DNA from: Croceimicrobium hydrocarbonivorans
GTDB lineage: Bacteria; Bacteroidota; Bacteroidia; Flavobacteriales; Schleiferiaceae
Length of the DNA stretch: 64,000 nt
NCBI RefSeq assembly: GCF_014524565.1
Contig: NZ_CP060139.1
Coordinates: 1,743,501 to 1,807,500 of the forward strand
Reading direction: 5' to 3'
The translations under genes were made by a program, and so were the position numbers. Position 1 is the first letter of the stretch. Each line of letters starts with the position of its first letter. Shown one piece after another: positions 1 through 64,000 of this stretch. The notes under the pieces are model-generated. The model was not told the DNA's origin, ran no database searches, and saw only the letters and a program-made list of their open reading frames with translations.

Positions 1-448
1 CGTTGCAGCGCGAGTTACAGACGACACCATTCAATCTTATGGCGGTGGAGCTACCTGGCAGCAAGACAATTTAAGCTTTGTGGCCAATGCTGAAAAGATG
101 GGACGCAGTGCGGTAAGTGTAGGTCATGATTGGTATGCCCAAGACTTCGTTCAGCAGCTTAGCCCGGCGAATGATACCACGCCTTCCGTGGCCTATCGCA
201 ATAATCTCCCCAAAGGCACAAAAATGATTTGTCGCCAAACCGACTATGGTTATGAAGGTGAGCTAGCCCTGCCCATTTCCTATATCCAAAGCTTCCAAGG
301 TGAAAACTGGCAATACCTACGCTTGAATGTGGGGATTGATGATAAAGATGGTGGGGAGGTTGTCCGCTATAGTTGGCTTCCTATCTGGCGAAACGCCGAC
401 AACTATGTGGGATCGGGGTATTTCTTTAGGGTGGAGGAGAAAAGGTAA
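1..448 (+). CDS. C-terminal part of a CBM9-like (carbohydrate-binding family 9 type) protein, 5' end outside window
   Basis: The reading frame is open from base 2 and stops at 448, so this is the end of a longer gene. The visible part begins with a VTDD motif followed by a tryptophan and DNLSFV, the pattern of the family 9 carbohydrate-binding beta-sandwich (DOMON-like), and closes with a GSGYFF strand. In that family such domains follow a catalytic or T9SS-exported region, or form a stand-alone sugar- or heme-binding domain. The preceding part of the protein cannot be seen, so the enzyme it belongs to is unknown. A GTG at 80 is an internal codon, not a convincing start. Domain identity is by pattern only. 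Confidence 0.6.
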   Translation, partial: VAARVTDDTIQSYGGGATWQQDNLSFVANAEKMGRSAVSVGHDWYAQDFVQQLSPANDTTPSVAYRNNLPKGTKMICRQTDYGYEGELALPISYIQSFQGENWQYLRLNVGIDDKDGGEVVRYSWLPIWRNADNYVGSGYFFRVEEKR

Positions 449-695
449 TAAAGCTTTATAGGGTTGCTTCACCGCCCGCTCCTTCGTCGCTCGAGACTCG
501 GTGGGCGCAGAGGTACACAGAGGGGTTTTGCTGTTGATTGATCTTTTCACCGCCCGCTTCGCTAATGGTGCAAAGAAGCTCCTGCCTGCCGGTAGGCGGG
601 AAGGGACGCAAAGGTTTAGACCTTGCAAAAATGAAGATTCATAGGTAAGCCAGACGCTTTGAAGTACCTTCCCTTTCGATTAAAGGAATAAATAC
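449..695. repeat. Spacer with two degenerate copies of a dispersed repeat
   Basis: There is no convincing gene here. Bases 464-533 and 549-620 both start with TTCACCGCCCGCT and run into a CGCAGAGG or CGCAAAGG block. The second copy contains the near-palindrome CCTGCCTGCCGGTAGGCGGG at 582-601. Related copies lie at about 1054-1145 and 1673-1757. An antisense frame at 317-628 is a by-product of the repeat and was not called. Confidence 0.6.
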
Positions 696-1049
696 ATGAA
701 AAGCCTTCTCTTATCGCTTCCCTTTATTTTCGGTCTTTCAGCGCTTGCGCCCTCATCTGCTCTGGTGGTGGAAGCCCGGCTAATTGACAAATTCAAGCTT
801 GAGCTTGCTGATGAAACTGGCAAACTTGAATTCTTAAAGTTTCAGTCTACGGAGACGGACGACATCTTTTTACTGCAGCCTGATTATGTAAATCACCCTA
901 AAAGTTTTTATCGGAAGAATAAAGTCTATGAAATCACATATGGGCCAGGCGATTTATGGGCCAACTTTAGACATGATATAGATCTGAAAGTTAGTGATGA
1001 ACTGGAATACTATCCACTTCATTTTTTACTAGAGATTAAAAGGTTGTAG
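696..1049 (+). CDS. Small exported protein of unknown function
   Basis: This 117-residue protein was not recognised. Residues 1-22 form a typical cleavable signal peptide (basic MK, a hydrophobic Leu/Phe stretch, then Ala-rich small residues), so it is likely periplasmic or surface exposed. The mature part is about 95 residues, polar, with alternating hydrophobic residues suggesting a small beta-rich domain; it has no cysteine, so it is not a lipoprotein. It sits alone between two repeat-bearing spacers with no obvious operon partner. The signal peptide and codon use support a real gene; function is unknown. Confidence 0.55.
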   Translation: MKSLLLSLPFIFGLSALAPSSALVVEARLIDKFKLELADETGKLEFLKFQSTETDDIFLLQPDYVNHPKSFYRKNKVYEITYGPGDLWANFRHDIDLKVSDELEYYPLHFLLEIKRL

Positions 1050-1249
1050 AAGGTGATTCACCGCTCGCCCTTAATCTGCTTCAAGCAAGCCATCAGCTCT
1101 TTGCGAAGCTTCCCGCCTACCGGCAGACAGGTGCATCTCCGGGGTAAAGCCATTAAAGTTGTATCCGATAGATCAACAGTCATTAGCATCTAAAGTCTAC
1201 TGACTAAATTCTATTGTCTCAGCTCCAACTACCAGCTACTATCTACTAT
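1050..1249. repeat. Spacer with repeat copies of two dispersed families
   Basis: Bases 1054-1145 resemble the TTCACCGC...CCTGCC repeat seen at 464-620, including a CCGCCTACCGGCAGACAGG near-palindrome. Bases about 1186-1256 consist of short TCTA-rich units (CTAAAGTCTA, CTATTGTCT, CTACTATCTACTATCTACTG), resembling spacers at about 3118-3152 and 12415-12452. No gene was seen. Confidence 0.5.
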
Positions 1250-1600
1250 CTACTGAATTCCCTCCAACCACTCTCCGTGGATTACACTACGCTCTACCTT
1301 GGCGATGATGCTGTGGTAATAGTTATACCAGGATTGCTTACCGTTCTGCTTGGCCTGAATATGCCCGCTATGCGCACGCCATTTTTGAATAGACTCCTGA
1401 TCTTTCCAATAGGAAATGAAGATTCCTTGCTTGGGCTCCCCGGAAGAAGAATAACCTAAATAGCCCTCCTGCTTTTGGGCTTCCGACATCATCTCGGCAT
1501 CCGCCTCGGCATAGCCATCCAATTGCTCCGATTTTTGAGAAATAAAAATCACCGCATAATAGGGTGCTGTGGGTGGGTCGCCTTTCCAGTGGGTTATCAT
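1250..1600 (-). CDS. Antibiotic biosynthesis monooxygenase-type (ABM, dimeric alpha-beta barrel) protein
   Basis: This is a 116-residue protein with the layout of the ABM fold: a first strand (YYAVIFISQ), a helix with MMSEAQKQ, the GYLGYSS segment, a second strand (GIFISYWKDQESIQKWR) and a C-terminal strand ending in WYNYYH. The SYW-x-D-x-ES-x-x-W pattern is typical of small ABM proteins annotated as cofactor-free monooxygenases or heme-degrading-like proteins; the substrate cannot be predicted. It is a single gene on the minus strand beside an IS element. Family membership is fairly secure; physiological role is not. Confidence 0.75.
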   Translation of the reverse strand: MITHWKGDPPTAPYYAVIFISQKSEQLDGYAEADAEMMSEAQKQEGYLGYSSSGEPKQGIFISYWKDQESIQKWRAHSGHIQAKQNGKQSWYNYYHSIIAKVERSVIHGEWLEGIQ

Positions 1601-1802
1601 AATTGCTATTTTTTAGGTAAAAACGGAAGGGAGCTAAGATACGCTTTGGCTTATGGTCTGAATCATTGTGAGGTTGCTTCACCGCCCGCTCCTACGTCGC
1701 TCGAGGCACAGAGGACGCAGAGGTTCACAGCTGCCTACCGGCAGGCAGGAGCTTCTTAGCGCCGCTGCGGTAAAACAATCCACCAAAGCTCCACTCGAAG
1801 CA
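1601..1802. repeat. Spacer with a dispersed repeat copy left of the insertion sequence
   Basis: Bases about 1673-1757 carry another copy of the TTCACCGCCCGCTCC...GAGGACGCAGAGG repeat, ending in the near-palindrome CTGCCTACCGGCAGGCAGG at 1732-1750. The insertion sequence lies about 50 bases to the right. The coding frame of the downstream transposase ORF reads through this repeat, but that part is unlikely to be genuine protein. Confidence 0.5.
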
Positions 1803-2162
1803 ACAACCATTTTCAGGCGGCATCAGACCTTGCGCAAGGAAGTGGTCAAACAGATTGAATCGGGAGAACTTCGGGTATATCAAGCCTGTAGGATTTTCGA
1901 GATTAAATCACCGCAAACGGTTTATAACTGGTTAAACAAGTATTCTCGTACCTTGAAGACACAAACACGCATAGTAGTGGAAAACAATAGTGTTGACAAA
2001 CGTCTGAAGGAATTAGAGGCGCGCACCAAAGAGTTGGAGGCTGCTTTAGGACGAAAGCAGTTAGAAGCCGATTTGTACCGCCATATCGTAGATCTGGCCT
2101 CAGAAGAATATAAGGTGGATCTAAAAAAAAGTTTTGGCGCCAGAGCATCCAAAGGCAAATAA
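1668..2162 (+). CDS. IS3-family transposase OrfA (helix-turn-helix), N-terminus probably not native
   Basis: Codons 46 onward encode an IS3 OrfA-type protein: a helix-turn-helix (RKEVVKQIESG, then VYQACRIFEI, SPQTVYNWLNKY) followed by a leucine-zipper-like coiled coil (LKELEARTKELEAAL) used for multimerisation. It would bind the IS ends. Codons 1-45 are translated from the dispersed repeat, and codons 46-53 from the 23-base IS-end sequence, so the native start is missing and the ATG at 1668 is only the first available one. The 3' end overlaps the OrfB frame, with an A8 slippery tract at 2123-2130. It may be non-functional because of the altered 5' end. Confidence 0.65.
   Translation: MRLLHRPLLRRSRHRGRRGSQLPTGRQELLSAAAVKQSTKAPLEATTIFRRHQTLRKEVVKQIESGELRVYQACRIFEIKSPQTVYNWLNKYSRTLKTQTRIVVENNSVDKRLKELEARTKELEAALGRKQLEADLYRHIVDLASEEYKVDLKKSFGARASKGK
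2123..2131 (+). promoter_or_regulatory. Putative programmed -1 ribosomal frameshift site (A8G)
   Basis: Eight adenines followed by G lie near the end of orfA. Slipping back one base moves translation from the OrfA frame to exactly the OrfB frame (codons starting 2129, 2132 and so on), which stays open from there into OrfB. A6G/A7G-type slippery runs at this place are the established way IS3-family elements make the OrfAB transposase. Confidence 0.7.
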
Positions 2163-2182
2163 AGCTGGAGACAAAGACTGAA

Positions 2183-3088
2183 GTGTCGATCAGGAGAAGT
2201 TGTCATTTGCTGGGCTTTAGCCGGCAGGCCTACTACAAGCCCCAAGCTCTAAGAAGGGAGCTTGTTGGGCTTGAAGACGGCCTGCGTAGCCTGATCCTGT
2301 CCGCGCGTGTGGCCTGCCCTGGCTTAGGTTGTAGACCCATCTATTATGCTCATGCGGATCAGCTTTCCATTGGACGGGATAAGTTCGAGGCATTGGCTGC
2401 TGAACTGGGCTTACAGGTTAAAAGGAATACTAGGTATATCCGAACCACCAAAAGCGACCAACGTAAGTTTGACAACCTTCTCATTGATAAACAAGTACGA
2501 TCCATCAATGAAGTTTGGCAAGCCGATATGACCTATTATCTGAAAGGATCAAAATGGTATTATTTGATGTTCATTACGGATGTTTATTCTCAAAGGATCC
2601 TAGGCTATGGGGCTTATAGCAGAGCTAGCGCAGTCCACTTCAAAGAGGTTTTAAAGCAGGCCATTGCCACTCGAAAGAAAGACGGCTACACCAACTTAAG
2701 CGGTCTTATTCATCATAGTGATGGAGGCCGACAGTATGAAGAGCGTAGCTATCGTGAGTATTGCAAAGGCAAAGGCCTAAAGCAAAGTATGTGTTACTAT
2801 TCATGGGAAAACCCCTATGCAGAGAAAACCAATGATTTGATTAAAAACCGATACCTCAATTACTGGAAGCCTACTAACCTTCATGAGCTCAGACTATGCC
2901 TCAAACAAGCAGTGGAACACCATAACAAGTTCCAGCAAAAGCGAGTATTGAATAATAGCACTCCAATAGACTTTGAATGGAAAATCAAATCCATGGAATC
3001 CAGTCCAAGTAATTACACTTTAAACCTTAAGCCCAGTAAGCCTAGAACTAAAAACAAAAAGTATAAATTAGTAGAAATATCTGAGTAG
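2183..3088 (+). CDS. IS3-family transposase OrfB (DDE integrase catalytic domain)
   Basis: A 301-residue catalytic half of an IS3 transposase. It begins with the HTH_21-like region (SCHLLGFSRQAYYK), then the rve integrase core. The DDE triad can be followed: Asp in WQADMTYY, Asp in HHSDGGRQY, and Glu in NPYAEKTNDLIKNRYL. The C-terminal YNxxRxH-like region appears as VEHHNKFQQKRVLNN. The GTG at 2183 is the first start codon used here, but in the family OrfB is normally made as an OrfAB fusion by -1 frameshifting, and the frame is open upstream to the A8 tract. The catalytic domain looks intact, so it could act in trans. Confidence 0.88.
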   Translation: MSIRRSCHLLGFSRQAYYKPQALRRELVGLEDGLRSLILSARVACPGLGCRPIYYAHADQLSIGRDKFEALAAELGLQVKRNTRYIRTTKSDQRKFDNLLIDKQVRSINEVWQADMTYYLKGSKWYYLMFITDVYSQRILGYGAYSRASAVHFKEVLKQAIATRKKDGYTNLSGLIHHSDGGRQYEERSYREYCKGKGLKQSMCYYSWENPYAEKTNDLIKNRYLNYWKPTNLHELRLCLKQAVEHHNKFQQKRVLNNSTPIDFEWKIKSMESSPSNYTLNLKPSKPRTKNKKYKLVEISE

Positions 3089-3156
3089 GTAGTGACAACC
3101 ATTTTCAGGCGGCATCAACCCATCTATTGTCTATTGTCTAAAATCTATAGTCTCTC

Positions 3157-5208
3157 CTATACACTCTGATCCATCTTCTTCACCATCGTTAAGATCGTTG
3201 CCAGAGCCACAGTCTCGCCTTCCTCATCGTAAACATCCACATTGAATTTCACGATGCCCTTAGCGATATCATCTTTACTGCGTTTTTCCTGATCGATCTT
3301 TTCCTTCACGGTAAACTTCACGCCGATAGTCATGCCAGGATATACCGGTTTGGTAAAACGACATTCATCAATACCGTAGTTCAATAATACCGGTCCTTTG
3401 CGGGGATCAACGAACATACCGGCTGCTTTAGAAAGTACATAGTAGCCATGCGCCACCTTACCCTCGAAGATGGTGCCCTCCAGAGAAGTGGCATCCACAT
3501 GAGCATAGAAATTATCGCCACTCACCTGAGCAAAGCTGGCGATATCGGCATCCGTAACGGTATGACGGTGGGTATATACAGTTTCCCCCACTTTGAGCTC
3601 TTCGAAATGCTGGCGGAATAAGTGTTTTTCCGCTTCCGGACGACTGGCGCCGGGTTGGTATACCTGAGTGATTTCAGTAATAGTATCCGGGTGTCCCTGA
3701 ATGGCGGTACGCTGTAAATAGTGCAATACACCGCGCTTTCCACCCATCTCTTCACCGCCACCGGCTCGTCCGGGTCCACCGTGCGTAAGTAGAGGCATGG
3801 GCGAACCATGACCAGTACTTTCCTTGGCACTCTTAGCATTCAACACCATAATTCGACCGTGCATGTGTGCGGCTTCCACTACATATTCGCGACCCAATTT
3901 ATCATCGGCTGTAATAATGGAGCTCACCAAGGAACCTTTACCCATATTGGCAATCTCGGCCGCTTCGGCTAAGCCTTTATAAGGGATTAAGGTTGATACC
4001 GGACCAAAGCATTCCACTTCATGTACATCGGTATTGCTAAAAGGATTGTCGTTGCGGAACAAAGTGGGGCTTACAAAAGCACCTTTATCTCTTTGGGCAC
4101 CCATCACTTCAAAATCGCGGAGGTCGCCATAAACCACTTCCTGCGAATTTTTAAGGCGGGCAATATTCTCCGCCAGGCGCTCCACCTGAATGCTGGAGGC
4201 TAATGATCCCATGCGCACTCCTTCCATTCGAGGGTCACCAATACTTGTTTTCTGCAAGCGAGAAATCAATGCTTCCTGCACCGCGTCTATCTTATCTTCG
4301 GGAACTATAATTCTACGTACGGCCGTACACTTCTGACCAGCCTTAGTGGTGATCTCACGCTGAACCTCTTTTACGAAGATGTCGAACTCGGGCATACCTG
4401 GTTCCACATCCGGACCTAATACCGAAGCGTTTAAGGAGTCGGCTTCTAGGTTGAAAGTAACCGAGCGATCGATGATGTGAGGCAGAGCTTGCAATTTCTT
4501 CCCGGTAGCGGCACTACCCGTAAAGGTTACGGTATCGCCGGTGGTCACATGATCCAAAATTCCGCGCCCTAAACCTGTTAGCAATTGCAGAGCACCTTCC
4601 GGTAAGATCTTGGAGGCGATAATTTCGCGCACCACATGCTCTGTTAAGAAAGAGGTGTACTCAGAAGGCTTCACTACTGCAGGAACACCGGCCATCAGGT
4701 TCACCGCAATTTTTTCGAGCATTCCCCAAACCGGGAAGTTAAAGGCATTAATATGAATGGCCACTCCGCGCTTAGGCACCATAATATGATGTCCGATAAA
4801 TGTGCCGTTCTTGGATAGAGGCGCATGGCTACCATCAACATAATAGGGTAAATCCGGAAACTGGCGACGTAATGAGGCATTGGCAAAGAGGTTTCCAAAA
4901 CCGCCTTCAATATCTACCCAAGAGTCAATTTTTGTGGCTCCGGTTTTAAAGCTGGTTTCGTAAAACTGATCTTTGATTTTCACGAGATGCAGGGCCAGAG
5001 CCTTCAACATTCGCCCTCTTTCCTGGAAGGTCATTTTACGGAGGGCAGGGCCACCCACCTTGCGACCATAATCTAAAATGGCCTCATAATCTAATCCGGC
5101 ACTGGAAACAATTCCAATTTCGGTTCCGTGTATCGCGTCGCGGGCAATCAGTTCCTCGCCTTGGCCAGAAACCCATTCACCCTGTACATAATTCTGAATT
5201 TGCTGCAT
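3157..5208 (-). CDS. paaZ: PaaZ: bifunctional oxepin-CoA hydrolase / 3-oxo-5,6-dehydrosuberyl-CoA semialdehyde dehydrogenase
   Basis: A 683-residue cytoplasmic enzyme, the length expected for PaaZ. Residues 1-520 are an aldehyde dehydrogenase with the Glu255 (FNLEAD) general base and the nucleophile Cys294 (GQKCTAVRR). Residues about 535-680 are a MaoC-like hot-dog domain with the FAQVSGDNFYAHVD hydratase motif. In the phenylacetate pathway the MaoC half opens the oxepin-CoA ring and the dehydrogenase half oxidises the resulting semialdehyde with NADP. Both active sites look intact. It stands alone on the minus strand, far from the other paa genes at 31.8-41.7 and 55.2-59.2 kb, next to an IS element. 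Function is well supported. Confidence 0.95.
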   Translation of the reverse strand: MQQIQNYVQGEWVSGQGEELIARDAIHGTEIGIVSSAGLDYEAILDYGRKVGGPALRKMTFQERGRMLKALALHLVKIKDQFYETSFKTGATKIDSWVDIEGGFGNLFANASLRRQFPDLPYYVDGSHAPLSKNGTFIGHHIMVPKRGVAIHINAFNFPVWGMLEKIAVNLMAGVPAVVKPSEYTSFLTEHVVREIIASKILPEGALQLLTGLGRGILDHVTTGDTVTFTGSAATGKKLQALPHIIDRSVTFNLEADSLNASVLGPDVEPGMPEFDIFVKEVQREITTKAGQKCTAVRRIIVPEDKIDAVQEALISRLQKTSIGDPRMEGVRMGSLASSIQVERLAENIARLKNSQEVVYGDLRDFEVMGAQRDKGAFVSPTLFRNDNPFSNTDVHEVECFGPVSTLIPYKGLAEAAEIANMGKGSLVSSIITADDKLGREYVVEAAHMHGRIMVLNAKSAKESTGHGSPMPLLTHGGPGRAGGGEEMGGKRGVLHYLQRTAIQGHPDTITEITQVYQPGASRPEAEKHLFRQHFEELKVGETVYTHRHTVTDADIASFAQVSGDNFYAHVDATSLEGTIFEGKVAHGYYVLSKAAGMFVDPRKGPVLLNYGIDECRFTKPVYPGMTIGVKFTVKEKIDQEKRSKDDIAKGIVKFNVDVYDEEGETVALATILTMVKKMDQSV

Positions 5209-5392
5209 CTTGTGCTTTTTTGAGAAGGCTAATTTACGTTTAGCATTAAGGCTTTACAAGGGCCTATTTGGATTACTAGGCTGGACTCTGATACTCAATA
5301 AGGTTCTGCTTCCCCTCGAAAATTGACAGGCCTCTCTCAGCCTGCGATTCGATCTTGACTATCTTCCCTACTTTTGCGCCAGATTGTAAACC
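5209..5392. other. Divergent promoter spacer between paaZ and the ASST-like operon
   Basis: The 184-base spacer holds the promoters of both directions. A TACTTTTG sequence at 5369-5376 matches the Bacteroidota -7 element (TAnnTTTG), 16 bases before the ATG at 5393. No good -33 TTG at the usual distance was found. No clear palindrome was seen upstream of paaZ. Confidence 0.45.
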
Positions 5393-6679
5393 ATGGAGAA
5401 ATTTTTCCTACGCTTAGCCATCATCATTCTCAGCCTTTTTGGCTTATCTGTTTTTGGCTGGTTAGTTAAGCACAATAGTACCGGTGATAAGATATTGGGC
5501 GACAAAGTGGGCAAGGGCCTGGATGCCTATGTAAGCTTTCTCGACCTCTTTGAAAAATCGGTGGAAGAAGTAAAAAAACTTCCCGAAACCTTTGTGCCTA
5601 CCCCTGCCGGTTTTGAGGCCGTAAATAAATTGGAGAATGATCTTTATGCCCTTATCAGCTATAGCAATGCCGAAGAAGGGCGCAGCGTAGAAATCCGCAA
5701 TCTTAAAAACGACGAGAGCCTTCATAAATGGGATATTGCCAACCCTTATCAGGCGCATGATCGTATTATGGATCCTTTGCTTTTGCCAGGCAAGCGCTTG
5801 GTTTATTCTTACAATGGTGTTACCGGCTTAATTTGTTTGGATTCGCTTGGAAACCAAATTTGGAATCAGGATACCATTGCCCATCACCACTCGATTAACC
5901 TCGATAGCGCCGGAAATATCTGGGCCTGCACCTATACTAAGGAAAATGGCGGTTTCATTATCTACAAAGGTTTTTACGATGTGGATGGCCGAGAATTAGT
6001 GTATATCGATAATACCATCAGCCAACTAGACCCCAATACGGGTAAGCTCCTCTTTCATAAATCCATTACTGAGATTTTGAATGAAAACGGGCTTTCGAAT
6101 TTGATCATGAAGTCACCCAATATTGAGGATCCTATTCACCTTAACGATGTACAGCCCGCTTTAAAAACTACCGCTTGGTACCAAGAAGGCGATCTGTTCC
6201 TGAGTTTTAGAAACTGCTCCGCGCTGATGCACTATCGCCCTTCCACCAATAAAGTGATTCGCTTGATTGAAGGTAATTTCTATTCCCAGCACGATATTGA
6301 TTTCTTGAACGATAGTACCATTATCTTCTTCAACAATAATTCGCACACCTTCTGGAGCAGTCGTCCGAGCAATTGGCGGGTGGCTGATCAGCGCATCGAT
6401 GCCGGAGATTACTATTCCAATACCATGGCCTACGACCTTAAAAACGAAAGGCTGTACCCTTACGAGAAGAAGGTCTATGATGAGCATCAAATTCAAACCT
6501 TCACCGAAGGAATGCAAGAAGTTTTAGCCGATGGCAGCCTTTGGATCGAAGAACAGAACAGCGGAAAACTTTGGGTATTTAAAAATGGAGAGCTCTTGTA
6601 TAAAAATGTGCTTCCTTCGCAGCATGAAGGGCATCATCACCTTTCGAACTGGACCCGAATTTTAAGTAAAAAACCATGA
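5393..6679 (+). CDS. Membrane-anchored arylsulfotransferase (ASST)-like beta-propeller protein
   Basis: A 428-residue protein with one N-terminal membrane or signal segment (residues 5-25) and a propeller-like body. The body shows ASST-family features: repeated GN-x-IW blades (DSLGNQIWNQD, SAGNIWACTY), HHSINLDSAGN, a HLNDVQPA motif close to the family's catalytic-site signature, and QHDIDFLND followed by FFNNN. ASST enzymes move sulfate from a phenolic ester to another acceptor in the periplasm without PAPS. It begins a tight operon with a 48-residue membrane protein (ATGA overlap at 6676) and a PAPS-type sulfotransferase. The His that takes the sulfuryl group in ASST could not be assigned with certainty. 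It could instead be an ASST-like structural or sensing propeller. Confidence 0.7.
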   Translation: MEKFFLRLAIIILSLFGLSVFGWLVKHNSTGDKILGDKVGKGLDAYVSFLDLFEKSVEEVKKLPETFVPTPAGFEAVNKLENDLYALISYSNAEEGRSVEIRNLKNDESLHKWDIANPYQAHDRIMDPLLLPGKRLVYSYNGVTGLICLDSLGNQIWNQDTIAHHHSINLDSAGNIWACTYTKENGGFIIYKGFYDVDGRELVYIDNTISQLDPNTGKLLFHKSITEILNENGLSNLIMKSPNIEDPIHLNDVQPALKTTAWYQEGDLFLSFRNCSALMHYRPSTNKVIRLIEGNFYSQHDIDFLNDSTIIFFNNNSHTFWSSRPSNWRVADQRIDAGDYYSNTMAYDLKNERLYPYEKKVYDEHQIQTFTEGMQEVLADGSLWIEEQNSGKLWVFKNGELLYKNVLPSQHEGHHHLSNWTRILSKKP

Positions 6680-6822
6680 CAAGTCCTTTTCTCTATATCG
6701 GTCCGGGCATGAGCGCCGGCGCCATCGTGCTGATCTTATTGATTGGTGCCCTGGTTCTTTTTTCATTAGGCTATATCGTTTACCTCCGCATTAAGCGCAT
6801 GGGTAAAAAGAAGAAAAAGTAA
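6676..6822 (+). CDS. 48-residue single-pass membrane protein between ASST-like and sulfotransferase genes
   Basis: A short gene whose ATG overlaps the stop of the upstream ASST-like gene (ATGA at 6676-6679) and whose TAA directly abuts the ATG of the sulfotransferase at 6823. The product starts MTSPFLYIGPGMSAG, has a hydrophobic helix at about residues 16-37, and ends in a strongly basic tail with five lysines, giving a cytoplasmic C-terminus by the positive-inside rule. No family is recognised. The perfect coupling to both neighbours is the main evidence that it is translated; a role as a small assembly subunit of the two sulfotransferase-like proteins is inference. Confidence 0.65.
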   Translation: MTSPFLYIGPGMSAGAIVLILLIGALVLFSLGYIVYLRIKRMGKKKKK

Positions 6823-8193
6823 ATGGTTTTTTACTTCATTCTGGCCCTTTCGGCTGCCCTGGCTTTTGGCCTGATTCGCTGGGGGCGGAAGAGCTTTTAC
6901 CGACTGGCTATTAGCAGTACTCGGGTGCTCGACATTATGCTGGGCGATCAGGATGATGACGAAAAGCTCGAAGAATTACAGTCGCATACCGGCAAGCTGA
7001 TTCTTAACCTATTCGCTTTTATTGGACTGCTCATTGCTGCGGCTGCAATTATCCTGATTAGCCTAAACCTCCATGATATTTTTATCGCTTTGGAAGATGG
7101 GGAAGCGGCTCCAGAACTCAGCTCTTGGCAAAGTATCATGGCTCTTTCTGTAGGTGCTACTATACCCTTTCTAATACCTTTCAAGAAGTCACCATCCGGC
7201 TATTCAGAGTTGGCAATGCTCTTACATCGAATGGTACTGAATAATTACCATTTGGGCCTTAAGCTTTTTCGTCGCGAAGTAAAAAGCAAAGGAATTGAAA
7301 AAAGGCAAGACTTCTTAATTATCAGTGGTTTAGCAAGAGCAGGTACTACCAGCTTTATGAATCATCTGGCTACTTTGCCCCAATTTCAAAGTTTGAATTA
7401 TGGCAATATGCCCTTTTTGCTGAGCCCTCATTTATGGTCGCGTTTTTACAAGCCTAAAACGGGCAAGAGTAAAGAGCGTAGTCATAAGGATGGCATTCAA
7501 TTGGGTATGAATTCTAATGAAGCCCTAGAAGAGTATTTCTTTAAGGCCATCAGTAAGGATAGCTATATTAAAGAGCATTGCTTGGAGGAATATCGCCTTT
7601 CGGCGGATGCGCATGAATCTTATTTAGACTATCAAAGTATTATCCGCCAAAGCCCCGAGCAAATTTACCTGGCCAAGAACAATAATTTCTTGTTGCGCTA
7701 CCGCGGATTGAGGGAAGAGAACAGTGAGTTTCATTTGGTACTACTTTTTCGTCAGCCCTTATTTCATGCGGCTTCCTTAAGATCCATGCACCAGCGATAT
7801 TGCGAAATGCAAAGTGAAGATGCCTTTGTTTTAGACTATATGAATTGGTTGGGGCATCACGAGTTTGGCTTAAATCAAAAGCCCTTTTTATTTGAGGGTG
7901 GTCAATTGCCGGAGGGTAATAAAAGTGAGCTCAATTACTGGCTGCAAATCTGGATTGAATACTATCGTTTTGCCCTAGAGCTGGAAGGCCCTAATATCCA
8001 TTTTACCCCTTATGAGGCTTTCTGTGCCGAGCCGGTATCTTATTTAAATCGAGCCCTCGCAGCGTTCCAATTAAAATGGGAAAATGAAGCTCCGCAGGCT
8101 TTTGTAAATCAGCGGAAGGTAGATTTGGACTATGATCAGGCCCTTCATAGTGAGGCCTTGGAGATTTATGCCCAATTACAAAAACGGCTGTAG
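6823..8193 (+). CDS. Membrane-anchored sulfotransferase family protein (PAPS-type)
   Basis: A 456-residue protein. Residues 1-20, about 60-90 and about 105-125 are hydrophobic and probably form two or three membrane helices. The C-terminal part from about residue 160 is a sulfotransferase domain with a P-loop-like 5'-phosphosulfate binding motif, SGLARAGTTSFMNHL, and a later LVLLFRQPLFHAASLRSMHQR segment, equivalent to the family's 3'-phosphate-binding region. It would transfer sulfate from PAPS to an unknown carbohydrate, lipid or protein acceptor on the cytoplasmic face. It is the third gene of a coupled operon with an ASST-like propeller and a 48-residue membrane protein. Domain type is confident; substrate is unknown. 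Confidence 0.8.
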   Translation: MVFYFILALSAALAFGLIRWGRKSFYRLAISSTRVLDIMLGDQDDDEKLEELQSHTGKLILNLFAFIGLLIAAAAIILISLNLHDIFIALEDGEAAPELSSWQSIMALSVGATIPFLIPFKKSPSGYSELAMLLHRMVLNNYHLGLKLFRREVKSKGIEKRQDFLIISGLARAGTTSFMNHLATLPQFQSLNYGNMPFLLSPHLWSRFYKPKTGKSKERSHKDGIQLGMNSNEALEEYFFKAISKDSYIKEHCLEEYRLSADAHESYLDYQSIIRQSPEQIYLAKNNNFLLRYRGLREENSEFHLVLLFRQPLFHAASLRSMHQRYCEMQSEDAFVLDYMNWLGHHEFGLNQKPFLFEGGQLPEGNKSELNYWLQIWIEYYRFALELEGPNIHFTPYEAFCAEPVSYLNRALAAFQLKWENEAPQAFVNQRKVDLDYDQALHSEALEIYAQLQKRL

Positions 8194-8243
8194 TTTTAAA
8201 GAATTCAGGAATAGCTATTAAACCTGGATAAGTAAATCAAAGA

Positions 8244-8858
8244 CTACAAAATCAAGGCAAAGCTCCCATCACTAATCTGCAAGGTATCCTGAATAGAACC
8301 TGATGGGGATTTCCTAATATTATTTACCATGACCATTTCAAAGCTTCCTTCGATCCAGCCGGGTCGGTTTTGGGCATATTTGGGCGGAGAAATGGTATCA
8401 TAATAAGCAGGGCGAAACTCCTTGATGATAAGCTGGCCTGAAACTGCATGATAGCTATAATGTTCCGTAGGGAATACTCCCAATGTATCCAAAAGCATAG
8501 ACTCCCAATCTTTGAAAAGTGAACTCGTGTCACCGGAATCAAATAGATAGGTGCCTTCAGAAAAAATGCTGTCCAATCTTAGCATCATCCAATTCGAAGT
8601 TTGGCAATCCTCTGCTATTACAGTAAGAAGGCCTCCAGGGTCCTCTCCAAGGACGCGAGGACCTTTCGCATAGGTCGTTCGAAGAGGATAACAATTAAAC
8701 TTCCCGCCTTGCTCAGTCCAGAATTCGCCATTGATATAGGCGGTGAATTTTTCGTACAGTACCGTATTGTTGTTATCCTGCTCTTCTTTATTACAAGCAG
8801 TAATTGAGAGAGAGATAGCGAAAAGTGCTGAATAGATGTATATTTTTTTCAAATTCAT
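8244..8858 (-). CDS. Lipoprotein, paralogue 1 of a tandem triplet
   Basis: A 204-residue lipoprotein: N-terminal MNLKKIYIYS, hydrophobic stretch, lipobox ITAC with Cys at about residue 22. The mature domain begins FTAYINGEFW, a pattern seen in small Bacteroidota lipoproteins of the DUF6252 kind, and ends QDTLQISDGSFALIL. Two further copies lie at 9036-9647 and 9734-10348 on the same strand. Its 5' end and upstream spacer match copy 2, whereas its central domain (GEFWTEQGGKFNC) matches copy 3 better. Probably an outer-membrane or periplasmic lipoprotein; function unknown. The family name is tentative. Confidence 0.75.
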   Translation of the reverse strand: MNLKKIYIYSALFAISLSITACNKEEQDNNNTVLYEKFTAYINGEFWTEQGGKFNCYPLRTTYAKGPRVLGEDPGGLLTVIAEDCQTSNWMMLRLDSIFSEGTYLFDSGDTSSLFKDWESMLLDTLGVFPTEHYSYHAVSGQLIIKEFRPAYYDTISPPKYAQNRPGWIEGSFEMVMVNNIRKSPSGSIQDTLQISDGSFALIL

Positions 8859-9035
8859 CTTTTCGTATTTAGATTAATCCATTTGCAACACTAGAAAAAT
8901 TGCAATGGTCAGGGTTATTGTCTAAATATAAACCCGTTAATCCTTTTGGCTAGGTGTTCCATTGATTTTAACACTGCTGAACATTTAGTGCATGCGTAAG
9001 CAATATTCTTTGATCAGGCTAGAACAGATTCATCC

Positions 9036-9647
9036 TCACAAAATCGCGGCAAACTTCCCATCCCTTATATGCAAGGTATCTTGAATAGTACCAGGAGGAG
9101 TTTTACTAATATTATTCACCAAGACCATTTCAAAGCTTCCTTCAATCCAGCCGGGTCGATTTTGAGCTTTCTCTGGTGGAGATATCGTATCGTAATATGC
9201 TGGTCTTAGTTGCTCTATCCTAAGCCAGCCTGAAACTGCTCTATATCTATAATATTCAATAGGGTAAACCTCCAGTGTATCTAATTCACGGGATTTCCAA
9301 TCCATATAGGCTGAAAGCGTATCGCTCGAATTGAATATATATTTTCCTTCTTGGTCAACGCTGTCAATAACTAAACTCATCACATTATCTGTAGGGCAAT
9401 CAGTCGCTACAATTGCTAAATAGCCTCTTGGATTATTCCCATAGCTATTAGCTTCTTTTGTATACACTTTAATTAAGGAAAAGCAACCTACACCTGGGTT
9501 TTTTGACCAATACTCATCATTGATAAATGCACTGAACTCTTCATAAAGGACTGTACTTCCATTATCCGCCTCCCCTTTTTCACAAGCAATAAAAGAGATC
9601 GATGTAAGGAATAGCATCGAATAGATGTATATTTTTTTCAAACTCAT
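9036..9647 (-). CDS. Lipoprotein, paralogue 2 of a tandem triplet (mosaic)
   Basis: A 203-residue lipoprotein with lipobox FIAC and a mature domain starting FSAFINDEYW. The start (MSLKKIYIYS) and about 90 bases around it (9619-9709) closely match copy 1 (8830-8920). The 3' end with its flank (9025-9120) matches copy 3 (9723-9818), sharing CAGATTCATCCTCACAAAAT. The middle is the most divergent of the three, with GVGCFSL in place of GGKFNC. This looks like a product of unequal crossing over or gene conversion. It shares the conserved core QNRPGWIEGSFEMV with its neighbours. Function is unknown. Confidence 0.75.
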   Translation of the reverse strand: MSLKKIYIYSMLFLTSISFIACEKGEADNGSTVLYEEFSAFINDEYWSKNPGVGCFSLIKVYTKEANSYGNNPRGYLAIVATDCPTDNVMSLVIDSVDQEGKYIFNSSDTLSAYMDWKSRELDTLEVYPIEYYRYRAVSGWLRIEQLRPAYYDTISPPEKAQNRPGWIEGSFEMVLVNNISKTPPGTIQDTLHIRDGKFAAIL

Positions 9648-9733
9648 CTTTTCGTATTTAGATTAATCTATTTGCAACACTAGAGAAATTGCAATGGTCA
9701 GGGCTCTTTCTCAAAGATAAATCAGATTCATCC

Positions 9734-10348
9734 TCACAAAATCGCGGCAAACTTCCCATCCCTAATCTGCAAGGTATCTTGAATAGTGCCAGGGGGAGAT
9801 TTACTGATATCATTTACCATAACCATTTCGAAAGTGCCTTCTATCCAGCCGGGTCGGTTTTGAGCATACTGGGGCGGTGAGATGGTATCATAATAAACAG
9901 TGCGAAACTCTTTAATGGTAAGTTGGCCTGATACTGCATGATAGCTATAATGTTCCGTAGGGAACACTTCCATTGTATCTAGGTTTCGAGATTCTCTATC
10001 TAAGAAAACAGAACTAGTATCGTTGGAATCAAATAGATAGGTACCCTCAGAATAAATATTGTCAAGTATCAGTCCCATCACATTAGAATTTTGGCAATCC
10101 TTTGCAACTACAGCAAGAAATCCCCCTGGGTTATCGCCATAAGAACCCGGATTTTTCACATAGGTGGTTTGCAGAGGAAAACAATTAAACTTCCCGCCTT
10201 GCTCCGTCCAGAATTCGCCATTGATATAGGCGGTGAACTTTTCATAGAGCACAGCATTATTTTTATCTTGCGAATCTTCTTTACAAGCCGTAAGAAAGAT
10301 AGTAAGAGCAGTTAGCAGCGTACCGATGCGAATCAATTTCCAGATCAT
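9734..10348 (-). CDS. Lipoprotein, paralogue 3 of a tandem triplet
   Basis: A 204-residue lipoprotein with a different signal peptide (MIWKLIRIGTLLTALTIF, lipobox LTAC) but a mature domain very similar to copy 1 (FTAYINGEFWTEQGGKFNC; QNRPGWIEGTFEMV; RDGKFAAIL at the end). It is the first of the three in transcription order, following a DUF4625-like lipoprotein at 10404-11147. The different leader and spacer suggest this copy may be ancestral and the others derived. The role is unknown; the conserved aromatic and Asp/Asn-rich core suggests a beta-sandwich binding domain. Confidence 0.75.
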   Translation of the reverse strand: MIWKLIRIGTLLTALTIFLTACKEDSQDKNNAVLYEKFTAYINGEFWTEQGGKFNCFPLQTTYVKNPGSYGDNPGGFLAVVAKDCQNSNVMGLILDNIYSEGTYLFDSNDTSSVFLDRESRNLDTMEVFPTEHYSYHAVSGQLTIKEFRTVYYDTISPPQYAQNRPGWIEGTFEMVMVNDISKSPPGTIQDTLQIRDGKFAAIL

Positions 10349-10403
10349 CGCTACAAATTAAGATTAATCAAGCGAAAAGCTTTAAACCAAAGTGGAATTG
10401 AAA

Positions 10404-11147
10404 TTAAGGTGCAATCTTAACATCGTGTTTAAAGGTGCCATAATTGCCTTTATTATCTAAAGCCGTAATGGTCAATTGATAATTTACCGAAATGGCATTC
10501 TGAGGAATCATAACAGTATAGCCACCATTAAAGTCCCAGCTTGTATCATTGCTTCCATTAAAATCAATTTCCTCATTCAGAACTTGGTTAGGGCCGCCAA
10601 TATTATTCTTCACATTAATTTGAATGATCACCTTGCTCAGATCTTCATTATCGGTGATTAAGCCCATAAATGTTACCGGTGATCCAGCGCTTAAATGAAT
10701 GATATTATCTGAAGGAGAAATACTGGGTGCACTTAAACTAATTTGAGGACGGTTATCCTCAATCATAGCTTGAAAGGCAGTGCTGGTCTTATTTCCAGAT
10801 GCATCTATGGCAGTCAACCTAATAAGACAGGAACCGGGGGTAGCATCTGAAGAAAGCTCAATCTGCTGATTAACGCTAGCCGATGTACCCGAGAGATTGA
10901 AGCTTTTAGAATAGGACCAATTGCCATTATTCGTTTCAATACTTAAGTTAAGCTTGGATAGCTGTGCATTATCCTTGACTTGCGCTTGAAATTCAAAACT
11001 CTCACCGGCAGTTAATACTACCTCTTGTGATTCTTGATTAAATGAATACTCGGTTATTTCAGGGATGATAAATTCTTCATCCTTATTACAAGACATGATA
11101 ATTGCCACAATGGCCAGACTAGCCATCGCTAAATACGATTTGCGCAT
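10404..11147 (-). CDS. DUF4625-like lipoprotein with two Ig-like domains
   Basis: A 247-residue lipoprotein: signal MRKSYLAMASLAIVAIIMSC with lipobox Cys20. The mature part contains two similar beta-sandwich units, residues about 30-130 and 135-245. Each starts with a proline- and serine-rich linker and contains the pattern of a hydrophobic strand, D-N-x-x-L or D-N-E-D-L, and a turn near the end (ALDNKGNYGTF, AIDASGNKTST). This pattern matches DUF4625 in Bacteroidota lipoproteins. It lies between the FabH-like gene, 40 bases upstream, and the lipoprotein triplet. Surface or periplasmic binding is likely; ligand unknown. Confidence 0.7.
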   Translation of the reverse strand: MRKSYLAMASLAIVAIIMSCNKDEEFIIPEITEYSFNQESQEVVLTAGESFEFQAQVKDNAQLSKLNLSIETNNGNWSYSKSFNLSGTSASVNQQIELSSDATPGSCLIRLTAIDASGNKTSTAFQAMIEDNRPQISLSAPSISPSDNIIHLSAGSPVTFMGLITDNEDLSKVIIQINVKNNIGGPNQVLNEEIDFNGSNDTSWDFNGGYTVMIPQNAISVNYQLTITALDNKGNYGTFKHDVKIAP

Positions 11148-11187
11148 GATTTCAGGTTAAAAATTTGCGCGAATATACAGTTCCTGC

Positions 11188-12252
11188 TTAAATCCGATAG
11201 GTAATGGCATTGATGCTCATCCCAGCCCCAACCGAGGCTAAGAGAATCACATCGCCCTCATTTAACTCGTGACCTTCCAGCTCACCGCGACGTAATAAAT
11301 CGAGTAGAGTGGGTACCGTCGCCACTGAACTGTTGCCTAAAAGATGGATGCTCATGGGCATAATTCCCTCCGGTTCGGGTGTGCGATACAAACGGAAGAA
11401 ACGCTTAATAATGGCTTCATCCATTTTTTCGTTTGCCTGATGGATCAAGACCTTTTTCACCTGATCAATGCTTAATCCCGAACGGTCCAGGCAAAGCTTC
11501 ATCGCTGCCGGAACATGAGTCAATGCAAATTGATAAATCTTCTGCCCCTGCATTTTGATATAGCGGGTATCATGCCCTACATCTTGCTTATTGCTCTCTC
11601 CGTAATTCAAATAATAGGCCTCGTCTTCGGTAAAGGTTTGGGATGCTGTACTGAGAATTCCCTTTTTCAGGTCTTTGTCGATAGCCTCTACTACTGCAGC
11701 TCCCGCTCCATCAGAGAAAATCATCGAATCCCGATCATGGGGATCTAATTTGCGCGAAAGCGTTTCTGCACCAATCACCAAATAGTGCTTACCCTGGCCA
11801 GCGAGAATGTAATTGTAGGCGAGAATTACCGCTTGCACCCAGCCCGGACAACCATATAGAATGTCGAATGCAATGCAATTAGGGTTCTTAATCTTAAGGT
11901 CATGCTTTACCCGAGTAGCCAGGGAAGGCAGGATATCACTTTGAATTTTACCCTGTGGGATGTTCCCGAAATTATGGGCGAAGATGATTCCATCCAGAGT
12001 TTCAGGGTCAATACCGGCATCATCAATCGCTCTTTGGGCAGCAATGGTAGCCAGGTCTGAAGTTTGCTGATCTGGACGAGCATAGCGTCGTTCGCGAATC
12101 CCCGTTATCTCTTGAAACTTTCGGATGATTTCTTCACCCTCCTGATTAATACGCTCACCTTCGCGAGTGTAAAATTCATTGCCACTAAAATTCTGGTTGG
12201 GGACCTGAAGTTCTGGAATGCAACTTCCGGTGCCGGTAATTTCTAGATTCAT
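11188..12252 (-). CDS. 3-oxoacyl-ACP synthase III family protein (FabH-like)
   Basis: A 354-residue thiolase-fold condensing enzyme. The KAS III triad is intact: nucleophile Cys135 (ILYGCPGW), His271 (LIHQANEK) and Asn307 (LLGNSSVATVP). The family's FSDGAGAAVVE and C-terminal LASVGAG motifs are also present. It would condense an acyl-CoA starter with malonyl-ACP, or perform a related condensation. It is longer than typical FabH (about 320) with an insert near residues 25-50, as in FabH-like enzymes outside the main fatty-acid operon. No ACP, FabD or FabG is nearby, so a special lipid or a secondary role is as likely as primary initiation. Cytoplasmic. Confidence 0.85.
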   Translation of the reverse strand: MNLEITGTGSCIPELQVPNQNFSGNEFYTREGERINQEGEEIIRKFQEITGIRERRYARPDQQTSDLATIAAQRAIDDAGIDPETLDGIIFAHNFGNIPQGKIQSDILPSLATRVKHDLKIKNPNCIAFDILYGCPGWVQAVILAYNYILAGQGKHYLVIGAETLSRKLDPHDRDSMIFSDGAGAAVVEAIDKDLKKGILSTASQTFTEDEAYYLNYGESNKQDVGHDTRYIKMQGQKIYQFALTHVPAAMKLCLDRSGLSIDQVKKVLIHQANEKMDEAIIKRFFRLYRTPEPEGIMPMSIHLLGNSSVATVPTLLDLLRRGELEGHELNEGDVILLASVGAGMSINAITYRI

Positions 12253-12264
12253 ACCATGCTTCTC

Positions 12265-12279
12265 TATTCCAAAGGAATA
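12265..12279. promoter_or_regulatory. Inverted repeat upstream of the FabH-like gene
   Basis: TATTCC AAA GGAATA is a perfect 15-base inverted repeat 12 bases upstream of the start codon (12252, minus strand). A second symmetric pair, AAAGGA at 12271-12276 and TCCTTT at 12285-12290, overlaps it. The position fits an operator over the promoter or start region. No regulator is adjacent, so this is tentative. Confidence 0.35.
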
Positions 12280-12463
12280 AAATATCCTTTAAAATCAAGC
12301 CTCCAAAGAGATCGATATTGTAAATAGTACGCTATACTCTGATAGCCATCACTAATAAAGAGATCTTAGATTGGAAACCTCAGCTCAAAAATGATCCCTC
12401 TAACAGCGCAGCGCGCGATCTAATTTCTATCGTCTAAGGTCTATTGTCTAATCAAGGAACTCC

Positions 12464-13510
12464 TTAATAACTATTCTCATCCAATCGTACCTTCCCTCTA
12501 AAAGTATAGAAGACAAAGGTGGTATAGCCCAAGATCAAGGGAGTGCCTATGGCTGCGATTAGGAGCATAATGCCCAGGGATTTTTGTGAAGAAGCGGCCG
12601 AATAAATATCAATATGATAAGCCGGATCAATAGTAGAATAGAGTAATACCGGATAAAGCTCAAAGGCTAAAACCCCAAGCATCAAAGCAATGGCCAAGGC
12701 TGAAGACACAAAGGCAATGCGGAATTTCCGTCTTTTAATCCACTGAGGTATACTTAAAATGCTCAAGATTCCGAGGCTGGGTAAAATCCAAAAGCTCAGC
12801 GAGTTTTGCAAGTCATCCGATAATTTGGGATAGGCATATAAGCCATAAGCACTGGCCGCTGTGAAGGCGATAATGAAGAGGATAACCGCCCGATTTAAGA
12901 GGATGCGCAATTTGGCATAGAGACGGCCTTCGGTTTTGAGAAGGAGGTAAATAATCCCGTGCATCACAAAAAGAGCGAGGATGGTAAAGCCCATTAGTAA
13001 GGCATAAGGATTAAGCAATTGCAACCAAGAGCCCACCAGGTTTCCGCGTTCATCTATGGGCAGGCCGATCATTAAATTCCCAACCACTACTCCCAATAAG
13101 AGGGAAAGCGAATTACTAGCCACAAAATAGGCGCGATCCCAAAAATTTCGCCACCATTTCATATCCTCCTTGGAACGAAATTCAATAGCAATGGCCCGAA
13201 ATATCAGGAGCACCAAAAAGAGCATAAAGGGAATATAGAAGGCCGAAAACAAAGAGGCATAGGCTACCGGAAAACCGGCAAAAAGTGCCCCTCCCGCTAT
13301 CACCAACCAAACTTCATTGCCATCCCAAACCGGTCCGATGGCATTTAAGGCTATTCGCCGACTTTGCTCCTTCTTTAAAAAGAGATGGATGCTTCCAGCT
13401 CCTAAATCAAAACCATCTAAAATGGCATAACCGGCAAATACTCCACCCACTATTAAAAACCACCAGGTTGGATAATCGATGCCCAGGAAATAAGAAAGTT
13501 CTGCCTCCAT
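12464..13510 (-). CDS. cydB: Cytochrome bd ubiquinol oxidase subunit II
   Basis: A 348-residue integral membrane protein with about eight hydrophobic segments. The CydB signature is clear: FDLGAGSIH, then IGPVWDGNEVWLVIAGGALFAGFP near the N-terminus. With CydA it forms the cytochrome bd quinol oxidase, a high-affinity terminal oxidase used at low oxygen. It follows cydA with one intervening base (start 13510, cydA stop at 13512), so the two are translationally linked. No cydX-like short gene was detected in the short spacer. No terminator was seen after the stop. Confidence 0.95.
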   Translation of the reverse strand: MEAELSYFLGIDYPTWWFLIVGGVFAGYAILDGFDLGAGSIHLFLKKEQSRRIALNAIGPVWDGNEVWLVIAGGALFAGFPVAYASLFSAFYIPFMLFLVLLIFRAIAIEFRSKEDMKWWRNFWDRAYFVASNSLSLLLGVVVGNLMIGLPIDERGNLVGSWLQLLNPYALLMGFTILALFVMHGIIYLLLKTEGRLYAKLRILLNRAVILFIIAFTAASAYGLYAYPKLSDDLQNSLSFWILPSLGILSILSIPQWIKRRKFRIAFVSSALAIALMLGVLAFELYPVLLYSTIDPAYHIDIYSAASSQKSLGIMLLIAAIGTPLILGYTTFVFYTFRGKVRLDENSY

Positions 13511-13511
13511 A

Positions 13512-14891
13512 TTATTTAATTATTCCACTAATTGTACGCTTGGGCGCATCGCTGTATTCCACTTTTTCGGCTTCATCCGGCCCATGTTGAATTTTACGAT
13601 TCAACAAATAGAGGAAGAGTAAAAAGAGGAATGCATACACCACAAAAAACAAGATGATGGAAAAGAGCACCTGTTCTGCTGTCACCGCTTCCGAAAGGGC
13701 ATTGCTAGTTCGTAATAGGCCATAAACCACCCAGGGTTGTCGACCCATTTCTGCCGAAAACCAACCAAACTGATTGGCGATTTGCGGAAGAAGGACCGAA
13801 AACACAAAGATTCTCAGCAACCATTTTTGCTCGAATAATTTCCCCCGCCACCAGAAGAAGAGAGCCAATAAAGTGAGGCCGATTAAGCTAAAGCCGATAC
13901 CCACCATAATATGGTAAAACTGGAAAATGGCATTGATGCGCTCCGGACGTTGATCCGCCGGAAAGTGATTCAAGCCATGAATAGTGTCTTGCCCAATTTC
14001 CTTATTGGTCATTAAGTGAAGAAGCGAAGGAATTTCAATCCCGGTCGTTTTTTGGGCCTCTTCATCAACCCAACCTAAAATCATTATTCCGGCATCATCA
14101 CTGTCTTCATACTGCCCCTCTAATGCGGCCAACTTTGCCGGCTGATATTCTGCCACCACATTGGCGGAGGAATGACCGCTAAATGCTTGAAGTAAAGAGA
14201 AAAAGGTAGCTACCACCAGAGCAATTTTAAAGGCCTTTCGGCTTAAAGCCACATGCTTGTTTTTAATAAGGTAGAAAGCGGAAATACTGAGCACCAAAAA
14301 AGCACCGGCTAAAAAGGAACCATTCCAAACATGCCAAAGGCGATCTACTGATGAAGGATTAAAAACCATAGCCCAGAAATCGGTGATCTCGGCGCGCGCA
14401 TTTATACCTTCACCCACCACATGGAAACCGGCGGGAGTTTGTTGCCAACTGTTGGCCACCACAATCCAAACGGCCGAAAACATGGAGCCAATTAATACCA
14501 TTACCGTGGCTAAAAAATGCACCCAAGGTTTTACACGATTCCATCCGAATAAAAGCAGGCCTAAAAAGCCCGATTCCATTGCGAAGGCGAAAATTCCTTC
14601 CGCCGCTAAGGCAGAGCCAAACACATCGCCCACATAGCGCGAATAAACTGCCCAATTGGTGCCGAATTCGAATTCCATCACAATACCAGTGGCCACTCCA
14701 ATCCCAAAGGTTAATCCAAAAATGCGAGTGTAAAATCTTGCTAGCTGCTCATATTGGGGATTGCGAGTACGAAGAAATAATGCTTCGAAAATGACCATTA
14801 AAAGACCCAAGCCAATACTTAGAGGAGGGTAGATATAATGGAAAGCTACCGTAAAGGCGAATTGAAGGCGCGCGAGGATTTCGACTTCCAT
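13512..14891 (-). CDS. cydA: Cytochrome bd ubiquinol oxidase subunit I
   Basis: A 459-residue membrane protein with about nine helices. Recognisable CydA features: the N-terminal [19 protein letters not shown] with a heme-binding His, the [18 protein letters not shown] block, [11 protein letters not shown] leading into the quinol loop, and [14 protein letters not shown] near the C-terminus. It binds hemes b558, b595 and d and oxidises quinol. The length indicates the short Q-loop type. It is the first gene of a two-gene operon with cydB. The upstream spacer toward the FAS1 gene at 15096 carries both divergent promoters. Confidence 0.95.
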
Positions 14892-15095
14892 AAAGCGATT
14901 TTTGCTCTATCAAATATACCTTCCAAAGCTCCTCGCTCGTTTAGAAGCTAGCAAAGATTCTATACCTTTTTCCTATCCTTGCTGAGGCAGAATTGATATT
15001 AGCCCGAATTAACAAAAAAGATTCTGAATTAGTATTTGAGAATAGCCAATCAAATCACCAAATTCGCTGTAGTGATTTACCCAAAATCCAAGATT

Positions 15096-16091
15096 ATGAA
15101 ATTTCCCTTTTTTCGCGTTCTACTGATCAGCCTAAGTTTAGTCTTAGCTTCATGCTCTGATGACGATGACTCTGGCTCGAACAACAATAATCAAAGTCAA
15201 AGTTTAAATGCCACCCTCTCTGCGGATAGCCGCTTTAGCATTTTGGTGGATGGATTAAAACGAACCGGACTGGAGTCGATGCTGGAAAGCAATGGCAACT
15301 TCACCATTTTCGCACCTACCGATGCTGCTTTTACCGCCTGGATTACGGATCAGGGCTATTCTGATCTTGATGGTCTTATTCAAGGTATTGGCATGGAGGC
15401 CTTTAAAGAAGCTTTGGCTTACCATCTTTTAAAGGGCGATTATACTTCAGTACAACTGCAGAGCGGCTATTATTCCACATTGGCCATTAATGCGGAAAAA
15501 GACAGCTTACACCTCTATCTTGATAAAGGAGCTCAACTCAAATTAAATGGTGCCGTCCAAGTTCAAGAAGCTAATATCGATGCCAATAACGGAACTATTC
15601 ACGCGATTAGCTCGGTGAACTTTCCCATGACCGTTTATGGCCTTATTGAGGTGAATCCAGCCTACAGCAGTTTTGAAGCCGCCATTGGTTTGGCAGATGG
15701 AAACCTCAAAACCGTACTGGCTAATGAGAGTCAGACTTACAGCCTTTTTGCCCCTAGCAATGCAGCCTTTGATTCGCTGGTAAACCAAACTCCCAATGTG
15801 ACCAATCTCTTTGAATTGGTAGCTTCCTTGGGTACGGATAAGTTGGCTGATGTGATACTCTACCACGGTACAAACACCGGTATTTTAAGCTCGGAATTGC
15901 AAACAGGAAACATCACCACCTTGGCAGATAATGGCCTGGGGGGTAAATTCCAATTCTTTGTGAATATTGGCACCAAAATCAAGCTAATTGATAACAATAG
16001 CGCGACTGAAGATGCGGTATTAGTTCAAGGCGATTTGATTGGCACCAATGGGGTGGTTCACTTCATAGATGCGGTCCTTTTGCCGGAATAA
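15096..16091 (+). CDS. Lipoprotein with two fasciclin (FAS1) domains
   Basis: A 331-residue lipoprotein. The ATG at 15096 is preferred over an in-frame ATG at 15036 because it directly begins a lipoprotein leader (MKFPFFRVLLISLSLVLASC). The Cys is followed by an acidic SDDDDSGSNNNN linker. Two FAS1 domains follow, residues about 40-185 and 190-330. Each has the FAS1 motif FTIFAPTDAAF or YSLFAPSNAAF and a closing NGxxHxI-type segment (NNGTIHAIS, TNGVVHFID). FAS1 proteins mediate adhesion or carbohydrate contacts at the surface. It is a single gene with its own terminator at 16119-16147. Confidence 0.9.
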   Translation: MKFPFFRVLLISLSLVLASCSDDDDSGSNNNNQSQSLNATLSADSRFSILVDGLKRTGLESMLESNGNFTIFAPTDAAFTAWITDQGYSDLDGLIQGIGMEAFKEALAYHLLKGDYTSVQLQSGYYSTLAINAEKDSLHLYLDKGAQLKLNGAVQVQEANIDANNGTIHAISSVNFPMTVYGLIEVNPAYSSFEAAIGLADGNLKTVLANESQTYSLFAPSNAAFDSLVNQTPNVTNLFELVASLGTDKLADVILYHGTNTGILSSELQTGNITTLADNGLGGKFQFFVNIGTKIKLIDNNSATEDAVLVQGDLIGTNGVVHFIDAVLLPE

Positions 16092-16118
16092 TTTTACCTA
16101 ATTCCACTATAATTTGAG

Positions 16119-16147
16119 AAGCCTGATCATGTCGATCAGGCTTTTTT
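16119..16147 (+). terminator. Rho-independent terminator after the FAS1 gene
   Basis: GCCTGATC (16121-16128) and GATCAGGC (16134-16141) form a perfect 8-base-pair stem, extended by AA/TT, with a 5-base loop and a T6 tract directly after it. Confidence 0.9.
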
Positions 16148-16291
16148 CATGGGCGGCACTAAAATATTTTCAAATTTTTTTCCTTTGAATATCAGCATCT
16201 TAAAAGGCAAACCAGCCCTTGTCTAAAAATCGCATTTGTTCGATTCAAATTTTATTCGAATAAATTTGCAGCGTTGTTCTTTTCAATAATG

Positions 16292-16396
16292 CTTATCCAG
16301 AAAGGTGGAGGGTCAGGCCCTGTGAAACCTTAGCAACCTGCCGTTTTCAAATGCGGAAAGGTGCTAATTCCTACCACAGAAATGTGGAAAGATAAG
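16292..16396 (+). ncRNA. SAM-I (S-box) riboswitch aptamer
   Basis: The segment matches the SAM-I core. The P1 strand CTTATC (16292-16297) pairs with GATAAG (16391-16396). Conserved internal pieces follow in order: GGTGGAGGG, CAGGCCCTGTGAAACC, TTAGCAACC, AAGGTGCTAATTCC, and a CACAGAAATGTGG P4-like arm. S-adenosylmethionine binding would repress the two downstream methionine genes. The aptamer lies 123 bases upstream of the cystathionine gamma-synthase ATG. Confidence 0.92.
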
Positions 16397-16431
16397 TAGA
16401 GAGATTCTCCGTTTTCCTATTGTGTTTCGGA

Positions 16432-16466
16432 CCTCCTACAAATCTTGCAGGAGGAAGAGAGTTTTT
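16432..16466 (+). promoter_or_regulatory. Candidate riboswitch expression-platform hairpin
   Basis: CCTCCTaCAA (16432-16441) and TTGcAGGAGG (16445-16454) form a 9-pair stem with one mismatch and a 3-base loop, followed a few bases on by GTTTTTA (T5 at 16462-16466). It may be the terminator half of the SAM-I switch. The T tract is displaced from the stem by seven bases, so a translational or other mechanism cannot be excluded. Confidence 0.5.
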
Positions 16467-16519
16467 ATAATTCTACCCTCTGTGATAAGTGTTTGATTTT
16501 AACCTTAAAAACAGCACTT

Positions 16520-17686
16520 ATGAAAGAAAGCACAACTCTTATTCACGCTTTAAGCGAAAATGCTGAAACCGGAGCGATCAGCACTCCGATTTATCAAACT
16601 TCAACCTTTGTGCAAGAGGCACCGGGGGTTAACCAAGGTTTTGATTATTCCCGTAGCAACAATCCTACTCGTCAGGCACTGGAAGATCTGCTGGCCCAAT
16701 TAGAGCGCGGCTATCAGGGCTTTGCCTTTGCCAGCGGTTTGGCGGCTGTAGACTCCGTGATCAAATTGTTGAGCACTGGCGATGAAATCATTGCAGTGGA
16801 CGACATCTACGGTGGCGCCTATCGATGTTTTACGCACATCTACGAGAAATTCGGGATCAAGGTCAACTACGTGGATACAACCGATCCCTTGCAGGTCCTC
16901 AATGCCATTACGGAGCGAACCCGACTCATCTGGCTGGAAAGCCCAACCAATCCTACCCTTAAGGTTAGCGATATAGAAGCGATTAGCCTCCTGGCCCGGG
17001 AAAAAGACATCAAGGTAGTGGTCGATAATACTTTCGCCTCACCGGTTTTGCAAAAGCCCCTGCTTTTAGGTGCCGATATCGTTATTCATTCGGCTACCAA
17101 ATATCTGGGCGGTCATTCTGATGTGATTGCCGGAATTGTAGTCTGCAAAAGCAAAAGCGACTCCGAGAAAATCAAGTTTATCCAAAATGCCACTGGTGCA
17201 GTGCTTGGCCCCTGGGACTCTTGGCTGACCATACGCGGAATTCAAACTCTGGAATTGCGCGTGCACAAGCAAAGCGATAGTGCCCATCAGATTGCGGAAT
17301 GGCTGGAAAAACATCCGGCCGTAGACCGAGTACATTATCCGGGTTTAAAAAGCCATCCCAACCACGCTACTGCCCGACAGCAGCAAAAGAAGTTTGGTGG
17401 AGTAATTTCCTTTAGCCTTAAAGATGATCGTGAGGCACCCGCCTTGGAATTTGTGAAAAAGACCCGTCTCTTTAAACTGGCCGAAAGTTTAGGAGGCACT
17501 AAAAGTCTGCTTTGCATTCCCGCCTTAATGACCCATAAATCAACTCCCATTGAAGTCCGCCACCAATGCGGTATCCAAGATTCATTAATTCGCCTTTCGG
17601 TAGGTATTGAAGATCCGGAAGACCTGATTGAAGACTTGGAATTCGCCTTTCAAAGTTTGCCTAAACCGAAATCCTTAGTCAAATAA
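16520..17686 (+). CDS. metB: Cystathionine gamma-synthase / O-acylhomoserine sulfhydrylase family PLP enzyme
   Basis: A 388-residue Cys/Met metabolism PLP enzyme. The ATG at 16520 (MKESTTLIHAL) is chosen because the family begins here; an in-frame ATG at 16445 lies inside the riboswitch hairpin. The PLP Lys194 lies in SATKYLGGHSD. Other family signatures are YSRSNNPTR, FASGLAA and ESPTNPTLK. It would condense an activated homoserine with cysteine, or with sulfide, toward methionine. It is under a SAM-I riboswitch and coupled to homoserine dehydrogenase. Distinguishing gamma-synthase from sulfhydrylase or gamma-lyase by sequence alone is uncertain. Confidence 0.85.
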   Translation: MKESTTLIHALSENAETGAISTPIYQTSTFVQEAPGVNQGFDYSRSNNPTRQALEDLLAQLERGYQGFAFASGLAAVDSVIKLLSTGDEIIAVDDIYGGAYRCFTHIYEKFGIKVNYVDTTDPLQVLNAITERTRLIWLESPTNPTLKVSDIEAISLLAREKDIKVVVDNTFASPVLQKPLLLGADIVIHSATKYLGGHSDVIAGIVVCKSKSDSEKIKFIQNATGAVLGPWDSWLTIRGIQTLELRVHKQSDSAHQIAEWLEKHPAVDRVHYPGLKSHPNHATARQQQKKFGGVISFSLKDDREAPALEFVKKTRLFKLAESLGGTKSLLCIPALMTHKSTPIEVRHQCGIQDSLIRLSVGIEDPEDLIEDLEFAFQSLPKPKSLVK

Positions 17687-17687
17687 A

Positions 17688-18656
17688 ATGAAGGACTTAC
17701 CCATTTGTATTGGCTTAGCGGGCTTAGGCTGCGTTGGCCAGGGACTTTATGATGTGGTGCAAAAGCATTATAGAGATCGCATTGATATTCGTCGCATCGC
17801 TGTAAAGGACCCGGAAAAGGAAAGGAAGGTGCCGAGCCATTTGCTAAGTACCAACTTTGAGACCTTGCTTAGTGATCCGGAGATCAAAGTGATTGTGGAA
17901 TGCATTGATGATCCGGATGCTGCTTATGAACTCTGTATTCAAGCTTTTAAGCGCGGTAAAGATGTAATTAGTGCCAATAAGCAAATGATTGCTCAAAATT
18001 TGGACTTACTCATCTTCCATCAGCGAAATAGCGGTCAATCGCTTTTATACGAGGCAGCTGTAGCGGCTTCCATTCCCATCATTCGGCTTTTGGAAAGCCA
18101 TTTTGAGGAAGAGGAAATCCTGAGCATTGAAGCCATTTTAAATGGCACCAGTAACTATATCCTAAGTAAAATTCAGCTGGAAGGCTTGAGCTTTAAAGAA
18201 GCATTAGCCGAAGCTAAAGCCAAAGGTTTTGCCGAAAGTGACCCTTCTAATGATCTGGAAGGAAAAGATGCGGCTGCCAAAGCGGTGATTCTGGCTGCCC
18301 ATGCCTTTGGGAAACAATATCGCCTAAACCAGGTAGAACGAACCTCCATTGATGAGTCGAGCAGTCAAGCATTAGAACCTGGACTAAGCCATAAGTGCTT
18401 AGCCCTGCTTGATGCTCAAAGTTTACAAATTAAGCTGAGTGCCGTAGCTCCGGATTCAGAGTTTAACCGAATTAACTATGAACGCAATGCGGTTCAAGTG
18501 CGCAGCGCCATTGGAGGTTTACATTTTTATTCCGGAAGCGGGGCCGGGGCCGATGCAACCGCCTCTGCCCTACTAAGCGATCTCTTTCAATGGCAGCGCG
18601 GTTTTCGCTATCGTTACAGCAAATTGAAAAAAGCTCCTTTAGAAGCCGTGGTTTAA
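17688..18656 (+). CDS. hom: Homoserine dehydrogenase (monofunctional, short form)
   Basis: A 322-residue NAD(P)-dependent homoserine dehydrogenase. The N-terminal Rossmann motif is GLAGLGCVGQGL; VIVECIDDPDAA and KDVISANKQMIA follow; the catalytic domain has the family signature NGTSNYILSKI and AESDPSNDLEGKDAAAK with the catalytic Asp/Lys. It lacks an N-terminal aspartokinase and a C-terminal ACT domain, so feedback control at the protein level is probably absent; control is at the SAM riboswitch. It starts one base after the upstream stop (TAAaATG). It supplies homoserine for methionine synthesis in the cytoplasm. The name metL/thrA is avoided because there is no kinase domain. Confidence 0.92.
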   Translation: MKDLPICIGLAGLGCVGQGLYDVVQKHYRDRIDIRRIAVKDPEKERKVPSHLLSTNFETLLSDPEIKVIVECIDDPDAAYELCIQAFKRGKDVISANKQMIAQNLDLLIFHQRNSGQSLLYEAAVAASIPIIRLLESHFEEEEILSIEAILNGTSNYILSKIQLEGLSFKEALAEAKAKGFAESDPSNDLEGKDAAAKAVILAAHAFGKQYRLNQVERTSIDESSSQALEPGLSHKCLALLDAQSLQIKLSAVAPDSEFNRINYERNAVQVRSAIGGLHFYSGSGAGADATASALLSDLFQWQRGFRYRYSKLKKAPLEAVV

Positions 18657-18659
18657 AAG

Positions 18660-18694
18660 CAAAGCGCCCGGCTGCATAGCAACCGGGCGCTTTC
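18660..18694 (+). terminator. Strong hairpin terminator after homoserine dehydrogenase, possibly bidirectional
   Basis: AAAGCGCCCGG (18661-18671) and CCGGGCGCTTT (18683-18693) form a perfect 11-pair stem. A and T flanks on both sides fit termination of hom on the plus strand and of the convergent prolyl oligopeptidase gene (stop near 18712) on the minus strand. Confidence 0.85.
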
Positions 18695-18711
18695 AAATAA
18701 CAAGGCACAAA

Positions 18712-20895
18712 TTAATGTGCGGCAGTTTCTGTTGAGTAAGGGTGAGGTAAACTCATATATCCCATATTGTAAAGGCTAAATGCCCATTTATCCGCTTGTT
18801 CTTGGATAATCTTATCCGTTGGTTTTCCGGCACCATGACCCGCATTGGTTTCAATACGAATTAACATCGGTCTGGAACCAGAGTACTTAGCCTGCAATTC
18901 GGCAGCAAACTTAAAGCTATGTGCAGGTACTACACGATCATCATGATCGCCAGTGGTTACCATAGTTGCAGGATATTCTACTCCTTCTTTTACATTGTGT
19001 AAGGGAGAGTAGCCATATAAGTACTGGAACATTTCCTGGCTGTCATCAGCAGTACCGTAATCGGTATGCCATCCCGCTCCAGCGGTAAACTTGTGGTAAC
19101 GGAGCATATCCAATACACCAACCGCTGGTAAGGCAACTGCCATTAAATCGGGGCGCTGAGTCATGGTAGCGGCAACTAGCAATCCACCATTCGAACCACC
19201 TGAAATCGCCAATTTTTCAGAACTAGTGTATTTCTGCGCAATCAGGTATTCACCCGCCGCAATGAAGTCATCAAATACATTTTGCTTCTTCATTAGGGTA
19301 CCGGCCTCATGCCATTTTTCGCCATACTCGCCTCCTCCACGAAGGTTAGCTACGGCATACACCCCACCTTGTTGCAACCAAACAATATTGCTGGTGCTGA
19401 AGTAAGGAGTTAAGCTCACATTAAAGCCTCCGTAGCCATAAAGCATAGTTGGATTAGTACCGTCTAATTGGATACCCTTCTTATAGGTAATAATCATGGG
19501 CACCTTGGTACCATCTTTAGAGGTATAGAATACTTGCTTAGACTCGTATAATTCCGGATCGAAATTAACCGCTGACTTGCGGTATAATTCTGAGGCTCCG
19601 CTTTCAATATTGTATTTAAAGGTTGTTCCAGGATAGATATAGGAAGTAAAGCTGTAATACAGTTCTTTATCGTCCCATTTACCACCAAAGCCTCCCACAG
19701 AACCAGGACCAGGAAGCTCAATTTCGCGTTCCATTTGCCCATCCACATTGTATTGATACACTTTGTGAACGGCATCAATCATATAGGTCGCGAAGAACTT
19801 ACCACCAGCGGAACCAATTTCCAATACATTTTCAGTTTCGGGGATTACATCTACCCAATTCTCTGGGTCCATGGCAGGGAAAGTGGTTTTCACCACCCGG
19901 CCATTAGGTGCATTCAGATTTGTTTTAATCCAAATCATATCCCCATCGGTATGGATAATTCCTTGCTCGCTATCGAATCCGGTAATAATGGATTTAAAGG
20001 CTGCATTAGGCATGTCTAATCTTTTGATATACAACTCGTTTCCGGTAGTGGATTCTGCGGCTGAAATCACTAAGTACTTTCCATCCTCGGTTACGTATCC
20101 ACTGATGTAACGACGTTTCATGGCATCACCACCGAATACCAATTCATCTTCCGATTGAGGAGTTTCTAAGCGATGGAAGTATAATTTATGCATGTCGGTC
20201 ATGGCGGTTAACTGACTACCATTTACCGGCTTATCGTAGGAGCTGTAGTAAAAACCTTCATTGCCTCTCCAGCTTAGGCCGGAGAATTTAACGTCTACCA
20301 GAGTATCGCCAATTTGTTCTTTGCTTACGGCATCGATGATAATCACCTTACGCCAGTCAGATCCACCTTCAGAAATTTGGTAAGCACAAAGGCTACCATC
20401 TTTGGTAAAGCTCATACCGCCTAATGAGGTACTGCCATCCGCCGCAAAGGTGTTGGGATCCAAGAATACCTCTGCATTATCCATATTGCCTTCACCAGTT
20501 TTAAAGCGGTAAATCACATACTGATTCTGGAGGCCATTATTCTTGTAGAAATAGGTGTAATCTCCTTCTTCAAAGGGAGCGCCAACCTTCTCATAGTTCC
20601 ATAATTCGGTAAGCTTTTCTTTTAGCTCATCACGGTAAGGAATAGTCTCCAGGTATCCGAAGCTTACTTCATTTTCGGCTTTCACCCAAGCTTCTGTTTC
20701 GGGCGAACGATCGTCCTCCAACCAGCGATAGGGGTCCATCACCTGAGTCCCGAAATAATCATCAACAGTAGAGTCTTTACGGGTTTCCGGATAATTCAGT
20801 TCGGCACTCATGCTTTCTTCCTTTTCCTTAGGTTTTTCGGTACAGGCCACTGAGAGGGCAATTGCCAGGCCCGTGATCCATGGTCCTTTCTTCAT
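18712..20895 (-). CDS. Prolyl oligopeptidase family serine peptidase (S9A), lipoprotein
   Basis: A 727-residue protein. The ATG at 20895 ([18 protein letters not shown]) starts a lipoprotein leader with Cys18; the longer frame to 20985 adds a non-homologous stretch and is rejected. An N-terminal segment ([23 protein letters not shown]) and a seven-bladed propeller precede the alpha/beta hydrolase domain. The triad is visible: Ser568 in SGGSNGGLL, Asp in [11 protein letters not shown], His in NAGHGAGKP. It cleaves short peptides after proline. The lipoprotein leader points to the periplasm or outer membrane, unlike cytoplasmic mammalian POP. Close to the S9A prolyl endopeptidase group. Confidence 0.93.
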
Positions 20896-21030
20896 AATAG
20901 TTTGATTTTTTGATAGGTGGGTCAGAATCGGTACGCACAAATATAAGCTTAGGAGCACTAGTTTGAGAATTCTCTGGGCCGACAATCATCTTTTAGCAAG
21001 AATTAAGCTTATAGGGTGCCGACTTTGGGC

Positions 21031-21063
21031 TAAAAAAAAAGCCCCGACACATGGGTCGGGGCT
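21031..21063 (-). terminator. Rho-independent terminator of the 3398-residue surface protein gene
   Basis: AGCCCCGAC (21040-21048) pairs with GTCGGGGCT (21055-21063). On the minus strand the stem is followed by a T9 tract (A run at 21032-21040 on the plus strand), directly after the stop of the giant gene at 21085. Confidence 0.9.
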
Positions 21064-21084
21064 CCTTATTATTTAAGCTTCAGC

Positions 21085-24000
21085 TTAGTGTTTCATGATG
21101 CGTTTCACATCAATACCCGCGGCTGAATTCACTTTTACGGTGTAAATACCGGTTGCAAAATTGGAGATATCCAAACGGATTTCTTCGTTTTCAGCGTATT
21201 CTTCGAAAATCATCAACTGACCATTTCCAGCGTATACTTCAACCTTAATTGTTCCGCGTACATTCTGATCATCGATCTTAATCAAACCGGTAGTTGGGTT
21301 TGGATAGATGTTGATCAGACCGGTATGCATTTCACGAACGCTTACATCGCAATCATCTACGTATAGAGTAACCACAGCAGAATCGTCGCCACAAGCAGAA
21401 TTCACTTTGTATTGGAAGTTATAGCTAGTCATATTTGCTACGGCTGTCGCATCAAAGATATTTCCACTTAGAGCACCACTACCACTTAAGTCGGTCCAGG
21501 TACCACCAGCAGTGGCCGCAGGATCAAGATAAGTGCTAAGGTCTACCATAGTCTCGTCGTCGCAAGCAGTATCACTGATATCCATACCAGCGCTAACTAC
21601 TGCATCTACAGACACGGTTAACATAGTAGTATCTGCAGGACAAGCTACACCTGCCAGTACATAAAGAATACGGTAGGTTCCAACAGCAGCATTATTGCTG
21701 TTAAACACGCCAGTTCCAGTATTCAGTGCACCAGATCCATCAAGGTCTACCCAGGTTCCACCGAAGGCGGTTCCAGTTAAGTAGTTACGCAAGATGGTGA
21801 TTCCGCTTCCGCTACAAAGTGCTAAGCTGGTATCTACGCCTCCAAATGGAGCCGCTTCTACCTCAGCCCATACATCAGCAGTATCTCCGGCACAGCCGTT
21901 TACACCTGCTAAGATGTAGCTAAAGTGGTAGGTATTACCTGCGGTTAACTGAGTAGCATCCAGGATACTGTCAGTTAATGCACCAGTGGCATCATTATCT
22001 ACCCAAGTACCGCCATTATCATGCACACCTAAGAAGGCTGCAAGGTTAGCTGCATTGTCGCTAGAGCAAACAAGGCTGGTATCAGAAATACCGGCATTTG
22101 CACCGGGCACAACCGCCAATGCTTGAGTAGCGGAACCAATACAGGCTTTGCTAACCGTAAGATCGAAGGTGTAGTAGATCCGGATTTGAGCCGAGAAGTT
22201 GGTTGAGTCAATACTCATCAATCCTGGCAAATCATAAGGATAAGCAGCACCATCGGTAGCACGGAATAAAGAACCTGCACCTGAAAGGAAGTCTACATTC
22301 ATAAAGTACACCCCTGGGGTAAGCACCATATTCACTGGTACACGCATATCACCAGTTACACCAGCTGGAGTGCTGAAGGTATCACCACGTTGAATCACGT
22401 TGGTAATACTGGCATCCCAGATTTGTGCAAAGGCCACCACATCATTTTGATGCAATACCGTCATACTGTCGATATGGATAGTGTCGTCCACTGTAATCCA
22501 CTGACCATTAGAAAAGTTTCCGAATCCGGAAGCTGCAATATTGGTTAAAGGACCTACATGCAGAACAGGGTTGGTAGTAACATACTCCGCTACATCAAAG
22601 GCAGTGGTGAAGGCTACTGAATCGGTTACATAAGTAGCACCAGTTTCACGTACCATACCATTGGTTAACCAAACCAAATCATTATTAGAGCTGGAAGTTG
22701 CCATTAAGGTAGTAGGACCACCATCACAATCGGTAGTGTCATTAGTAGTGCCACTTGGCATGCTGCTTACAGAGCAAGTAGCAATGGTACAAGCACTTAC
22801 TGGACCCACCCAATTGGTTCCGGTAGAACAGCTATCCTTCACATAGAAATCATAGCAAGTTGTTCCGCTTAATCCTGTTAGGGTAAACCCACCAGGAGTA
22901 GCTGCAACATTGGTACCGCTGCCTAACATAAAGCCAGGAGCTCCATATTGAACAGTAGAGGCAACAATATTGGTATCGCTATCCCAAGCCAGGGTAACAC
23001 TATTGCTAGCAGCAGTAACTACCATCAAGTTTGCAGGATCCACACAAGCAGGAGTCTCACGAACGATAATATCATCCAGAGCGGCATCACCATCGAAGCT
23101 AGCACCACGAACGCTTAAGAAGCGGAACTGTTGGGCTGTATCGCTGGTATAAGCAGCAATGTTAATTCGAGCTTCTAGCCATGCATCACCATTAGCGGTT
23201 TGTTGCTGTCCTACGATATTGTTTAAGCTTACCCAGGTCATGCTAGTGCGATCATAAGCCTGAAGATCCAGGTTCACGATATCGGCGCCATACATATGGT
23301 AGTAATAAACAATCTCAGGATTAGTGAGAGAAGTCAAATCAAACTCCGGAGTGTACAAGAAGGCACTGTCGCCTTGCGCAGCTGGAGAGGAAGCCTCAAC
23401 ATACATGTAATATCCAGCGGCTGTTCCTAAAGTATGATCTACTGCAGGACCGGTATTTGTAGAAGAAGTACCGCCAGCATCTGGTGCCCAAACATAGGAT
23501 CCTGAACTGGTAGTAGTTTCACTGTAGCAGGCGGGGAATACTCCGTTATCGAAGTCTTCCATATAAGGATAGTTGCTGATTGGGGCACAAGGGGTAGTAA
23601 AGGTCACGCAAGCGGCCATACTAGTGTCGCCCAAACTGCTACAGATATCATATACACAAGCCTCATAAGTGGTTCCTGGCATTAAGCCCATCAAAGTAGT
23701 TGGGTTAGAAGCAGGATTCACAATGGCGCCGGTACCAGGTACAAATCCAAGTGGACCGTACTCGATAAAGCTAGAAGAAGCATTGCTACTAGATACCCAG
23801 CTTACATCCGCATTAGCGAAGGTGATATTGCTGGCCATTACGCTATCAGGCTGAGAACAGATTACAGCGGCATCGGTAATAGACAGGCTGTCTACCACGT
23901 TAGCACGACCCCAATTGTTAACCCCTTCAATAGCGATCTGATAGGTGCTGGAAGGATTCGGTAAGCTCATGGTTGCGAAGGTCCAAGCACTACGATCGGC

Positions 24001-27000
24001 ATTATCTCCGAAAAGGAAGGTCCAAGGATCATTCGCTGAGGCGCGATAGTAAACGTTTGTTACGTTCTGATCGCCAGCCCAACTTTCTTGAGCATACCAG
24101 AAGCTTAACTGTGGAGAAACCAAAGCATTCAAATTGATCACCGGAGAAACCAATAAGGTTGTATCTGGGCCACCATTTGCGGAAACAAATACCGCGTTGG
24201 TTGCTCCAGCATAAGCAGTGGTTACTGAGCCACCTGAAGAACCAGTACCCAATGACCAAGAGAAGGTATCGGCCACGAATACATTGGTCCAACAAGTAAT
24301 GCTTGGTGAGTTCACCTCGAAGCTCTCAAAGAATGGAGCCTGGTAAGTGATACAGCTAGAACAGTTGCTGGTGAAGCTGAATAAGGTATCACCAGTTCCA
24401 ACGGTAGCAGAAGCACTATGTACTCCAGCAGTATCACCATTAGGCTGAATAGCTACTATCTCCATTTCTGAAGGCCATGCTCCAGCAGGATCAAGTGTAA
24501 CAACGATAGGTAAGTTATCACAAAGTGGCACCATATTACCTAAGGAACTGGTTCCGGCAGTAAAGTTTCCACCCAAGGCTGCTACTTGAAGTCCATTTTG
24601 GTAGATCTTAATGCCACCGCCATTCCATCCGTCACCGAAGGTGTCGTAAAGATCGAAGGTGTACATACATTGATCAGACAAAGGACATGCACTGGTAACA
24701 AAACTTTGTGGTCCAACAGTAGTGGATAAGCCAGAGGCTCCACAGCTGTCAGTTACATAGAAATCATAAGCAGTACTTGCACTTAAACCAGTAATGGTAA
24801 GAGTATCATTAGTGGAATTAATGATGGTTCCGCTACCAGGGCTAAAGCCGGCAGGACCATACTCTACATCCCAGCTGGTGCCAGTACCTGCAGTCCAAGT
24901 TACAGTGGCACTGGTATTATCAGAAGAAATAAATACCAGATTGCTAGAAGCAAAACAGTTTGGAGCTTCTTCTACAGCGAAATCATCAATCGCCATATCT
25001 GAAGTAAAGCTGCTACCTCCAATACCTTCGAAAAGGAAACGGTAGGTTCCACTAGCTAAACCACTTAATGGAATTTGCATTTGCAACCAAGGATCACTTC
25101 CAGTGGTTTGCTGCTGACCAATAATACTATCTAATACAGTACGGTTACCACCGGTATCTTCTGCCCAAATGCGCAGATTACCCATGGTAGCGCCATACAT
25201 GTGATACCAGAAGCTAACCTGAGGATTAGTTAAAGGACTGATATCGATAGCAGGAGAATACAATACGTTGGTATCACCTAAGCTCGATGGAGAAGAGGTT
25301 TCCAAGAACATATATACACCGCCACCGCCAGTAGTGTGATCGAAGTTTGGACCAGTACCTGATGAACCGGTTCCGTTTACATCGGCATACCAAGCAGGAT
25401 TAGTTGTTCCGAAGGTAGTCCAGCAATTATCAAAGGTGGTATAGTTACCTGTGCTAATGCCTTCGAAGTCGGTGCTGTAGGGAGCCATTACGCTTGCAGG
25501 ACAAGCCGTTGCAAAGCTTACCGGACCAGCCCAGGTGGAAAGGTCGGTTGCGCCGCAGCTATCTTGTACATAGAAATCGTAAGTAGTTGCTCCTTGTAAA
25601 TTGCTAAGTAAGATGGTGTCATTAGTAGCAGACACGCGGGTTCCACTGCCTAAGCTAAAGCCGGCAGGGCCGTATTCTACTTGCCAGTTGCTGGCACCAC
25701 CGGTAGTCCAGAAAATTTCTGCACTGCTGGTACCTACATTGAAGTAACCCAAAGCGCTAGGTGGTAAACAACCTACATCCATGATAGAGAAGTTATCTAC
25801 ACTCCAGTACCAAGCCCAGGTATTACCATCGTCATAATCAAAACGAACTTGTAAGTCGGCATTAGCATAAGCAGAAATGTCAATGGCCTCATGAGCTGGA
25901 GATGACCAACCACCGGTAGTTGCGGTGTACATAGCCACATTTACCCAAGCGGTTCCGTCCCAAACATCTACGAAGCCTGTATCACCGCTAATAGAGCGGA
26001 AGTAATGATCGTATTCTAAGAGTAAGGTTCCGGCAAATCCTGAAGCATCAATAATAGGAGATACTAATTGCTCACGCATATAAGTACCATTACCATTGGC
26101 ATCACTATCTACACGCATGTAGCCGGTACCATCCAGATTTTGAGATCCATTGGTAGTATGAGCCCAGGTATCACCGCTGGCTGCACCACCATCAACGCTG
26201 CTAAAGCAACCTTGATCAGCATCAAAGTTCTCTACAAATGGAAGGCTTTGAGTTAAACACTTGTCTTCTACAGAGAAGTTGTCTACGCTCCAATACCAAG
26301 TCCAGCTATTGCCATCATCATAGAAGAAGCGTACTTGGAAGTTTGCATTGGCATATGCAGTAACATCAATAATCTCGTGGCTAGGATTAGACCATCCACC
26401 AGTAGAGTTTTTATAAATAGCCACATTTACCCAATTGGTTCCATCGTAAACCTGAACGGTTGCCGAGTCACCTAAGGCACGATAATAATGGTCAAACTCA
26501 AGGATTAAAGATTTAGAAACAGAGGAGGCATCAATTACCGGAGACTCCAAGGTTTCGATCATATGCGTTCCATTACCATTAGCATCACTGTCTACACGCA
26601 TATAGCCAGTTCCGTCTAAGTTTTGAGAGCCACTTACAGTATGTGCCCAGGTATCGCCGGAAGATCCACCTCCATCAATAGCAGTGAAACAACCGATGCC
26701 CACATCAAAGTTCTCTGCAAAAGGCAAGGCCTCTGTAGCAGGACAGCTTGAAGTAGTGTTAAAGGCAAAAGGTCCGGTGAAGGCGCTGATATCTGCTAAT
26801 CCGCAGCTATCGGCAACATAGAACTCATAGGCAGTAGATGAAGAAAGACCAGTAATAGTGATCGTATCATTAGTTGCGATAACTTGAGTTCCGCTACCTA
26901 AGCTAAATCCAGCAGGACCATATTCTACAATCCAATCGCTGGCACCGCCAGTGGTCCAGAATACAGTTGCCATAGAGTGATCTACGGTATCAAGACCCAA

Positions 27001-30000
27001 TGCGCTAGGAGCTAAACAACCCACATCCATAATGGAGAAATTATCTACACTCCAGTACCAAGCCCAGCTATTACCATCATCATAGTCAAAGCGAACCTGC
27101 AAATCTGCATTGGCATAAGCTGAGATATCGATGCTTTCGTGAGCTGGAGCAGACCAAGCGCCTGTGCTGGAAGTATAGGTAGCTACATTTACCCAAGCAG
27201 TACCATCCCAAACATCTACAAAACCGGTATCACTACCTACTGATCGATAATAGTGGTCGTACTCCAAGAGTAAGGTTCCGGCAAAACCAGAAGCGTCGAT
27301 CTTAGGAGATACTAATTCTTCGCGCATATAAGTACCGTTGCCATTGGCATCGCTATCTACACGCATATAGTCTGTACCGTCTAAATCTTGAGATCCGCTA
27401 GATGCAGGAGCCCAGGTATCACCGGAAGCATCACCACCATCAACAGTGCTGAAACAACCTGCTCCAGAATTAAAGTTCTCTACATAAGGAAGGCTTTGAG
27501 TTAAGCACTTATCCTCCACAGAGAAATTATCAACGTTCCAATACCAAGCCCAGCTATTGTTATCATCATACATGAAACGCACCTGGAAATTTGCATTGGC
27601 ATAGGCTGTAACATCCAGGGTTTCGTGACTTGGACTAGTCCAGCCACCAGTGGAGTTTTTATAAACAGCCACATTTACCCAATTGGCTCCATCATAAACC
27701 TGAACGGTCGCAGAATCACCTAAGGCACGGTAATAATGATCAAATTCCAACACCAATGAATTGGAAACGCTGGAAGCATCAATCACTGGAGACTCCAAGG
27801 TCTCAATCATGTGCGTTCCATTACCATTAGCATCACTGTCTACACGCATGTAACCAGTTCCGTCTAAGTTTTGAGAGCCATTTACAGTATGTGCCCAAGT
27901 ATCGCCAGAAGATCCACCTCCATCGATAGTACTAAAGCAACCAGAACCCGTATTGAAGTTCTCTGCATAAGGCAAGGATTCTGTACCAGGACAATTGGCC
28001 GTAGTGTTAAAAGCAAATGGACCGGTAAAGGCACTTACATCTCCTAAACCACAACTATCCGCAACATAGAACTCATAGGCGGTAGAAGCCATTAAACCAC
28101 TGATAGTAGCGGTATCATTGCTTGCCACCATTTGAGTTCCAGAACCTAAAGTAAAGCCAGCAGTTCCATACTCAATAATCCAATCACTAGCTCCACCGGT
28201 AGTCCAGTAAACAATAGCCATAGCATGATCAACTGAATCTAAGCCCAATGAACTTGGGGAAGAACAGCTTGGTGCATCAGCAACGCTGATGTCGTCAATC
28301 ATGATATCATTATAGAAAGCACTATTGGTCATAGTGGTTTGATCTACAATGAAGCGAATTTTAATAGTACCGGAATAGGAGCTTAAATCCACGGTTTGCT
28401 CTACCCATGAAGCATTATCACCGGCATAACTCAATTCATTAGTCCAAACCGAACCGTCCCATACTTCCACATTTAAAGTGGCATTATCGCCAGGGAAGTC
28501 GGTATTATTACTAAACACATAGAAGCTTAGTTGAGCGGTGGTTAAACCAGTCAAATCAATTAATGGCGACTCCAGAGTACCATCATTTGTAGAACTGCCA
28601 CCAGATCCATCAATACCAGCGAATGATCCACTATTTCCTGTGTGATCAGAAGCTGAACCGGCACCATAAGCAGGCCAAGTTGTGGTAAATAACCAAGGAT
28701 CTGATCCATAGGCAGACCAGCAGCTAGGCATACTAGTAACATCAAAGGACTCACTAAATGGAGTGCTGAAAGCTGAACAAGCAGTGGTGAAAGTTGCTCC
28801 GAAAACATAAATACTGGTTCCGGTACCACAGTCAGACTGAATGTAGAAATCGTAAGTAGTGTTTGGACTTAAACCCGTTAAGGTATAAGGATTAGCAGTT
28901 ACCGCTGAAACGGTAGTTCCTGCCCCTTGAGTATAACCGGTAGGTCCATATTCGATATTCCAGGTAGTTTCTGTTCCACCAGGAGTCCAGCTTAATTCAG
29001 CTGTAAGGTCAGTCATGTTTGCCGCTGCCATAGCAGTTGGAGGTAAACAAGATGCTGGAGTAAACTCATCCGCACCAATATCCGGGGTAGAGCCTGAACG
29101 AGCATCGCCATCGAAATCATCGGTAATTCCGGCGATTACCACAGCCACATCATTTGCGGTGCTGGCTAATACGTGTAAATCAGGGGAGCCAACAAATGAA
29201 GGATCACCTTCTACAGAATTGGTGTTGAAGTTTGTTCCTAAAGCAGCAGCCTGTAAAGTGGCTAAATCTGCATAAGAAGAAGTACTCACATCCATGATAT
29301 CGCTACCATTCTCACTATACATTACGTTGTAATCCATAATGTCGGTAGCGTCTGGTGCGGCATCTAAATCTACCGGAGTTTCATTGGCTGAAACCAGAAT
29401 ATTATTACGTACATCATAATCATCACTGGTAGAGTTAATCCACAGCGCTTGATCCGCATCTGCATACAAGGTATTGTAATAGATATTGATCGAATCCGCC
29501 GCAGATAAATACAGGGCATCACCACTACCAGTAGCGCTCACCATATTATTGGTCACATTACAACGACGAGCTAAAGGCTGTGTGGTAGTGTTTACATTGG
29601 AGAGATAGATTCCGTAAGTACCCAAGTTTTGTAACCAGTTCTTATGAACTTCGATCCCCGGAGTATAAACCGCATAGATACCATAGCTAGAAGAGTTGCG
29701 CGTATTGGAAACGGTACAGCCTCTTACTTCTGGTAAACCTTGGTAATAGAGATAAATACCATAGAAATAAACACTATCTACTACTGTATTTTGAATACGG
29801 TTATTAAGGTTATCGCTTGCAGTAGTTGAAGACCCGTATAAGCGGATACCATAATATCCACCGGTTACATTACAATCTTTTACCAATAAGCCATTGGCAT
29901 TATCTCCGGCAGTACCGGTACTGGTTTGGCTGCCCGAGCTCAAGATTCCCACTACTAAAGAAGAAGTAGTATTAGTAGGAACTTTAATATCACAATTTTC

Positions 30001-31281
30001 AATTGTAATCGTATCCGCGGCATTCCATAAGTGGATACCAAAAGCAGGAGTGCTGGAGCTGGTATTTTCAATGCCAACATTTTTCAGGCTAACATGCTTG
30101 GCACCGTTAAATTCTACGGCAGTACCGCTGCTTCCTGTACCATCATAAGAGATGATAGTAGAAGTAGAGCCTGCCCCTTGAATGGTAACTGTGTTGGTAG
30201 CGCTGGCTCCGGAAATTGCCGGAATAACCAATTGCTCATTATAGGTACCGGCCGCAATGTTAATGGTAACCGGAGCGGAAACACCACAATTACTTAAGCT
30301 GGTAATAGCCTCAGAAATGGTAGCATAATCAGGGCTGCTTCCACCAACGGTATAGCTACCAGTTAAAGCTCCTGTACAACCTGAGAAAATGGTAAAGGGT
30401 CCTGCCCAGGCAGAAGAAGATCCACTACAGTTACTGCGTACATATACATCGTAATTAGTAGTAGCAGAAAGACCGCTGGCAGTAGCCATATTAGTAGCTA
30501 CGTTACCTGAAGCAACCGCCGTGGCAGTTTGGGGAGATCCCATTGGTACCACAACGTAGTCATAAGATACTGCACAAACATTCGTCCAGTTCAAATCTGC
30601 ACTGGTTCCTACCTCATTGGCAGTAGACAAAGATGTGGGTGCAAAACAGGTAGTAGCTTCATAAACCTGAATATCGTCAATCGCCATATCCGAATAGAAG
30701 TTGGTACCAGTGGTACCGGTAATACGGATGGTTACGCTAGACTGACCCGCATAAGCACACAAAGGCACTTCAGCTTGAAGGTAAGGGTCAGAATTTGACG
30801 TTTGCTGTTCTCCACTTAAGCTAAACAATGCATTAGTCCAGCTTGTACCACCATCGGTAGACACGAAAACCTCGAGGCTTCCCATGCTTTGTCCGTACAT
30901 GTGGTAGTAAAACTCCAGACTAGGATTGGTTAGTGAAGTAAAATCAAATACGGGAGAAATTAAGTCCGCCACTTTACCGTAGCAGCTGGAAGCTTCCGTG
31001 TAAATGTAATTACCGGTTCCGGTGGTGTGATCACCACTTGGTCCGGTGGATGAGGATGAGGTCCCTGATGCATCTACAGCCCAGTCCTTATCGTCTGTAG
31101 TGCTATTCGTCCAGCCGCCCGCAGTAAGGGTACAAACCGACGTACAAGAGGTACCGCATGTGCTTTGAGAATCAAAGTTCTCCAGGTAGGGGTAAGAGGT
31201 AACTTGCCCAAAAACGGACTGCGAAAGTCCGAATACGGCAAGGACCACCAGCCCTAACAAATGGAAGTACTTGTTTTTCAT
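21085..31281 (-). CDS. Giant T9SS-secreted protein with jelly-roll/MAM-like, fibronectin III, beta-helix and Ig-like repeats
   Basis: 3398 residues from the ATG at 31281 (MKNKYFHLLGLVVLAVFG, signal peptide). Domains in approximate order: MAM-like 34-214 (with YHMYG); FnIII to 304; parallel beta-helix 315-735 (TIENCDI, GIYLYYQG) ending IGADEF; then alternating FnIII units (WTTGGASDWIVEYG) and jelly-roll domains (YWSVDNFSI); a DTFGDGWNGGGI domain near 2200-2310; further MAM/FnIII; three Ig-like units (GGTWVD) near 3060-3310; and a T9SS type A sorting domain (NIYPNPTTGLIKI). It is probably an adhesin or surface-layer protein exported by T9SS and cleaved at the sorting domain. A 1248-base unit is duplicated in tandem. 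No catalytic domain was recognised. Confidence 0.92.
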   Translation of the reverse strand: MKNKYFHLLGLVVLAVFGLSQSVFGQVTSYPYLENFDSQSTCGTSCTSVCTLTAGGWTNSTTDDKDWAVDASGTSSSSTGPSGDHTTGTGNYIYTEASSCYGKVADLISPVFDFTSLTNPSLEFYYHMYGQSMGSLEVFVSTDGGTSWTNALFSLSGEQQTSNSDPYLQAEVPLCAYAGQSSVTIRITGTTGTNFYSDMAIDDIQVYEATTCFAPTSLSTANEVGTSADLNWTNVCAVSYDYVVVPMGSPQTATAVASGNVATNMATASGLSATTNYDVYVRSNCSGSSSAWAGPFTIFSGCTGALTGSYTVGGSSPDYATISEAITSLSNCGVSAPVTINIAAGTYNEQLVIPAISGASATNTVTIQGAGSTSTIISYDGTGSSGTAVEFNGAKHVSLKNVGIENTSSSTPAFGIHLWNAADTITIENCDIKVPTNTTSSLVVGILSSGSQTSTGTAGDNANGLLVKDCNVTGGYYGIRLYGSSTTASDNLNNRIQNTVVDSVYFYGIYLYYQGLPEVRGCTVSNTRNSSSYGIYAVYTPGIEVHKNWLQNLGTYGIYLSNVNTTTQPLARRCNVTNNMVSATGSGDALYLSAADSINIYYNTLYADADQALWINSTSDDYDVRNNILVSANETPVDLDAAPDATDIMDYNVMYSENGSDIMDVSTSSYADLATLQAAALGTNFNTNSVEGDPSFVGSPDLHVLASTANDVAVVIAGITDDFDGDARSGSTPDIGADEFTPASCLPPTAMAAANMTDLTAELSWTPGGTETTWNIEYGPTGYTQGAGTTVSAVTANPYTLTGLSPNTTYDFYIQSDCGTGTSIYVFGATFTTACSAFSTPFSESFDVTSMPSCWSAYGSDPWLFTTTWPAYGAGSASDHTGNSGSFAGIDGSGGSSTNDGTLESPLIDLTGLTTAQLSFYVFSNNTDFPGDNATLNVEVWDGSVWTNELSYAGDNASWVEQTVDLSSYSGTIKIRFIVDQTTMTNSAFYNDIMIDDISVADAPSCSSPSSLGLDSVDHAMAIVYWTTGGASDWIIEYGTAGFTLGSGTQMVASNDTATISGLMASTAYEFYVADSCGLGDVSAFTGPFAFNTTANCPGTESLPYAENFNTGSGCFSTIDGGGSSGDTWAHTVNGSQNLDGTGYMRVDSDANGNGTHMIETLESPVIDASSVSNSLVLEFDHYYRALGDSATVQVYDGANWVNVAVYKNSTGGWTSPSHETLDVTAYANANFQVRFMYDDNNSWAWYWNVDNFSVEDKCLTQSLPYVENFNSGAGCFSTVDGGDASGDTWAPASSGSQDLDGTDYMRVDSDANGNGTYMREELVSPKIDASGFAGTLLLEYDHYYRSVGSDTGFVDVWDGTAWVNVATYTSSTGAWSAPAHESIDISAYANADLQVRFDYDDGNSWAWYWSVDNFSIMDVGCLAPSALGLDTVDHSMATVFWTTGGASDWIVEYGPAGFSLGSGTQVIATNDTITITGLSSSTAYEFYVADSCGLADISAFTGPFAFNTTSSCPATEALPFAENFDVGIGCFTAIDGGGSSGDTWAHTVSGSQNLDGTGYMRVDSDANGNGTHMIETLESPVIDASSVSKSLILEFDHYYRALGDSATVQVYDGTNWVNVAIYKNSTGGWSNPSHEIIDVTAYANANFQVRFFYDDGNSWTWYWSVDNFSVEDKCLTQSLPFVENFDADQGCFSSVDGGAASGDTWAHTTNGSQNLDGTGYMRVDSDANGNGTYMREQLVSPIIDASGFAGTLLLEYDHYFRSISGDTGFVDVWDGTAWVNVAMYTATTGGWSSPAHEAIDISAYANADLQVRFDYDDGNTWAWYWSVDNFSIMDVGCLPPSALGYFNVGTSSAEIFWTTGGASNWQVEYGPAGFSLGSGTRVSATNDTILLSNLQGATTYDFYVQDSCGATDLSTWAGPVSFATACPASVMAPYSTDFEGISTGNYTTFDNCWTTFGTTNPAWYADVNGTGSSGTGPNFDHTTGGGGVYMFLETSSPSSLGDTNVLYSPAIDISPLTNPQVSFWYHMYGATMGNLRIWAEDTGGNRTVLDSIIGQQQTTGSDPWLQMQIPLSGLASGTYRFLFEGIGGSSFTSDMAIDDFAVEEAPNCFASSNLVFISSDNTSATVTWTAGTGTSWDVEYGPAGFSPGSGTIINSTNDTLTITGLSASTAYDFYVTDSCGASGLSTTVGPQSFVTSACPLSDQCMYTFDLYDTFGDGWNGGGIKIYQNGLQVAALGGNFTAGTSSLGNMVPLCDNLPIVVTLDPAGAWPSEMEIVAIQPNGDTAGVHSASATVGTGDTLFSFTSNCSSCITYQAPFFESFEVNSPSITCWTNVFVADTFSWSLGTGSSGGSVTTAYAGATNAVFVSANGGPDTTLLVSPVINLNALVSPQLSFWYAQESWAGDQNVTNVYYRASANDPWTFLFGDNADRSAWTFATMSLPNPSSTYQIAIEGVNNWGRANVVDSLSITDAAVICSQPDSVMASNITFANADVSWVSSSNASSSFIEYGPLGFVPGTGAIVNPASNPTTLMGLMPGTTYEACVYDICSSLGDTSMAACVTFTTPCAPISNYPYMEDFDNGVFPACYSETTTSSGSYVWAPDAGGTSSTNTGPAVDHTLGTAAGYYMYVEASSPAAQGDSAFLYTPEFDLTSLTNPEIVYYYHMYGADIVNLDLQAYDRTSMTWVSLNNIVGQQQTANGDAWLEARINIAAYTSDTAQQFRFLSVRGASFDGDAALDDIIVRETPACVDPANLMVVTAASNSVTLAWDSDTNIVASTVQYGAPGFMLGSGTNVAATPGGFTLTGLSGTTCYDFYVKDSCSTGTNWVGPVSACTIATCSVSSMPSGTTNDTTDCDGGPTTLMATSSSNNDLVWLTNGMVRETGATYVTDSVAFTTAFDVAEYVTTNPVLHVGPLTNIAASGFGNFSNGQWITVDDTIHIDSMTVLHQNDVVAFAQIWDASITNVIQRGDTFSTPAGVTGDMRVPVNMVLTPGVYFMNVDFLSGAGSLFRATDGAAYPYDLPGLMSIDSTNFSAQIRIYYTFDLTVSKACIGSATQALAVVPGANAGISDTSLVCSSDNAANLAAFLGVHDNGGTWVDNDATGALTDSILDATQLTAGNTYHFSYILAGVNGCAGDTADVWAEVEAAPFGGVDTSLALCSGSGITILRNYLTGTAFGGTWVDLDGSGALNTGTGVFNSNNAAVGTYRILYVLAGVACPADTTMLTVSVDAVVSAGMDISDTACDDETMVDLSTYLDPAATAGGTWTDLSGSGALSGNIFDATAVANMTSYNFQYKVNSACGDDSAVVTLYVDDCDVSVREMHTGLINIYPNPTTGLIKIDDQNVRGTIKVEVYAGNGQLMIFEEYAENEEIRLDISNFATGIYTVKVNSAAGIDVKRIMKH
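25497..27993 (-). repeat. Tandem duplication of about 1248 bp inside the giant surface protein gene
   Basis: Equivalent landmarks, for example the ACATCCATgATaGAGAA block at 25775 and 27023, lie 1248 bases (416 codons) apart. Each unit encodes two jelly-roll domains and one FnIII domain. The nucleotide sequences are still highly similar, suggesting a recent duplication. Boundaries are approximate. Confidence 0.8.
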
Positions 31282-31434
31282 AAATAGATGGTTAATTATC
31301 AACTGTTAGTAGCGAGCCTGTTTATCAAGTTGGAATAGGTTAGTTCGGGTTAGTGCTCAATGTTGTTTTTTTTATAGGGTTATACATTCAGTTAAATGCC
31401 GCATTCCAAGCGGAATAGCACCCTTCTCAGGTGC

Positions 31435-31650
31435 TTAATGGTTTAAATAATAATGGGGATAATGACAGGAATAGCGATTTTGAAACTGCTCAGTTAAACA
31501 GTTTTTAGTTTGGGGAAATGCATACAATTCCCGAACTCCAAGCTTATATAAAGCCTGAGTTATTTTTTCCTGATCAATAAGATGTTCGAAGTACGCATTT
31601 AAGGCTCGAATATGCCGCCGAGCATGCGCCTGAAAGAAATTGTTCCTCAT
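31435..31650 (-). CDS. Small hypothetical protein
   Basis: A possible 71-residue protein (MRNNFFQAHARRHI...), rich in His, Tyr and Gln, with a predicted helical first half and no signal or membrane segment. No family is recognised. It has an ATG start but stands alone, 153 bases upstream of the giant gene start. An imperfect hairpin, AGCACC with GGTGCT (about 31417-31436), overlaps its stop. It may be a real small regulator or a chance frame; codon use is plausible but the evidence is weak. Confidence 0.35.
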   Translation of the reverse strand: MRNNFFQAHARRHIRALNAYFEHLIDQEKITQALYKLGVRELYAFPQTKNCLTEQFQNRYSCHYPHYYLNH

Positions 31651-31808
31651 TTCAGTTCAGTAACCTGTTAATCCTAGTTCCCTTAAAATCAAGTGCTAAA
31701 GCTCTCCCTAAAGCTTCTAAAACACTTGTACAGTTAATTTATCCTTAAAAACTTGTTTCCGAATGTACTAAAAACGAGATGAATGTGTTAAGCTCAGATT
31801 AATTTTTT

Positions 31809-32405
31809 TTAGCCGCCTTGTTGCTCATTCCAGGTTTGAAAGAGCTTTTCTTGCTTGGGCCGATTGGCCTCTTCTTCCGCCAAGGGTTCACATTCTTTTA
31901 GACTGGCATATAGCTCTCCGGGCAGCTCTTGATACAATTCGGTTCCCTTGCTTTTCCAGTTGAGCATAGTGTCGCTCACCTCTTTGATAATGCGGGCTGG
32001 ATTGCCTACTACTAAGCTGCGTTCGGGAATCTGGGTATCGGCTTTAACGAAACTCAAGGCCCCTACAATAGAACCTGCGCCAACGGTGGACCGGTCCATT
32101 ATCACGGCGTTCATTCCTATTAAAACATTGCGGCCCAAATTTGCGCCGTGGATAATTGCGCCATGTCCAACATGCGCTCCTTCTTCCAGGCGAATACTAA
32201 CCCCAGGAAACATATGCACCACGCAGTTTTCCTGCACATTGCAACCATCCTCAATGATTATCTGACCCCAGTCGCCCCGAATTACGGCTCCCGGTCCGAT
32301 ATAGACTTTCTCTCCGATTAAAACATTACCAATGATAACTGCCGATTGGTGCACAAAAGCACTTTCCTTAACCACCGGCTTAAAGCCCTGAAACTCGTAA
32401 AACAT
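31809..32405 (-). CDS. paaY: PaaY: hexapeptide-repeat thioesterase of the phenylacetate pathway (gamma-carbonic anhydrase fold)
   Basis: 198 residues from the ATG at 32405 (MFYEFQGFKPVV). This start is preferred because PaaY proteins begin at that point; an in-frame ATG at 32429 adds eight residues. The left-handed beta-helix repeats are clear (SAFVHQSAVIIGNVLIG, VYIGPGAVIRGDWGQI), with metal ligand His residues in NCVVHMFP, GAHVGHGAIIHG. The order and length follow E. coli PaaY closely. PaaY is known to hydrolyse CoA esters of dead-end phenylacetate intermediates. It is the last paa gene on this side, preceded on the minus strand by an exported protein of unknown function and paaJ. Confidence 0.85.
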   Translation of the reverse strand: MFYEFQGFKPVVKESAFVHQSAVIIGNVLIGEKVYIGPGAVIRGDWGQIIIEDGCNVQENCVVHMFPGVSIRLEEGAHVGHGAIIHGANLGRNVLIGMNAVIMDRSTVGAGSIVGALSFVKADTQIPERSLVVGNPARIIKEVSDTMLNWKSKGTELYQELPGELYASLKECEPLAEEEANRPKQEKLFQTWNEQQGG

Positions 32406-32444
32406 CGCTACCTTTATTAGAAAAGGCAAGTTAAGGGCTTTACT

Positions 32445-33770
32445 TTAAAAGAGGCGCACAGCCAGTTCTATTCCGGAAATACCGCTTTCGCGGAGATGCA
32501 TAAAATTATATTCATCGATATAATATAGCTTCCCATCATAGACCTTAGTTTCTCGGGCAAATAAGGCCACCTTTTGAGCCCCTCCTAATTTCTTTCCTTC
32601 AAAAGAATAGAGATACACCATGCCTCTTTCTTTCTGTAGAGCATAGAGCTTTTTTTGCTGATAATCCTGAATTATTAGAGGCGCGATATAATCATCATCT
32701 ATTTTAAAAGGGAGAGCTTCCTTCTGATGGCCCTGAGCATCAAAAACCACTAATTGATCATTATAGCGATCAAAAAGCCAATATTCTTCCTCCACTTTAA
32801 ACATGGGGGTGGGATAATATTTAGCATGACCTCTCTGATACATTTTCTGAGCCACATCTAAATCAAAGAGCTTTTCATGTTGCCAAACCCCATACATATC
32901 ATAAACCTTTTCAATTCCCGCGGCAATGGAATAGGCATGCATAAAGGCTTGATGAGCCGCCATAACTGCGGGCGTATCCACACTAAAGAAAAACTCTTCC
33001 GGCTCCTGCCCTTCGCGATATATAAACAATTGCACTCCTTGATTATGGAAGGGCGGAAAGCTCATGCTCTTACCCTGAGTCCCGGCGCGCATTTCGCTAA
33101 TCGGTAAAGGCATAGACTCCATCTGATTATTGCGAACTATCAAGGCTTTGCCAATTTGCGCTACCAAAGGTTCAATATATTGCCCATATTGAGTGCGGCT
33201 TACCGCCGGATAGAAATAGAGTTGATCGGAACGCAGAATTACCTGACTGGCACTGTCCTCACTCAATAAAAAGAGGTTCCCTCGTGGATCACGCTCAATG
33301 CTGGTATAATCAGCCCGGTTACGAAGACTCCAAAGGGCTTTAAGGTCGGCTTGGGCCATCACCAGATAATCATAGCCCAATACCAAAAGCATATCATTCT
33401 GGAAGTCGAAATCCTGAACACGCAGGGTATCGGTAAAGGAAATCGCACGGGCTTGCACCTCTACTTCGGCTAATTCCATGGCATTAGACTGCATTTCTAC
33501 CTTCACCTTTCGGGAAGCCATTTCAGTCCAATCCAGCTCCAATAATTTAATGTAATAGCCTTCCTTAAATAGCTGTACTACCGAGCCCGCCGTTTCCGGA
33601 ATTCGCAAGGAGCCTTTCGCATTACTGGGGCCGTATTCCTTTCCCAAATAATCAATGGCGACTACCCCCGCTAAAGCCTGGCCCTTAGCATTTACCAGTT
33701 CTAAATCGAGATACTGCCCCCGCAGGCCAATGGCCAGGAGGCAAAATAAAAATAGGCTGATCTGCTTCAT
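32445..33770 (-). CDS. Exported protein with N-terminal carboxypeptidase-regulatory-like domain, function unknown
   Basis: 441 residues from the ATG at 33770, which starts a signal peptide (MKQISLFLFCLLAIGLRGQ). The longer frame to 33830 overlaps paaJ and was rejected. Residues 20-105 resemble the CarboxypepD_reg-like beta-sandwich found at the start of Bacteroidota outer-membrane proteins (LVNAKGQALAGVVAIDYLG). The rest is repeated short strands with YDQ, FDAQGHQKEALP and KLYYIDEYN motifs, suggestive of a beta-propeller. It sits between paaJ and paaY on the same strand with small gaps and may be co-transcribed, but nothing links it to phenylacetate. Confidence 0.7.
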   Translation of the reverse strand: MKQISLFLFCLLAIGLRGQYLDLELVNAKGQALAGVVAIDYLGKEYGPSNAKGSLRIPETAGSVVQLFKEGYYIKLLELDWTEMASRKVKVEMQSNAMELAEVEVQARAISFTDTLRVQDFDFQNDMLLVLGYDYLVMAQADLKALWSLRNRADYTSIERDPRGNLFLLSEDSASQVILRSDQLYFYPAVSRTQYGQYIEPLVAQIGKALIVRNNQMESMPLPISEMRAGTQGKSMSFPPFHNQGVQLFIYREGQEPEEFFFSVDTPAVMAAHQAFMHAYSIAAGIEKVYDMYGVWQHEKLFDLDVAQKMYQRGHAKYYPTPMFKVEEEYWLFDRYNDQLVVFDAQGHQKEALPFKIDDDYIAPLIIQDYQQKKLYALQKERGMVYLYSFEGKKLGGAQKVALFARETKVYDGKLYYIDEYNFMHLRESGISGIELAVRLF

Positions 33771-33804
33771 CTTCAATACAGACGCAAAGCCCCAAAGTGG
33801 TTGC

Positions 33805-35013
33805 TTAGGCCCGCTCGATAACCACGGCATAACCCTGCCCTACACCAATACACATAGTGCAAAGAGCATAGCGCTTAGCCGTTTTCTGGAGCTGAATAGC
33901 GGCGGTTTGCAATAGACGCGCTCCCGACATTCCCAGTGGATGACCTAAGGCAATCGCTCCACCATTAGGGTTAATGCGCTCATCTTGATCATCGAGACCC
34001 ATTTGGCGAGTACAAGCTAATACCTGAGCGGCAAAAGCCTCATTCAATTCGATGATGTCCATATCGGCCAGGCTTAAACCCGCTTTTTTAAGGGCAATCT
34101 CGGAGGCGTAAACCGGACCGATTCCCATAATGCGAGGCTCAACTCCCGCTACACCCATAGATACCATGCGGGCCAAAGGTTTTAAGTTCTGATCTTTCAA
34201 ACCTTGTTCGGAAGCCACTAAAAGAGCGGCGGCTCCATCATTTAACCCTGAGGCATTTCCAGCAGTTACGGTTCCTCCTTCTTTGCGGAAGGCGGGACGT
34301 AATTTCCCTAAAATCTCCAGGCTTGATTTCGGCTTGATAAACTCATCTGTTCCGAAAATCAAATCCTCCTGCTTACGACGGGGAATAGACACTTTTACAA
34401 TCTCCTCGGCCAAACGTCCGCTTTCGGTGGCGGCAGTCGCCTTTTGCTGCGACCATAAGGCAAATTTATCCTGATCCTCGCGGCTAATACCGAATTGATC
34501 CACCAGGTTTTCAGCAGTTTCGCCCATGGCATCAGTACCATAGCGCTTAAACATTTCCGGATTCACGAATCGCCAGCCGAAAGAACTATCATACATCTTA
34601 GAATCAGTACCAAAGGCTTTACTGGGCTTGCTCATAACGTAGGGCGCACGAGTCATATGCTCCAAACCACCCGCCACAAATACATCACCATCACCATTGC
34701 GAATGGCGCGCATAGCCTGAGCTCCGGCACTCATACCACTGGCACAAAGTCGGTTTACGGTTTCACCAGGAACAGAATGAGGTAAGCCCGCTAATAGAGC
34801 CGACATCCGCGCTACATTTCGATTGTCTTCTCCCGCTTGATTGGCGCAGCCCATAATTACATCGGCAATTACCGCCGGATCTAATTGAGAATTGCGTTCG
34901 ATCAAGCTTTTGATCACCAAGGCTCCCATATCATCAGCTCGGAGGCCTGATAGGCTACCACCAAAACTGCCAATAGGAGTACGGATTCCGTCTACGATAT
35001 ATGCTTCTTTCAT
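33805..35013 (-). CDS. paaJ: PaaJ: 3-oxoadipyl-CoA / 3-oxo-5,6-dehydrosuberyl-CoA thiolase
   Basis: A 402-residue thiolase. The nucleophile Cys90 is in [14 protein letters not shown]; the second half has [23 protein letters not shown] with the catalytic His, and [10 protein letters not shown] with the second Cys. The N-terminal [14 protein letters not shown] and overall order resemble PaaJ/PcaF. It would thiolytically cleave the two beta-keto intermediates of phenylacetate breakdown to acetyl-CoA and succinyl-CoA. It is 64 bases downstream of the Nudix-type regulator gene on the same strand. General acetyl-CoA acetyltransferase activity is an alternative, but its place in the paa cluster favours PaaJ. 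Confidence 0.9.
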
Positions 35014-35077
35014 GAGAGGTGTTTTTCAGATCGGCTTTACGCCGCTGCGAATATCGCAATTGCCCGGGAACCGAGGC

Positions 35078-35779
35078 TTACTGATATACGAAATCGTAAC
35101 CTTCCAAAGAGAGGGTGCGGTACTTCTTTTCGTCGAATCGGAACAAACCCGAAGGACGTTTAGCACGCGGAGAGCTGCGAATGGTTTTACCGGTATCGAT
35201 CAGTAGTTCCGACTTTAAAAGCTTGCGCCGAAAATTACGCTTATCCAATTCCCGACCCAGGGCGCATTCATAAAGCCGCTGAATTTGATTAAGGGTGAAC
35301 TCACGCGGTAAGAGGCTAAAACCAATAGGGCGGCGCTTTACTCGACGCTTCAAACGCTCCTTGGAATAGTCTACAATATCATTGTGATCATAAGCCAAAG
35401 GTGGAATATGATCGGCCTTCACCCAGCGGTATTCCGAATGACGCAGGTCGTTTTCCAAATCTTCGCTCAAGCGCAAAGTGCCGTAGTAAGCAATATTAAC
35501 TACTCGACCTACCGGATTGCGATAAGGATCGGCAAACACATTAAGCCTTTCTATTAACCAATCATCGAAACCGGTAATGGACCGCATTAACTCCCGAGCC
35601 ACTAAAATGGGATCTTCTTTGGGCTTTACCACCACAGAGGGCAATACATCGGCACCTTTATAGGGCTCATTGGTTTTAGTCCCAATTAAGAGTTTGAGAT
35701 CCTCCCCATCGAAACCATAAAGCACTACTGAAGTACTTAAGGCCACTTGAAAATCGTCTGGAGAGAATTCTATATGCAT
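35078..35779 (-). CDS. Nudix-domain winged-helix transcriptional regulator (NrtR/AraR-like)
   Basis: 233 residues from the ATG at 35779; a longer frame to 35800 would place the start inside a palindrome. Residues 1-145 form a Nudix fold (VALSTSVVLYGF, KLLIGTKTNEPYKGADVLPS), and the C-terminal part (IGFSLLPREFTLNQIQRLYE, KRNFRRKLLKS) is the winged-helix domain typical of NrtR-like regulators. The Nudix box is degenerate: ARELMRSITG instead of the catalytic RExxEExG. This indicates ligand sensing rather than hydrolysis, as in known family regulators. It lies between paaJ and paaI in the same orientation. The effector is unknown; regulation of paa genes is an inference. Confidence 0.82.
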   Translation of the reverse strand: MHIEFSPDDFQVALSTSVVLYGFDGEDLKLLIGTKTNEPYKGADVLPSVVVKPKEDPILVARELMRSITGFDDWLIERLNVFADPYRNPVGRVVNIAYYGTLRLSEDLENDLRHSEYRWVKADHIPPLAYDHNDIVDYSKERLKRRVKRRPIGFSLLPREFTLNQIQRLYECALGRELDKRNFRRKLLKSELLIDTGKTIRSSPRAKRPSGLFRFDEKKYRTLSLEGYDFVYQ

Positions 35780-35789
35780 GACAATTGGT

Positions 35790-35812
35790 CTTAGTGTCAA
35801 ATATACACTAAG
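35790..35812. promoter_or_regulatory. Palindromic candidate operator upstream of the Nudix-type regulator
   Basis: CTTAGTGT (35790-35797) and ACACTAAG (35805-35812) are perfect 8-base arms around a 7-base AT-rich spacer. The site is 10 bases upstream of the regulator start and 8 bases below the paaI stop. This is the expected place for autoregulatory control. Confidence 0.6.
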
Positions 35813-35820
35813 AATTTATT

Positions 35821-36228
35821 CTACCACTCGGTGTCTTTACGAAATACGGTGCCTTTGAAATGGGCGATTAAATCACCCGCTTCATTTTCTACCCGAACTT
35901 CATAAATGCCAATGCTGCGGCTTTTGCGAATCTCACTGGCAGTGGCGGTAATTTTTTCACCGGCTTTTACCGGCTTGGTATGGGAAATGGCTGTTTCAAT
36001 GGAAAGTGCATGTTGGCCGTGGCCGTTGCTAGCAAAAGCCAGGGCACTATCTGCTAAGGAATAGGAAATACCCCCATGGGCAATTTTAAAGCCATTGGTC
36101 ATTTCCTCCCGCACTCGCATACTGAGCTTACAAGCTCCAGCTTCGCAAGATTGCACCTCAATGCCCAGCCATTGGCTAAAAGCATCCCCATTGTACATGG
36201 TATCTACTACTTCCTTGGCCGACTTCAT
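35821..36228 (-). CDS. paaI: PaaI: hydroxyphenylacetyl-CoA thioesterase (hot-dog)
   Basis: A 135-residue hot-dog thioesterase with the PaaI signature: EVQSCEAGACKLSMRVREEMTNGFKIAHGGISYSLADSALAFASN, where HGG and the following Asp (SLADSA) correspond to the catalytic region. It releases CoA from stalled aromatic CoA thioesters. The start overlaps the stop of the upstream 161-residue gene by four bases, and the stop is 42 bases from the Nudix-type regulator start. Cytoplasmic tetramer in the family. The identification is confident. Confidence 0.9.
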   Translation of the reverse strand: MKSAKEVVDTMYNGDAFSQWLGIEVQSCEAGACKLSMRVREEMTNGFKIAHGGISYSLADSALAFASNGHGQHALSIETAISHTKPVKAGEKITATASEIRKSRSIGIYEVRVENEAGDLIAHFKGTVFRKDTEW

Positions 36229-36710
36229 GCTTCGGAGCCGTCTTTCTGTTTTTGCTCATAATCGGCCATACGCTCTACTGAGGTAATAAGGATGTCAAGC
36301 ATTAAATTGAAGTTCGCTAAATCCTGCTCACTATCCACATTCAAATCGGCTTTAACAATGGCCAAATTGCGGAGATCCTGAAACACCTTGGGGCTTTCTG
36401 AAACTTCGGGCAATAATACATCCGCCTCAGCATAGGCTTCGGTACGTTCTTTAATTACCTCCTCTAAAGCAGGGCCCGGAATTAAACCTACGGGCATTCC
36501 CGCGGCAATAAAAGCATTGAGTAAAATCATGACTGAATCAACTAAGGATTCATGTTGTTCATCGCTAAACTCATCCGCCACATCGGTTAAAAAACCCATT
36601 AAAAAGGGTTGATCTTCCATTACACGGGCAATCATAGCCCCTTGTTCTTCACTACTCATTGCCATATAGTCTGCTATAGACTCGGCAATATGATCGCGTT
36701 TCTTTTGCAT
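36225..36710 (-). CDS. Acidic helical protein of unknown function, coupled to paaI
   Basis: A 161-residue, strongly acidic, all-helical cytoplasmic protein (MQKKRDHIAESIADYMAMSSEEQ...). It has no signal peptide, no membrane segment and no recognised domain. Its stop overlaps the paaI start by four bases, so the two are translationally coupled and it probably opens the paaI operon. The spacing suggests an accessory role in CoA-intermediate metabolism, but nothing else supports that. Gln/Glu-rich helices at both ends could mediate protein contacts. Confidence 0.65.
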   Translation of the reverse strand: MQKKRDHIAESIADYMAMSSEEQGAMIARVMEDQPFLMGFLTDVADEFSDEQHESLVDSVMILLNAFIAAGMPVGLIPGPALEEVIKERTEAYAEADVLLPEVSESPKVFQDLRNLAIVKADLNVDSEQDLANFNLMLDILITSVERMADYEQKQKDGSEA

Positions 36711-37006
36711 GCGGCAAAGGTAATTGTTCTGTTCGCTGTGGCGTGATTTGCCTAGAACAAGGTCTCCGTTTTCAGGAGAATTTCAGTCAGATCTCTGTAT
36801 TCTGAATAGGACTATCTGAAGGCGCTAAAAGACTTATTCCAATCCAAAGCCTACAAATAACAGATTATTGAATTATAACACTAATCCCTGTTTTTTAGGT
36901 AGTTAGCAATATTATACTGCTTTTTTCCACAAAAAAAATAGGGGAAAACCCTCTATTTGCTGCTTAGTATTTTTCCCACCTTAGCTTTTCAATAAGCCCC
37001 TTAATC
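36711..37006. other. Divergent promoter spacer with imperfect inverted repeat
   Basis: This 296-base spacer separates the paaI operon (minus) from the XRE regulator (plus). At 36936-36958 AAATAGGGG-AAA-CCCTCTATTT forms an imperfect palindrome (AAATAG/CTATTT plus GGG/CCC with one bulged base), about 50 bases upstream of the regulator start; it may be its own operator. No gene was seen in the spacer. Confidence 0.4.
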
Positions 37007-37387
37007 ATGACTGTTTATTCTTCCATTATTGAGCAAGTAAAAATTGCTAGGAAAAAAAGACATAAGAGCCAAGAAGACATGGCTCTCCTTTTAAGCTTAG
37101 GACGGGATGCTTATCGCAAAATGGAAAACGGACAGAGTCCACTCAACTTAGAGCGTTTTCTGATTATTTGTGACCATTTGCAAATTGACCCCCGGGACCT
37201 AATGGATCAGGTTATTCCCGATAAACAAAAATGGGAGTACGAAGCAGAAATCGATCGCCTCAAAGCAGGTATTGAAGATTTGCGTTTAGAAAGAGAGCGG
37301 CTCTGGGCCGCCCTCAACAAACTTCTAAAGATTATCGACCCTCAGGCCAGTGATGAGGCCTATAGAGTGGTCTTTCAGAGTGCCTGA
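37007..37387 (+). CDS. XRE-family helix-turn-helix regulator with C-terminal coiled coil
   Basis: A 126-residue protein. Residues 8-65 form an XRE/Cro-type helix-turn-helix (KSQEDMALLLSLGRDAYRKMENGQSPLNLERFLIICDHLQID). Residues about 75-105 form a charged coiled coil (YEAEIDRLKAGIEDLRLERERL) suitable for dimerisation. It is the only plus-strand gene between 21 and 41 kb apart from none others seen, and is convergent with the ABC transporter (stop 37387, transporter stop 37391). An upstream imperfect palindrome may be its operator. Targets are unknown. Confidence 0.85.
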   Translation: MTVYSSIIEQVKIARKKRHKSQEDMALLLSLGRDAYRKMENGQSPLNLERFLIICDHLQIDPRDLMDQVIPDKQKWEYEAEIDRLKAGIEDLRLERERLWAALNKLLKIIDPQASDEAYRVVFQSA

Positions 37388-37390
37388 AAA

Positions 37391-38152
37391 TTATTCCTTT
37401 GATTCGCTAAAAGCCTCTCCTTCCTCAACAGGGGAGGCTTTTCCTTTTATTTTCTGAATAAAGAAATCCTCCAGTTCACTTAAGGTTTCGGTATTAGTGT
37501 GGATATCCTTCACCACCTTTCCGTGATCCAAAATCACAATGCGTTCGCAGAACTCCGTAACATGGCCCAGGTCATGACTAGAGATAAGCATGGTAATATC
37601 GGTTTGCTGATCCAGCTTTTTAAGCTCATCCCGTAAGCGATATTGAGTAGAGGGGTCCAGATTTGCGAAAGGCTCATCAAGAATTAAAATATCTGGATCT
37701 CCTAACAATGCCCCAACTACACCCACTTTCTTTTGATTACCCTTGGAAAGGTCGCGGATGTATTTCTTACCCCCGCGAATTTCGCCAGCAAAGAAGTCTT
37801 CATATTGTGCTAAACGGGCTTCCAAGTCTCCCCGAGTTAAGCCGTGTAAGCGCCCAATAAACTGGAAGTACTCATCCGGACTTAAGTAATCGATCAAAAA
37901 GCCTTCATCGATAAAACTGCCGGTATACTTTTTCCAAATTTCGCTTTTAGATACATCCTCACCCTTGCTCCATACGGAACCGCGATTGGCTTTAATCAAA
38001 TCCAGGATGAGGCGAAACAGGGTAGTTTTACCAGCGCCATTGTTTCCAACTAATCCCATGGATTGACCCGCCTTAAATTTTAATTCGGGGATATCCAATA
38101 CGGTTTGAGAATTATAAACTTTAGTGAGGTCTTTTACTTCTAAGATTTCCAT
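37391..38152 (-). CDS. ABC transporter ATP-binding protein
   Basis: A 253-residue ABC ATPase. Walker A is VGNNGAGKTTLFRL, the signature motif is DLSKGNQKKVG, Walker B is DPDILILDEPFANLDP and the H-loop is ISSHDLGHV. It lacks a membrane domain; its partner is the DUF5687-type permease 12 bases upstream. Similar to the export-type or antibiotic/multidrug ATPases of the ABC-2 kind. It stands between the XRE regulator and the permease, within the paa region but not evidently part of that pathway. Substrate is unknown. Confidence 0.93.
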   Translation of the reverse strand: MEILEVKDLTKVYNSQTVLDIPELKFKAGQSMGLVGNNGAGKTTLFRLILDLIKANRGSVWSKGEDVSKSEIWKKYTGSFIDEGFLIDYLSPDEYFQFIGRLHGLTRGDLEARLAQYEDFFAGEIRGGKKYIRDLSKGNQKKVGVVGALLGDPDILILDEPFANLDPSTQYRLRDELKKLDQQTDITMLISSHDLGHVTEFCERIVILDHGKVVKDIHTNTETLSELEDFFIQKIKGKASPVEEGEAFSESKE

Positions 38153-38164
38153 GCTCCTATATTT

Positions 38165-39643
38165 TTAGTCATGCTGACGGTAGCCCGCTGCATTGATATA
38201 TTTCTTCTCTTTAAAATTGATGATGGTTTGGCGAATAAACAGACGGTGACTCAAGATTCCACCTATGCCCAGTACGCCAAGGAAAATCAAACCCCAATAA
38301 GGTTTATCGAAAACATTAAAGGCCTGAAACAGCAATAAGGGCACAATCATAAGGGGAATAACGATTACAAACTGTGCGGCCCCAGTACCCTGATAGTTAA
38401 AGGCCGATCCCTTACTTAAATCAATCGCCTTTTTATTGTAGGTACTGGCATACAAAAGCACCGCTGTATTGATGCCTATATTATACAGGAGGGTCGCCGT
38501 ATTGATGTACAGCGCTTTCATCCCAAAATACATATAAGGCAAGGTGAGCAGGTACATTATCACACAACTTAATACCATCAAATAGTATTTAGCTCTGTAA
38601 AACTCTTCCATAGAATAGGCACGGGTAAGAATCCCATCAAAATAGGCACTTTCCCAACTAACCAGAAACTGACCGTAATTAATCATGAAGATGCCGGTCA
38701 TAAAGATGCCCACGAACATCAACCAGGTGTAGTTGTCACTATAGGCTTCCTGGGTATAAAATATCAATCCATAAAAGGCAAAAAATACACTTAAGAAAAG
38801 GGCGGTTTTGGTTCTGCGATTTCGAGTAATCAGCTTTAATTCATTGGCCATCATTAATCCTAAAACTCCACGATTTTCCAAATAGGAGAAACGCAGACTG
38901 CTGGCCTCTTTAGCCTTGGTGCGCCAGCGATCCAGATGGGTCATACCCAATAAGAATCGATAGTTCACAAAATAGATTAGCAACATTAAAGCTAAGGGCC
39001 AAAGAATGGCAATCGGCTGTGTAGCTAAAGGCAGGTAAATGGCTTCTGAAATCTCATCCAAAGCGATATATCCCAAATAATGAGCTGCATAACTAGCTAT
39101 AAAAACCAGGGCAATGCCCCAGAAAACAGCCGCCTTAACCGCTAAAATCCGCTTGAGGTAAATCGCGAGGAAATGATTGCTCAGCATCACGCCCAGCATC
39201 CCAGCGATCCAGACCAAAGCTACATCCAGACCATATTCGCCCGGAATAACTCGAAAGGCCCAGGGAATAATAAAGAGCAGAGGCAGCAGGTTGAAGAAAT
39301 TGAAAACCGATCCCTGCAATAAGAAGTGAATAATCTTCTTCTTGGAAATAGGCAGGGTTAGGTAATGCTGTACGGAGATCACACTTAAATCCTGCAGGAA
39401 AAAGCGCATTACCAAATCGGCCAGCAGATAAAACAATATCCCTCCCGAAAATATGGGAGTTAATTTAGTGGCATCCTCAAAGCTTTCGGCGAGAATTTCC
39501 TTCATGAAAAATCCCAGCGCTCCAAAAGAAGCCAAGAAATAAAGGGCCAAAAGGGCCATTAAAATTTTTACTCCCCAGCCTTGGCGAAAATAGGTGCTGC
39601 GAAAAACCTGTAGCCAACGCTGTTTAATGAGTTGTGAATACAT
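38165..39643 (-). CDS. ABC-2-type transporter permease (DUF5687 family)
   Basis: A 492-residue membrane protein with about ten hydrophobic segments. The start (MYSQLIKQRWLQVFRSTYFRQGWGVKI) and HYLTLPISKKKIIHFLL pattern match the Bacteroidota DUF5687 family of ABC permeases. It pairs with the downstream ATPase gene (gap of 12 bases), forming an exporter of unknown substrate. paaH lies 85 bases upstream in the other block. Membrane location is certain; the transported compound is not. Confidence 0.85.
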   Translation of the reverse strand: MYSQLIKQRWLQVFRSTYFRQGWGVKILMALLALYFLASFGALGFFMKEILAESFEDATKLTPIFSGGILFYLLADLVMRFFLQDLSVISVQHYLTLPISKKKIIHFLLQGSVFNFFNLLPLLFIIPWAFRVIPGEYGLDVALVWIAGMLGVMLSNHFLAIYLKRILAVKAAVFWGIALVFIASYAAHYLGYIALDEISEAIYLPLATQPIAILWPLALMLLIYFVNYRFLLGMTHLDRWRTKAKEASSLRFSYLENRGVLGLMMANELKLITRNRRTKTALFLSVFFAFYGLIFYTQEAYSDNYTWLMFVGIFMTGIFMINYGQFLVSWESAYFDGILTRAYSMEEFYRAKYYLMVLSCVIMYLLTLPYMYFGMKALYINTATLLYNIGINTAVLLYASTYNKKAIDLSKGSAFNYQGTGAAQFVIVIPLMIVPLLLFQAFNVFDKPYWGLIFLGVLGIGGILSHRLFIRQTIINFKEKKYINAAGYRQHD

Positions 39644-39728
39644 ACTCGTTGATTTATAAGGTTAGTATAAACCTGCCGCTCTAAATTACGGCAGCTTTAA
39701 AAATAATTCGCAAGTACCTGAGTGCCTG

Positions 39729-40883
39729 CTAAAAAAATTGTTCTCCTTTGGCCACCTTCCGACGTAAAAGCACCGATGCCCGATATCGATCTTCACGGTA
39801 CTCGTCATATAAGCCATCCAGGGTGGCAAGCACTGTATCTAATCCAATCTCATCGGCCCAAGCCAAGAGACCTTTAGGGTAATTTACCCCTTTGGTCATG
39901 GCCAGATCAATATCCTTCGCCGAGGCAATTCCCAAATGCAAAGCATCGGAGGCCTCGTTAATAAGCATGGCTAATACCCGATTTACTATCGATTGCCCCA
40001 GCTCCTCATTTTTATTAGGCTCTGGTTGCACAGCTCCATCGCGATAATCGTAAAAACCTCTGCCGGTTTTACGACCTAATAGGCCGGCTTCTACTAGGCG
40101 CTTCTGACTAAAATTGGGCTTATAACGAGGATCATAGAAAAAGGCCGTAAACACACTTTCGGTAACGGCATAATTTACATCATGACCAATAAAATCCATC
40201 AAAGTAAAGGGGCCCATTCTAAAGCCACCCAAAGAACTTAATGCCCAATCGATGGTCGCAATATCTGCCACGCCCTCTTCATAAATCCGTACCGCCTCGC
40301 CATAAAAAGGTCGAGCTACACGGTTTACAATAAAACCTGGAGTGTCCTTGGCCAATACGGTAACCTTGCCCCAATCATCAATCAGGGACTTGGCTTTGTT
40401 TACCACTGCTTCATCCGAAGTAATGGCGGGAATAATTTCCACCAATGGCATTAAAGGCGCAGGATTGAAAAAGTGAATTCCCAATACGCGCTCGGGCTTC
40501 TCGCAAGCCGCCGCAATGCTGGCGATTGAAAGGGAGCTAGTATTAGAAGCTAAAATCGCATCGGCACCACATACCTCTTCCAGATGTTTAAATAGAGCCT
40601 GCTTAATGTCCAGTTTTTCAATAATCGCTTCGATCACTAAACCACAACCTTCTAATTCGGTGAGACTGCTATCATAAGATATACGACTGGCAATTTTATG
40701 GTCTTCGCCTTCGGCCAATCGGCCCTTCTCCACCAAACGAGCGAGTATTTTTTGATGTCCGGCTTTCGACTTTTCCAAGGCAGCACGATGATTATCTACA
40801 ATCACCACGCGATGTCCATTCTGGGCCGCAACCTGCGCAATTCCTGAGCCCATCGCTCCGGCACCCACAATTCCTATTTGCAT
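39729..40883 (-). CDS. paaH: PaaH-like 3-hydroxyacyl-CoA dehydrogenase
   Basis: A 384-residue NAD-dependent 3-hydroxyacyl-CoA dehydrogenase. The Rossmann motif is IGIVGAGAMGSGIAQVAA; the active site region has LGIHFFNPAPLMPLVEIIP with the catalytic His and TPGFIVNRVARPF; the C-terminal domain has INEASDALHLGIASAKDIDLAMTKGVNYPKGLL. It lacks the duplicated C-terminal domain of E. coli PaaH (475 residues), but retains a second partial one. In the pathway it oxidises 3-hydroxyadipyl-CoA. It is downstream of paaG on the same strand (gap 44 bases). Confidence 0.87.
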   Translation of the reverse strand: MQIGIVGAGAMGSGIAQVAAQNGHRVVIVDNHRAALEKSKAGHQKILARLVEKGRLAEGEDHKIASRISYDSSLTELEGCGLVIEAIIEKLDIKQALFKHLEEVCGADAILASNTSSLSIASIAAACEKPERVLGIHFFNPAPLMPLVEIIPAITSDEAVVNKAKSLIDDWGKVTVLAKDTPGFIVNRVARPFYGEAVRIYEEGVADIATIDWALSSLGGFRMGPFTLMDFIGHDVNYAVTESVFTAFFYDPRYKPNFSQKRLVEAGLLGRKTGRGFYDYRDGAVQPEPNKNEELGQSIVNRVLAMLINEASDALHLGIASAKDIDLAMTKGVNYPKGLLAWADEIGLDTVLATLDGLYDEYREDRYRASVLLRRKVAKGEQFF

Positions 40884-40927
40884 TGTATTTCTTTTTTGGC
40901 CGCTTTCGCGGAATATGTCCTAATCAA

Positions 40928-41707
40928 TTATTCTCCTTTAAACTCGGGCTTACGCTTCTCTAAAAAAGCGGCAGTGCCTTCGCGGTAATCATAACTTTGA
41001 CCGCATTCGGTTTGATATTGATCTTCCAATGCTAATTGGGATTTGAGATCATTCTGATAGCTGGCATTTAAGAGAGCCTTAGTTCTAGCTAGGGCCAAGG
41101 TGGGCATCTGACTCAACTGACCTGCTACTTTTTGAGCTACCGGCATTAAGTCTTCGGCGGCTACCACTTTGTATATCATACCCATATCTAAGGCATCTGT
41201 GGCCGAAACTTTATCGCCCAACATCATTAAGGCCGAAGCTCTCTGCAAACCCACCAAACGCGGTAAAGTATAGGTACCACCACTATCGGGGATCAATCCA
41301 ATTTTGGAAAAAGCCTGAATAAAGGAGGCCGCCTCACTGGCAATTACAATATCGCAGGCTAGGGCAATATTGGCTCCTGCCCCCGCGGCCACACCGTTTA
41401 CTGCTACTACCACCGGTTTTTCCAAAGCTCGAATAGCCTCAATGATCGGATTGTAATGTTCGGTTACAATTTTAGTGAGCTCCGGACCATTGGGATCAGT
41501 GGCTTCCGCCAAATCCTGTCCCGCACAAAAAGCTTTGCCAATACCGGTTAAAATTACCGCGCGAATTTTTGAATCTTCTTGGGCTCGGGCCAATTCCGCT
41601 TGCAGCGCTAAGGCCATTTCGCGAACAAAAGCATTGTATTTATCCGGGCGATTTAAACTTAGTGTTAGCACAGCGCCCTCCTGTGAACTAAGGATATATT
41701 CGGACAT
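40928..41707 (-). CDS. paaG: PaaG: 2-(1,2-epoxy-1,2-dihydrophenyl)acetyl-CoA isomerase
   Basis: A 259-residue crotonase-fold enzyme. Features: FCAGQDL, the oxyanion-hole motif NGVAAGAGANIALACDIVIA, and the catalytic Asp141 in GLIPDSGGTYTLPR. The AFSKIGLIPD context and a C-terminal SYDYREGTAAFLEKRKPEFKG match PaaG closely, better than PaaF. It converts the ring epoxide to oxepin-CoA and also shifts a double bond later in the pathway. It is the first gene of a paaGH pair; a 16-base palindrome lies upstream at 41744-41759. No separate paaF was found in the window. Confidence 0.9.
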   Translation of the reverse strand: MSEYILSSQEGAVLTLSLNRPDKYNAFVREMALALQAELARAQEDSKIRAVILTGIGKAFCAGQDLAEATDPNGPELTKIVTEHYNPIIEAIRALEKPVVVAVNGVAAGAGANIALACDIVIASEAASFIQAFSKIGLIPDSGGTYTLPRLVGLQRASALMMLGDKVSATDALDMGMIYKVVAAEDLMPVAQKVAGQLSQMPTLALARTKALLNASYQNDLKSQLALEDQYQTECGQSYDYREGTAAFLEKRKPEFKGE

Positions 41708-41743
41708 GAATTTTCTTTTGGGCTAAGTTAGGAGATAATGCAG

Positions 41744-41759
41744 GAAGGATATATCCTTC
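41744..41759. promoter_or_regulatory. Perfect 16-base palindrome upstream of paaG
   Basis: GAAGGATATATCCTTC is a perfect palindrome at 37 bases before the paaG start codon (41707, minus strand) and about 110 bases before the MORN-protein ATG. It fits an operator over the paaGH promoter. It shares AAGGA/TCCTT arms with the repeat upstream of the FabH-like gene (12271-12290). Confidence 0.5.
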
Positions 41760-41868
41760 AGGCTTATTCTTAGCTCTAAAACTTTTGGCATTCCTTCTCA
41801 AAATAGTGCATCTGCCTTATTTAATTCCGATGCCCCGCACTCTAGTTTTGGCTCTCATCCTGAACCAA

Positions 41869-43851
41869 ATGAAGCTGTTTCATTTAAACCATATCCAATC
41901 GCTTTACCTATTCCTCATTTTTTGGATGGGGCCACAGGTAATATTTGGCCAGCCCTATCTCGCCAGCTTAAAGCAATTGGTGCAGGATATTCCTCAAGCC
42001 GAAAATGGACTGGCTGCCCAAATAGCAACTGAACTCAAAGCCCTGCATCCAGAAGGTGACGCCAAGGTTCAATTAGCCCATCATTCGGTTTATTATCTGC
42101 ATGGAGAAGAAGCCCAAATTGCTGCTCTATTACTCGATAATCAAGGCTATAGCCTGATGGGTATTCAGTTTCAAAAAGAAGCTGGCACATGGCAGCCTAT
42201 TGCCATGGATCTTGCCCCTATGGAGGTGGCGTATGATTCAATCCGCTATTATTTACGAGGCGTTCGTTCGGTTATGCATTCCGCTGAGGAGGCCTATTTT
42301 ACAATAAAAGGCTCATCCTGCGATTGTCCTAAAACTTCAACGCTCGATCAATTAGCCTTTATTTTTGGCGACAATGAATGTCTAAATGCGAAAGTCCATA
42401 TTCCCTGGTCCTGGAAATCACTTATAGTTACAGGCGAAAGTCGTTGGGATAACCGCTTTGTATGCCATATCCGCGAACCGGGGAGCATTGAAGATTGGAC
42501 TTTAGCGAAACCCGAATTGATCCGGCAACTGGTTTTACTGGAATATGCAGTGGCGGGACTAGGTCAAACCAATGTCTTAGAACAAAATTACATGCAACGC
42601 TCCGGCCCCTTTGGCTTGGTGGTTCTGAACAAAGTCTATGGTGGTCCTGCCCTTAAAAACGAATGGCGACTTCATCTCAATTTTGAATACTTCGATACCT
42701 GGACGCTAAGCTGGTCCCTGGAACGCCATATCGGCGAAACGGTAAAAGAACGCTTTAGCCCAGAGCTAGACCTGGCCACCAATCACGAATGTTTGGCGGG
42801 CGATTGCCAAAATGGAATCGGCAAAGCCCAATATCAAAATCCTCCCAGAATCTATTCGGGGCCTTTTCAAAATGGCCTTCCAAGCGGGCTTGGTCAAATT
42901 GAGTTGAATGGCGAAACCCTTATCCAAGGCCGCTTCCAAGCCGGTCGATTAATTGACTCAGCCTACATTGCTGGCAGTGAAAAAAACATCAGCATTTATG
43001 CTCCCCAAAGCAAAGCACAATGGGTGAAAAACCTACCGATTCCCCAATTAGGAGTTTGGTATAGCGGGGCCGTAAATGTAAATCTGGAACCAAGAGGAAA
43101 GGGTATTCTCTTTAATACCAATATCTATGCTTCGGTAGTGATGGATGAAGAAGGTATTGCCAGCATGGATTCAGCCCAAATTGATGTGGGAGAAGCCTAT
43201 TATTATGGAGGCTTAAATCAAAAACTTCAGCCGCATGGCAAGGGTCAACTTATATTAAAAGATGGCTCTAAAAGAATTAAGTACTATTCAGAAAATGGAG
43301 TGCCGGTTTATAGTGCTGTGAATATTTTTTGGAAAGACTCGATGTACAATGGACCGGTACTCAGCAATTTCATCCCTCATGGCTATGGGGTCATGCAAAA
43401 GGGTGAAGAAACCATTCACGGCGATTGGTATTATGGACGCTATGTTGGCAATTCAGAGAAATTCCTGAAGCGGCAAAGAGAGGCTTATGCTAAAAAGGAA
43501 AGGCAGCAAATTATTGAGCATATCCGCAAGGAACATGGCCTGAACCTGCGATCTAAGCAGATGTATGCCGGTTTAGCTAAGTCCGAAATTATAGCCCGCC
43601 CCAATCATGGTCTTCACTTAGAGTCTCATATGGTGATTTGGAATTTGAGTCAAGATGATATTGAGGTCGAGATCACCTATAAAAGACCCGGACTCCTAAG
43701 CGACCGTAGGAGCACAATCAGCATTCCTCCTGTTTCCAAGGGAAAACCCTATGTGGTTATCAAAACAGAGTTCTTCTCTTACGATGCACAAGTATTCCGA
43801 TTTAAAACCATTTCCGGCTCCCTGTCGGATCTCTATGTAGTAATCCAATAA
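41869..43851 (+). CDS. Exported MORN-repeat protein
   Basis: 660 residues from the ATG at 41869, chosen because it begins a signal peptide (MKLFHLNHIQSLYLFLIFW); upstream in-frame ATGs at 41785 and 41830 add a weakly coding stretch. Residues about 50-330 are a globular domain with SCDCP and paired Cys. MORN-type repeats follow (YSGPFQNGLPSGLGQIELNG, YYGGLNQKLQPHGKGQLIL, YNGPVLSNFIPHGYGVM). A charged helix near 570-600 and a C-terminal beta domain close it. MORN repeats contact lipids or proteins in general; here the location is extracytoplasmic. It begins a three-gene run with two FISUMP proteins. Confidence 0.75.
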   Translation: MKLFHLNHIQSLYLFLIFWMGPQVIFGQPYLASLKQLVQDIPQAENGLAAQIATELKALHPEGDAKVQLAHHSVYYLHGEEAQIAALLLDNQGYSLMGIQFQKEAGTWQPIAMDLAPMEVAYDSIRYYLRGVRSVMHSAEEAYFTIKGSSCDCPKTSTLDQLAFIFGDNECLNAKVHIPWSWKSLIVTGESRWDNRFVCHIREPGSIEDWTLAKPELIRQLVLLEYAVAGLGQTNVLEQNYMQRSGPFGLVVLNKVYGGPALKNEWRLHLNFEYFDTWTLSWSLERHIGETVKERFSPELDLATNHECLAGDCQNGIGKAQYQNPPRIYSGPFQNGLPSGLGQIELNGETLIQGRFQAGRLIDSAYIAGSEKNISIYAPQSKAQWVKNLPIPQLGVWYSGAVNVNLEPRGKGILFNTNIYASVVMDEEGIASMDSAQIDVGEAYYYGGLNQKLQPHGKGQLILKDGSKRIKYYSENGVPVYSAVNIFWKDSMYNGPVLSNFIPHGYGVMQKGEETIHGDWYYGRYVGNSEKFLKRQREAYAKKERQQIIEHIRKEHGLNLRSKQMYAGLAKSEIIARPNHGLHLESHMVIWNLSQDDIEVEITYKRPGLLSDRRSTISIPPVSKGKPYVVIKTEFFSYDAQVFRFKTISGSLSDLYVVIQ

Positions 43852-43853
43852 TC

Positions 43854-45353
43854 ATGAAAGCACAAACCTTTATTTTCTGTCTATTGCTGGGATTAAGCCT
43901 TCCTATGTGGGGCCAATATCCTGAGCGACAATTTAGCCTTGACTGGCTCGAAGGCATTTACTCCAATCTTAATCCAGCCAAGCTTGAAGAGCTAAAAGAC
44001 CATCGGCTAACAGCCAATAAAAAAGGAAAGCAGGTGGTAAAGGAACTGAGTCCTGTAATGGATCAGCTTCAGAAAGGAGGCTTCTTCGAAGGAGGCTTAG
44101 ACCTTAATGCTTATGCCCTAACCGGCTTTGATTGGAATCGCCGAGTTTTTCATTTTAAAGCCGACCATCCTAATGAGGCTCCGGCTTTGATTTTTAGCTT
44201 GGCCGTAGAATTGGATAATCCTACATTATGCGAATCCTGGCGCTTAGTGGGCTCCCCCAAAGCGGCATTTACCGCACCAAAAAAAGACGCCGACCTGCTT
44301 CATTTCAGCATCAACCAATTATTGGATGAGGCCAGCAAGTACCATGAATCCCAATGGCTGCCTGAGAGAAATTCGGAGCGTGCGGATTACCATCAATTAA
44401 AATCTACCTTTAAGTATACCGATGGGGCACTATTAGCCGCTTGGGAGCATATGGATAATCCTGAAAAACGCGACTTCTTCCTCGACCTGAAGCCTGCCAA
44501 TTGGGAGCTACAGGATATGGATCAGCGCAATGCCCTCGCCATGATTGAATTGGAAAGCATCCTCTCGAAAATGGGGAAATTCAAAGCTATAAGTGTTGAA
44601 ATTCAAGCGGAGGGTGAGAGCCTGCACATTGTACGCACTTATCAATCCGAAAGCATGCCTAATCATATCATCAAGGTGGACTTCGGCCCTGAAAACCAAA
44701 GCATTTGGGTTTTGGATGTTAAAACTCCTCTCAATATTTTAATTCCTCCCGGTGGACCCCAAGATGCAAGTGGCAATAGTTATACTGCACTTAGTATTGG
44801 CGATCAAACCTGGACAGGCCCCAATGCTTCATCTAAGCATTTCCGCAATGGTGATGCGATTCCCGTAGTAGAGGACGCCAATCTCTTTTACCATTATATG
44901 CATTTGGGCATCCCGGTTGCCTGCTATCCCAATTTTGATGAAAAGAACGCCGCTATGGGTCTACTATATAGTTCGGATGTATTGTGGGATCCGCGAGGTC
45001 TAGCACCAATCGGATACCGCATTCCAGGAGCCGCCGATTGGCAAGCTTTACTGGACTTTATTAATCATCCCAAAGAAGCCAGCTTCCTTAAATCAAAAGA
45101 AGGTTGGTATAAGGAGAGTTTCAGCAACGACCATTATGGTTTTAGCGCCCCAGGTGCGGGAAGAATAAAGGGTAAAAATGCCAGTGATTTTGAAGAAGAG
45201 GCGGCTTTTTGGGCCTTCAATCAAGGGGCAAATGCTCAGGAAGCCATTCAATACCTTGAACTGGAACATGGCGATGCCTATCTCGAAACTAAGGTGGCTG
45301 ATCATTTAAAAAACGGACTAGCGCTTAGTCTGCGCTTTATTAAAATTCAATAA
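43854..45353 (+). CDS. Exported FISUMP-domain protein
   Basis: A 499-residue protein with a signal peptide (MKAQTFIFCLLLGLSLPMWG). Residues about 300-470 form a FISUMP domain (Fibrobacter succinogenes major paralogous): GNSYTALSIGDQTW, the HFRNGDAIPVVEDANLFYHY region, then YSSDVLWDPRGLAPIGYRIPGAADWQALLDFI. The first half is unique and has no recognised domain. It starts two bases after the upstream MORN-protein stop (TAAtcATG) and is six bases before the next FISUMP gene, so all three form one operon. FISUMP domains are surface-associated in related bacteria; ligand unknown. Confidence 0.78.
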   Translation: MKAQTFIFCLLLGLSLPMWGQYPERQFSLDWLEGIYSNLNPAKLEELKDHRLTANKKGKQVVKELSPVMDQLQKGGFFEGGLDLNAYALTGFDWNRRVFHFKADHPNEAPALIFSLAVELDNPTLCESWRLVGSPKAAFTAPKKDADLLHFSINQLLDEASKYHESQWLPERNSERADYHQLKSTFKYTDGALLAAWEHMDNPEKRDFFLDLKPANWELQDMDQRNALAMIELESILSKMGKFKAISVEIQAEGESLHIVRTYQSESMPNHIIKVDFGPENQSIWVLDVKTPLNILIPPGGPQDASGNSYTALSIGDQTWTGPNASSKHFRNGDAIPVVEDANLFYHYMHLGIPVACYPNFDEKNAAMGLLYSSDVLWDPRGLAPIGYRIPGAADWQALLDFINHPKEASFLKSKEGWYKESFSNDHYGFSAPGAGRIKGKNASDFEEEAAFWAFNQGANAQEAIQYLELEHGDAYLETKVADHLKNGLALSLRFIKIQ

Positions 45354-45358
45354 GTATT

Positions 45359-46045
45359 ATGAAACGCTATTATATCCTACTACTAGCCAGTTTGCTTATC
45401 ATCGCTGCTAAGGAAGGCGAAGAGAGCATGACCGACCATGATGGCAACACCTATCATACTACCATTGTGGCCAACTATGAGGTAATGGCCGAAAATTATG
45501 CCGTTACTAAATTTCGCAATGGTGATCCTATTTATGAGGCCAAATCTGAGGAAGACTGGCATAGTGCCGCTAGGGAAGGTCGTCCGGCCTATTGCAAAAT
45601 TGAAGGCCCCACCGGGCAAGAAGCTGCATCAGGTTATCTCTACAATTGGTTTGTAGTGCGAGATCCTCGTGGCTTTGCACCTGAAGGCTGGAAGGTTCCA
45701 AGTAAAGCTGAGTTTACCGAAATGCTGAAGGAAGGCGATGTGCATAAATCCAAATCCTGGGCTTATGGCTACCGGGTTTTAAAAGAATCCCGCAAAAAAG
45801 TGGAAAAAATGATTCGCAAAGAAGAGGTAAACCCTAATTATCCGGTTTACCGCCTTATGTTCCATGCTTCAGGTATGCGCGGTGGCTTTGGTAAATACAA
45901 ACCTATATTAGCAACCAAAGCCTATGTAATGCTGGAAGAATATGACAAGGTATACTCCATTGACAGTCATGCCGAGGAAGTAGACATGGATGCCTGGCAA
46001 GGAGGTTTTGGCGTGCCGGTTCGACTGATTCGTAAATTGAAATAA
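45359..46045 (+). CDS. FISUMP-domain protein
   Basis: A 228-residue protein of mostly one FISUMP domain: HDGNTYHTTIVANYEVMAENYAVTKFRNGDPI, YLYNWFVVRDPRGFAPEGWKVPSKAEFTEML, closing VPVRLIRKL. A hydrophobic N-terminus (MKRYYILLLASLLIIAA) suggests export, though there is no lipobox. It is the third gene of the MORN/FISUMP run. The domain is similar to the C-terminal half of the previous gene product, so the two probably arose by duplication or domain sharing. Confidence 0.8.
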   Translation: MKRYYILLLASLLIIAAKEGEESMTDHDGNTYHTTIVANYEVMAENYAVTKFRNGDPIYEAKSEEDWHSAAREGRPAYCKIEGPTGQEAASGYLYNWFVVRDPRGFAPEGWKVPSKAEFTEMLKEGDVHKSKSWAYGYRVLKESRKKVEKMIRKEEVNPNYPVYRLMFHASGMRGGFGKYKPILATKAYVMLEEYDKVYSIDSHAEEVDMDAWQGGFGVPVRLIRKLK

Positions 46046-46061
46046 GCTGGTAACTCTAGTG

Positions 46062-46949
46062 CTAGTGCTTAATCCATTTTTTACTCATCCCCGAAAGGCT
46101 TATCCAGTATAGGCCTTTCGGTAGATGGGAAAAATCAAATTGACCTTCATTTTCTATCCAGCCTGACCACAGCTTTTGCCCGTCAATAGTAAATAGCTCT
46201 ATTTTACTAGGCTCCAGTGTTTTGAAATACAGCATTCCCTCAGAAGGATTAGGATAAATCTCAAATTCTTCCTTCGCCTCTTCCGCTAAATCAAAATAGG
46301 CTTCGCAGTTACCGGCGGTGGCTGAATAGGGTATAAACCGATTGTCGTAATAAGTGGAATCACCGATGCTAAAGCAAGCTAAGTTATAGGACCAACCTGA
46401 AAGACATGGGCAGGGGCCTTCCAAAAAACCGGTTTCACAGCCAATCCCTTCAATAAAGCTCTCCATGCTTGTTACGAGCCTGCGCCGACTTCCTAAAAAG
46501 GTTTCAATGGTGTCAATGACATCAACTGTAACTGTTCCATGTTGATTCCAATTCTCCATCCCTCTCGAATCAAGGAAGTACCAATCTTCAAGGGTGTCCC
46601 CTACCTGAGCATTAAAATCATAAACCAGATATTCTGTTTCATCATCTGCCGGAACTAGATAGAGGCGAGCAGAATCTTGTCTGTATGCTCCCTTGTAGAC
46701 TACCTGATTACGGTATAGCTCAAAAAGCTTAGTATGATATTGTCCACCTATTAAAGTATCCTCATTATTGACAAAGTATTCTGGCGCAGACCGTAGCCAA
46801 GAACCTCCAGTGGACTGCCCAAATTCGGTCCTTTCATTAACCCATCGGGCATACGAATCGGGAAAAGCCAAGAAGTTTTGGGAGTGTAATACACCACAAA
46901 AACTTAAAAACACAAATGCAAATAGCGACTTGTAATAGGTTTGACTCAT
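46062..46949 (-). CDS. T9SS-exported protein, paralogue of the next gene
   Basis: A 295-residue protein with a signal peptide (MSQTYYKSLFAFVFLSFCGV) and a C-terminal T9SS type A sorting domain (residues about 225-295: EEFEIYPNPSEGMLYFKTL, then KGLYWISL). The middle (residues 25-220) shows beta strands and conserved FPDSYARWVNE, VGDTLEDWY, SIGDSTYYDN and four clustered Cys near EGIGCETGFLEGPCPC. It shares the layout and several motifs with the gene 5 bases upstream (46955-47863). Both are probably released or anchored at the surface by T9SS. Function unknown. Confidence 0.82.
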   Translation of the reverse strand: MSQTYYKSLFAFVFLSFCGVLHSQNFLAFPDSYARWVNERTEFGQSTGGSWLRSAPEYFVNNEDTLIGGQYHTKLFELYRNQVVYKGAYRQDSARLYLVPADDETEYLVYDFNAQVGDTLEDWYFLDSRGMENWNQHGTVTVDVIDTIETFLGSRRRLVTSMESFIEGIGCETGFLEGPCPCLSGWSYNLACFSIGDSTYYDNRFIPYSATAGNCEAYFDLAEEAKEEFEIYPNPSEGMLYFKTLEPSKIELFTIDGQKLWSGWIENEGQFDFSHLPKGLYWISLSGMSKKWIKH

Positions 46950-46954
46950 GGCAA

Positions 46955-47863
46955 TTATTGCTTTATCCAGATATTTCGTTGTTCACCAGCCTGAACAATA
47001 TACTGACCTGGGCTTAATTGACTTAAATCCAAGGTCGCACCTGACAGAATTCTTTGTTCGAAAACAATTTGCCCTAGACTATTAAAGACTTTTAGGTCTA
47101 TAGGTAATTGGTTATGAAACTGTATCCTACCTTTTGATGGATTAGGATAAGGCCTCATTTGCTCTTCGGCCATTGCTTCATCTACCGATAGGCTTAAATC
47201 GCAAGCACCGGTTAAAGCTTGAGTTAATGGTTGACGAGAATAGCCATCAAAATAGGTGGAATCGCCAATGCTCATGCACTCTAATTTAATCTCGAAATTC
47301 GAAACATTCTGATAAGGATCCCAAAGAAATCCCTGGCTATTGCCAATGCCTTCCATCCAAAGGCTGCTAAGCCCAAAGTCAATTATACGATGCGCTCCTA
47401 AAGTACTGTAAACCGTATCTACATTAGAAACAATTAAGGGATCCATAGGACCTCCTAAAGGCACATAGGATATCGGATGTTGAGGCCAATAATTTCCAAA
47501 AGCAACTGAGTAAATGTTCTTTACCGTATCCCCAGGCAAGAGGTTGTAATCATACACCGTGATTTCTGTGGCGCTGTCTTTTGGCAGCAAGTATACTCTA
47601 CCTGCATCTTCGCGAATGGCCGCAAAATACACCTGACTGGAGCCACAGAGAAAAAGCTGATGGTAATTCTGACTTTGGATCGTCGTATCCTGATTGTTTA
47701 AACACAGTTTTACGGTATGCACCAATTCCATATGGAAGAAGGGCTGCGTTACGAGCTCCGAATAACTATTGGTCCAAATGGCATTGGAATCGGGTAAACC
47801 CACAAAATGCTGGGCTTTTAAACTGGAAGTTAAAATAAGAGCAAGGAGTACTAATCTTTTCAT
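46955..47863 (-). CDS. T9SS-exported protein, paralogue of the previous gene
   Basis: A 302-residue protein with a signal peptide (MKRLVLLALILTSSLKAQ) and a T9SS type A sorting domain (residues about 235-302: MRPYPNPSKGRIQFHNQL, then LSPGQYIVQAGEQRN). Its middle matches the downstream gene in the DSNAIWTNSY, LLPGDTVKNIY and CMSIGDSTYFDG motifs, though the pair is clearly diverged. The two genes form one transcription unit (gap of 5 bases). A strong terminator at 47895-47927 separates it from the giant secreted protein gene on the other side. Function unknown. Confidence 0.82.
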   Translation of the reverse strand: MKRLVLLALILTSSLKAQHFVGLPDSNAIWTNSYSELVTQPFFHMELVHTVKLCLNNQDTTIQSQNYHQLFLCGSSQVYFAAIREDAGRVYLLPKDSATEITVYDYNLLPGDTVKNIYSVAFGNYWPQHPISYVPLGGPMDPLIVSNVDTVYSTLGAHRIIDFGLSSLWMEGIGNSQGFLWDPYQNVSNFEIKLECMSIGDSTYFDGYSRQPLTQALTGACDLSLSVDEAMAEEQMRPYPNPSKGRIQFHNQLPIDLKVFNSLGQIVFEQRILSGATLDLSQLSPGQYIVQAGEQRNIWIKQ

Positions 47864-47894
47864 ACGCAGAGATTTGCTACTAAAGGTAAAAATA

Positions 47895-47927
47895 AAAGGC
47901 CGTCTCAGAATATCCGAGACGGCCTTT
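47895..47927 (-). terminator. Rho-independent terminator of the 2337-residue secreted protein gene
   Basis: AAAGGCCGTCTC (47895-47906) and GAGACGGCCTTT (47916-47927) form a perfect 12-pair stem with a 9-base loop. On the minus strand it is followed by TTTTATTTTTA, and it lies just after the stop of the giant gene at 47947. Confidence 0.92.
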
Positions 47928-47946
47928 CGATTAATAAGCTAAAATA

Positions 47947-50900
47947 TTAGCGGATGCTAATTCTTTCTTGTGCGGTGCGATCACCGGATTCGATTTCGAG
48001 GATATAAACTCCGCTGGCCAACTGACTTACGTCGAGACGGTAACGGAATTGATCTCCCTGAGCACGCTCATTGCTTTCGCTTAAGGCGCGACCCTGGGCA
48101 TCCAATAATCGGATTTTCGCATTTGCGCTGTTCAATACATCAAACTCTACATTGATATAATCGCTGGCAGGGTTTGGATAGACCGCTAATGAAGTTTGTA
48201 ATGGATTTTCTTCCAATCCAATATTCACTTCAATAGTAGTAGAATCCATGGCTACACTGTAGCAATCTGTAGTATCGTTCACGGTAAGAACCACATTGTA
48301 TACACCATTGCTGGTATAGGTATGACTAGTGCTTACACCGGTTCCAGTATTTCCATCACCAAAGTCCCAAGTGTAGGTATCTGCATTTACAGAAGCACTG
48401 GCATCGAAGGTGAAGTTAGGCTGAGAACCACCTACACTAAAGGCAGCAGTGGCAGTATCGGCTCCAGCGGTAAGTTGTACCGGAACGCGCATATCTGAGC
48501 AAGCAATCGTATTGTAATAAAGACGACCATTCCAGAAGCGTGGAGTAAACACACTACTTAAAGGCCAACTAATACCGGCTCCCTCAAAAATGGTTAGGTA
48601 ATCATTCTGAGCCAATACGGTCCCTACAGCGGTACCATCAGTATAATTTAAGTTTACCCCAACTGCCACCACCATTATGGCATAGGTATTACCAGCGTAT
48701 AAGGTTGCAGGGGTAGACAATGGAACATAAGTTGGATTACCCGAACCATTAGCGTTTACGGTCAAGCTATCTAATCGAATCCATCCAGAAAGGCTAGCCT
48801 CATGACCAACGTGAGTTCCCGGCCGGTAATAAACCATAACGTCTTGCGGTCCAGTTCCAATGATACTTAAATCCAAAGCGGTAAGCTCAATATTTGCAGA
48901 TGGTAAAATGTCAAAACAATTACCATTCTGATTATTTCCTCCAACAAATGGAGTCCCTAATGAATCTTGAGCAGATTCATACTTTAAGTAATAAGTGGAT
49001 TGAGCACCAGCAGTAGGCACCGCCAAAGTATCGCCTGTTGCAATTGGAACCGTGTCATTAACACTATTGCTGGCAAACCAAGCGTAATTAACGCCAGTAA
49101 TGGATTTAGCTCGCAAATAAGCAGTGTCAGTAGGTGGACAATAAGTGCTGTCATAACCGACAGGCTCATAAGGCAAGTAATTGAATGGACCTGCGCTTAA
49201 GGAGTCATTAGAAGCATCCTGATCGCCACTTAAATTCAATAAGCCGTCGATTAATACACCTTGTGCACCTGCATAAGTGTTGTAAGTACCAACTAAAACG
49301 GTATCCGATTGATATGCACTTAAGTTACCAGAATATATCGCATTTAAAGTAGCAGTAAGGCCCCCACTTAAATTAACGGAAACTGGAAGGCTAGTGATGG
49401 TATTTTGCCCTAAGTTCTGGAATACCAAGCTTACCGCTGTTGTGCTATCACCGCAACCAGCTGCGGCAATGATCTCAGTTAAATAGGCATCATCTGTTTT
49501 AGGCGTGTACTCATCCGCACCCATATCTACGGTGGTAGAAGGGGCTTGTGGACGAATGTCGCCATCGATATCCACGGTAATACCAATACTGTTATCACCT
49601 ACATCATTAGCTATAACTCCAAATACGTGAAGGTCTTCGGGGGCATTATTAAATAATGGATCACCATAAAGACTGTTCGCATTATGAACCGCATCAGCAG
49701 TTTGCCAATCGGCCAATGTAGTATGGGTAGACGTTCCAATATCAAAAGCATCGCTATTACCAGAGAGATATAAGTTGTAATCTACATGCTCCGATGCATT
49801 GAAATTATCGAAGGATTCAAAAGCAAAGTCTCCAGTAGAAACGAAGATGTTATTTACTACCCAAACTGTATCCTGATCATTGATCGCCATGGCTGGCTCT
49901 CCCATCACAGTGTTGTGGTATACTTCAATATTCTCAAAGTCATTTAAGTAAATACCATAATCAGTAGTACTACTAATCATGTTGTTCACCAATCGAGATG
50001 GAGTGGTAACTGCGTATCCATCGTTAATATCGCTTAGATAAACAGCATAGTCTGTAACGGCTATATGGTTTCCTTCGAGCAATACATTTTTCATGTCGAA
50101 GCAGTAGATACCATCCGTAGTTGCACGAGGCTTATCTATGGTATTGCCAATGAAGGAAATATTCTCCGCTTCATCTACATATATACCATAAGTATATTGT
50201 GAATACACATGGTTATCACGAATCATGATATGCATCGCAGGGTCATTGGTAGCGGTACCTTCAAGGTTTATACCGGTGTAACCTCCGATAATAGTGCTGG
50301 ATTCAATGGTAAGGTAATCCACGTCTGCTCCTTCGGTAAAATCATTTTCATAGCTACCTGAAGTCAAGATTCCTATCACATCTGATCCTGAACCTGTAGT
50401 GTCCACTATTACGGTGGTATTGCTGATAGTTACAGTATCGGAGTTACCCATCAATAGGATACCAAATGCTTCTGAGCTACCATTATTAACAATAGTCATA
50501 GCATTTAAGGTAACCTGAGAGGTGTTCTCAATTAAGACCGCAGTTTGATGTGACTGACCATTGTAAATCAATGTATCCGATCCACCGGTACCATTAAAGG
50601 TGATGGTATTGGTTCCGGAAACACCGGCTACACTTTGGAGGTGTAATTTATCTACATAGGTGCCCGCCTGTACATTAAATACCACTGGTCCGCTAATACC
50701 GCAACCATTCAAAACGGCAGCCACAGAATCAAAGCTTGGGAAATCATCACTTGGACTCGTACCAATAGTGTAGGTACCACCCGCCAATGGTGATGTACAT
50801 GGAGTTTTAAATGAAATTGGCCCCACCCAAAGGCCGTTATTACAAGTATCCTGTACATATACATCGTAATAGTTGTTGGGTGTTAATGATCCAAGAGTGT

Positions 50901-53900
50901 AAGGAGGATTAACTCCGCTATTCACATTTCCGGCGCTGGTATTGGTTCCTTGCAAGAAGCCTTGAGTTCCCCAAGCCACATTATATTGACCACCATAGGA
51001 GCTCCAATCTAAATCTATAGAGGTTGGACTAAGATTAGAGGAAGTAAAGAGTAAAGGAGCGCTGCAATTAGAAGCTTCTGCAATTTCGATATCGTCAATA
51101 GACATATCGGAATAGTAACTAGTTCCTCGCTCTCCACGGAATCGTACATGAATAGTATCATTAACAAATGCTGCCAGATTTAACTCCATCAGGTTCCAAT
51201 CATCGGCACCGGATGTATCCTGCTCACCTTCTATTAAGTAATAGTCTGTATACCAAATACCATTATGCTCAATATCAATATGCAGATTACCCATGCTTGA
51301 ACCATACATATGATACCAGAAGTATAAACTAGGTTCAGTTAAGGAGCTTAAATCAAATGCAGGAGAAGTAAGGTTCGCTTCCGAACCGGTGCTTCCACTT
51401 GAAGTTTCAAGGAACCAGTATTTACCACCAGAAGTTCCGAGAGTATGATCGTAATCCGGACCGGTACTGGTAGAGTTTAGGTCTGTACCATCAGCTTCCT
51501 CGATTTCCCATCCTGGAGCAGAGGTACGATCCGAGGTCCAACAGTTATCAAATGCCAGGCTAGAACCGATAGTTAAATCTTCTAGGTCGAAAAGAACCGG
51601 AGTGGCAAATACCGCTAAACACTCTGTGCGGAAGGTAAAAGGTCCAGACCAAATACTAGTCCCGTCTGCGCCTCCACAAATATCACGGATATAGAACTCA
51701 TACTCGGTATTAGGACTAAGACCATAAATAGTGGTATTGGTAACAGTAACAGTGTCACCAAATCGAGCAGTACCCACAGTAAATCCAGTAGTATCTACTT
51801 GAATCTCAAAACTTAAACCAGAGCCAGCAGTCCAGCTAAAGGATGCGTCATGAGAACTGGCACTATCGAGAATAACCGCATTAGAAGCCGCACAACTAGG
51901 AATTGGGCGAACCTCAAAATTGTCTACCATAGCGTCTACATCACCTGGGTCATTAACGGTGCCTTCAGTGGCCCAAATGGCAAAGCGAACTACTCCGCTG
52001 TAAGATGTTAATGGATAAATCAGATGGTTCCCACCTGGTAGGGTTTTAAAGGTCTGATCTATCGTATCTAAGGCATTCCAGTTGGCACCATTATCGGTAG
52101 AGATAAGCACTTGAATCATATCATCAGAACCGATAGAATCTGGGGTGCTGTTGCCAAAATCAAATACACCAAAGTCAAATTCCATTTGCATTGGAATCGT
52201 AGATCCCAGATCATAAGAAGGAGTTAAAATCCACTCATTTTTACTGGCGGCATACATATTTACTTTAACCGCTCCTGTGGTTCCAATATTGGCAAAACCA
52301 TCGCTGATCCAAGAGCCTGATCCAAGACCAGTCGGACCGGTAGAAGGGTCTCCGTCACCCGCTTCATCCCAACATACATCAGGAACAAATCCGGCTGAAA
52401 AATCCTCTACATGAGGAGGAATAATTGGCGCACATCCTGTAGTAAAGGAATAAGGCCCGTTCCAAGTGGAATAACCATCTCCTGCTGTAGTACAGTTATT
52501 ACGGATATAAACGTCATAGGTAGACTGTGGTGCCAAACTAATAGAACATGAAGGATCTAAAGCATCTGAAATCAATAGCGGTCCGTTCACTTCGTTAGCA
52601 AGACATCCAGTACCTTGGGTAAATCCTGTTGGACCCCATTCTACTTGCACAGAGTCGGAAGTACTAGTGAAGTTCATTACCGCACTATTATGGCTAATAG
52701 AACTGAAGGTAGCGCCGTAAATTTTAGGACATGGAGGAATGACTTCGTAATGGAAATCATCAATGTAAATATCATCATAAGTACCCCCGCCACGATTGTG
52801 AATAAGAGCGATGTATTTATCGGTGCCATTGTATCCAAGTGCAGTAGTTAAAGGAATGGCAACTTCCTGCCAGGTATTGCTGCTAATGATATCGATGGTG
52901 TCAATAAATGTTGCTACTGCACCAGGAAGGTTCGTGTTTAAAGTGGCAACAATCAAGTCTGTATTGGCATCGTTAGCGGCCAACATAAATCGGATCTGCT
53001 TGTCACCGGCTACCATATCCGAAAACTCGGGACTAATAGCTAATAATGTATCTGTTGTTGAACTTCCAGAATTATAGATCTCCAAGACATTAGAGCCGCT
53101 GAAAGGCTGGGTAGCATTAGTGCTGCTCAGAGTCTCTACCCTACCATAAGCAGATGAATAGGTATGGAAATCTATCCAACAAGGTTCAAAGTCCCCGTCA
53201 CTTGTAGCATCGAAATCTGTGAAGTACGGTGCCGTATAGGGAGCGCAAGTAGTGGTAAATGAGAAAGGACCACTCCAAGTAGAATAGCCATCTCCCGCTG
53301 TAGTACAGTTGTTACGAATGTAAACATCATAAGTAGTAACAGGAGCCAGGCTAGTTGCACAAGTAGGATCTAAGGCATCCGAAATGGTAACAGGTCCATT
53401 AACTGCATTGCCTATACACCCCGTTCCTTTGGTAAATCCGGCAGGGCCCCATTCAACTTGCACAGAATCGGAAGTGCTGCTGAAGTTCATCACCGCACTA
53501 TTAAAGCTCACATTCGTAAAGCTAGCCGTCAAAATTCTTGGACACGCAGGGATCACCTCATAATTGAAGTCATCAATGTAAATATCATCATAGGTACCAC
53601 CACCGCGATTGTGAATCAAAGCGATGTACTTGTCCGTACCATTATAGCCATTAGCACTGGTTAAGGGAACTGCAACTTCCTGCCAGGTATTGTTTGCCGC
53701 AATATCAATGGTATCAATAATTGTAGCAATAGCGCCAAGGCTATTTGTGCTTAAAGTAGCTACGATAAGATCAGTACTGGCATCGCTAGCGGCCAACATA
53801 AAACGGATTTGTTTGTCGCCGGCAGTCATATCCGCAAACTCGGGAGTTATGGCCAGAATTGTATCGGTTAAAGAGCTAAAGGAATTATAAATCTCCAATA

Positions 53901-54960
53901 CATTTCCTCCGCTAAAAGGCTGGGTAGCATTACCACTAGTCAGGGCTTCTACTCTACCGTATGCAGAGGAATAGGTGTGGTAATCTGCCCAACAGGGCTC
54001 AAAATCTCCATCGCTGGTGATATCGAAATTAGTGAAGTATGGGGCGGTGAAAGGAACACAGCTTGTAATAAAGGCGAAAGGACCCCTCCAAACACTTAGG
54101 TTTCCGGTGGCGGTGCTATCTCTCAGCCAAACCTCGTAATGAGTGGCCGGGCTTAAGCTGTTAAGGGTTGCCGTGGACTGACCACTAAAAACATTTTTAG
54201 TCGCATTAGGCCAATAGAATCCAGCTGGACCAACCACAATCTGAGTATGAGGACTTACTGATGTCCAGGCTACATCAACAGAAGTAGCAGTAACATTAGA
54301 AATACTCGCTGATGTTGGAGCAGCGGTAGTAGTTGAAATGATACTTACTTGGTCCAAACCCAGACCATCTCCGCTAGTTAGGCCAACATCATCCTTTTCG
54401 CTCCAGCGAATTTGAGTGGTGGCACTAAAGTTTTGACTGTTAGCAGTAAGGATAGAATCAATTTTCAAATCGGCTCGCTGCCAATCTGAAGGACTACCAT
54501 TGTTCCAATCAAAAATTGTAATCCAGGTATCACTGTCGCTTCCTCTTAAAAAAACTTGATCAATCGCGTCTTCTTCATCCGCAAAATCGGCATAATAGAA
54601 GCTCAGATAAATATCTTCCGGATCTGTTGCATTTACATTCGAAAGATCAATAGTTAAGATAAGGTTTGCAGTATCTGACCGGGTTACAGATGCAACTCCT
54701 AAAGATGTGCCTTGGAAATCACCAGTAATTCCACTGGTACCAGATGGTATTCCCATTTCCATTACGGCACTGGTGCCTGGTCCTTCAAAAGACCATTTAG
54801 CAGAAGGATCGCAAATAAAAACAGAATCGGTGTTGATTGTCCCCGAAAGGGAATTGAAACTCTGGACATAGGGCAGGCTTGCAGGCGTACTCAAATTACA
54901 TTGAGCATTGGCACCCACATAACTTACCAAGCCCAAGAGGCTTAGTATTACTTTCTTCAT
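47947..54960 (-). CDS. Giant T9SS-secreted protein with FnIII, MAM-like, beta-helix and PKD domains
   Basis: 2337 residues from the ATG at 54960 (MKKVILSLLGLVSYVGANAQ, signal peptide). Approximate order: N-terminal beta domain 30-200; FnIII; two very similar jelly-roll plus FnIII units (YIDDFNYEVIP, YDVYIRNNCTTAG) at 300-840; a third jelly-roll; FnIII; a MAM-like domain near 1115-1293 (YHMYG); FnIII; a parallel beta-helix 1388-1816 (GIYVDEAENISF) ending MGADEY; CARDB/Ig-like domains; PKD near 2166-2240 (TWDFGDGNTG); and a T9SS sorting domain (VYPNPASDYINVEF). Architecture parallels the 3398-residue protein. Likely surface adhesin or matrix protein; no enzyme motif was seen. Confidence 0.92.
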   Translation of the reverse strand: MKKVILSLLGLVSYVGANAQCNLSTPASLPYVQSFNSLSGTINTDSVFICDPSAKWSFEGPGTSAVMEMGIPSGTSGITGDFQGTSLGVASVTRSDTANLILTIDLSNVNATDPEDIYLSFYYADFADEEDAIDQVFLRGSDSDTWITIFDWNNGSPSDWQRADLKIDSILTANSQNFSATTQIRWSEKDDVGLTSGDGLGLDQVSIISTTTAAPTSASISNVTATSVDVAWTSVSPHTQIVVGPAGFYWPNATKNVFSGQSTATLNSLSPATHYEVWLRDSTATGNLSVWRGPFAFITSCVPFTAPYFTNFDITSDGDFEPCWADYHTYSSAYGRVEALTSGNATQPFSGGNVLEIYNSFSSLTDTILAITPEFADMTAGDKQIRFMLAASDASTDLIVATLSTNSLGAIATIIDTIDIAANNTWQEVAVPLTSANGYNGTDKYIALIHNRGGGTYDDIYIDDFNYEVIPACPRILTASFTNVSFNSAVMNFSSTSDSVQVEWGPAGFTKGTGCIGNAVNGPVTISDALDPTCATSLAPVTTYDVYIRNNCTTAGDGYSTWSGPFSFTTTCAPYTAPYFTDFDATSDGDFEPCWIDFHTYSSAYGRVETLSSTNATQPFSGSNVLEIYNSGSSTTDTLLAISPEFSDMVAGDKQIRFMLAANDANTDLIVATLNTNLPGAVATFIDTIDIISSNTWQEVAIPLTTALGYNGTDKYIALIHNRGGGTYDDIYIDDFHYEVIPPCPKIYGATFSSISHNSAVMNFTSTSDSVQVEWGPTGFTQGTGCLANEVNGPLLISDALDPSCSISLAPQSTYDVYIRNNCTTAGDGYSTWNGPYSFTTGCAPIIPPHVEDFSAGFVPDVCWDEAGDGDPSTGPTGLGSGSWISDGFANIGTTGAVKVNMYAASKNEWILTPSYDLGSTIPMQMEFDFGVFDFGNSTPDSIGSDDMIQVLISTDNGANWNALDTIDQTFKTLPGGNHLIYPLTSYSGVVRFAIWATEGTVNDPGDVDAMVDNFEVRPIPSCAASNAVILDSASSHDASFSWTAGSGLSFEIQVDTTGFTVGTARFGDTVTVTNTTIYGLSPNTEYEFYIRDICGGADGTSIWSGPFTFRTECLAVFATPVLFDLEDLTIGSSLAFDNCWTSDRTSAPGWEIEEADGTDLNSTSTGPDYDHTLGTSGGKYWFLETSSGSTGSEANLTSPAFDLSSLTEPSLYFWYHMYGSSMGNLHIDIEHNGIWYTDYYLIEGEQDTSGADDWNLMELNLAAFVNDTIHVRFRGERGTSYYSDMSIDDIEIAEASNCSAPLLFTSSNLSPTSIDLDWSSYGGQYNVAWGTQGFLQGTNTSAGNVNSGVNPPYTLGSLTPNNYYDVYVQDTCNNGLWVGPISFKTPCTSPLAGGTYTIGTSPSDDFPSFDSVAAVLNGCGISGPVVFNVQAGTYVDKLHLQSVAGVSGTNTITFNGTGGSDTLIYNGQSHQTAVLIENTSQVTLNAMTIVNNGSSEAFGILLMGNSDTVTISNTTVIVDTTGSGSDVIGILTSGSYENDFTEGADVDYLTIESSTIIGGYTGINLEGTATNDPAMHIMIRDNHVYSQYTYGIYVDEAENISFIGNTIDKPRATTDGIYCFDMKNVLLEGNHIAVTDYAVYLSDINDGYAVTTPSRLVNNMISSTTDYGIYLNDFENIEVYHNTVMGEPAMAINDQDTVWVVNNIFVSTGDFAFESFDNFNASEHVDYNLYLSGNSDAFDIGTSTHTTLADWQTADAVHNANSLYGDPLFNNAPEDLHVFGVIANDVGDNSIGITVDIDGDIRPQAPSTTVDMGADEYTPKTDDAYLTEIIAAAGCGDSTTAVSLVFQNLGQNTITSLPVSVNLSGGLTATLNAIYSGNLSAYQSDTVLVGTYNTYAGAQGVLIDGLLNLSGDQDASNDSLSAGPFNYLPYEPVGYDSTYCPPTDTAYLRAKSITGVNYAWFASNSVNDTVPIATGDTLAVPTAGAQSTYYLKYESAQDSLGTPFVGGNNQNGNCFDILPSANIELTALDLSIIGTGPQDVMVYYRPGTHVGHEASLSGWIRLDSLTVNANGSGNPTYVPLSTPATLYAGNTYAIMVVAVGVNLNYTDGTAVGTVLAQNDYLTIFEGAGISWPLSSVFTPRFWNGRLYYNTIACSDMRVPVQLTAGADTATAAFSVGGSQPNFTFDASASVNADTYTWDFGDGNTGTGVSTSHTYTSNGVYNVVLTVNDTTDCYSVAMDSTTIEVNIGLEENPLQTSLAVYPNPASDYINVEFDVLNSANAKIRLLDAQGRALSESNERAQGDQFRYRLDVSQLASGVYILEIESGDRTAQERISIR
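52430..54056 (-). repeat. Tandem duplication of about 813 bp inside the second giant gene
   Basis: TAGTACAGTT at 52488 and 53301 and surrounding blocks align with an offset of 813 bases (271 codons). Each unit encodes one jelly-roll domain and one FnIII domain. Both copies are still closely similar at nucleotide level. Boundaries are approximate. Confidence 0.8.
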
Positions 54961-55243
54961 TTTATAGGTATTTTTTACAGTAAAAAGCTGTGACCGAAAA
55001 AGCATAGGGTGGCTTTCGGCACAGGGCAGGGACCAAATAAACTTTAAGGTTGCAGAGTAAAGTTTATTTAGTAAAATCTTAATCTCAGGATATGCTACAT
55101 AGGCGGAGAAATTATAGTTAAATAGGGCTGCACTAATATACTGATAATCGAATCACTTGATTCAAGGCAAACTAGTTAACGTGTTTGCATTAATTCATCT
55201 ACAGCTTTCCGAACGAATCCCTTTAGAGAGTCAGGGATTTAAT
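54961..55243. other. Spacer with long AT-rich inverted repeat between paaD and the giant gene
   Basis: AAATAAACTTTA (55035-55046) and TAAAGTTTATTT (55058-55069) are perfect 12-base arms around an 11-base loop. GAATCA-CT-TGATTC at 55150-55163 is a smaller palindrome. The hairpin may terminate the paaABCD transcript (no T tract follows on that strand) or serve as an operator for the giant gene, which starts 75 bases away. No gene was seen. Confidence 0.5.
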
Positions 55244-55723
55244 TTACAAACACTTAAAGTAGTCGAAAGGCTCTTTGCAGTCTTCGCACTTGTAAAGCGC
55301 TTTGCAGGCGGTTGAGCCAAATTGAGAAACCATAGTGGTATTGCGCGATTTGCAGCGAGGGCACATTACTTTTTTGGCCTCTCCAAATAAGACAGACTTG
55401 TCGGCAGAGCTGCCTTCCGGAGGTGCAATGCCATATTCTTGAAGCTTGGCTTTACCCTCATCTGTCATCCAATCGGTGGTCCAGGGGGGTGATATTAAGG
55501 TTTTGATTTCCACCTCATTATAACCCGCCTCTTCCAAGGCCCATTGGATATTGCTTTCGATTTCATTCATGGCCGGACAGCCAGAATAGGTAGGCGTAAT
55601 GCTAACAATGACCTTCTGATCCTCGACTTCCACTTCTCGAACTACACCCATATCCACTACAGTAAGTACCGGAATCTCCGGGTCTGCAACGTTTTTGAGA
55701 ATTTTCCAGATAGCTTCTGTCAT
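55244..55723 (-). CDS. paaD: PaaD: phenylacetyl-CoA epoxidase assembly/maturation subunit
   Basis: A 159-residue protein. Residues 1-95 form a MIP18/DUF59 domain (VADPEIPVLTVVDMGVVREVEV, PTYSGCPAM), and the C-terminus is a zinc-ribbon-like region with CPRC, ACKALYKCEDC and the ending FDYFKCL. PaaD is needed for maturation of the epoxidase, probably by inserting iron-sulfur or metal centres into its partners. It is the last gene of the paaABCD operon, 97 bases after paaC. The domain combination identifies it well. Confidence 0.93.
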   Translation of the reverse strand: MTEAIWKILKNVADPEIPVLTVVDMGVVREVEVEDQKVIVSITPTYSGCPAMNEIESNIQWALEEAGYNEVEIKTLISPPWTTDWMTDEGKAKLQEYGIAPPEGSSADKSVLFGEAKKVMCPRCKSRNTTMVSQFGSTACKALYKCEDCKEPFDYFKCL

Positions 55724-55820
55724 GGCTTGTCACTCTATATCTAACAATTAAATGAATGCGCAAGAATGCACAAACAGGTTCTTCTGTCGCCTGACTTTCA
55801 ATGGAGTGGATTGGTGTTTC

Positions 55821-56573
55821 CTACCAAGTAGCCTCGGGGTACATGCGTGGCAAATGCTGCATAACAGCTAATACATAACCTAAATATTCGCTATGCTCTC
55901 CTTGCTTACCACCACTTTGCATCCAACCATCTTCAGGGCGTTCCAAAGTCGCAAGACTGAGAATTTCATTTACTTTTTGATCCCACTGCACTTTAATATC
56001 AGTAAGATTCACTGCAATTCCTTCGGCCAACAAAGCTTCGTCAATGGCATCCATGCTAAACAACTCGCCGGTCCACTCCCAAAGATCATTTAAGGCAGTT
56101 TGCGCACGCTGATGACTTTCTTCGGTGCCATCGCCCAATCGAATCACCCATTCTGCACTCCACTGTGCATGGTAGGTAATTTCCTTAATCGCTTTGTGAG
56201 CAATTTCTTTCAAGCGATTATCGGTACTATTCAAAAGAGCTGAATAGAAAAAGTAATTGTAGGTATCAAATAAAAACTGACGCACAATAGTCTTACCCCA
56301 ATCTCCATTTTCCAACTCTACCAATAAGCAATTATGGTATTCGGTTTCGGGACGGAGAAAGGCCATCTTATCTTCCGTATAATCGCCTCCTTTTTGCTCC
56401 GCTGCATATTGCATTAACATGCGGGCCTGCCCTAATTGGTCCAGGGCAATATTGGAAAGAGCGATATCTTGCTCAAGGATAGGACCATGCCCACACCACT
56501 CCCCTAATCGCTGTCCAAGGATTAAGGCATTATCGCCCAAACGGAGGGTATATTCTAATAATTGTGCTTTCAA
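55821..56573 (-). CDS. paaC: PaaC: structural subunit of phenylacetyl-CoA epoxidase
   Basis: A 250-residue ferritin-like helical protein, the length of known PaaC. Characteristic segments are LRLGDNALILGQRLGEWCGHGP, EQDIALSNIALDQLGQARMLMQYA, and EITYHAQWSAEWVIRLGDGTEESHQR. In the family PaaC forms the scaffold heterodimer with PaaA and has lost a functional diiron site. It lies between paaB (gap 27 bases) and paaD in the minus-strand operon. Confidence 0.94.
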   Translation of the reverse strand: MKAQLLEYTLRLGDNALILGQRLGEWCGHGPILEQDIALSNIALDQLGQARMLMQYAAEQKGGDYTEDKMAFLRPETEYHNCLLVELENGDWGKTIVRQFLFDTYNYFFYSALLNSTDNRLKEIAHKAIKEITYHAQWSAEWVIRLGDGTEESHQRAQTALNDLWEWTGELFSMDAIDEALLAEGIAVNLTDIKVQWDQKVNEILSLATLERPEDGWMQSGGKQGEHSEYLGYVLAVMQHLPRMYPEATW

Positions 56574-56600
56574 GATGCTTGATTTTACAAGATCAGGGGT

Positions 56601-56891
56601 CTACATATGACCTACCTCATCCGGAATTTCATAAAAAGTAGGATGACGATAAACTTTGTCATCCGAAGGGGTGAATAAGGGTTCTGCTTCATCTGGTGAA
56701 GAGGCAGTTATTGCTTCCGAGGGTACTACCCAAATGCTAACTCCTTCGCTGCGACGCGTATATACATCGCGAGCATTCTTGATGGCCATTTCGGCATCAG
56801 GAGCGTGTAAACTACCCACATGTTTGTGGCTCAATCCGTTTCGGGAGCGAATAAAAATCTCCCAAATTTTCCAATTGTCTTTGCTACTCAT
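56601..56891 (-). CDS. paaB: PaaB: small bridging subunit of phenylacetyl-CoA epoxidase
   Basis: A 96-residue protein with the PaaB pattern: WEIFIRSRNGLSHKHVGSLHAPDAEMAIKNARDVYTRRSEGVSIWVV. In the epoxidase complex it connects two PaaAC heterodimers. It sits 50 bases after paaA and 27 bases before paaC. Length and motif are normal. Confidence 0.95.
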   Translation of the reverse strand: MSSKDNWKIWEIFIRSRNGLSHKHVGSLHAPDAEMAIKNARDVYTRRSEGVSIWVVPSEAITASSPDEAEPLFTPSDDKVYRHPTFYEIPDEVGHM

Positions 56892-56941
56892 AGCTATGTA
56901 CTTGGGCCGAAATGGCCGGTTTGGTCTTTTACAAAAATGGC

Positions 56942-57898
56942 TTAGGCTGCGCTGCCTTCTTTGGCTTTGCGTGCGGCTTGCTTTTCAGCATAGGCATTAG
57001 CGGCTTCGCGAACCCATTCTCCTTTGGCATGAGCTTCTTGGCGAGCACGCAAACGCTGCTTATTGCATTTACCATTTCCCTTAATCACCTGGTAGAACTC
57101 TGCCCAGTCGATAGTCCCGAAGTCATAATGACCGCGCTCCTCATTCCATTTCAAATCCGGATCCGGAACAGTAAGTCCTAAATACTCAGCTTGTGGAATG
57201 GTTTTATCGATGAACTCCTGACGCAACTCATCATTACTCTTACGCTTAATCTTCCATTTCATGGATTGCGCAGAGTTGGGAGAATTGTCATCAGTGGGCC
57301 CGAACATCATTAAGGATGGCCACCACCAGCGATTTAAGGCATCTTGAGCCATTTGCTTTTGCTCGGGCGTGCCTTGAGCCAAGGTCATAAGGATTTCATA
57401 TCCCTGGCGTTGGTGGAAACTTTCCTCTTTACAAATCCGCACCATAGCGCGGCTGTAAGGACCATAAGAAGTACGGCATAACATTACCTGATTGGCAATG
57501 GCCGCTCCATCTACCAGCCAGCCAATGGCACCTATATCGGCCCAGGTTGGAGTGGGATAATTGAATATACTCGAGTATTTTGCCTTTCCGGTCAAGAGAT
57601 CATCAACCATATCCATACGGTCGGCTCCTAAAGTTTCGGCGGCGCTATAGAGGTATAATCCGTGACCTGCTTCATCTTGCACTTTTGCCAATAAAGCTAC
57701 TTTACGGCGCAAAGATGGTGCGCGGGTAATCCAATTGGCTTCAGGCAACATTCCGACTACTTCCGAATGCGCATGCTGTGAAATCTGTCGAATTAGGGTC
57801 TTCCGGTACTTTTCCGGCATCCAGTCTTTCGGCTCCACCTTGTTCTCTCCGTCAACATAGGCCTGAAAGCGCTCCTCCAAATTCATTTCTTTGGTCAT
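56942..57898 (-). CDS. paaA: PaaA: catalytic diiron subunit of phenylacetyl-CoA epoxidase
   Basis: 318 residues from the ATG at 57898 ([17 protein letters not shown]). A longer frame to 57970 runs through the intergenic palindrome and was rejected. The ferritin-like fold carries the iron ligands: [17 protein letters not shown] and [12 protein letters not shown] with the second E-x-x-H set, plus [15 protein letters not shown] near the N-terminus. PaaA epoxidises phenylacetyl-CoA with electrons from PaaE. It heads the paaABCD operon, divergent from paaE. The ligand set looks complete. Confidence 0.96.
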
Positions 57899-57921
57899 AA
57901 TCGTCTTTTTTGAGAGGGTTA

Positions 57922-57929
57922 CAAAGATA
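57922..57929 (-). promoter_or_regulatory. -7 promoter element of the paaABCD operon
   Basis: On the minus strand this is TATCTTTG, a match to the Bacteroidota -7 consensus TAnnTTTG, 24 bases from the paaA start codon at 57898. No ideal TTG -33 was found at the usual distance. Confidence 0.5.
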
Positions 57930-57954
57930 GCATCTATACTTAAAACTAAGCTGA

Positions 57955-57971
57955 TTTGGAATTGTTCCAAA
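57955..57971. promoter_or_regulatory. 17-base perfect inverted repeat in the paaA/paaE divergent promoter
   Basis: TTTGGAA-TTG-TTCCAAA is a perfect inverted repeat with 7-base arms. It lies between the divergent paaABCD and paaE genes and overlaps the TTG (57962-57964) that serves as a -33 element for paaE. A single regulator bound here could control the whole epoxidase. Confidence 0.65.
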
Positions 57972-57984
57972 GGCCTTTAGAACG

Positions 57985-57992
57985 TACTTTTG
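57985..57992 (+). promoter_or_regulatory. -7 promoter element of paaE
   Basis: TACTTTTG matches TAnnTTTG. It is preceded by a TTG at 57962-57964 with a 20-base spacer, a proper Bacteroidota promoter. The paaE ATG at 58011 is 18 bases further on. Confidence 0.6.
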
Positions 57993-58010
57993 CCAAAATA
58001 GATAGATTCT

Positions 58011-59156
58011 ATGCTTAACTTTTTCAAAAAGGTCAAAAAGGCTCCTTCCTCTTTATTTAGCGCAGAGAAAAAACACAGCCGACCTACTTTACACGATTTA
58101 ACAGTATTAGATATATGTCGGGAAACCCCCGACTGCGTTTCCGTTGCTTTTGAAGTTCCCGCTGAATTAAGCGAGATCTACCACTTCAAGCCAGGACAAT
58201 ACCTCACTCTCGAAGCTAAGATCGATGGCGAAGCCGTTCGTCGCTCCTACTCTTTATGTTCTAGCCCTTTTGATGGTGAGCTAAGAGTTGCCATTAAAGA
58301 AGTGGAAGGGGGTAAATTCAGCACCTGGGCCAACCAAAAGCTTACGGTAGGCACCCAAATGCGCGTAATGACTCCGGAAGGAAATTTCACCGCGAGTATT
58401 GACCCTCGTGAAAAACACAATTATGTGGGTTTCGCTGCCGGATCCGGAATTACTCCCGTTTACAGCATTTTGAAATCGGTATTGGAAAATGAGCCCGAGT
58501 CTACCTTCACCCTATTTTACGGGAATAAATCGGCCCAATCCGTAATTTTTAAAGAGCAAATCGAAGCGCTGAAAAATCAGTACATGAACCGTTTGGAAGT
58601 GCATCATGTATTGAGCCGCGAAGATCAGGGTACCGATTACTTAAAAGGACGTATCGACGCTTTAAAATGTAAAGTTTTTGCGGAGCGATTTTTTGATATT
58701 TCTGAAGTAGATGGCTATTTCCTATGTGGCCCTGAGGCCATGATTAATGGAGTTAGCGAAGAGCTACAGAGCTTGGGCGCTGATAAGAGCCGCATCCACT
58801 ACGAACTCTTTAATACTCCAGCCCAAAGTCTGGCCGGAAAAACCAAGGTTAGCAGCCAAGAAAAAAGCGCTAAGCTGGATTCTAAAATCACCGTGATTCT
58901 GGATGGTGATGAAACACATTTCGACCTCAATAGCGATGGCGATTGCATCCTTGATGCTGCATTAGACGCTGGTGCCGATGTTCCTTATGCCTGCAAAGGA
59001 GCGGTTTGCTGTACCTGTCGCGCTAAGGTGATTGAAGGCGAAGTGGAGATGGAAATGAACTACGCCCTTGAAGATGATGAGGTGGAAGACGGCTATGTAC
59101 TTACTTGCCAAAGTCACCCTCGCACCGAAAAGGTGGTTGTTAGCTTCGACGATTAA
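58011..59156 (+). CDS. paaE: PaaE: phenylacetyl-CoA epoxidase reductase (FAD, NAD(P)H, 2Fe-2S)
   Basis: A 381-residue reductase. Residues about 28-130 form the FAD-binding barrel (RRSYSLCSSP), 135-250 the nucleotide-binding domain (YVGFAAGSGITPVYSILKS, YFLCGPEAMING), and 285-381 a plant-type 2Fe-2S ferredoxin with CKGAVCCTC and LTCQ holding the four Cys. It passes electrons to PaaA. In many bacteria paaE follows paaD; here it is divergent from paaABCD, sharing a control region. Length is about 25 residues more than E. coli PaaE because of the N-terminal extension before HDLTVLDI. Confidence 0.95.
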   Translation: MLNFFKKVKKAPSSLFSAEKKHSRPTLHDLTVLDICRETPDCVSVAFEVPAELSEIYHFKPGQYLTLEAKIDGEAVRRSYSLCSSPFDGELRVAIKEVEGGKFSTWANQKLTVGTQMRVMTPEGNFTASIDPREKHNYVGFAAGSGITPVYSILKSVLENEPESTFTLFYGNKSAQSVIFKEQIEALKNQYMNRLEVHHVLSREDQGTDYLKGRIDALKCKVFAERFFDISEVDGYFLCGPEAMINGVSEELQSLGADKSRIHYELFNTPAQSLAGKTKVSSQEKSAKLDSKITVILDGDETHFDLNSDGDCILDAALDAGADVPYACKGAVCCTCRAKVIEGEVEMEMNYALEDDEVEDGYVLTCQSHPRTEKVVVSFDD

Positions 59157-59162
59157 AATCCT

Positions 59163-59609
59163 TTAATCCTCTTTTAATTTCATATCCACGTGCATTACCA
59201 TCACGTCTGGATAGGATTCTCCTATGGTTTCAAAACCAAAGGAAGTATAAAAGCTTTCCAGGTATTGTTGGGCCTGTATTTTTACAGGTGCTTCGGGCCA
59301 TTGCTTTTTTAAATCGGCCAAAGCCCTGCTTACCAGTTCACGGCCAATCCCTTTATTGCGATTTTCTTTGGCCAATACGATTCGGCCTAAACTGGCTTCT
59401 GGATAAACGGTATTGGGTGGACAAATACGGGCATAGGCAATAAGCTCCGTCCCCTCCCATGCAAAAAGATGTCGACTCTGGAGATCGTGCTCATCTACCT
59501 CCGGATAGGGGCAGCCTTGTTCCACTACAAACACATCTGTACGCAGTTTATAGGCTTCAAAAAGTTCTCGGGTAGTCAGCTGTTCCCAATTCTTAGTAGA
59601 CCAAATCAT
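59163..59609 (-). CDS. GNAT-family N-acetyltransferase, ElaA-like
   Basis: A 148-residue protein. It shows ElaA-type features: LYEAYKLRTDVFVVEQGCPYPEVDEHDLQSRH-like spacing near residues 15-48, then the GNAT acetyl-CoA motif GRIVLAKENRNKGIGRELVSRAL (motif A with R/Q-x-x-G-x-G/A as RNKGIG). It would acetylate an unknown amine. It is convergent with paaE (stops 6 bases apart) and unrelated to the pathway in an evident way. Cytoplasmic. Confidence 0.88.
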   Translation of the reverse strand: MIWSTKNWEQLTTRELFEAYKLRTDVFVVEQGCPYPEVDEHDLQSRHLFAWEGTELIAYARICPPNTVYPEASLGRIVLAKENRNKGIGRELVSRALADLKKQWPEAPVKIQAQQYLESFYTSFGFETIGESYPDVMVMHVDMKLKED

Positions 59610-59632
59610 GCTTTAAAAATACGTCTGAAAAC

Positions 59633-59663
59633 AAAAAAAGCGATCCCCTCCATGGATCGCTTT
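59633..59663 (-). terminator. Rho-independent terminator of the ECF sigma operon
   Basis: AAAGCGATCC (59637-59646) pairs with GGATCGCTTT (59654-59663). On the minus strand the stem runs directly into a T7 tract, just after the last gene of the operon (stop 59701). Confidence 0.88.
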
Positions 59664-59700
59664 GGTTTTTGCCCAGCACACGAATTGGGCAAATGTATTT

Positions 59701-60999
59701 TTAGAGTGTATAACCTAAGGTTACGTTCAGCATATTGTAGCTAGCCGGACCTTTATTGGCTTGGAAGAACTCATTTAAGTCATAAGATGCAGTTACCTTA
59801 AAGGATCCGTAACCAACCTGGGCCATCAATCCATAACGGAATTGATTGGTGAAGAAATCATCGTAGGCTTTCTCCTCTACACGACGGTAAACAGTAGTGC
59901 TGTATTCCAACTCGCGTTTTGCTAAGAGACGAACACCTCCATATCCACCTACACCAAAGGTCCAGGAATCATCACGGTCGCCAGCTTCACTAAGGTCCAA
60001 TTGGAACATCACTGGAATATTGAAGTAAGCGATGTGGTACTTATTCTTTTCGTACACATTGTTGGTACCGATATTGGCAAAGGAAGAACCGCTAGTATCT
60101 ACCATTAATACTTCAGAACCTTTTAAGCGGAAGTTATGCCAAGAGAAGTCAAGACCATACTTGAAGTAAAACTTGCTATATGGACTTCCCAGACGAGTTT
60201 TGTAGCCAATTCCCATATTAAAGGAAGTAGACTTCCAGAACTCCAATTCACCGGCCACGTTTTCTACTAAGTACTGACCATCCTCTAATTGTTGGTTAAA
60301 ACCAAAGGCAATGTCAAAGTAATCTTCGGTACGCTCAATGGTTTTAGACTTTTTACGCTGGCTCAGATCAAAGAAATCACTGGCATCAAAATCTTCATCA
60401 TCCTCATCGGTATCGATTTCAATTTCCTGGTCGCCGATAATTACACCTTCTTTAGAGATAATAATCTTCTTCTTACCCGAATCTTGTTCCATCCCATGCA
60501 TTGGAGGCATTGGGGGCATTGGAGGCATCAAAGGCGCTTTAGCCATTCCTAAAGAATCGCTTTCCATATCACGCTCAAGTTCAGTGCTCCAGGCTTCCAT
60601 GCTTTCTTCATAGCGCTCTGCCCAGGCTTCCATACGCTCGGCATAAGACTCACTCCAGTTTTCCATAATGGCTTCGAAGTTTTCCATGCTTTGCTCAAAG
60701 CTTTCCTCGGCTTTATCACGTAACATTTCAGCTTCCTCTTCATTGAGTTTACCGGCCTTTTCCTGAGCATCAATTTTTTTCAAAATGCGCTCATGATTCG
60801 CCTGAAGCTTGGCTACTTGCTGAGTGGCAAAGCCAATCATGCTGGCTAGATCACTTTGATTCATATCCTTATTGGCATCCCAACTAAGGGTGTTCTCTTC
60901 AATTTGAAGCTCGATTTTACGCTTTGCGGTAGTATCGCTTTGCGCAGCCATACCAAAGCCAAAGGCGATAAGTAAGGCGGTTAATACAGACTTTTTCAT
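59701..60999 (-). CDS. Exported protein with coiled coil and C-terminal outer-membrane beta-barrel
   Basis: 432 residues from the ATG at 60999 (MKKSVLTALLIAFGFGMAAQ, signal peptide). An acidic helical region, residues about 40-140 (KLNEEEAEMLRDKAEESFEQ), is followed by a proline/methionine stretch (PLMPPMPPMPPMHGM) and an acidic DTDEDDEDFD segment. Residues about 215-432 have the alternating strands of a PorT/OmpA-like eight-stranded barrel, ending in an aromatic-hydrophobic strand (NMLNVTLGYTL). It is the last gene of an operon headed by an ECF sigma factor, so it may be part of an envelope stress response or its target. Function unknown. Confidence 0.75.
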   Translation of the reverse strand: MKKSVLTALLIAFGFGMAAQSDTTAKRKIELQIEENTLSWDANKDMNQSDLASMIGFATQQVAKLQANHERILKKIDAQEKAGKLNEEEAEMLRDKAEESFEQSMENFEAIMENWSESYAERMEAWAERYEESMEAWSTELERDMESDSLGMAKAPLMPPMPPMPPMHGMEQDSGKKKIIISKEGVIIGDQEIEIDTDEDDEDFDASDFFDLSQRKKSKTIERTEDYFDIAFGFNQQLEDGQYLVENVAGELEFWKSTSFNMGIGYKTRLGSPYSKFYFKYGLDFSWHNFRLKGSEVLMVDTSGSSFANIGTNNVYEKNKYHIAYFNIPVMFQLDLSEAGDRDDSWTFGVGGYGGVRLLAKRELEYSTTVYRRVEEKAYDDFFTNQFRYGLMAQVGYGSFKVTASYDLNEFFQANKGPASYNMLNVTLGYTL

Positions 61000-61028
61000 T
61001 TTTATGTTTGTTTTAAAATTGGAAGTAT

Positions 61029-61466
61029 TCATTTCGATGGTTGGTTCTCAGATTCATTCATTTTTTCTTCGATCATCTTACTGAGGTCGCGAGCGATTAA
61101 GGACATTGCCTCACCAAAATCTCGCATACTCTGACCAAAGGCTTTTGCACTTTTATTCAAGAGCTCTTTTTGCTCATCCGACAATTCGTAGTCTTCACTT
61201 AGCTCTTCACTGTAGCGCTTAATTTTAGCGGCACTTTCGCGAAGCGCTTTTTTGGAACGCTCAATATGCACCTGAACACTGTCATCTTCCAAAGATTGAT
61301 CCAGGTCTTTTGCCATGAGCCTGCTTAACTCGGCAACAGTTTCACTAAGGGTTTTTAATTCCTTTTGCAGCTTTTCGGTCAATTCTTGCTTACGCTCTTC
61401 CGATTGGGCTGAAGCCTGAAAGCTTAGGCCGCAAATCAGCAGCAGAGATACTAGATACTTCATCAC
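61029..61466 (-). CDS. Exported helical protein of unknown function in the ECF sigma operon
   Basis: A 145-residue protein with a signal peptide (MMKYLVSLLLICGLSFQASAQ) and an all-helical, charged mature part (KQELTEKLQKELKTLSETVAEL, RDLSKMIEEKMNE). It resembles the acidic helical segment of the downstream barrel protein. The two are nearly contiguous: the downstream reading frame begins in this gene's last codons, with the preferred start at 60999. Third gene after the ECF sigma factor. Probably periplasmic. Confidence 0.7.
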   Translation of the reverse strand: MMKYLVSLLLICGLSFQASAQSEERKQELTEKLQKELKTLSETVAELSRLMAKDLDQSLEDDSVQVHIERSKKALRESAAKIKRYSEELSEDYELSDEQKELLNKSAKAFGQSMRDFGEAMSLIARDLSKMIEEKMNESENQPSK

Positions 61467-61469
61467 AGC

Positions 61470-62189
61470 TTATTTATTAAATCGACGGTTGATAAAATCG
61501 GGAAGCGGGATTTCAATTTTGGTGTTTTCCGCTTTGGGCAATTCAATAGACTCTCCAGATTTTACTCTTTCATATTGATCGGAGGCATAGGCCCACATAC
61601 GCTCGCCCAAATCCTTAGATTTCTTTTCTGTGCTATAGGTAGCTCCATTCAGCTTAGGTAATTGAACCCGTACTTTATAGACTTCAGGGTTATCTATTTC
61701 TTCAGCTGCCTCCAGAGGTAAATCAGAATCTACCTCGCTCAACTCATTAAAGGCTAAAATGGGTTCCGAAATAGTTTGTTGCAAAACTGGAATCACTCGA
61801 GCGCCGGTTTTCTTGGGCTTTTTGGCCGGAGTCTTTTGATTGGTTTTAGCTTTAGGTTCTTCTTTTTTAGGGTCCTCGGTTTTTACCGATGACTTAGGCT
61901 CATCATTCTTGGTGTTGGGAGTGGTTTCAGGACCAGCTACCCAGCTTTGATCGGTATCGCCAATATTGTTAAGGTCCAGCTCACTGGCATTGCGATTATA
62001 ATAGATCAAAGAAGAAATTCCAATCAGCAAGGCTACTGCTGCAGCGCGCAACATCAGCCAAGCTTCTCGCTTGGGTTTGGCAGCTTGCTGAGAAGCGGCC
62101 ACCTTTTCCCAAACCTTGTCGGAAGGTTTTATTTGATGCTCCTTGAGCTCCTTCTCAAAAAGCGAGTCGATGGGATGCTTGGAACTCAT
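61470..62189 (-). CDS. Putative anti-sigma factor-like single-pass membrane protein
   Basis: A 239-residue protein. A short cytoplasmic N-terminus (MSSKHPIDSLFEKELKEHQIKPSDKVWEKVAA) precedes one membrane helix at about residues 48-64 (AAAVALLIGISSLIYY) and a periplasmic, Lys/Pro-rich part (KSSVKTEDPKKEEPKAK...). Its place directly after an ECF sigma gene (one base apart) and this topology are those of Bacteroidota anti-sigma factors, but no canonical zinc anti-sigma motif was found. It is the second gene of the operon. Confidence 0.7.
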   Translation of the reverse strand: MSSKHPIDSLFEKELKEHQIKPSDKVWEKVAASQQAAKPKREAWLMLRAAAVALLIGISSLIYYNRNASELDLNNIGDTDQSWVAGPETTPNTKNDEPKSSVKTEDPKKEEPKAKTNQKTPAKKPKKTGARVIPVLQQTISEPILAFNELSEVDSDLPLEAAEEIDNPEVYKVRVQLPKLNGATYSTEKKSKDLGERMWAYASDQYERVKSGESIELPKAENTKIEIPLPDFINRRFNK

Positions 62190-62190
62190 A

Positions 62191-62754
62191 TCAGTTATTT
62201 TTTGCTAGTAATTCGTATTCACTCAGTTTCTGTTGCAATTGTCGGCGAGCTTTACTCAATTGACTCTTGCTGGTATTTTCGGAGATTTCCAGCATTTCGC
62301 CTATCTCCTTATGGTTATAACCTTCAATAGCGAAGAGGTTAAAAACCGTTCTGTATCCGGTTGGTAGTTCATTAATCATCAACATTAAGTGCTCGGCATC
62401 GTAGTGATCTTTAACGCTGCTGTGCCCAAATTCCGGGCGACGCTCTTCTTCTACCTCTACAAAAAGATTCTTTTGGTAGCGGATGAAGTTTAGGGCCTCG
62501 CGCACCATAATGCGACGAATCCAGGCTCCTAATGCTCCCTCGCCACGGTATTGATCTAGGCGATTGAAGATTTTGATAAAACCATTGGAAAGAACTTCTT
62601 CGGCATCTTCCAAATTTTGGGTGTAACGTCGGCAAACGGCCAACATTTCTGAACTGTAACGTTCATATAATTCGCGCTGCGCCTCATGATTCCCGCGAAG
62701 GCACTGCTTCACGAGTCTCTTTTCGTTGCTTGGTAGGTTGCGAACTATTCCCAT
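62191..62754 (-). CDS. ECF-type RNA polymerase sigma factor
   Basis: A 187-residue sigma-70 family protein of the ECF type. Region 2 (residues about 25-95) has CLRGNHEAQRELYERYSSEML and the DAEEVLSNGFIKIF motif; region 4 (about 125-180) has ELPTGYRTVFNLFAIEGYNHKEIGEMLEISENTSKSQLSKAR, the helix-turn-helix for -35 recognition. It is the first gene of an operon with an anti-sigma-like protein, a helical exported protein and a barrel protein. An upstream -7-like element is at 62825-62832. Confidence 0.94.
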   Translation of the reverse strand: MGIVRNLPSNEKRLVKQCLRGNHEAQRELYERYSSEMLAVCRRYTQNLEDAEEVLSNGFIKIFNRLDQYRGEGALGAWIRRIMVREALNFIRYQKNLFVEVEEERRPEFGHSSVKDHYDAEHLMLMINELPTGYRTVFNLFAIEGYNHKEIGEMLEISENTSKSQLSKARRQLQQKLSEYELLAKNN

Positions 62755-62792
62755 TTCTTTGGAGGCTTCAGTAAACTGACACTGCTTGGGCT

Positions 62793-62832
62793 CCCTCAGG
62801 TTGCTTTGAGGGTTGATATTTTTTCAAATTTA
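62793..62832 (-). promoter_or_regulatory. Promoter and leader hairpin of the ECF sigma operon
   Basis: On the minus strand TAAATTTG (62825-62832) matches TAnnTTTG. The leader contains CCCTCA (62793-62798) and TGAGGG (62807-62812), a 6-pair hairpin between this box and the sigma start at 62754. No TTG -33 at the right spacing was found, so recognition by another sigma factor, perhaps its own, is possible. Confidence 0.45.
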
Positions 62833-62893
62833 CGCTTATTGTCTGAAAATCAGGTCGTTTATTTTCCAAACTCAAGGACCTCTATATCAAAAC

Positions 62894-62931
62894 AAAAAAC
62901 CGGAACCCTGCTCCCCTGAGCAAAGTCCCGG
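62894..62931 (-). terminator. Terminator of the right-edge T9SS cargo gene
   Basis: On the minus strand CCGGGACTTTGCTC pairs with GAGCAGGGTTCCGG over all 14 positions if G-U pairs are allowed (62900-62913 with 62918-62931), followed by a T6 tract (A run 62894-62899). Confidence 0.85.
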
Positions 62932-62958
62932 CTTGACGTAAACAATAATCTAATTAGT

Positions 62959-64000
62959 CTAGTCCAGCTTTAATACTCTAAAGCGTGAACTACCAATCTC
63001 CAAAATGTACAGACCATTAGTAAACTCTGATAAGTCAATAGTCATATTTTCCTGACCAGTACTTGGAATCCAGCTTCTTAAACTCTGGCCAGAACTATTA
63101 AACAATCGAATGTTTTGTACGCTGCCCTCCCATTCTAATTGAAGTTCATTTTGGACTGGGTTGGGATAAAGCCTTAGCCCAGAGTTTTGCCGATTCTCTT
63201 GCTGGCCGATTGTATTAGTTGGATTTAGATAAAAACATTTATTAAAAGAAAGGCCATTTATGGTATCAAGTCCATTATAAGTTCCAAATAACTGATCTTT
63301 ATTTGCCCGAAGGTTTATCACGGTATAATCATTAATTCCCGGGTTAATAAGCCTAATGTTATTGCCGTCAAACTCCGCTATTCGTTCCCCTCTTGAGAAA
63401 TAGGCTTTAGACTTTAAAATGGTTGGAGCTTCAATGGTCGTTCCAAAACCTTGATAAGGCGGTAGGCTCACGATAAAAACCAAACTATCATTTTGAATTC
63501 TAAAAAGGTCCGGCCCTTTGCGGGTAAATAACTGATTTCCCAGTTGAAATAAGTCTGCATAAAAAGGCCCATGATATCGATCTGTAATCGGATAAGCAAG
63601 ATTCTGCCTAATTGGATAGTCCCAAGTATTGTTCGTCGAATTAAGCCGAACAATACCCGCCGTATTTGAAGACCAAGTGTTGTTTAAATTTCCACATGCC
63701 CATAAATCACCATTAAACTCATGCAGTCCATAAATCGTATCCAAGCTATTTAAGTTTCCCGCTTGATGCAAAGTTCCGTTTTCATAGTACACCACATTAT
63801 AAACTTGCCGAAGGCTATCATGCAGCAAACCAGCTAGATAGGGTTTACCGTCAAAAAAACCAAAAAACCTCGGGACACCATTTATGGAGTCTAAAACCGT
63901 CCAGCTCCCATTTCGATAGCGGCTCAAGGTGGTTTTCATTTTCAGTAATTGAGGTCCACCACTTGTTTCCGCGAAATAGATATCTGAACTATCCACGACC
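62959..64000 (-). CDS. T9SS cargo protein, 5' end outside window
   Basis: The reading frame is open to the right edge (last full codon 63997-63999), so this is the C-terminal part of a longer protein; a GTG at 63996 is only an internal codon. About 346 residues are visible. The first 270 look like a propeller of repeated motifs (GDLWACGNLNNTW, NGLDTINGLSFN). A T9SS type A sorting domain follows (LRLYPNPVQNELQLEWEGSV, then NGLYILEIGSSRFRVLKL). It is exported by the T9SS and probably cleaved or anchored there. A hairpin terminator follows at 62894-62931. The N-terminal domain cannot be seen. Confidence 0.82.
   Translation of the reverse strand, partial: VVDSSDIYFAETSGGPQLLKMKTTLSRYRNGSWTVLDSINGVPRFFGFFDGKPYLAGLLHDSLRQVYNVVYYENGTLHQAGNLNSLDTIYGLHEFNGDLWACGNLNNTWSSNTAGIVRLNSTNNTWDYPIRQNLAYPITDRYHGPFYADLFQLGNQLFTRKGPDLFRIQNDSLVFIVSLPPYQGFGTTIEAPTILKSKAYFSRGERIAEFDGNNIRLINPGINDYTVINLRANKDQLFGTYNGLDTINGLSFNKCFYLNPTNTIGQQENRQNSGLRLYPNPVQNELQLEWEGSVQNIRLFNSSGQSLRSWIPSTGQENMTIDLSEFTNGLYILEIGSSRFRVLKLD

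Follow-up and report, generated by a model that had tools for sequence, protein, structure and literature searches.

The physiological role of bacterial arylsulfotransferases is described as poorly understood, and their natural substrates as not identified (PMC13426309). The closest described system that joins such an enzyme to a PAPS-dependent sulfotransferase is that of caprazamycin, where, according to the published accounts, the PAPS-dependent Cpz8 and the PAPS-independent arylsulfotransferase Cpz4 act in two steps with a triketide pyrone as carrier, the first enzyme making the donor for the second (PMC6731281, PMC4257720). A related principle is found in the DltX/PatAB shuttles, which are reported to use a peptide, either a free membrane microprotein or a fusion to the first enzyme, with an invariant tyrosine near its extracytoplasmic end, together with a transferase on the extracytoplasmic side whose reaction passes through a covalent intermediate (PMC12148441). 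In Vibrio sp. KMM 8419, a capsule locus is reported to carry sulfotransferase genes and an APS kinase among glycan genes (PMC11641403). Finally, the roles of His252, His356, Asn358, Arg374 and the sulfuryl-accepting His436 are described for the arylsulfotransferase AssT of Escherichia coli (PMC13426309).

Here, we describe three consecutive open reading frames (ORFs) on the plus strand of a Croceimicrobium hydrocarbonivorans contig. The window, that is, the whole stretch of DNA that was analysed, comprises 64,000 nucleotides. Searches of the open-licence PMC literature, judged by titles and abstract beginnings, brought up no description of this trio. Its features are as follows.

5393..6679, plus strand: gene 1, ASST-like propeller of 428 aa with one N-terminal membrane anchor (PF14269, hydropathy, profile-profile match)
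5402..5458, plus strand: hydrophobic anchor of the propeller, residues 4-22 (hydropathy scan)
5888..5890, plus strand: codon of propeller His166, aligned with E. coli AssT His252 (H in 29/29 rows)
6137..6145, plus strand: propeller His249-Leu-Asn251, aligned with AssT His356 and Asn358 (H and N in 29/29 rows)
6209..6211, plus strand: propeller Arg273, aligned with AssT Arg374 (R in 25/29 rows; 2 K, 1 C, 1 P)
6290..6292, plus strand: propeller His300, aligned with the sulfuryl-accepting AssT His436 (H in 29/29 rows)
6676..6822, plus strand: gene 2, YxGPG microprotein of 48 aa with one transmembrane segment and a lysine-rich C-terminus (hydropathy, alignments, profile search)
6694..6708, plus strand: Y-I-G-P-G motif, residues 7-11, at the predicted extracytoplasmic end (invariant in alignments)
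6823..8193, plus strand: gene 3, membrane domain fused to a PAPS-type, Sulfotransfer_3-like sulfotransferase, 456 aa (profile, alignment)
6823..7197, plus strand: N-terminal membrane domain of gene 3, about residues 1-125 (hhalign to separate membrane genes)
7327..7350, plus strand: presumed 5'-phosphosulfate loop GLARAGTT, residues 169-176 (R172, G174, T175, T176 in 21/21 rows)
7750..7776, plus strand: presumed 3'-phosphate region, Arg310 to Ser318, with Lys285 upstream (K285, R310, S318 in 21/21 rows)

The preliminary description of this DNA had proposed an operon of these three parts, with an ATGA overlap on one side of the small gene and zero spacing on the other. The ORF coordinates, the Pfam matches and the relatives confirm the operon, and the coordinates bear out both junctions: ATGA at 6676-6679 is common to genes 1 and 2, and the gene 2 stop TAA at 6822 is followed immediately by the gene 3 ATG at 6823. 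Tight spacing is also seen in the 20 loci measured, for which coordinates were entered by hand and the start codon was hand-picked in L024 and L069. The gap from the microprotein to the next gene ranges from -4 to +15 bases in all 20, while that from propeller to microprotein ranges from -19 to +19 in 19 and is 171 in the remaining one.

Gene 1 belongs to the Arylsulfotran_2 family (PF14269), which it matches with 105.5 bits against a cut-off of 27. It gives no match to PF05935, the family of the periplasmic AssT (PDB 3elq), up to E = 1; a profile-profile comparison with PF05935 proteins matches it with a probability of 98.3, in an alignment that begins at residue 97. The active-site residues agree: on sequence alignment alone, the AssT set H252/H356/N358/R374/H436 corresponds to H166/H249/N251/R273/H300 of the propeller, and the sulfuryl-accepting histidine that the preliminary description had suggested looking for is present as His300. 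The invariance of His166, His249, Asn251 and His300 in the 29-row alignment fits catalysis by the AssT route; His165 is invariant as well. Not included in this alignment are L019, which is near-identical, the partial sequence L018/L034 at a contig end, the later-found L136 and L137, and the plasmid propellers; the weak G303 match and partial matches of the L046 type were omitted as such, with full ORFs (not that of G303) used where present. Unlike AssT, the propeller has its own membrane anchor, is a member of PF14269, is linked to a PAPS-type sulfotransferase and offers no aligned counterpart to the N-terminal beta-sandwich. Given the missing PF05935 match, the alignment start at residue 97 and the length of 428 aa versus 571, we infer that it lacks this domain altogether. 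The propeller is taken to be located extracytoplasmically.

Gene 3 scores 25.1 bits against Sulfotransfer_3 (PF13469), just below the cut-off of 27, and two of its relatives exceed this threshold with 51.7 and 46.9 bits. Its profile is weakly similar to those of solved sulfotransferases, the best being 2zq5 (E 2.5e-4), followed by protein-tyrosine sulfotransferase 1 (E 0.003). The roles given above to its nucleotide-loop and 3'-phosphate residues are presumed from PAPS sulfotransferases in general. The underlying 21-row alignment omits L019, L070 and L138, as well as the fragment from G635 and the sulfotransferases encoded on plasmids. The N-terminal membrane domain is homologous to a stand-alone gene of 123-136 codons in the plasmid loci and the f110 genomes (hhalign gives a probability of 96.9 with E 1.6e-10, and three controls reach 0.1-0.9; the 239-aa protein of L104 was left out of this comparison).

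The curated families provide no name for the 48-residue protein; BcsF and S1FA, which it matches best, lie under their cut-offs, and identity with the cellulose protein BcsF was rejected at 17.4 bits against a cut-off of 56. A profile of the microprotein recovers relatives of nearly full length (at least positions 4-45 of 59) with E <=1.2e-14 in 13 of the 196 genomes of the host's order, and all 13 adjoin a sulfotransferase gene or are fused to the sulfotransferase. On this ground the ORF, judged by its relatives, is a real gene. Among the remaining matches listed, none exceeds 23.3 bits; the best begin at position 16 or later, in the hydrophobic part, and a few weaker ones of about 12-18 bits reach the N-terminal part. 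The Y, G, P and G of the motif are invariant in 12/12 rows of one alignment and 15/15 rows of another (seven rows are in both), and the motif is present in all six plasmid microproteins examined. Hydropathy and charge alone predict that the motif end lies outside.

Recurrence of the trio in relatives and the presence of catalytic residues in both folds had been set beforehand as sequence tests. The residues are there (propeller His and Asn in 29/29 rows, the sulfotransferase loop in 21/21), and the trio recurs in distant relatives; on these comparisons it is real and conserved. Across the 196 genomes, the propeller occurs in 14, the sulfotransferase in 13 and the near full-length microprotein in 13. 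The last two sets are identical and lie inside the first (13 plus one), and five of the genomes carry propeller and sulfotransferase on different contigs. The contiguous set is also found in other families of the host's phylum and on alphaproteobacterial plasmids, relatives outside the phylum being drawn from plasmid records only. A scan of genome contigs added one near-identical locus (L002), and viral contigs yielded no usable relative. The architecture varies: a separate membrane-domain gene is common outside the host's order, both elsewhere in the phylum and on the alphaproteobacterial plasmids, and in one genome (L038) a single fused protein combines microprotein and sulfotransferase. There are exceptions, which we count against a complex of the three proteins. 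In L105 the sulfotransferase, the membrane gene and the propeller are present, and no YxGPG protein was found in the stretch examined; L070 keeps the sulfotransferase and membrane domain, a deletion having taken, it seems, the microprotein and the greater part of the propeller; G155, G451, G759 and G303 (a weak match) have a propeller without the sulfotransferase; and G635 has a sulfotransferase fragment without a propeller.

The preliminary description had also raised the possibility of surface-polymer sulfation, a link for which the neighbouring genes offer support in some loci and not in the window. In L067 an APS kinase gene, for PAPS synthesis, directly follows the set (274 bits, cut-off 163), and epimerase, glycosyltransferase, nucleotidyl transferase, GHMP kinase and SIS genes lie upstream of it. 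Glycan genes are close to the set in L099, L100 and L105, and L102 has a capsule gene about 8 kb away. No glycan genes were recognised among the examined neighbours of the window's trio. The host genome carries an APS kinase, as do 40 of 44 genomes, trio carriers and non-carriers alike, so that only the direct linkage in L067 counts as evidence; no APS kinase was found in the draft genomes G140 (99% complete), G188 and G440, despite their sulfotransferase and propeller.

We consider it somewhat more probable than its opposite that the trio forms an inner-membrane complex which takes a sulfuryl group from PAPS in the cytoplasm and delivers it to an extracytoplasmic acceptor, for which a surface glycan is the likeliest candidate. 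The observed gene set, residues, conservation, fusions and fissions, and co-occurrence would be accounted for if the P-loop sulfotransferase domain, held at the membrane by the N-terminal domain of gene 3, loaded a carrier accessible from the opposite side of the membrane. The anchored propeller would then receive the sulfuryl group on His300, in a ping-pong reaction like that of AssT His436, and hand it on to the acceptor, and the YxGPG microprotein would be a fixed subunit of the membrane part that couples sulfotransferase to propeller. Such a relay is consistent with the anatomy of the parts. Joint occurrence even without linkage, the shared distribution of microprotein and sulfotransferase (13/13) and the position of the microprotein between the enzymes suggest physical coupling; the gene 3 score under the Sulfotransfer_3 cut-off, the three genomes in which no APS kinase was found, and the want of recognised glycan genes near the window's trio and beside the set in L101, L103 and L104 count against this proposal. 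Single-sequence AlphaFold2 models had mean pLDDT values of 40 for gene 1 and 38 for gene 3 and were unusable, so no complex could be judged from them.

The relay had been thought to match no known pathway, which the two-step passage from a PAPS-dependent to a PAPS-independent enzyme reported for caprazamycin corrects (PMC6731281, PMC4257720). The trio, by family and residues alone, likewise places both types of sulfotransferase in one locus. It differs in that its parts are membrane-anchored, with a transmembrane microprotein and a membrane domain conserved (the Cpz proteins being likened by description), and in that its context, where informative, points to a surface glycan rather than a nucleoside antibiotic. 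In addition, no type III polyketide synthase, as a gene for a phenolic carrier, is present among the four neighbouring window ORFs scanned (PaaZ, a FabH-like synthase and two others).

Other arrangements have to be weighed against this complex. Two independent sulfations without a relay seem to us fairly unlikely. In that case the cytoplasmic sulfotransferase would act on a glycan precursor that is still to be exported, the propeller would act on the exported polymer with environmental aryl sulfates, and the genes would travel together since both decorate one product. AssT-type enzymes are reported to accept simple aryl sulfates in vitro (PMC13426309), and the account of the Vibrio CPS/O-antigen locus, with its sulfotransferase and PAPS-synthesis genes, mentions no PAPS-independent enzyme, arylsulfotransferase or microprotein in the part consulted (PMC11641403). 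The propeller and sulfotransferase genes can indeed be unlinked; however, their co-occurrence persists when they are, and the microprotein shares its distribution across genomes with the sulfotransferase and sits between both enzymes in the measured loci. We also find it unlikely that the microprotein is itself a covalent sulfate shuttle, its invariant tyrosine being sulfated from PAPS by the membrane-held sulfotransferase and His300 of the propeller then sulfating a surface polymer. That tyrosine lies near the predicted extracytoplasmic end, as in the Dlt/MBOAT shuttles, and would be the first mature residue in those microproteins that bear a signal peptide. Since tyrosine O-sulfate belongs to the aryl sulfates, which serve AssT enzymes as donors, the propeller could take the group onto His300; the main obstacle is that a tyrosine at the outer face must reach a cytoplasmic active site. 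Unlike DltX/PatAB, the trio would move a sulfuryl rather than an acyl group, with a P-loop sulfotransferase and a propeller instead of MBOAT and SGNH folds, and the motif is YxGPG at the N-terminus, with partners matching PF14269 and PF13469, rather than FXYXXF at the C-terminus.

It is improbable, in our judgement, that the trio yields a sulfolipid or a small sulfated metabolite, made by the sulfotransferase and exported by the membrane parts, with the propeller editing it or recycling the sulfate. The Novosphingobium, Rhodobacter and Paroceanicella plasmid loci (L101, L103, L104) have no obvious glycan-synthesis genes beside the set, which would suit such a product, as would the window's own surroundings; the glycan genes near the set in L067, L099, L100 and L105 speak against it. 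Quite improbable is a propeller that binds or hydrolyses sulfate esters, with the fold and histidines retained, and is no transferase. The missing PF05935 match and N-terminal domain counterpart would agree with this, as would the want of a firm equivalent of AssT Thr501, which falls near residue 371 or 372 (T in 20/29 rows at column 371, E in 20/29 at column 372), and the replacement of Arg273 in 4/29 rows, but the four invariant active-site residues oppose it.

An operon that pairs an arylsulfotransferase with a PAPS-type enzyme and a microprotein provides a concrete candidate for the donor and direction of such enzymes, and the relay, if true, would be a route to sulfate polymers beyond the membrane, where PAPS is not expected. 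A tyrosine-borne shuttle, if true, would do for sulfuryl groups what the Dlt/PatAB shuttles do for acyl groups, having arisen from unrelated enzyme folds. The 48-residue gene offers a genetic handle for probing sulfation in culturable bacteria.

An anti-phage defence role was set aside, as no trio protein has a PADLOC match up to E 0.01. The divergent PaaZ gene might have tied the trio to phenylacetate degradation, which was likewise rejected; among the loci inspected by eye, only those of g1 and g8 retain this neighbour, and its adjacency is therefore taken as incidental. The FabH-like neighbour, considered as a maker of a phenolic carrier, is on the opposite strand and, by eye, is near the trio only in the g1 and g8 loci; in L020 it lies 3.6 kb from the trio.

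The genome that holds the window (4.04 Mb, single contig) contains one match to the propeller gene, which stands in a set of three:

5393-6679, + strand: gene 1, propeller (P0001, 428 aa); ORF with a PF14269 match
6676-6822, + strand: gene 2, YxGPG microprotein (48 aa); ORF
6823-8193, + strand: gene 3 (P0003, 456 aa), membrane domain and sulfotransferase; ORF with a PF13469 match below the cut-off

The preliminary description had these genes joined by an ATGA overlap and by zero spacing, and this is what we find: genes 1 and 2 meet at ATGA, and gene 3 follows gene 2 without spacing. In Pfam, the PF14269 match of gene 1 lies well above its cut-off and the PF13469 match of gene 3 just under it; no NCBIfam model scored above its cut-off for gene 1, the microprotein or gene 3.

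Profile searches of the 196 genomes of the order found the propeller in 14 and the sulfotransferase and the microprotein in 13 each, with the microprotein counted when its match was near full-length at E 1.2e-14 or better. The microprotein and the sulfotransferase share the same 13 genomes, all of them inside the propeller's 14, and the additional propeller genome (G155) is a draft. With shared ancestry ignored, the propeller and the sulfotransferase would overlap this far by chance with a hypergeometric probability of ~2e-19. Some match to the microprotein profile at E up to 1 occurs in 139 of the 196 genomes; among the matches listed, those besides the 13 genomes reach at most 23.3 bits, the best of them begin at position 16 or beyond, in the hydrophobic part, and a few weaker ones reach the N-terminal part (e.g. 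G111, G163 and G021). All loci read from g1, g8 and f14 have the trio contiguous, and in the g11 and g12 drafts the propeller is on a separate contig, with the microprotein still immediately upstream of the sulfotransferase. Since the microprotein and the sulfotransferase are fused into a single 620-aa protein in one genome (G188, locus L038) and adjacent in others, they likely function together.

Across the class, the propeller profile matches 9 of 295 genomes, source genome included. Among 11 selected genomes (the eight other propeller carriers of this search and three of family f1), the sulfotransferase profile matches six and gave no match in G451, G303, G155, G125 and G130, the last two of which have no propeller match either. 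In a phylum sample of 395 genomes, the sulfotransferase profile matches seven and a wider propeller profile 31, seven of these strongly (E < 1e-50) and the others weakly and partially; a strong propeller and the sulfotransferase occur together in six. G635 has the sulfotransferase as a fragment only, and G759 has the propeller without it. Draft genomes and contig ends account for some exceptions to the set, perhaps not all. Reading of individual loci showed the set to be contiguous in families f48, f25, f49, f92 and f110.

A tblastn search of 72,556 plasmid records returned seven with a sulfotransferase match and five with a propeller match, all alphaproteobacterial, and all five of the latter have a sulfotransferase match nearby. 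On reading, a propeller is present in all seven stretches; those of L103 and L099 were identified by annotation, the latter also by Pfam. The gene order is propeller, YxGPG, membrane protein, sulfotransferase in four; YxGPG, sulfotransferase with membrane domain, propeller in two; and sulfotransferase, membrane protein, propeller in one (L105), where no YxGPG protein was found. The membrane protein of the first four is 123-136 aa long, but 239 aa in L104. Conservation of the trio, which had been proposed as a check, is seen in the order, in other families of the phylum and on alphaproteobacterial plasmids.

Comparison by hhalign of the separate membrane proteins (four plasmid, three f110) with 13 gene 3 N-termini gave a probability of 96.9 (E 1.6e-10), against 0.1 for propeller N-termini, 0.8 for reversed sequences and 0.9 for microproteins as controls. 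By this profile evidence, the separate protein and the gene 3 N-terminus are homologues. Since the membrane domain may be fused or separate, the full system has four modules in varying fusions: propeller, microprotein, membrane domain and sulfotransferase.

Profile-profile comparison of 29 propellers with seven PF05935 proteins, the family of the E. coli arylsulfate sulfotransferase AssT, gave a probability of 98.3 (E 2.1e-14). The AssT residues were located through L087, a PF05935 protein from the phylum, aligned to PDB 3elq, counting along the chain. His252, His356, Asn358, Arg374 and His436 correspond in the profile-profile alignment to P0001 H166, H249, N251, R273 and H300; R273 is conserved in 25/29 propellers, and H166, H249 and N251 in 29/29. 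In the available part of the source (PMC13426309), the AssT active-site residues have assigned roles, with His436 transiently sulfated. The sulfuryl-accepting His, for which a test had been suggested, thus has its equivalent by alignment in H300, kept in all 29. In the sulfotransferase, R172, G174, T175, T176, K285, R310 and S318, which we take to be the PAPS-binding residues of the family, are invariant in 21/21. Among solved structures its profile finds weak matches, the best being 2zq5 (E 2.5e-4) and the next human tyrosylprotein sulfotransferase 1 (E 0.003); the catalytic Glu region of the latter is not conserved in the alignment to it.

At the threshold used, 26 of 29 propeller rows have a single N-terminal hydrophobic segment. 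The microprotein has one predicted TM segment and a lysine-rich C-terminus; those of f49, f92 and f110 carry an additional, signal peptide-like N-terminal hydrophobic segment, as do, by eye, the six plasmid microproteins. In the 12 signal-peptide-like microproteins read (L057, L058, L067, L068, L069, L071 and L099-L104), the residue preceding the Tyr is Ala (11) or Gly (one). Ala or Gly typically precedes the cut site of signal peptides, so cleavage there would make Tyr the first mature residue, which would place the YxGPG end on the extracytoplasmic side. P0003 has two hydrophobic segments and its relatives with a membrane domain one to four; the three f110 sulfotransferases, with their membrane domain encoded separately, lack such segments, and a cytoplasmic catalytic domain is therefore expected.

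PAPS synthesis is cytoplasmic and AssT activity periplasmic, so a conserved pair requires something that crosses the membrane. The conserved membrane parts suggest that the sulfuryl crossing would be carried out within a complex, with the microprotein's invariant Tyr or a lipid of the phenolic or quinol type as candidate carriers. Cpz8 and Cpz4, as described in PMC6731281 and PMC4257720, show that a PAPS-dependent enzyme can supply the donor for a PAPS-independent one. For DltX and PatA, the available part of PMC12148441 describes an acyl group shuttled by a Tyr that lies close to the outer end, either of a microprotein or of a fused peptide. The Tyr of the YxGPG microprotein has a similar position and may follow the same logic; however, the YxGPG motif and the trio enzymes are unrelated to theirs, so this is an analogy rather than membership.

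At L067, an APS kinase gene lies directly downstream of the set, and upstream are epimerase, glycosyltransferase, nucleotidyl transferase/HAD, GHMP kinase and SIS genes, a group reminiscent of heptose-nucleotide synthesis. APS kinase is widespread (40 of 44 genomes; not found in G140, G188, G130 and G440). Glycan genes are close to the set on the Sagittula, Tateyamaria and SC52 plasmids, and a capsule gene lies ~8 kb away on the Paracoccus plasmid; no obvious glycan genes were seen near it in the Novosphingobium, Rhodobacter and Paroceanicella stretches. The neighbours in the window are PaaZ (phenylacetate degradation; 3157-5208, - strand, 837 bits), divergent from the trio, a FabH-like beta-ketoacyl synthase (11188-12252, - strand) scoring below FabH cut-offs, and putative lipoproteins, judged by eye. 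Among the loci read, those of g1 and g8 retain PaaZ near the trio, by eye, and likewise the FabH-like gene, on the opposite strand. The three lipoprotein-like ORFs are tandem, similar and ~204 aa long (8244-8858, 9036-9647 and 9734-10348, - strand), and sit between the trio and a 247-aa ORF (10404-11147). In G160 (L019), a close relative, this ORF directly abuts gene 3, which suggests that the three were recently inserted or expanded. Two further ORFs (164 and 301 aa; 1668-3088, + strand) look by eye like the paired reading frames of an IS3-type transposase.

Variant loci occur in relatives. The 620-aa protein (L038 6290-8152) comprises microprotein, extra membrane segments, membrane domain and sulfotransferase. 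Second propeller copies lie on the opposite side of the trio (L053 7869-12162) or in tandem (L056 74-2868, L058 7412-9921). In two g11 genomes, a second sulfotransferase-like gene (324 aa) immediately follows gene 3 (L037 662-1636, with a weak NoeE match, and L039 8212-9186). In G633 (L071 6045-7470), the propeller C-terminus seems to be in a different frame from the remainder, through a frameshift or an assembly error. In G590, an apparent deletion takes out the microprotein gene and the greater part of the propeller and joins the propeller N-terminus to the membrane protein (L070 8762-9439); a second propeller ORF lies elsewhere (L136 7460-8812).
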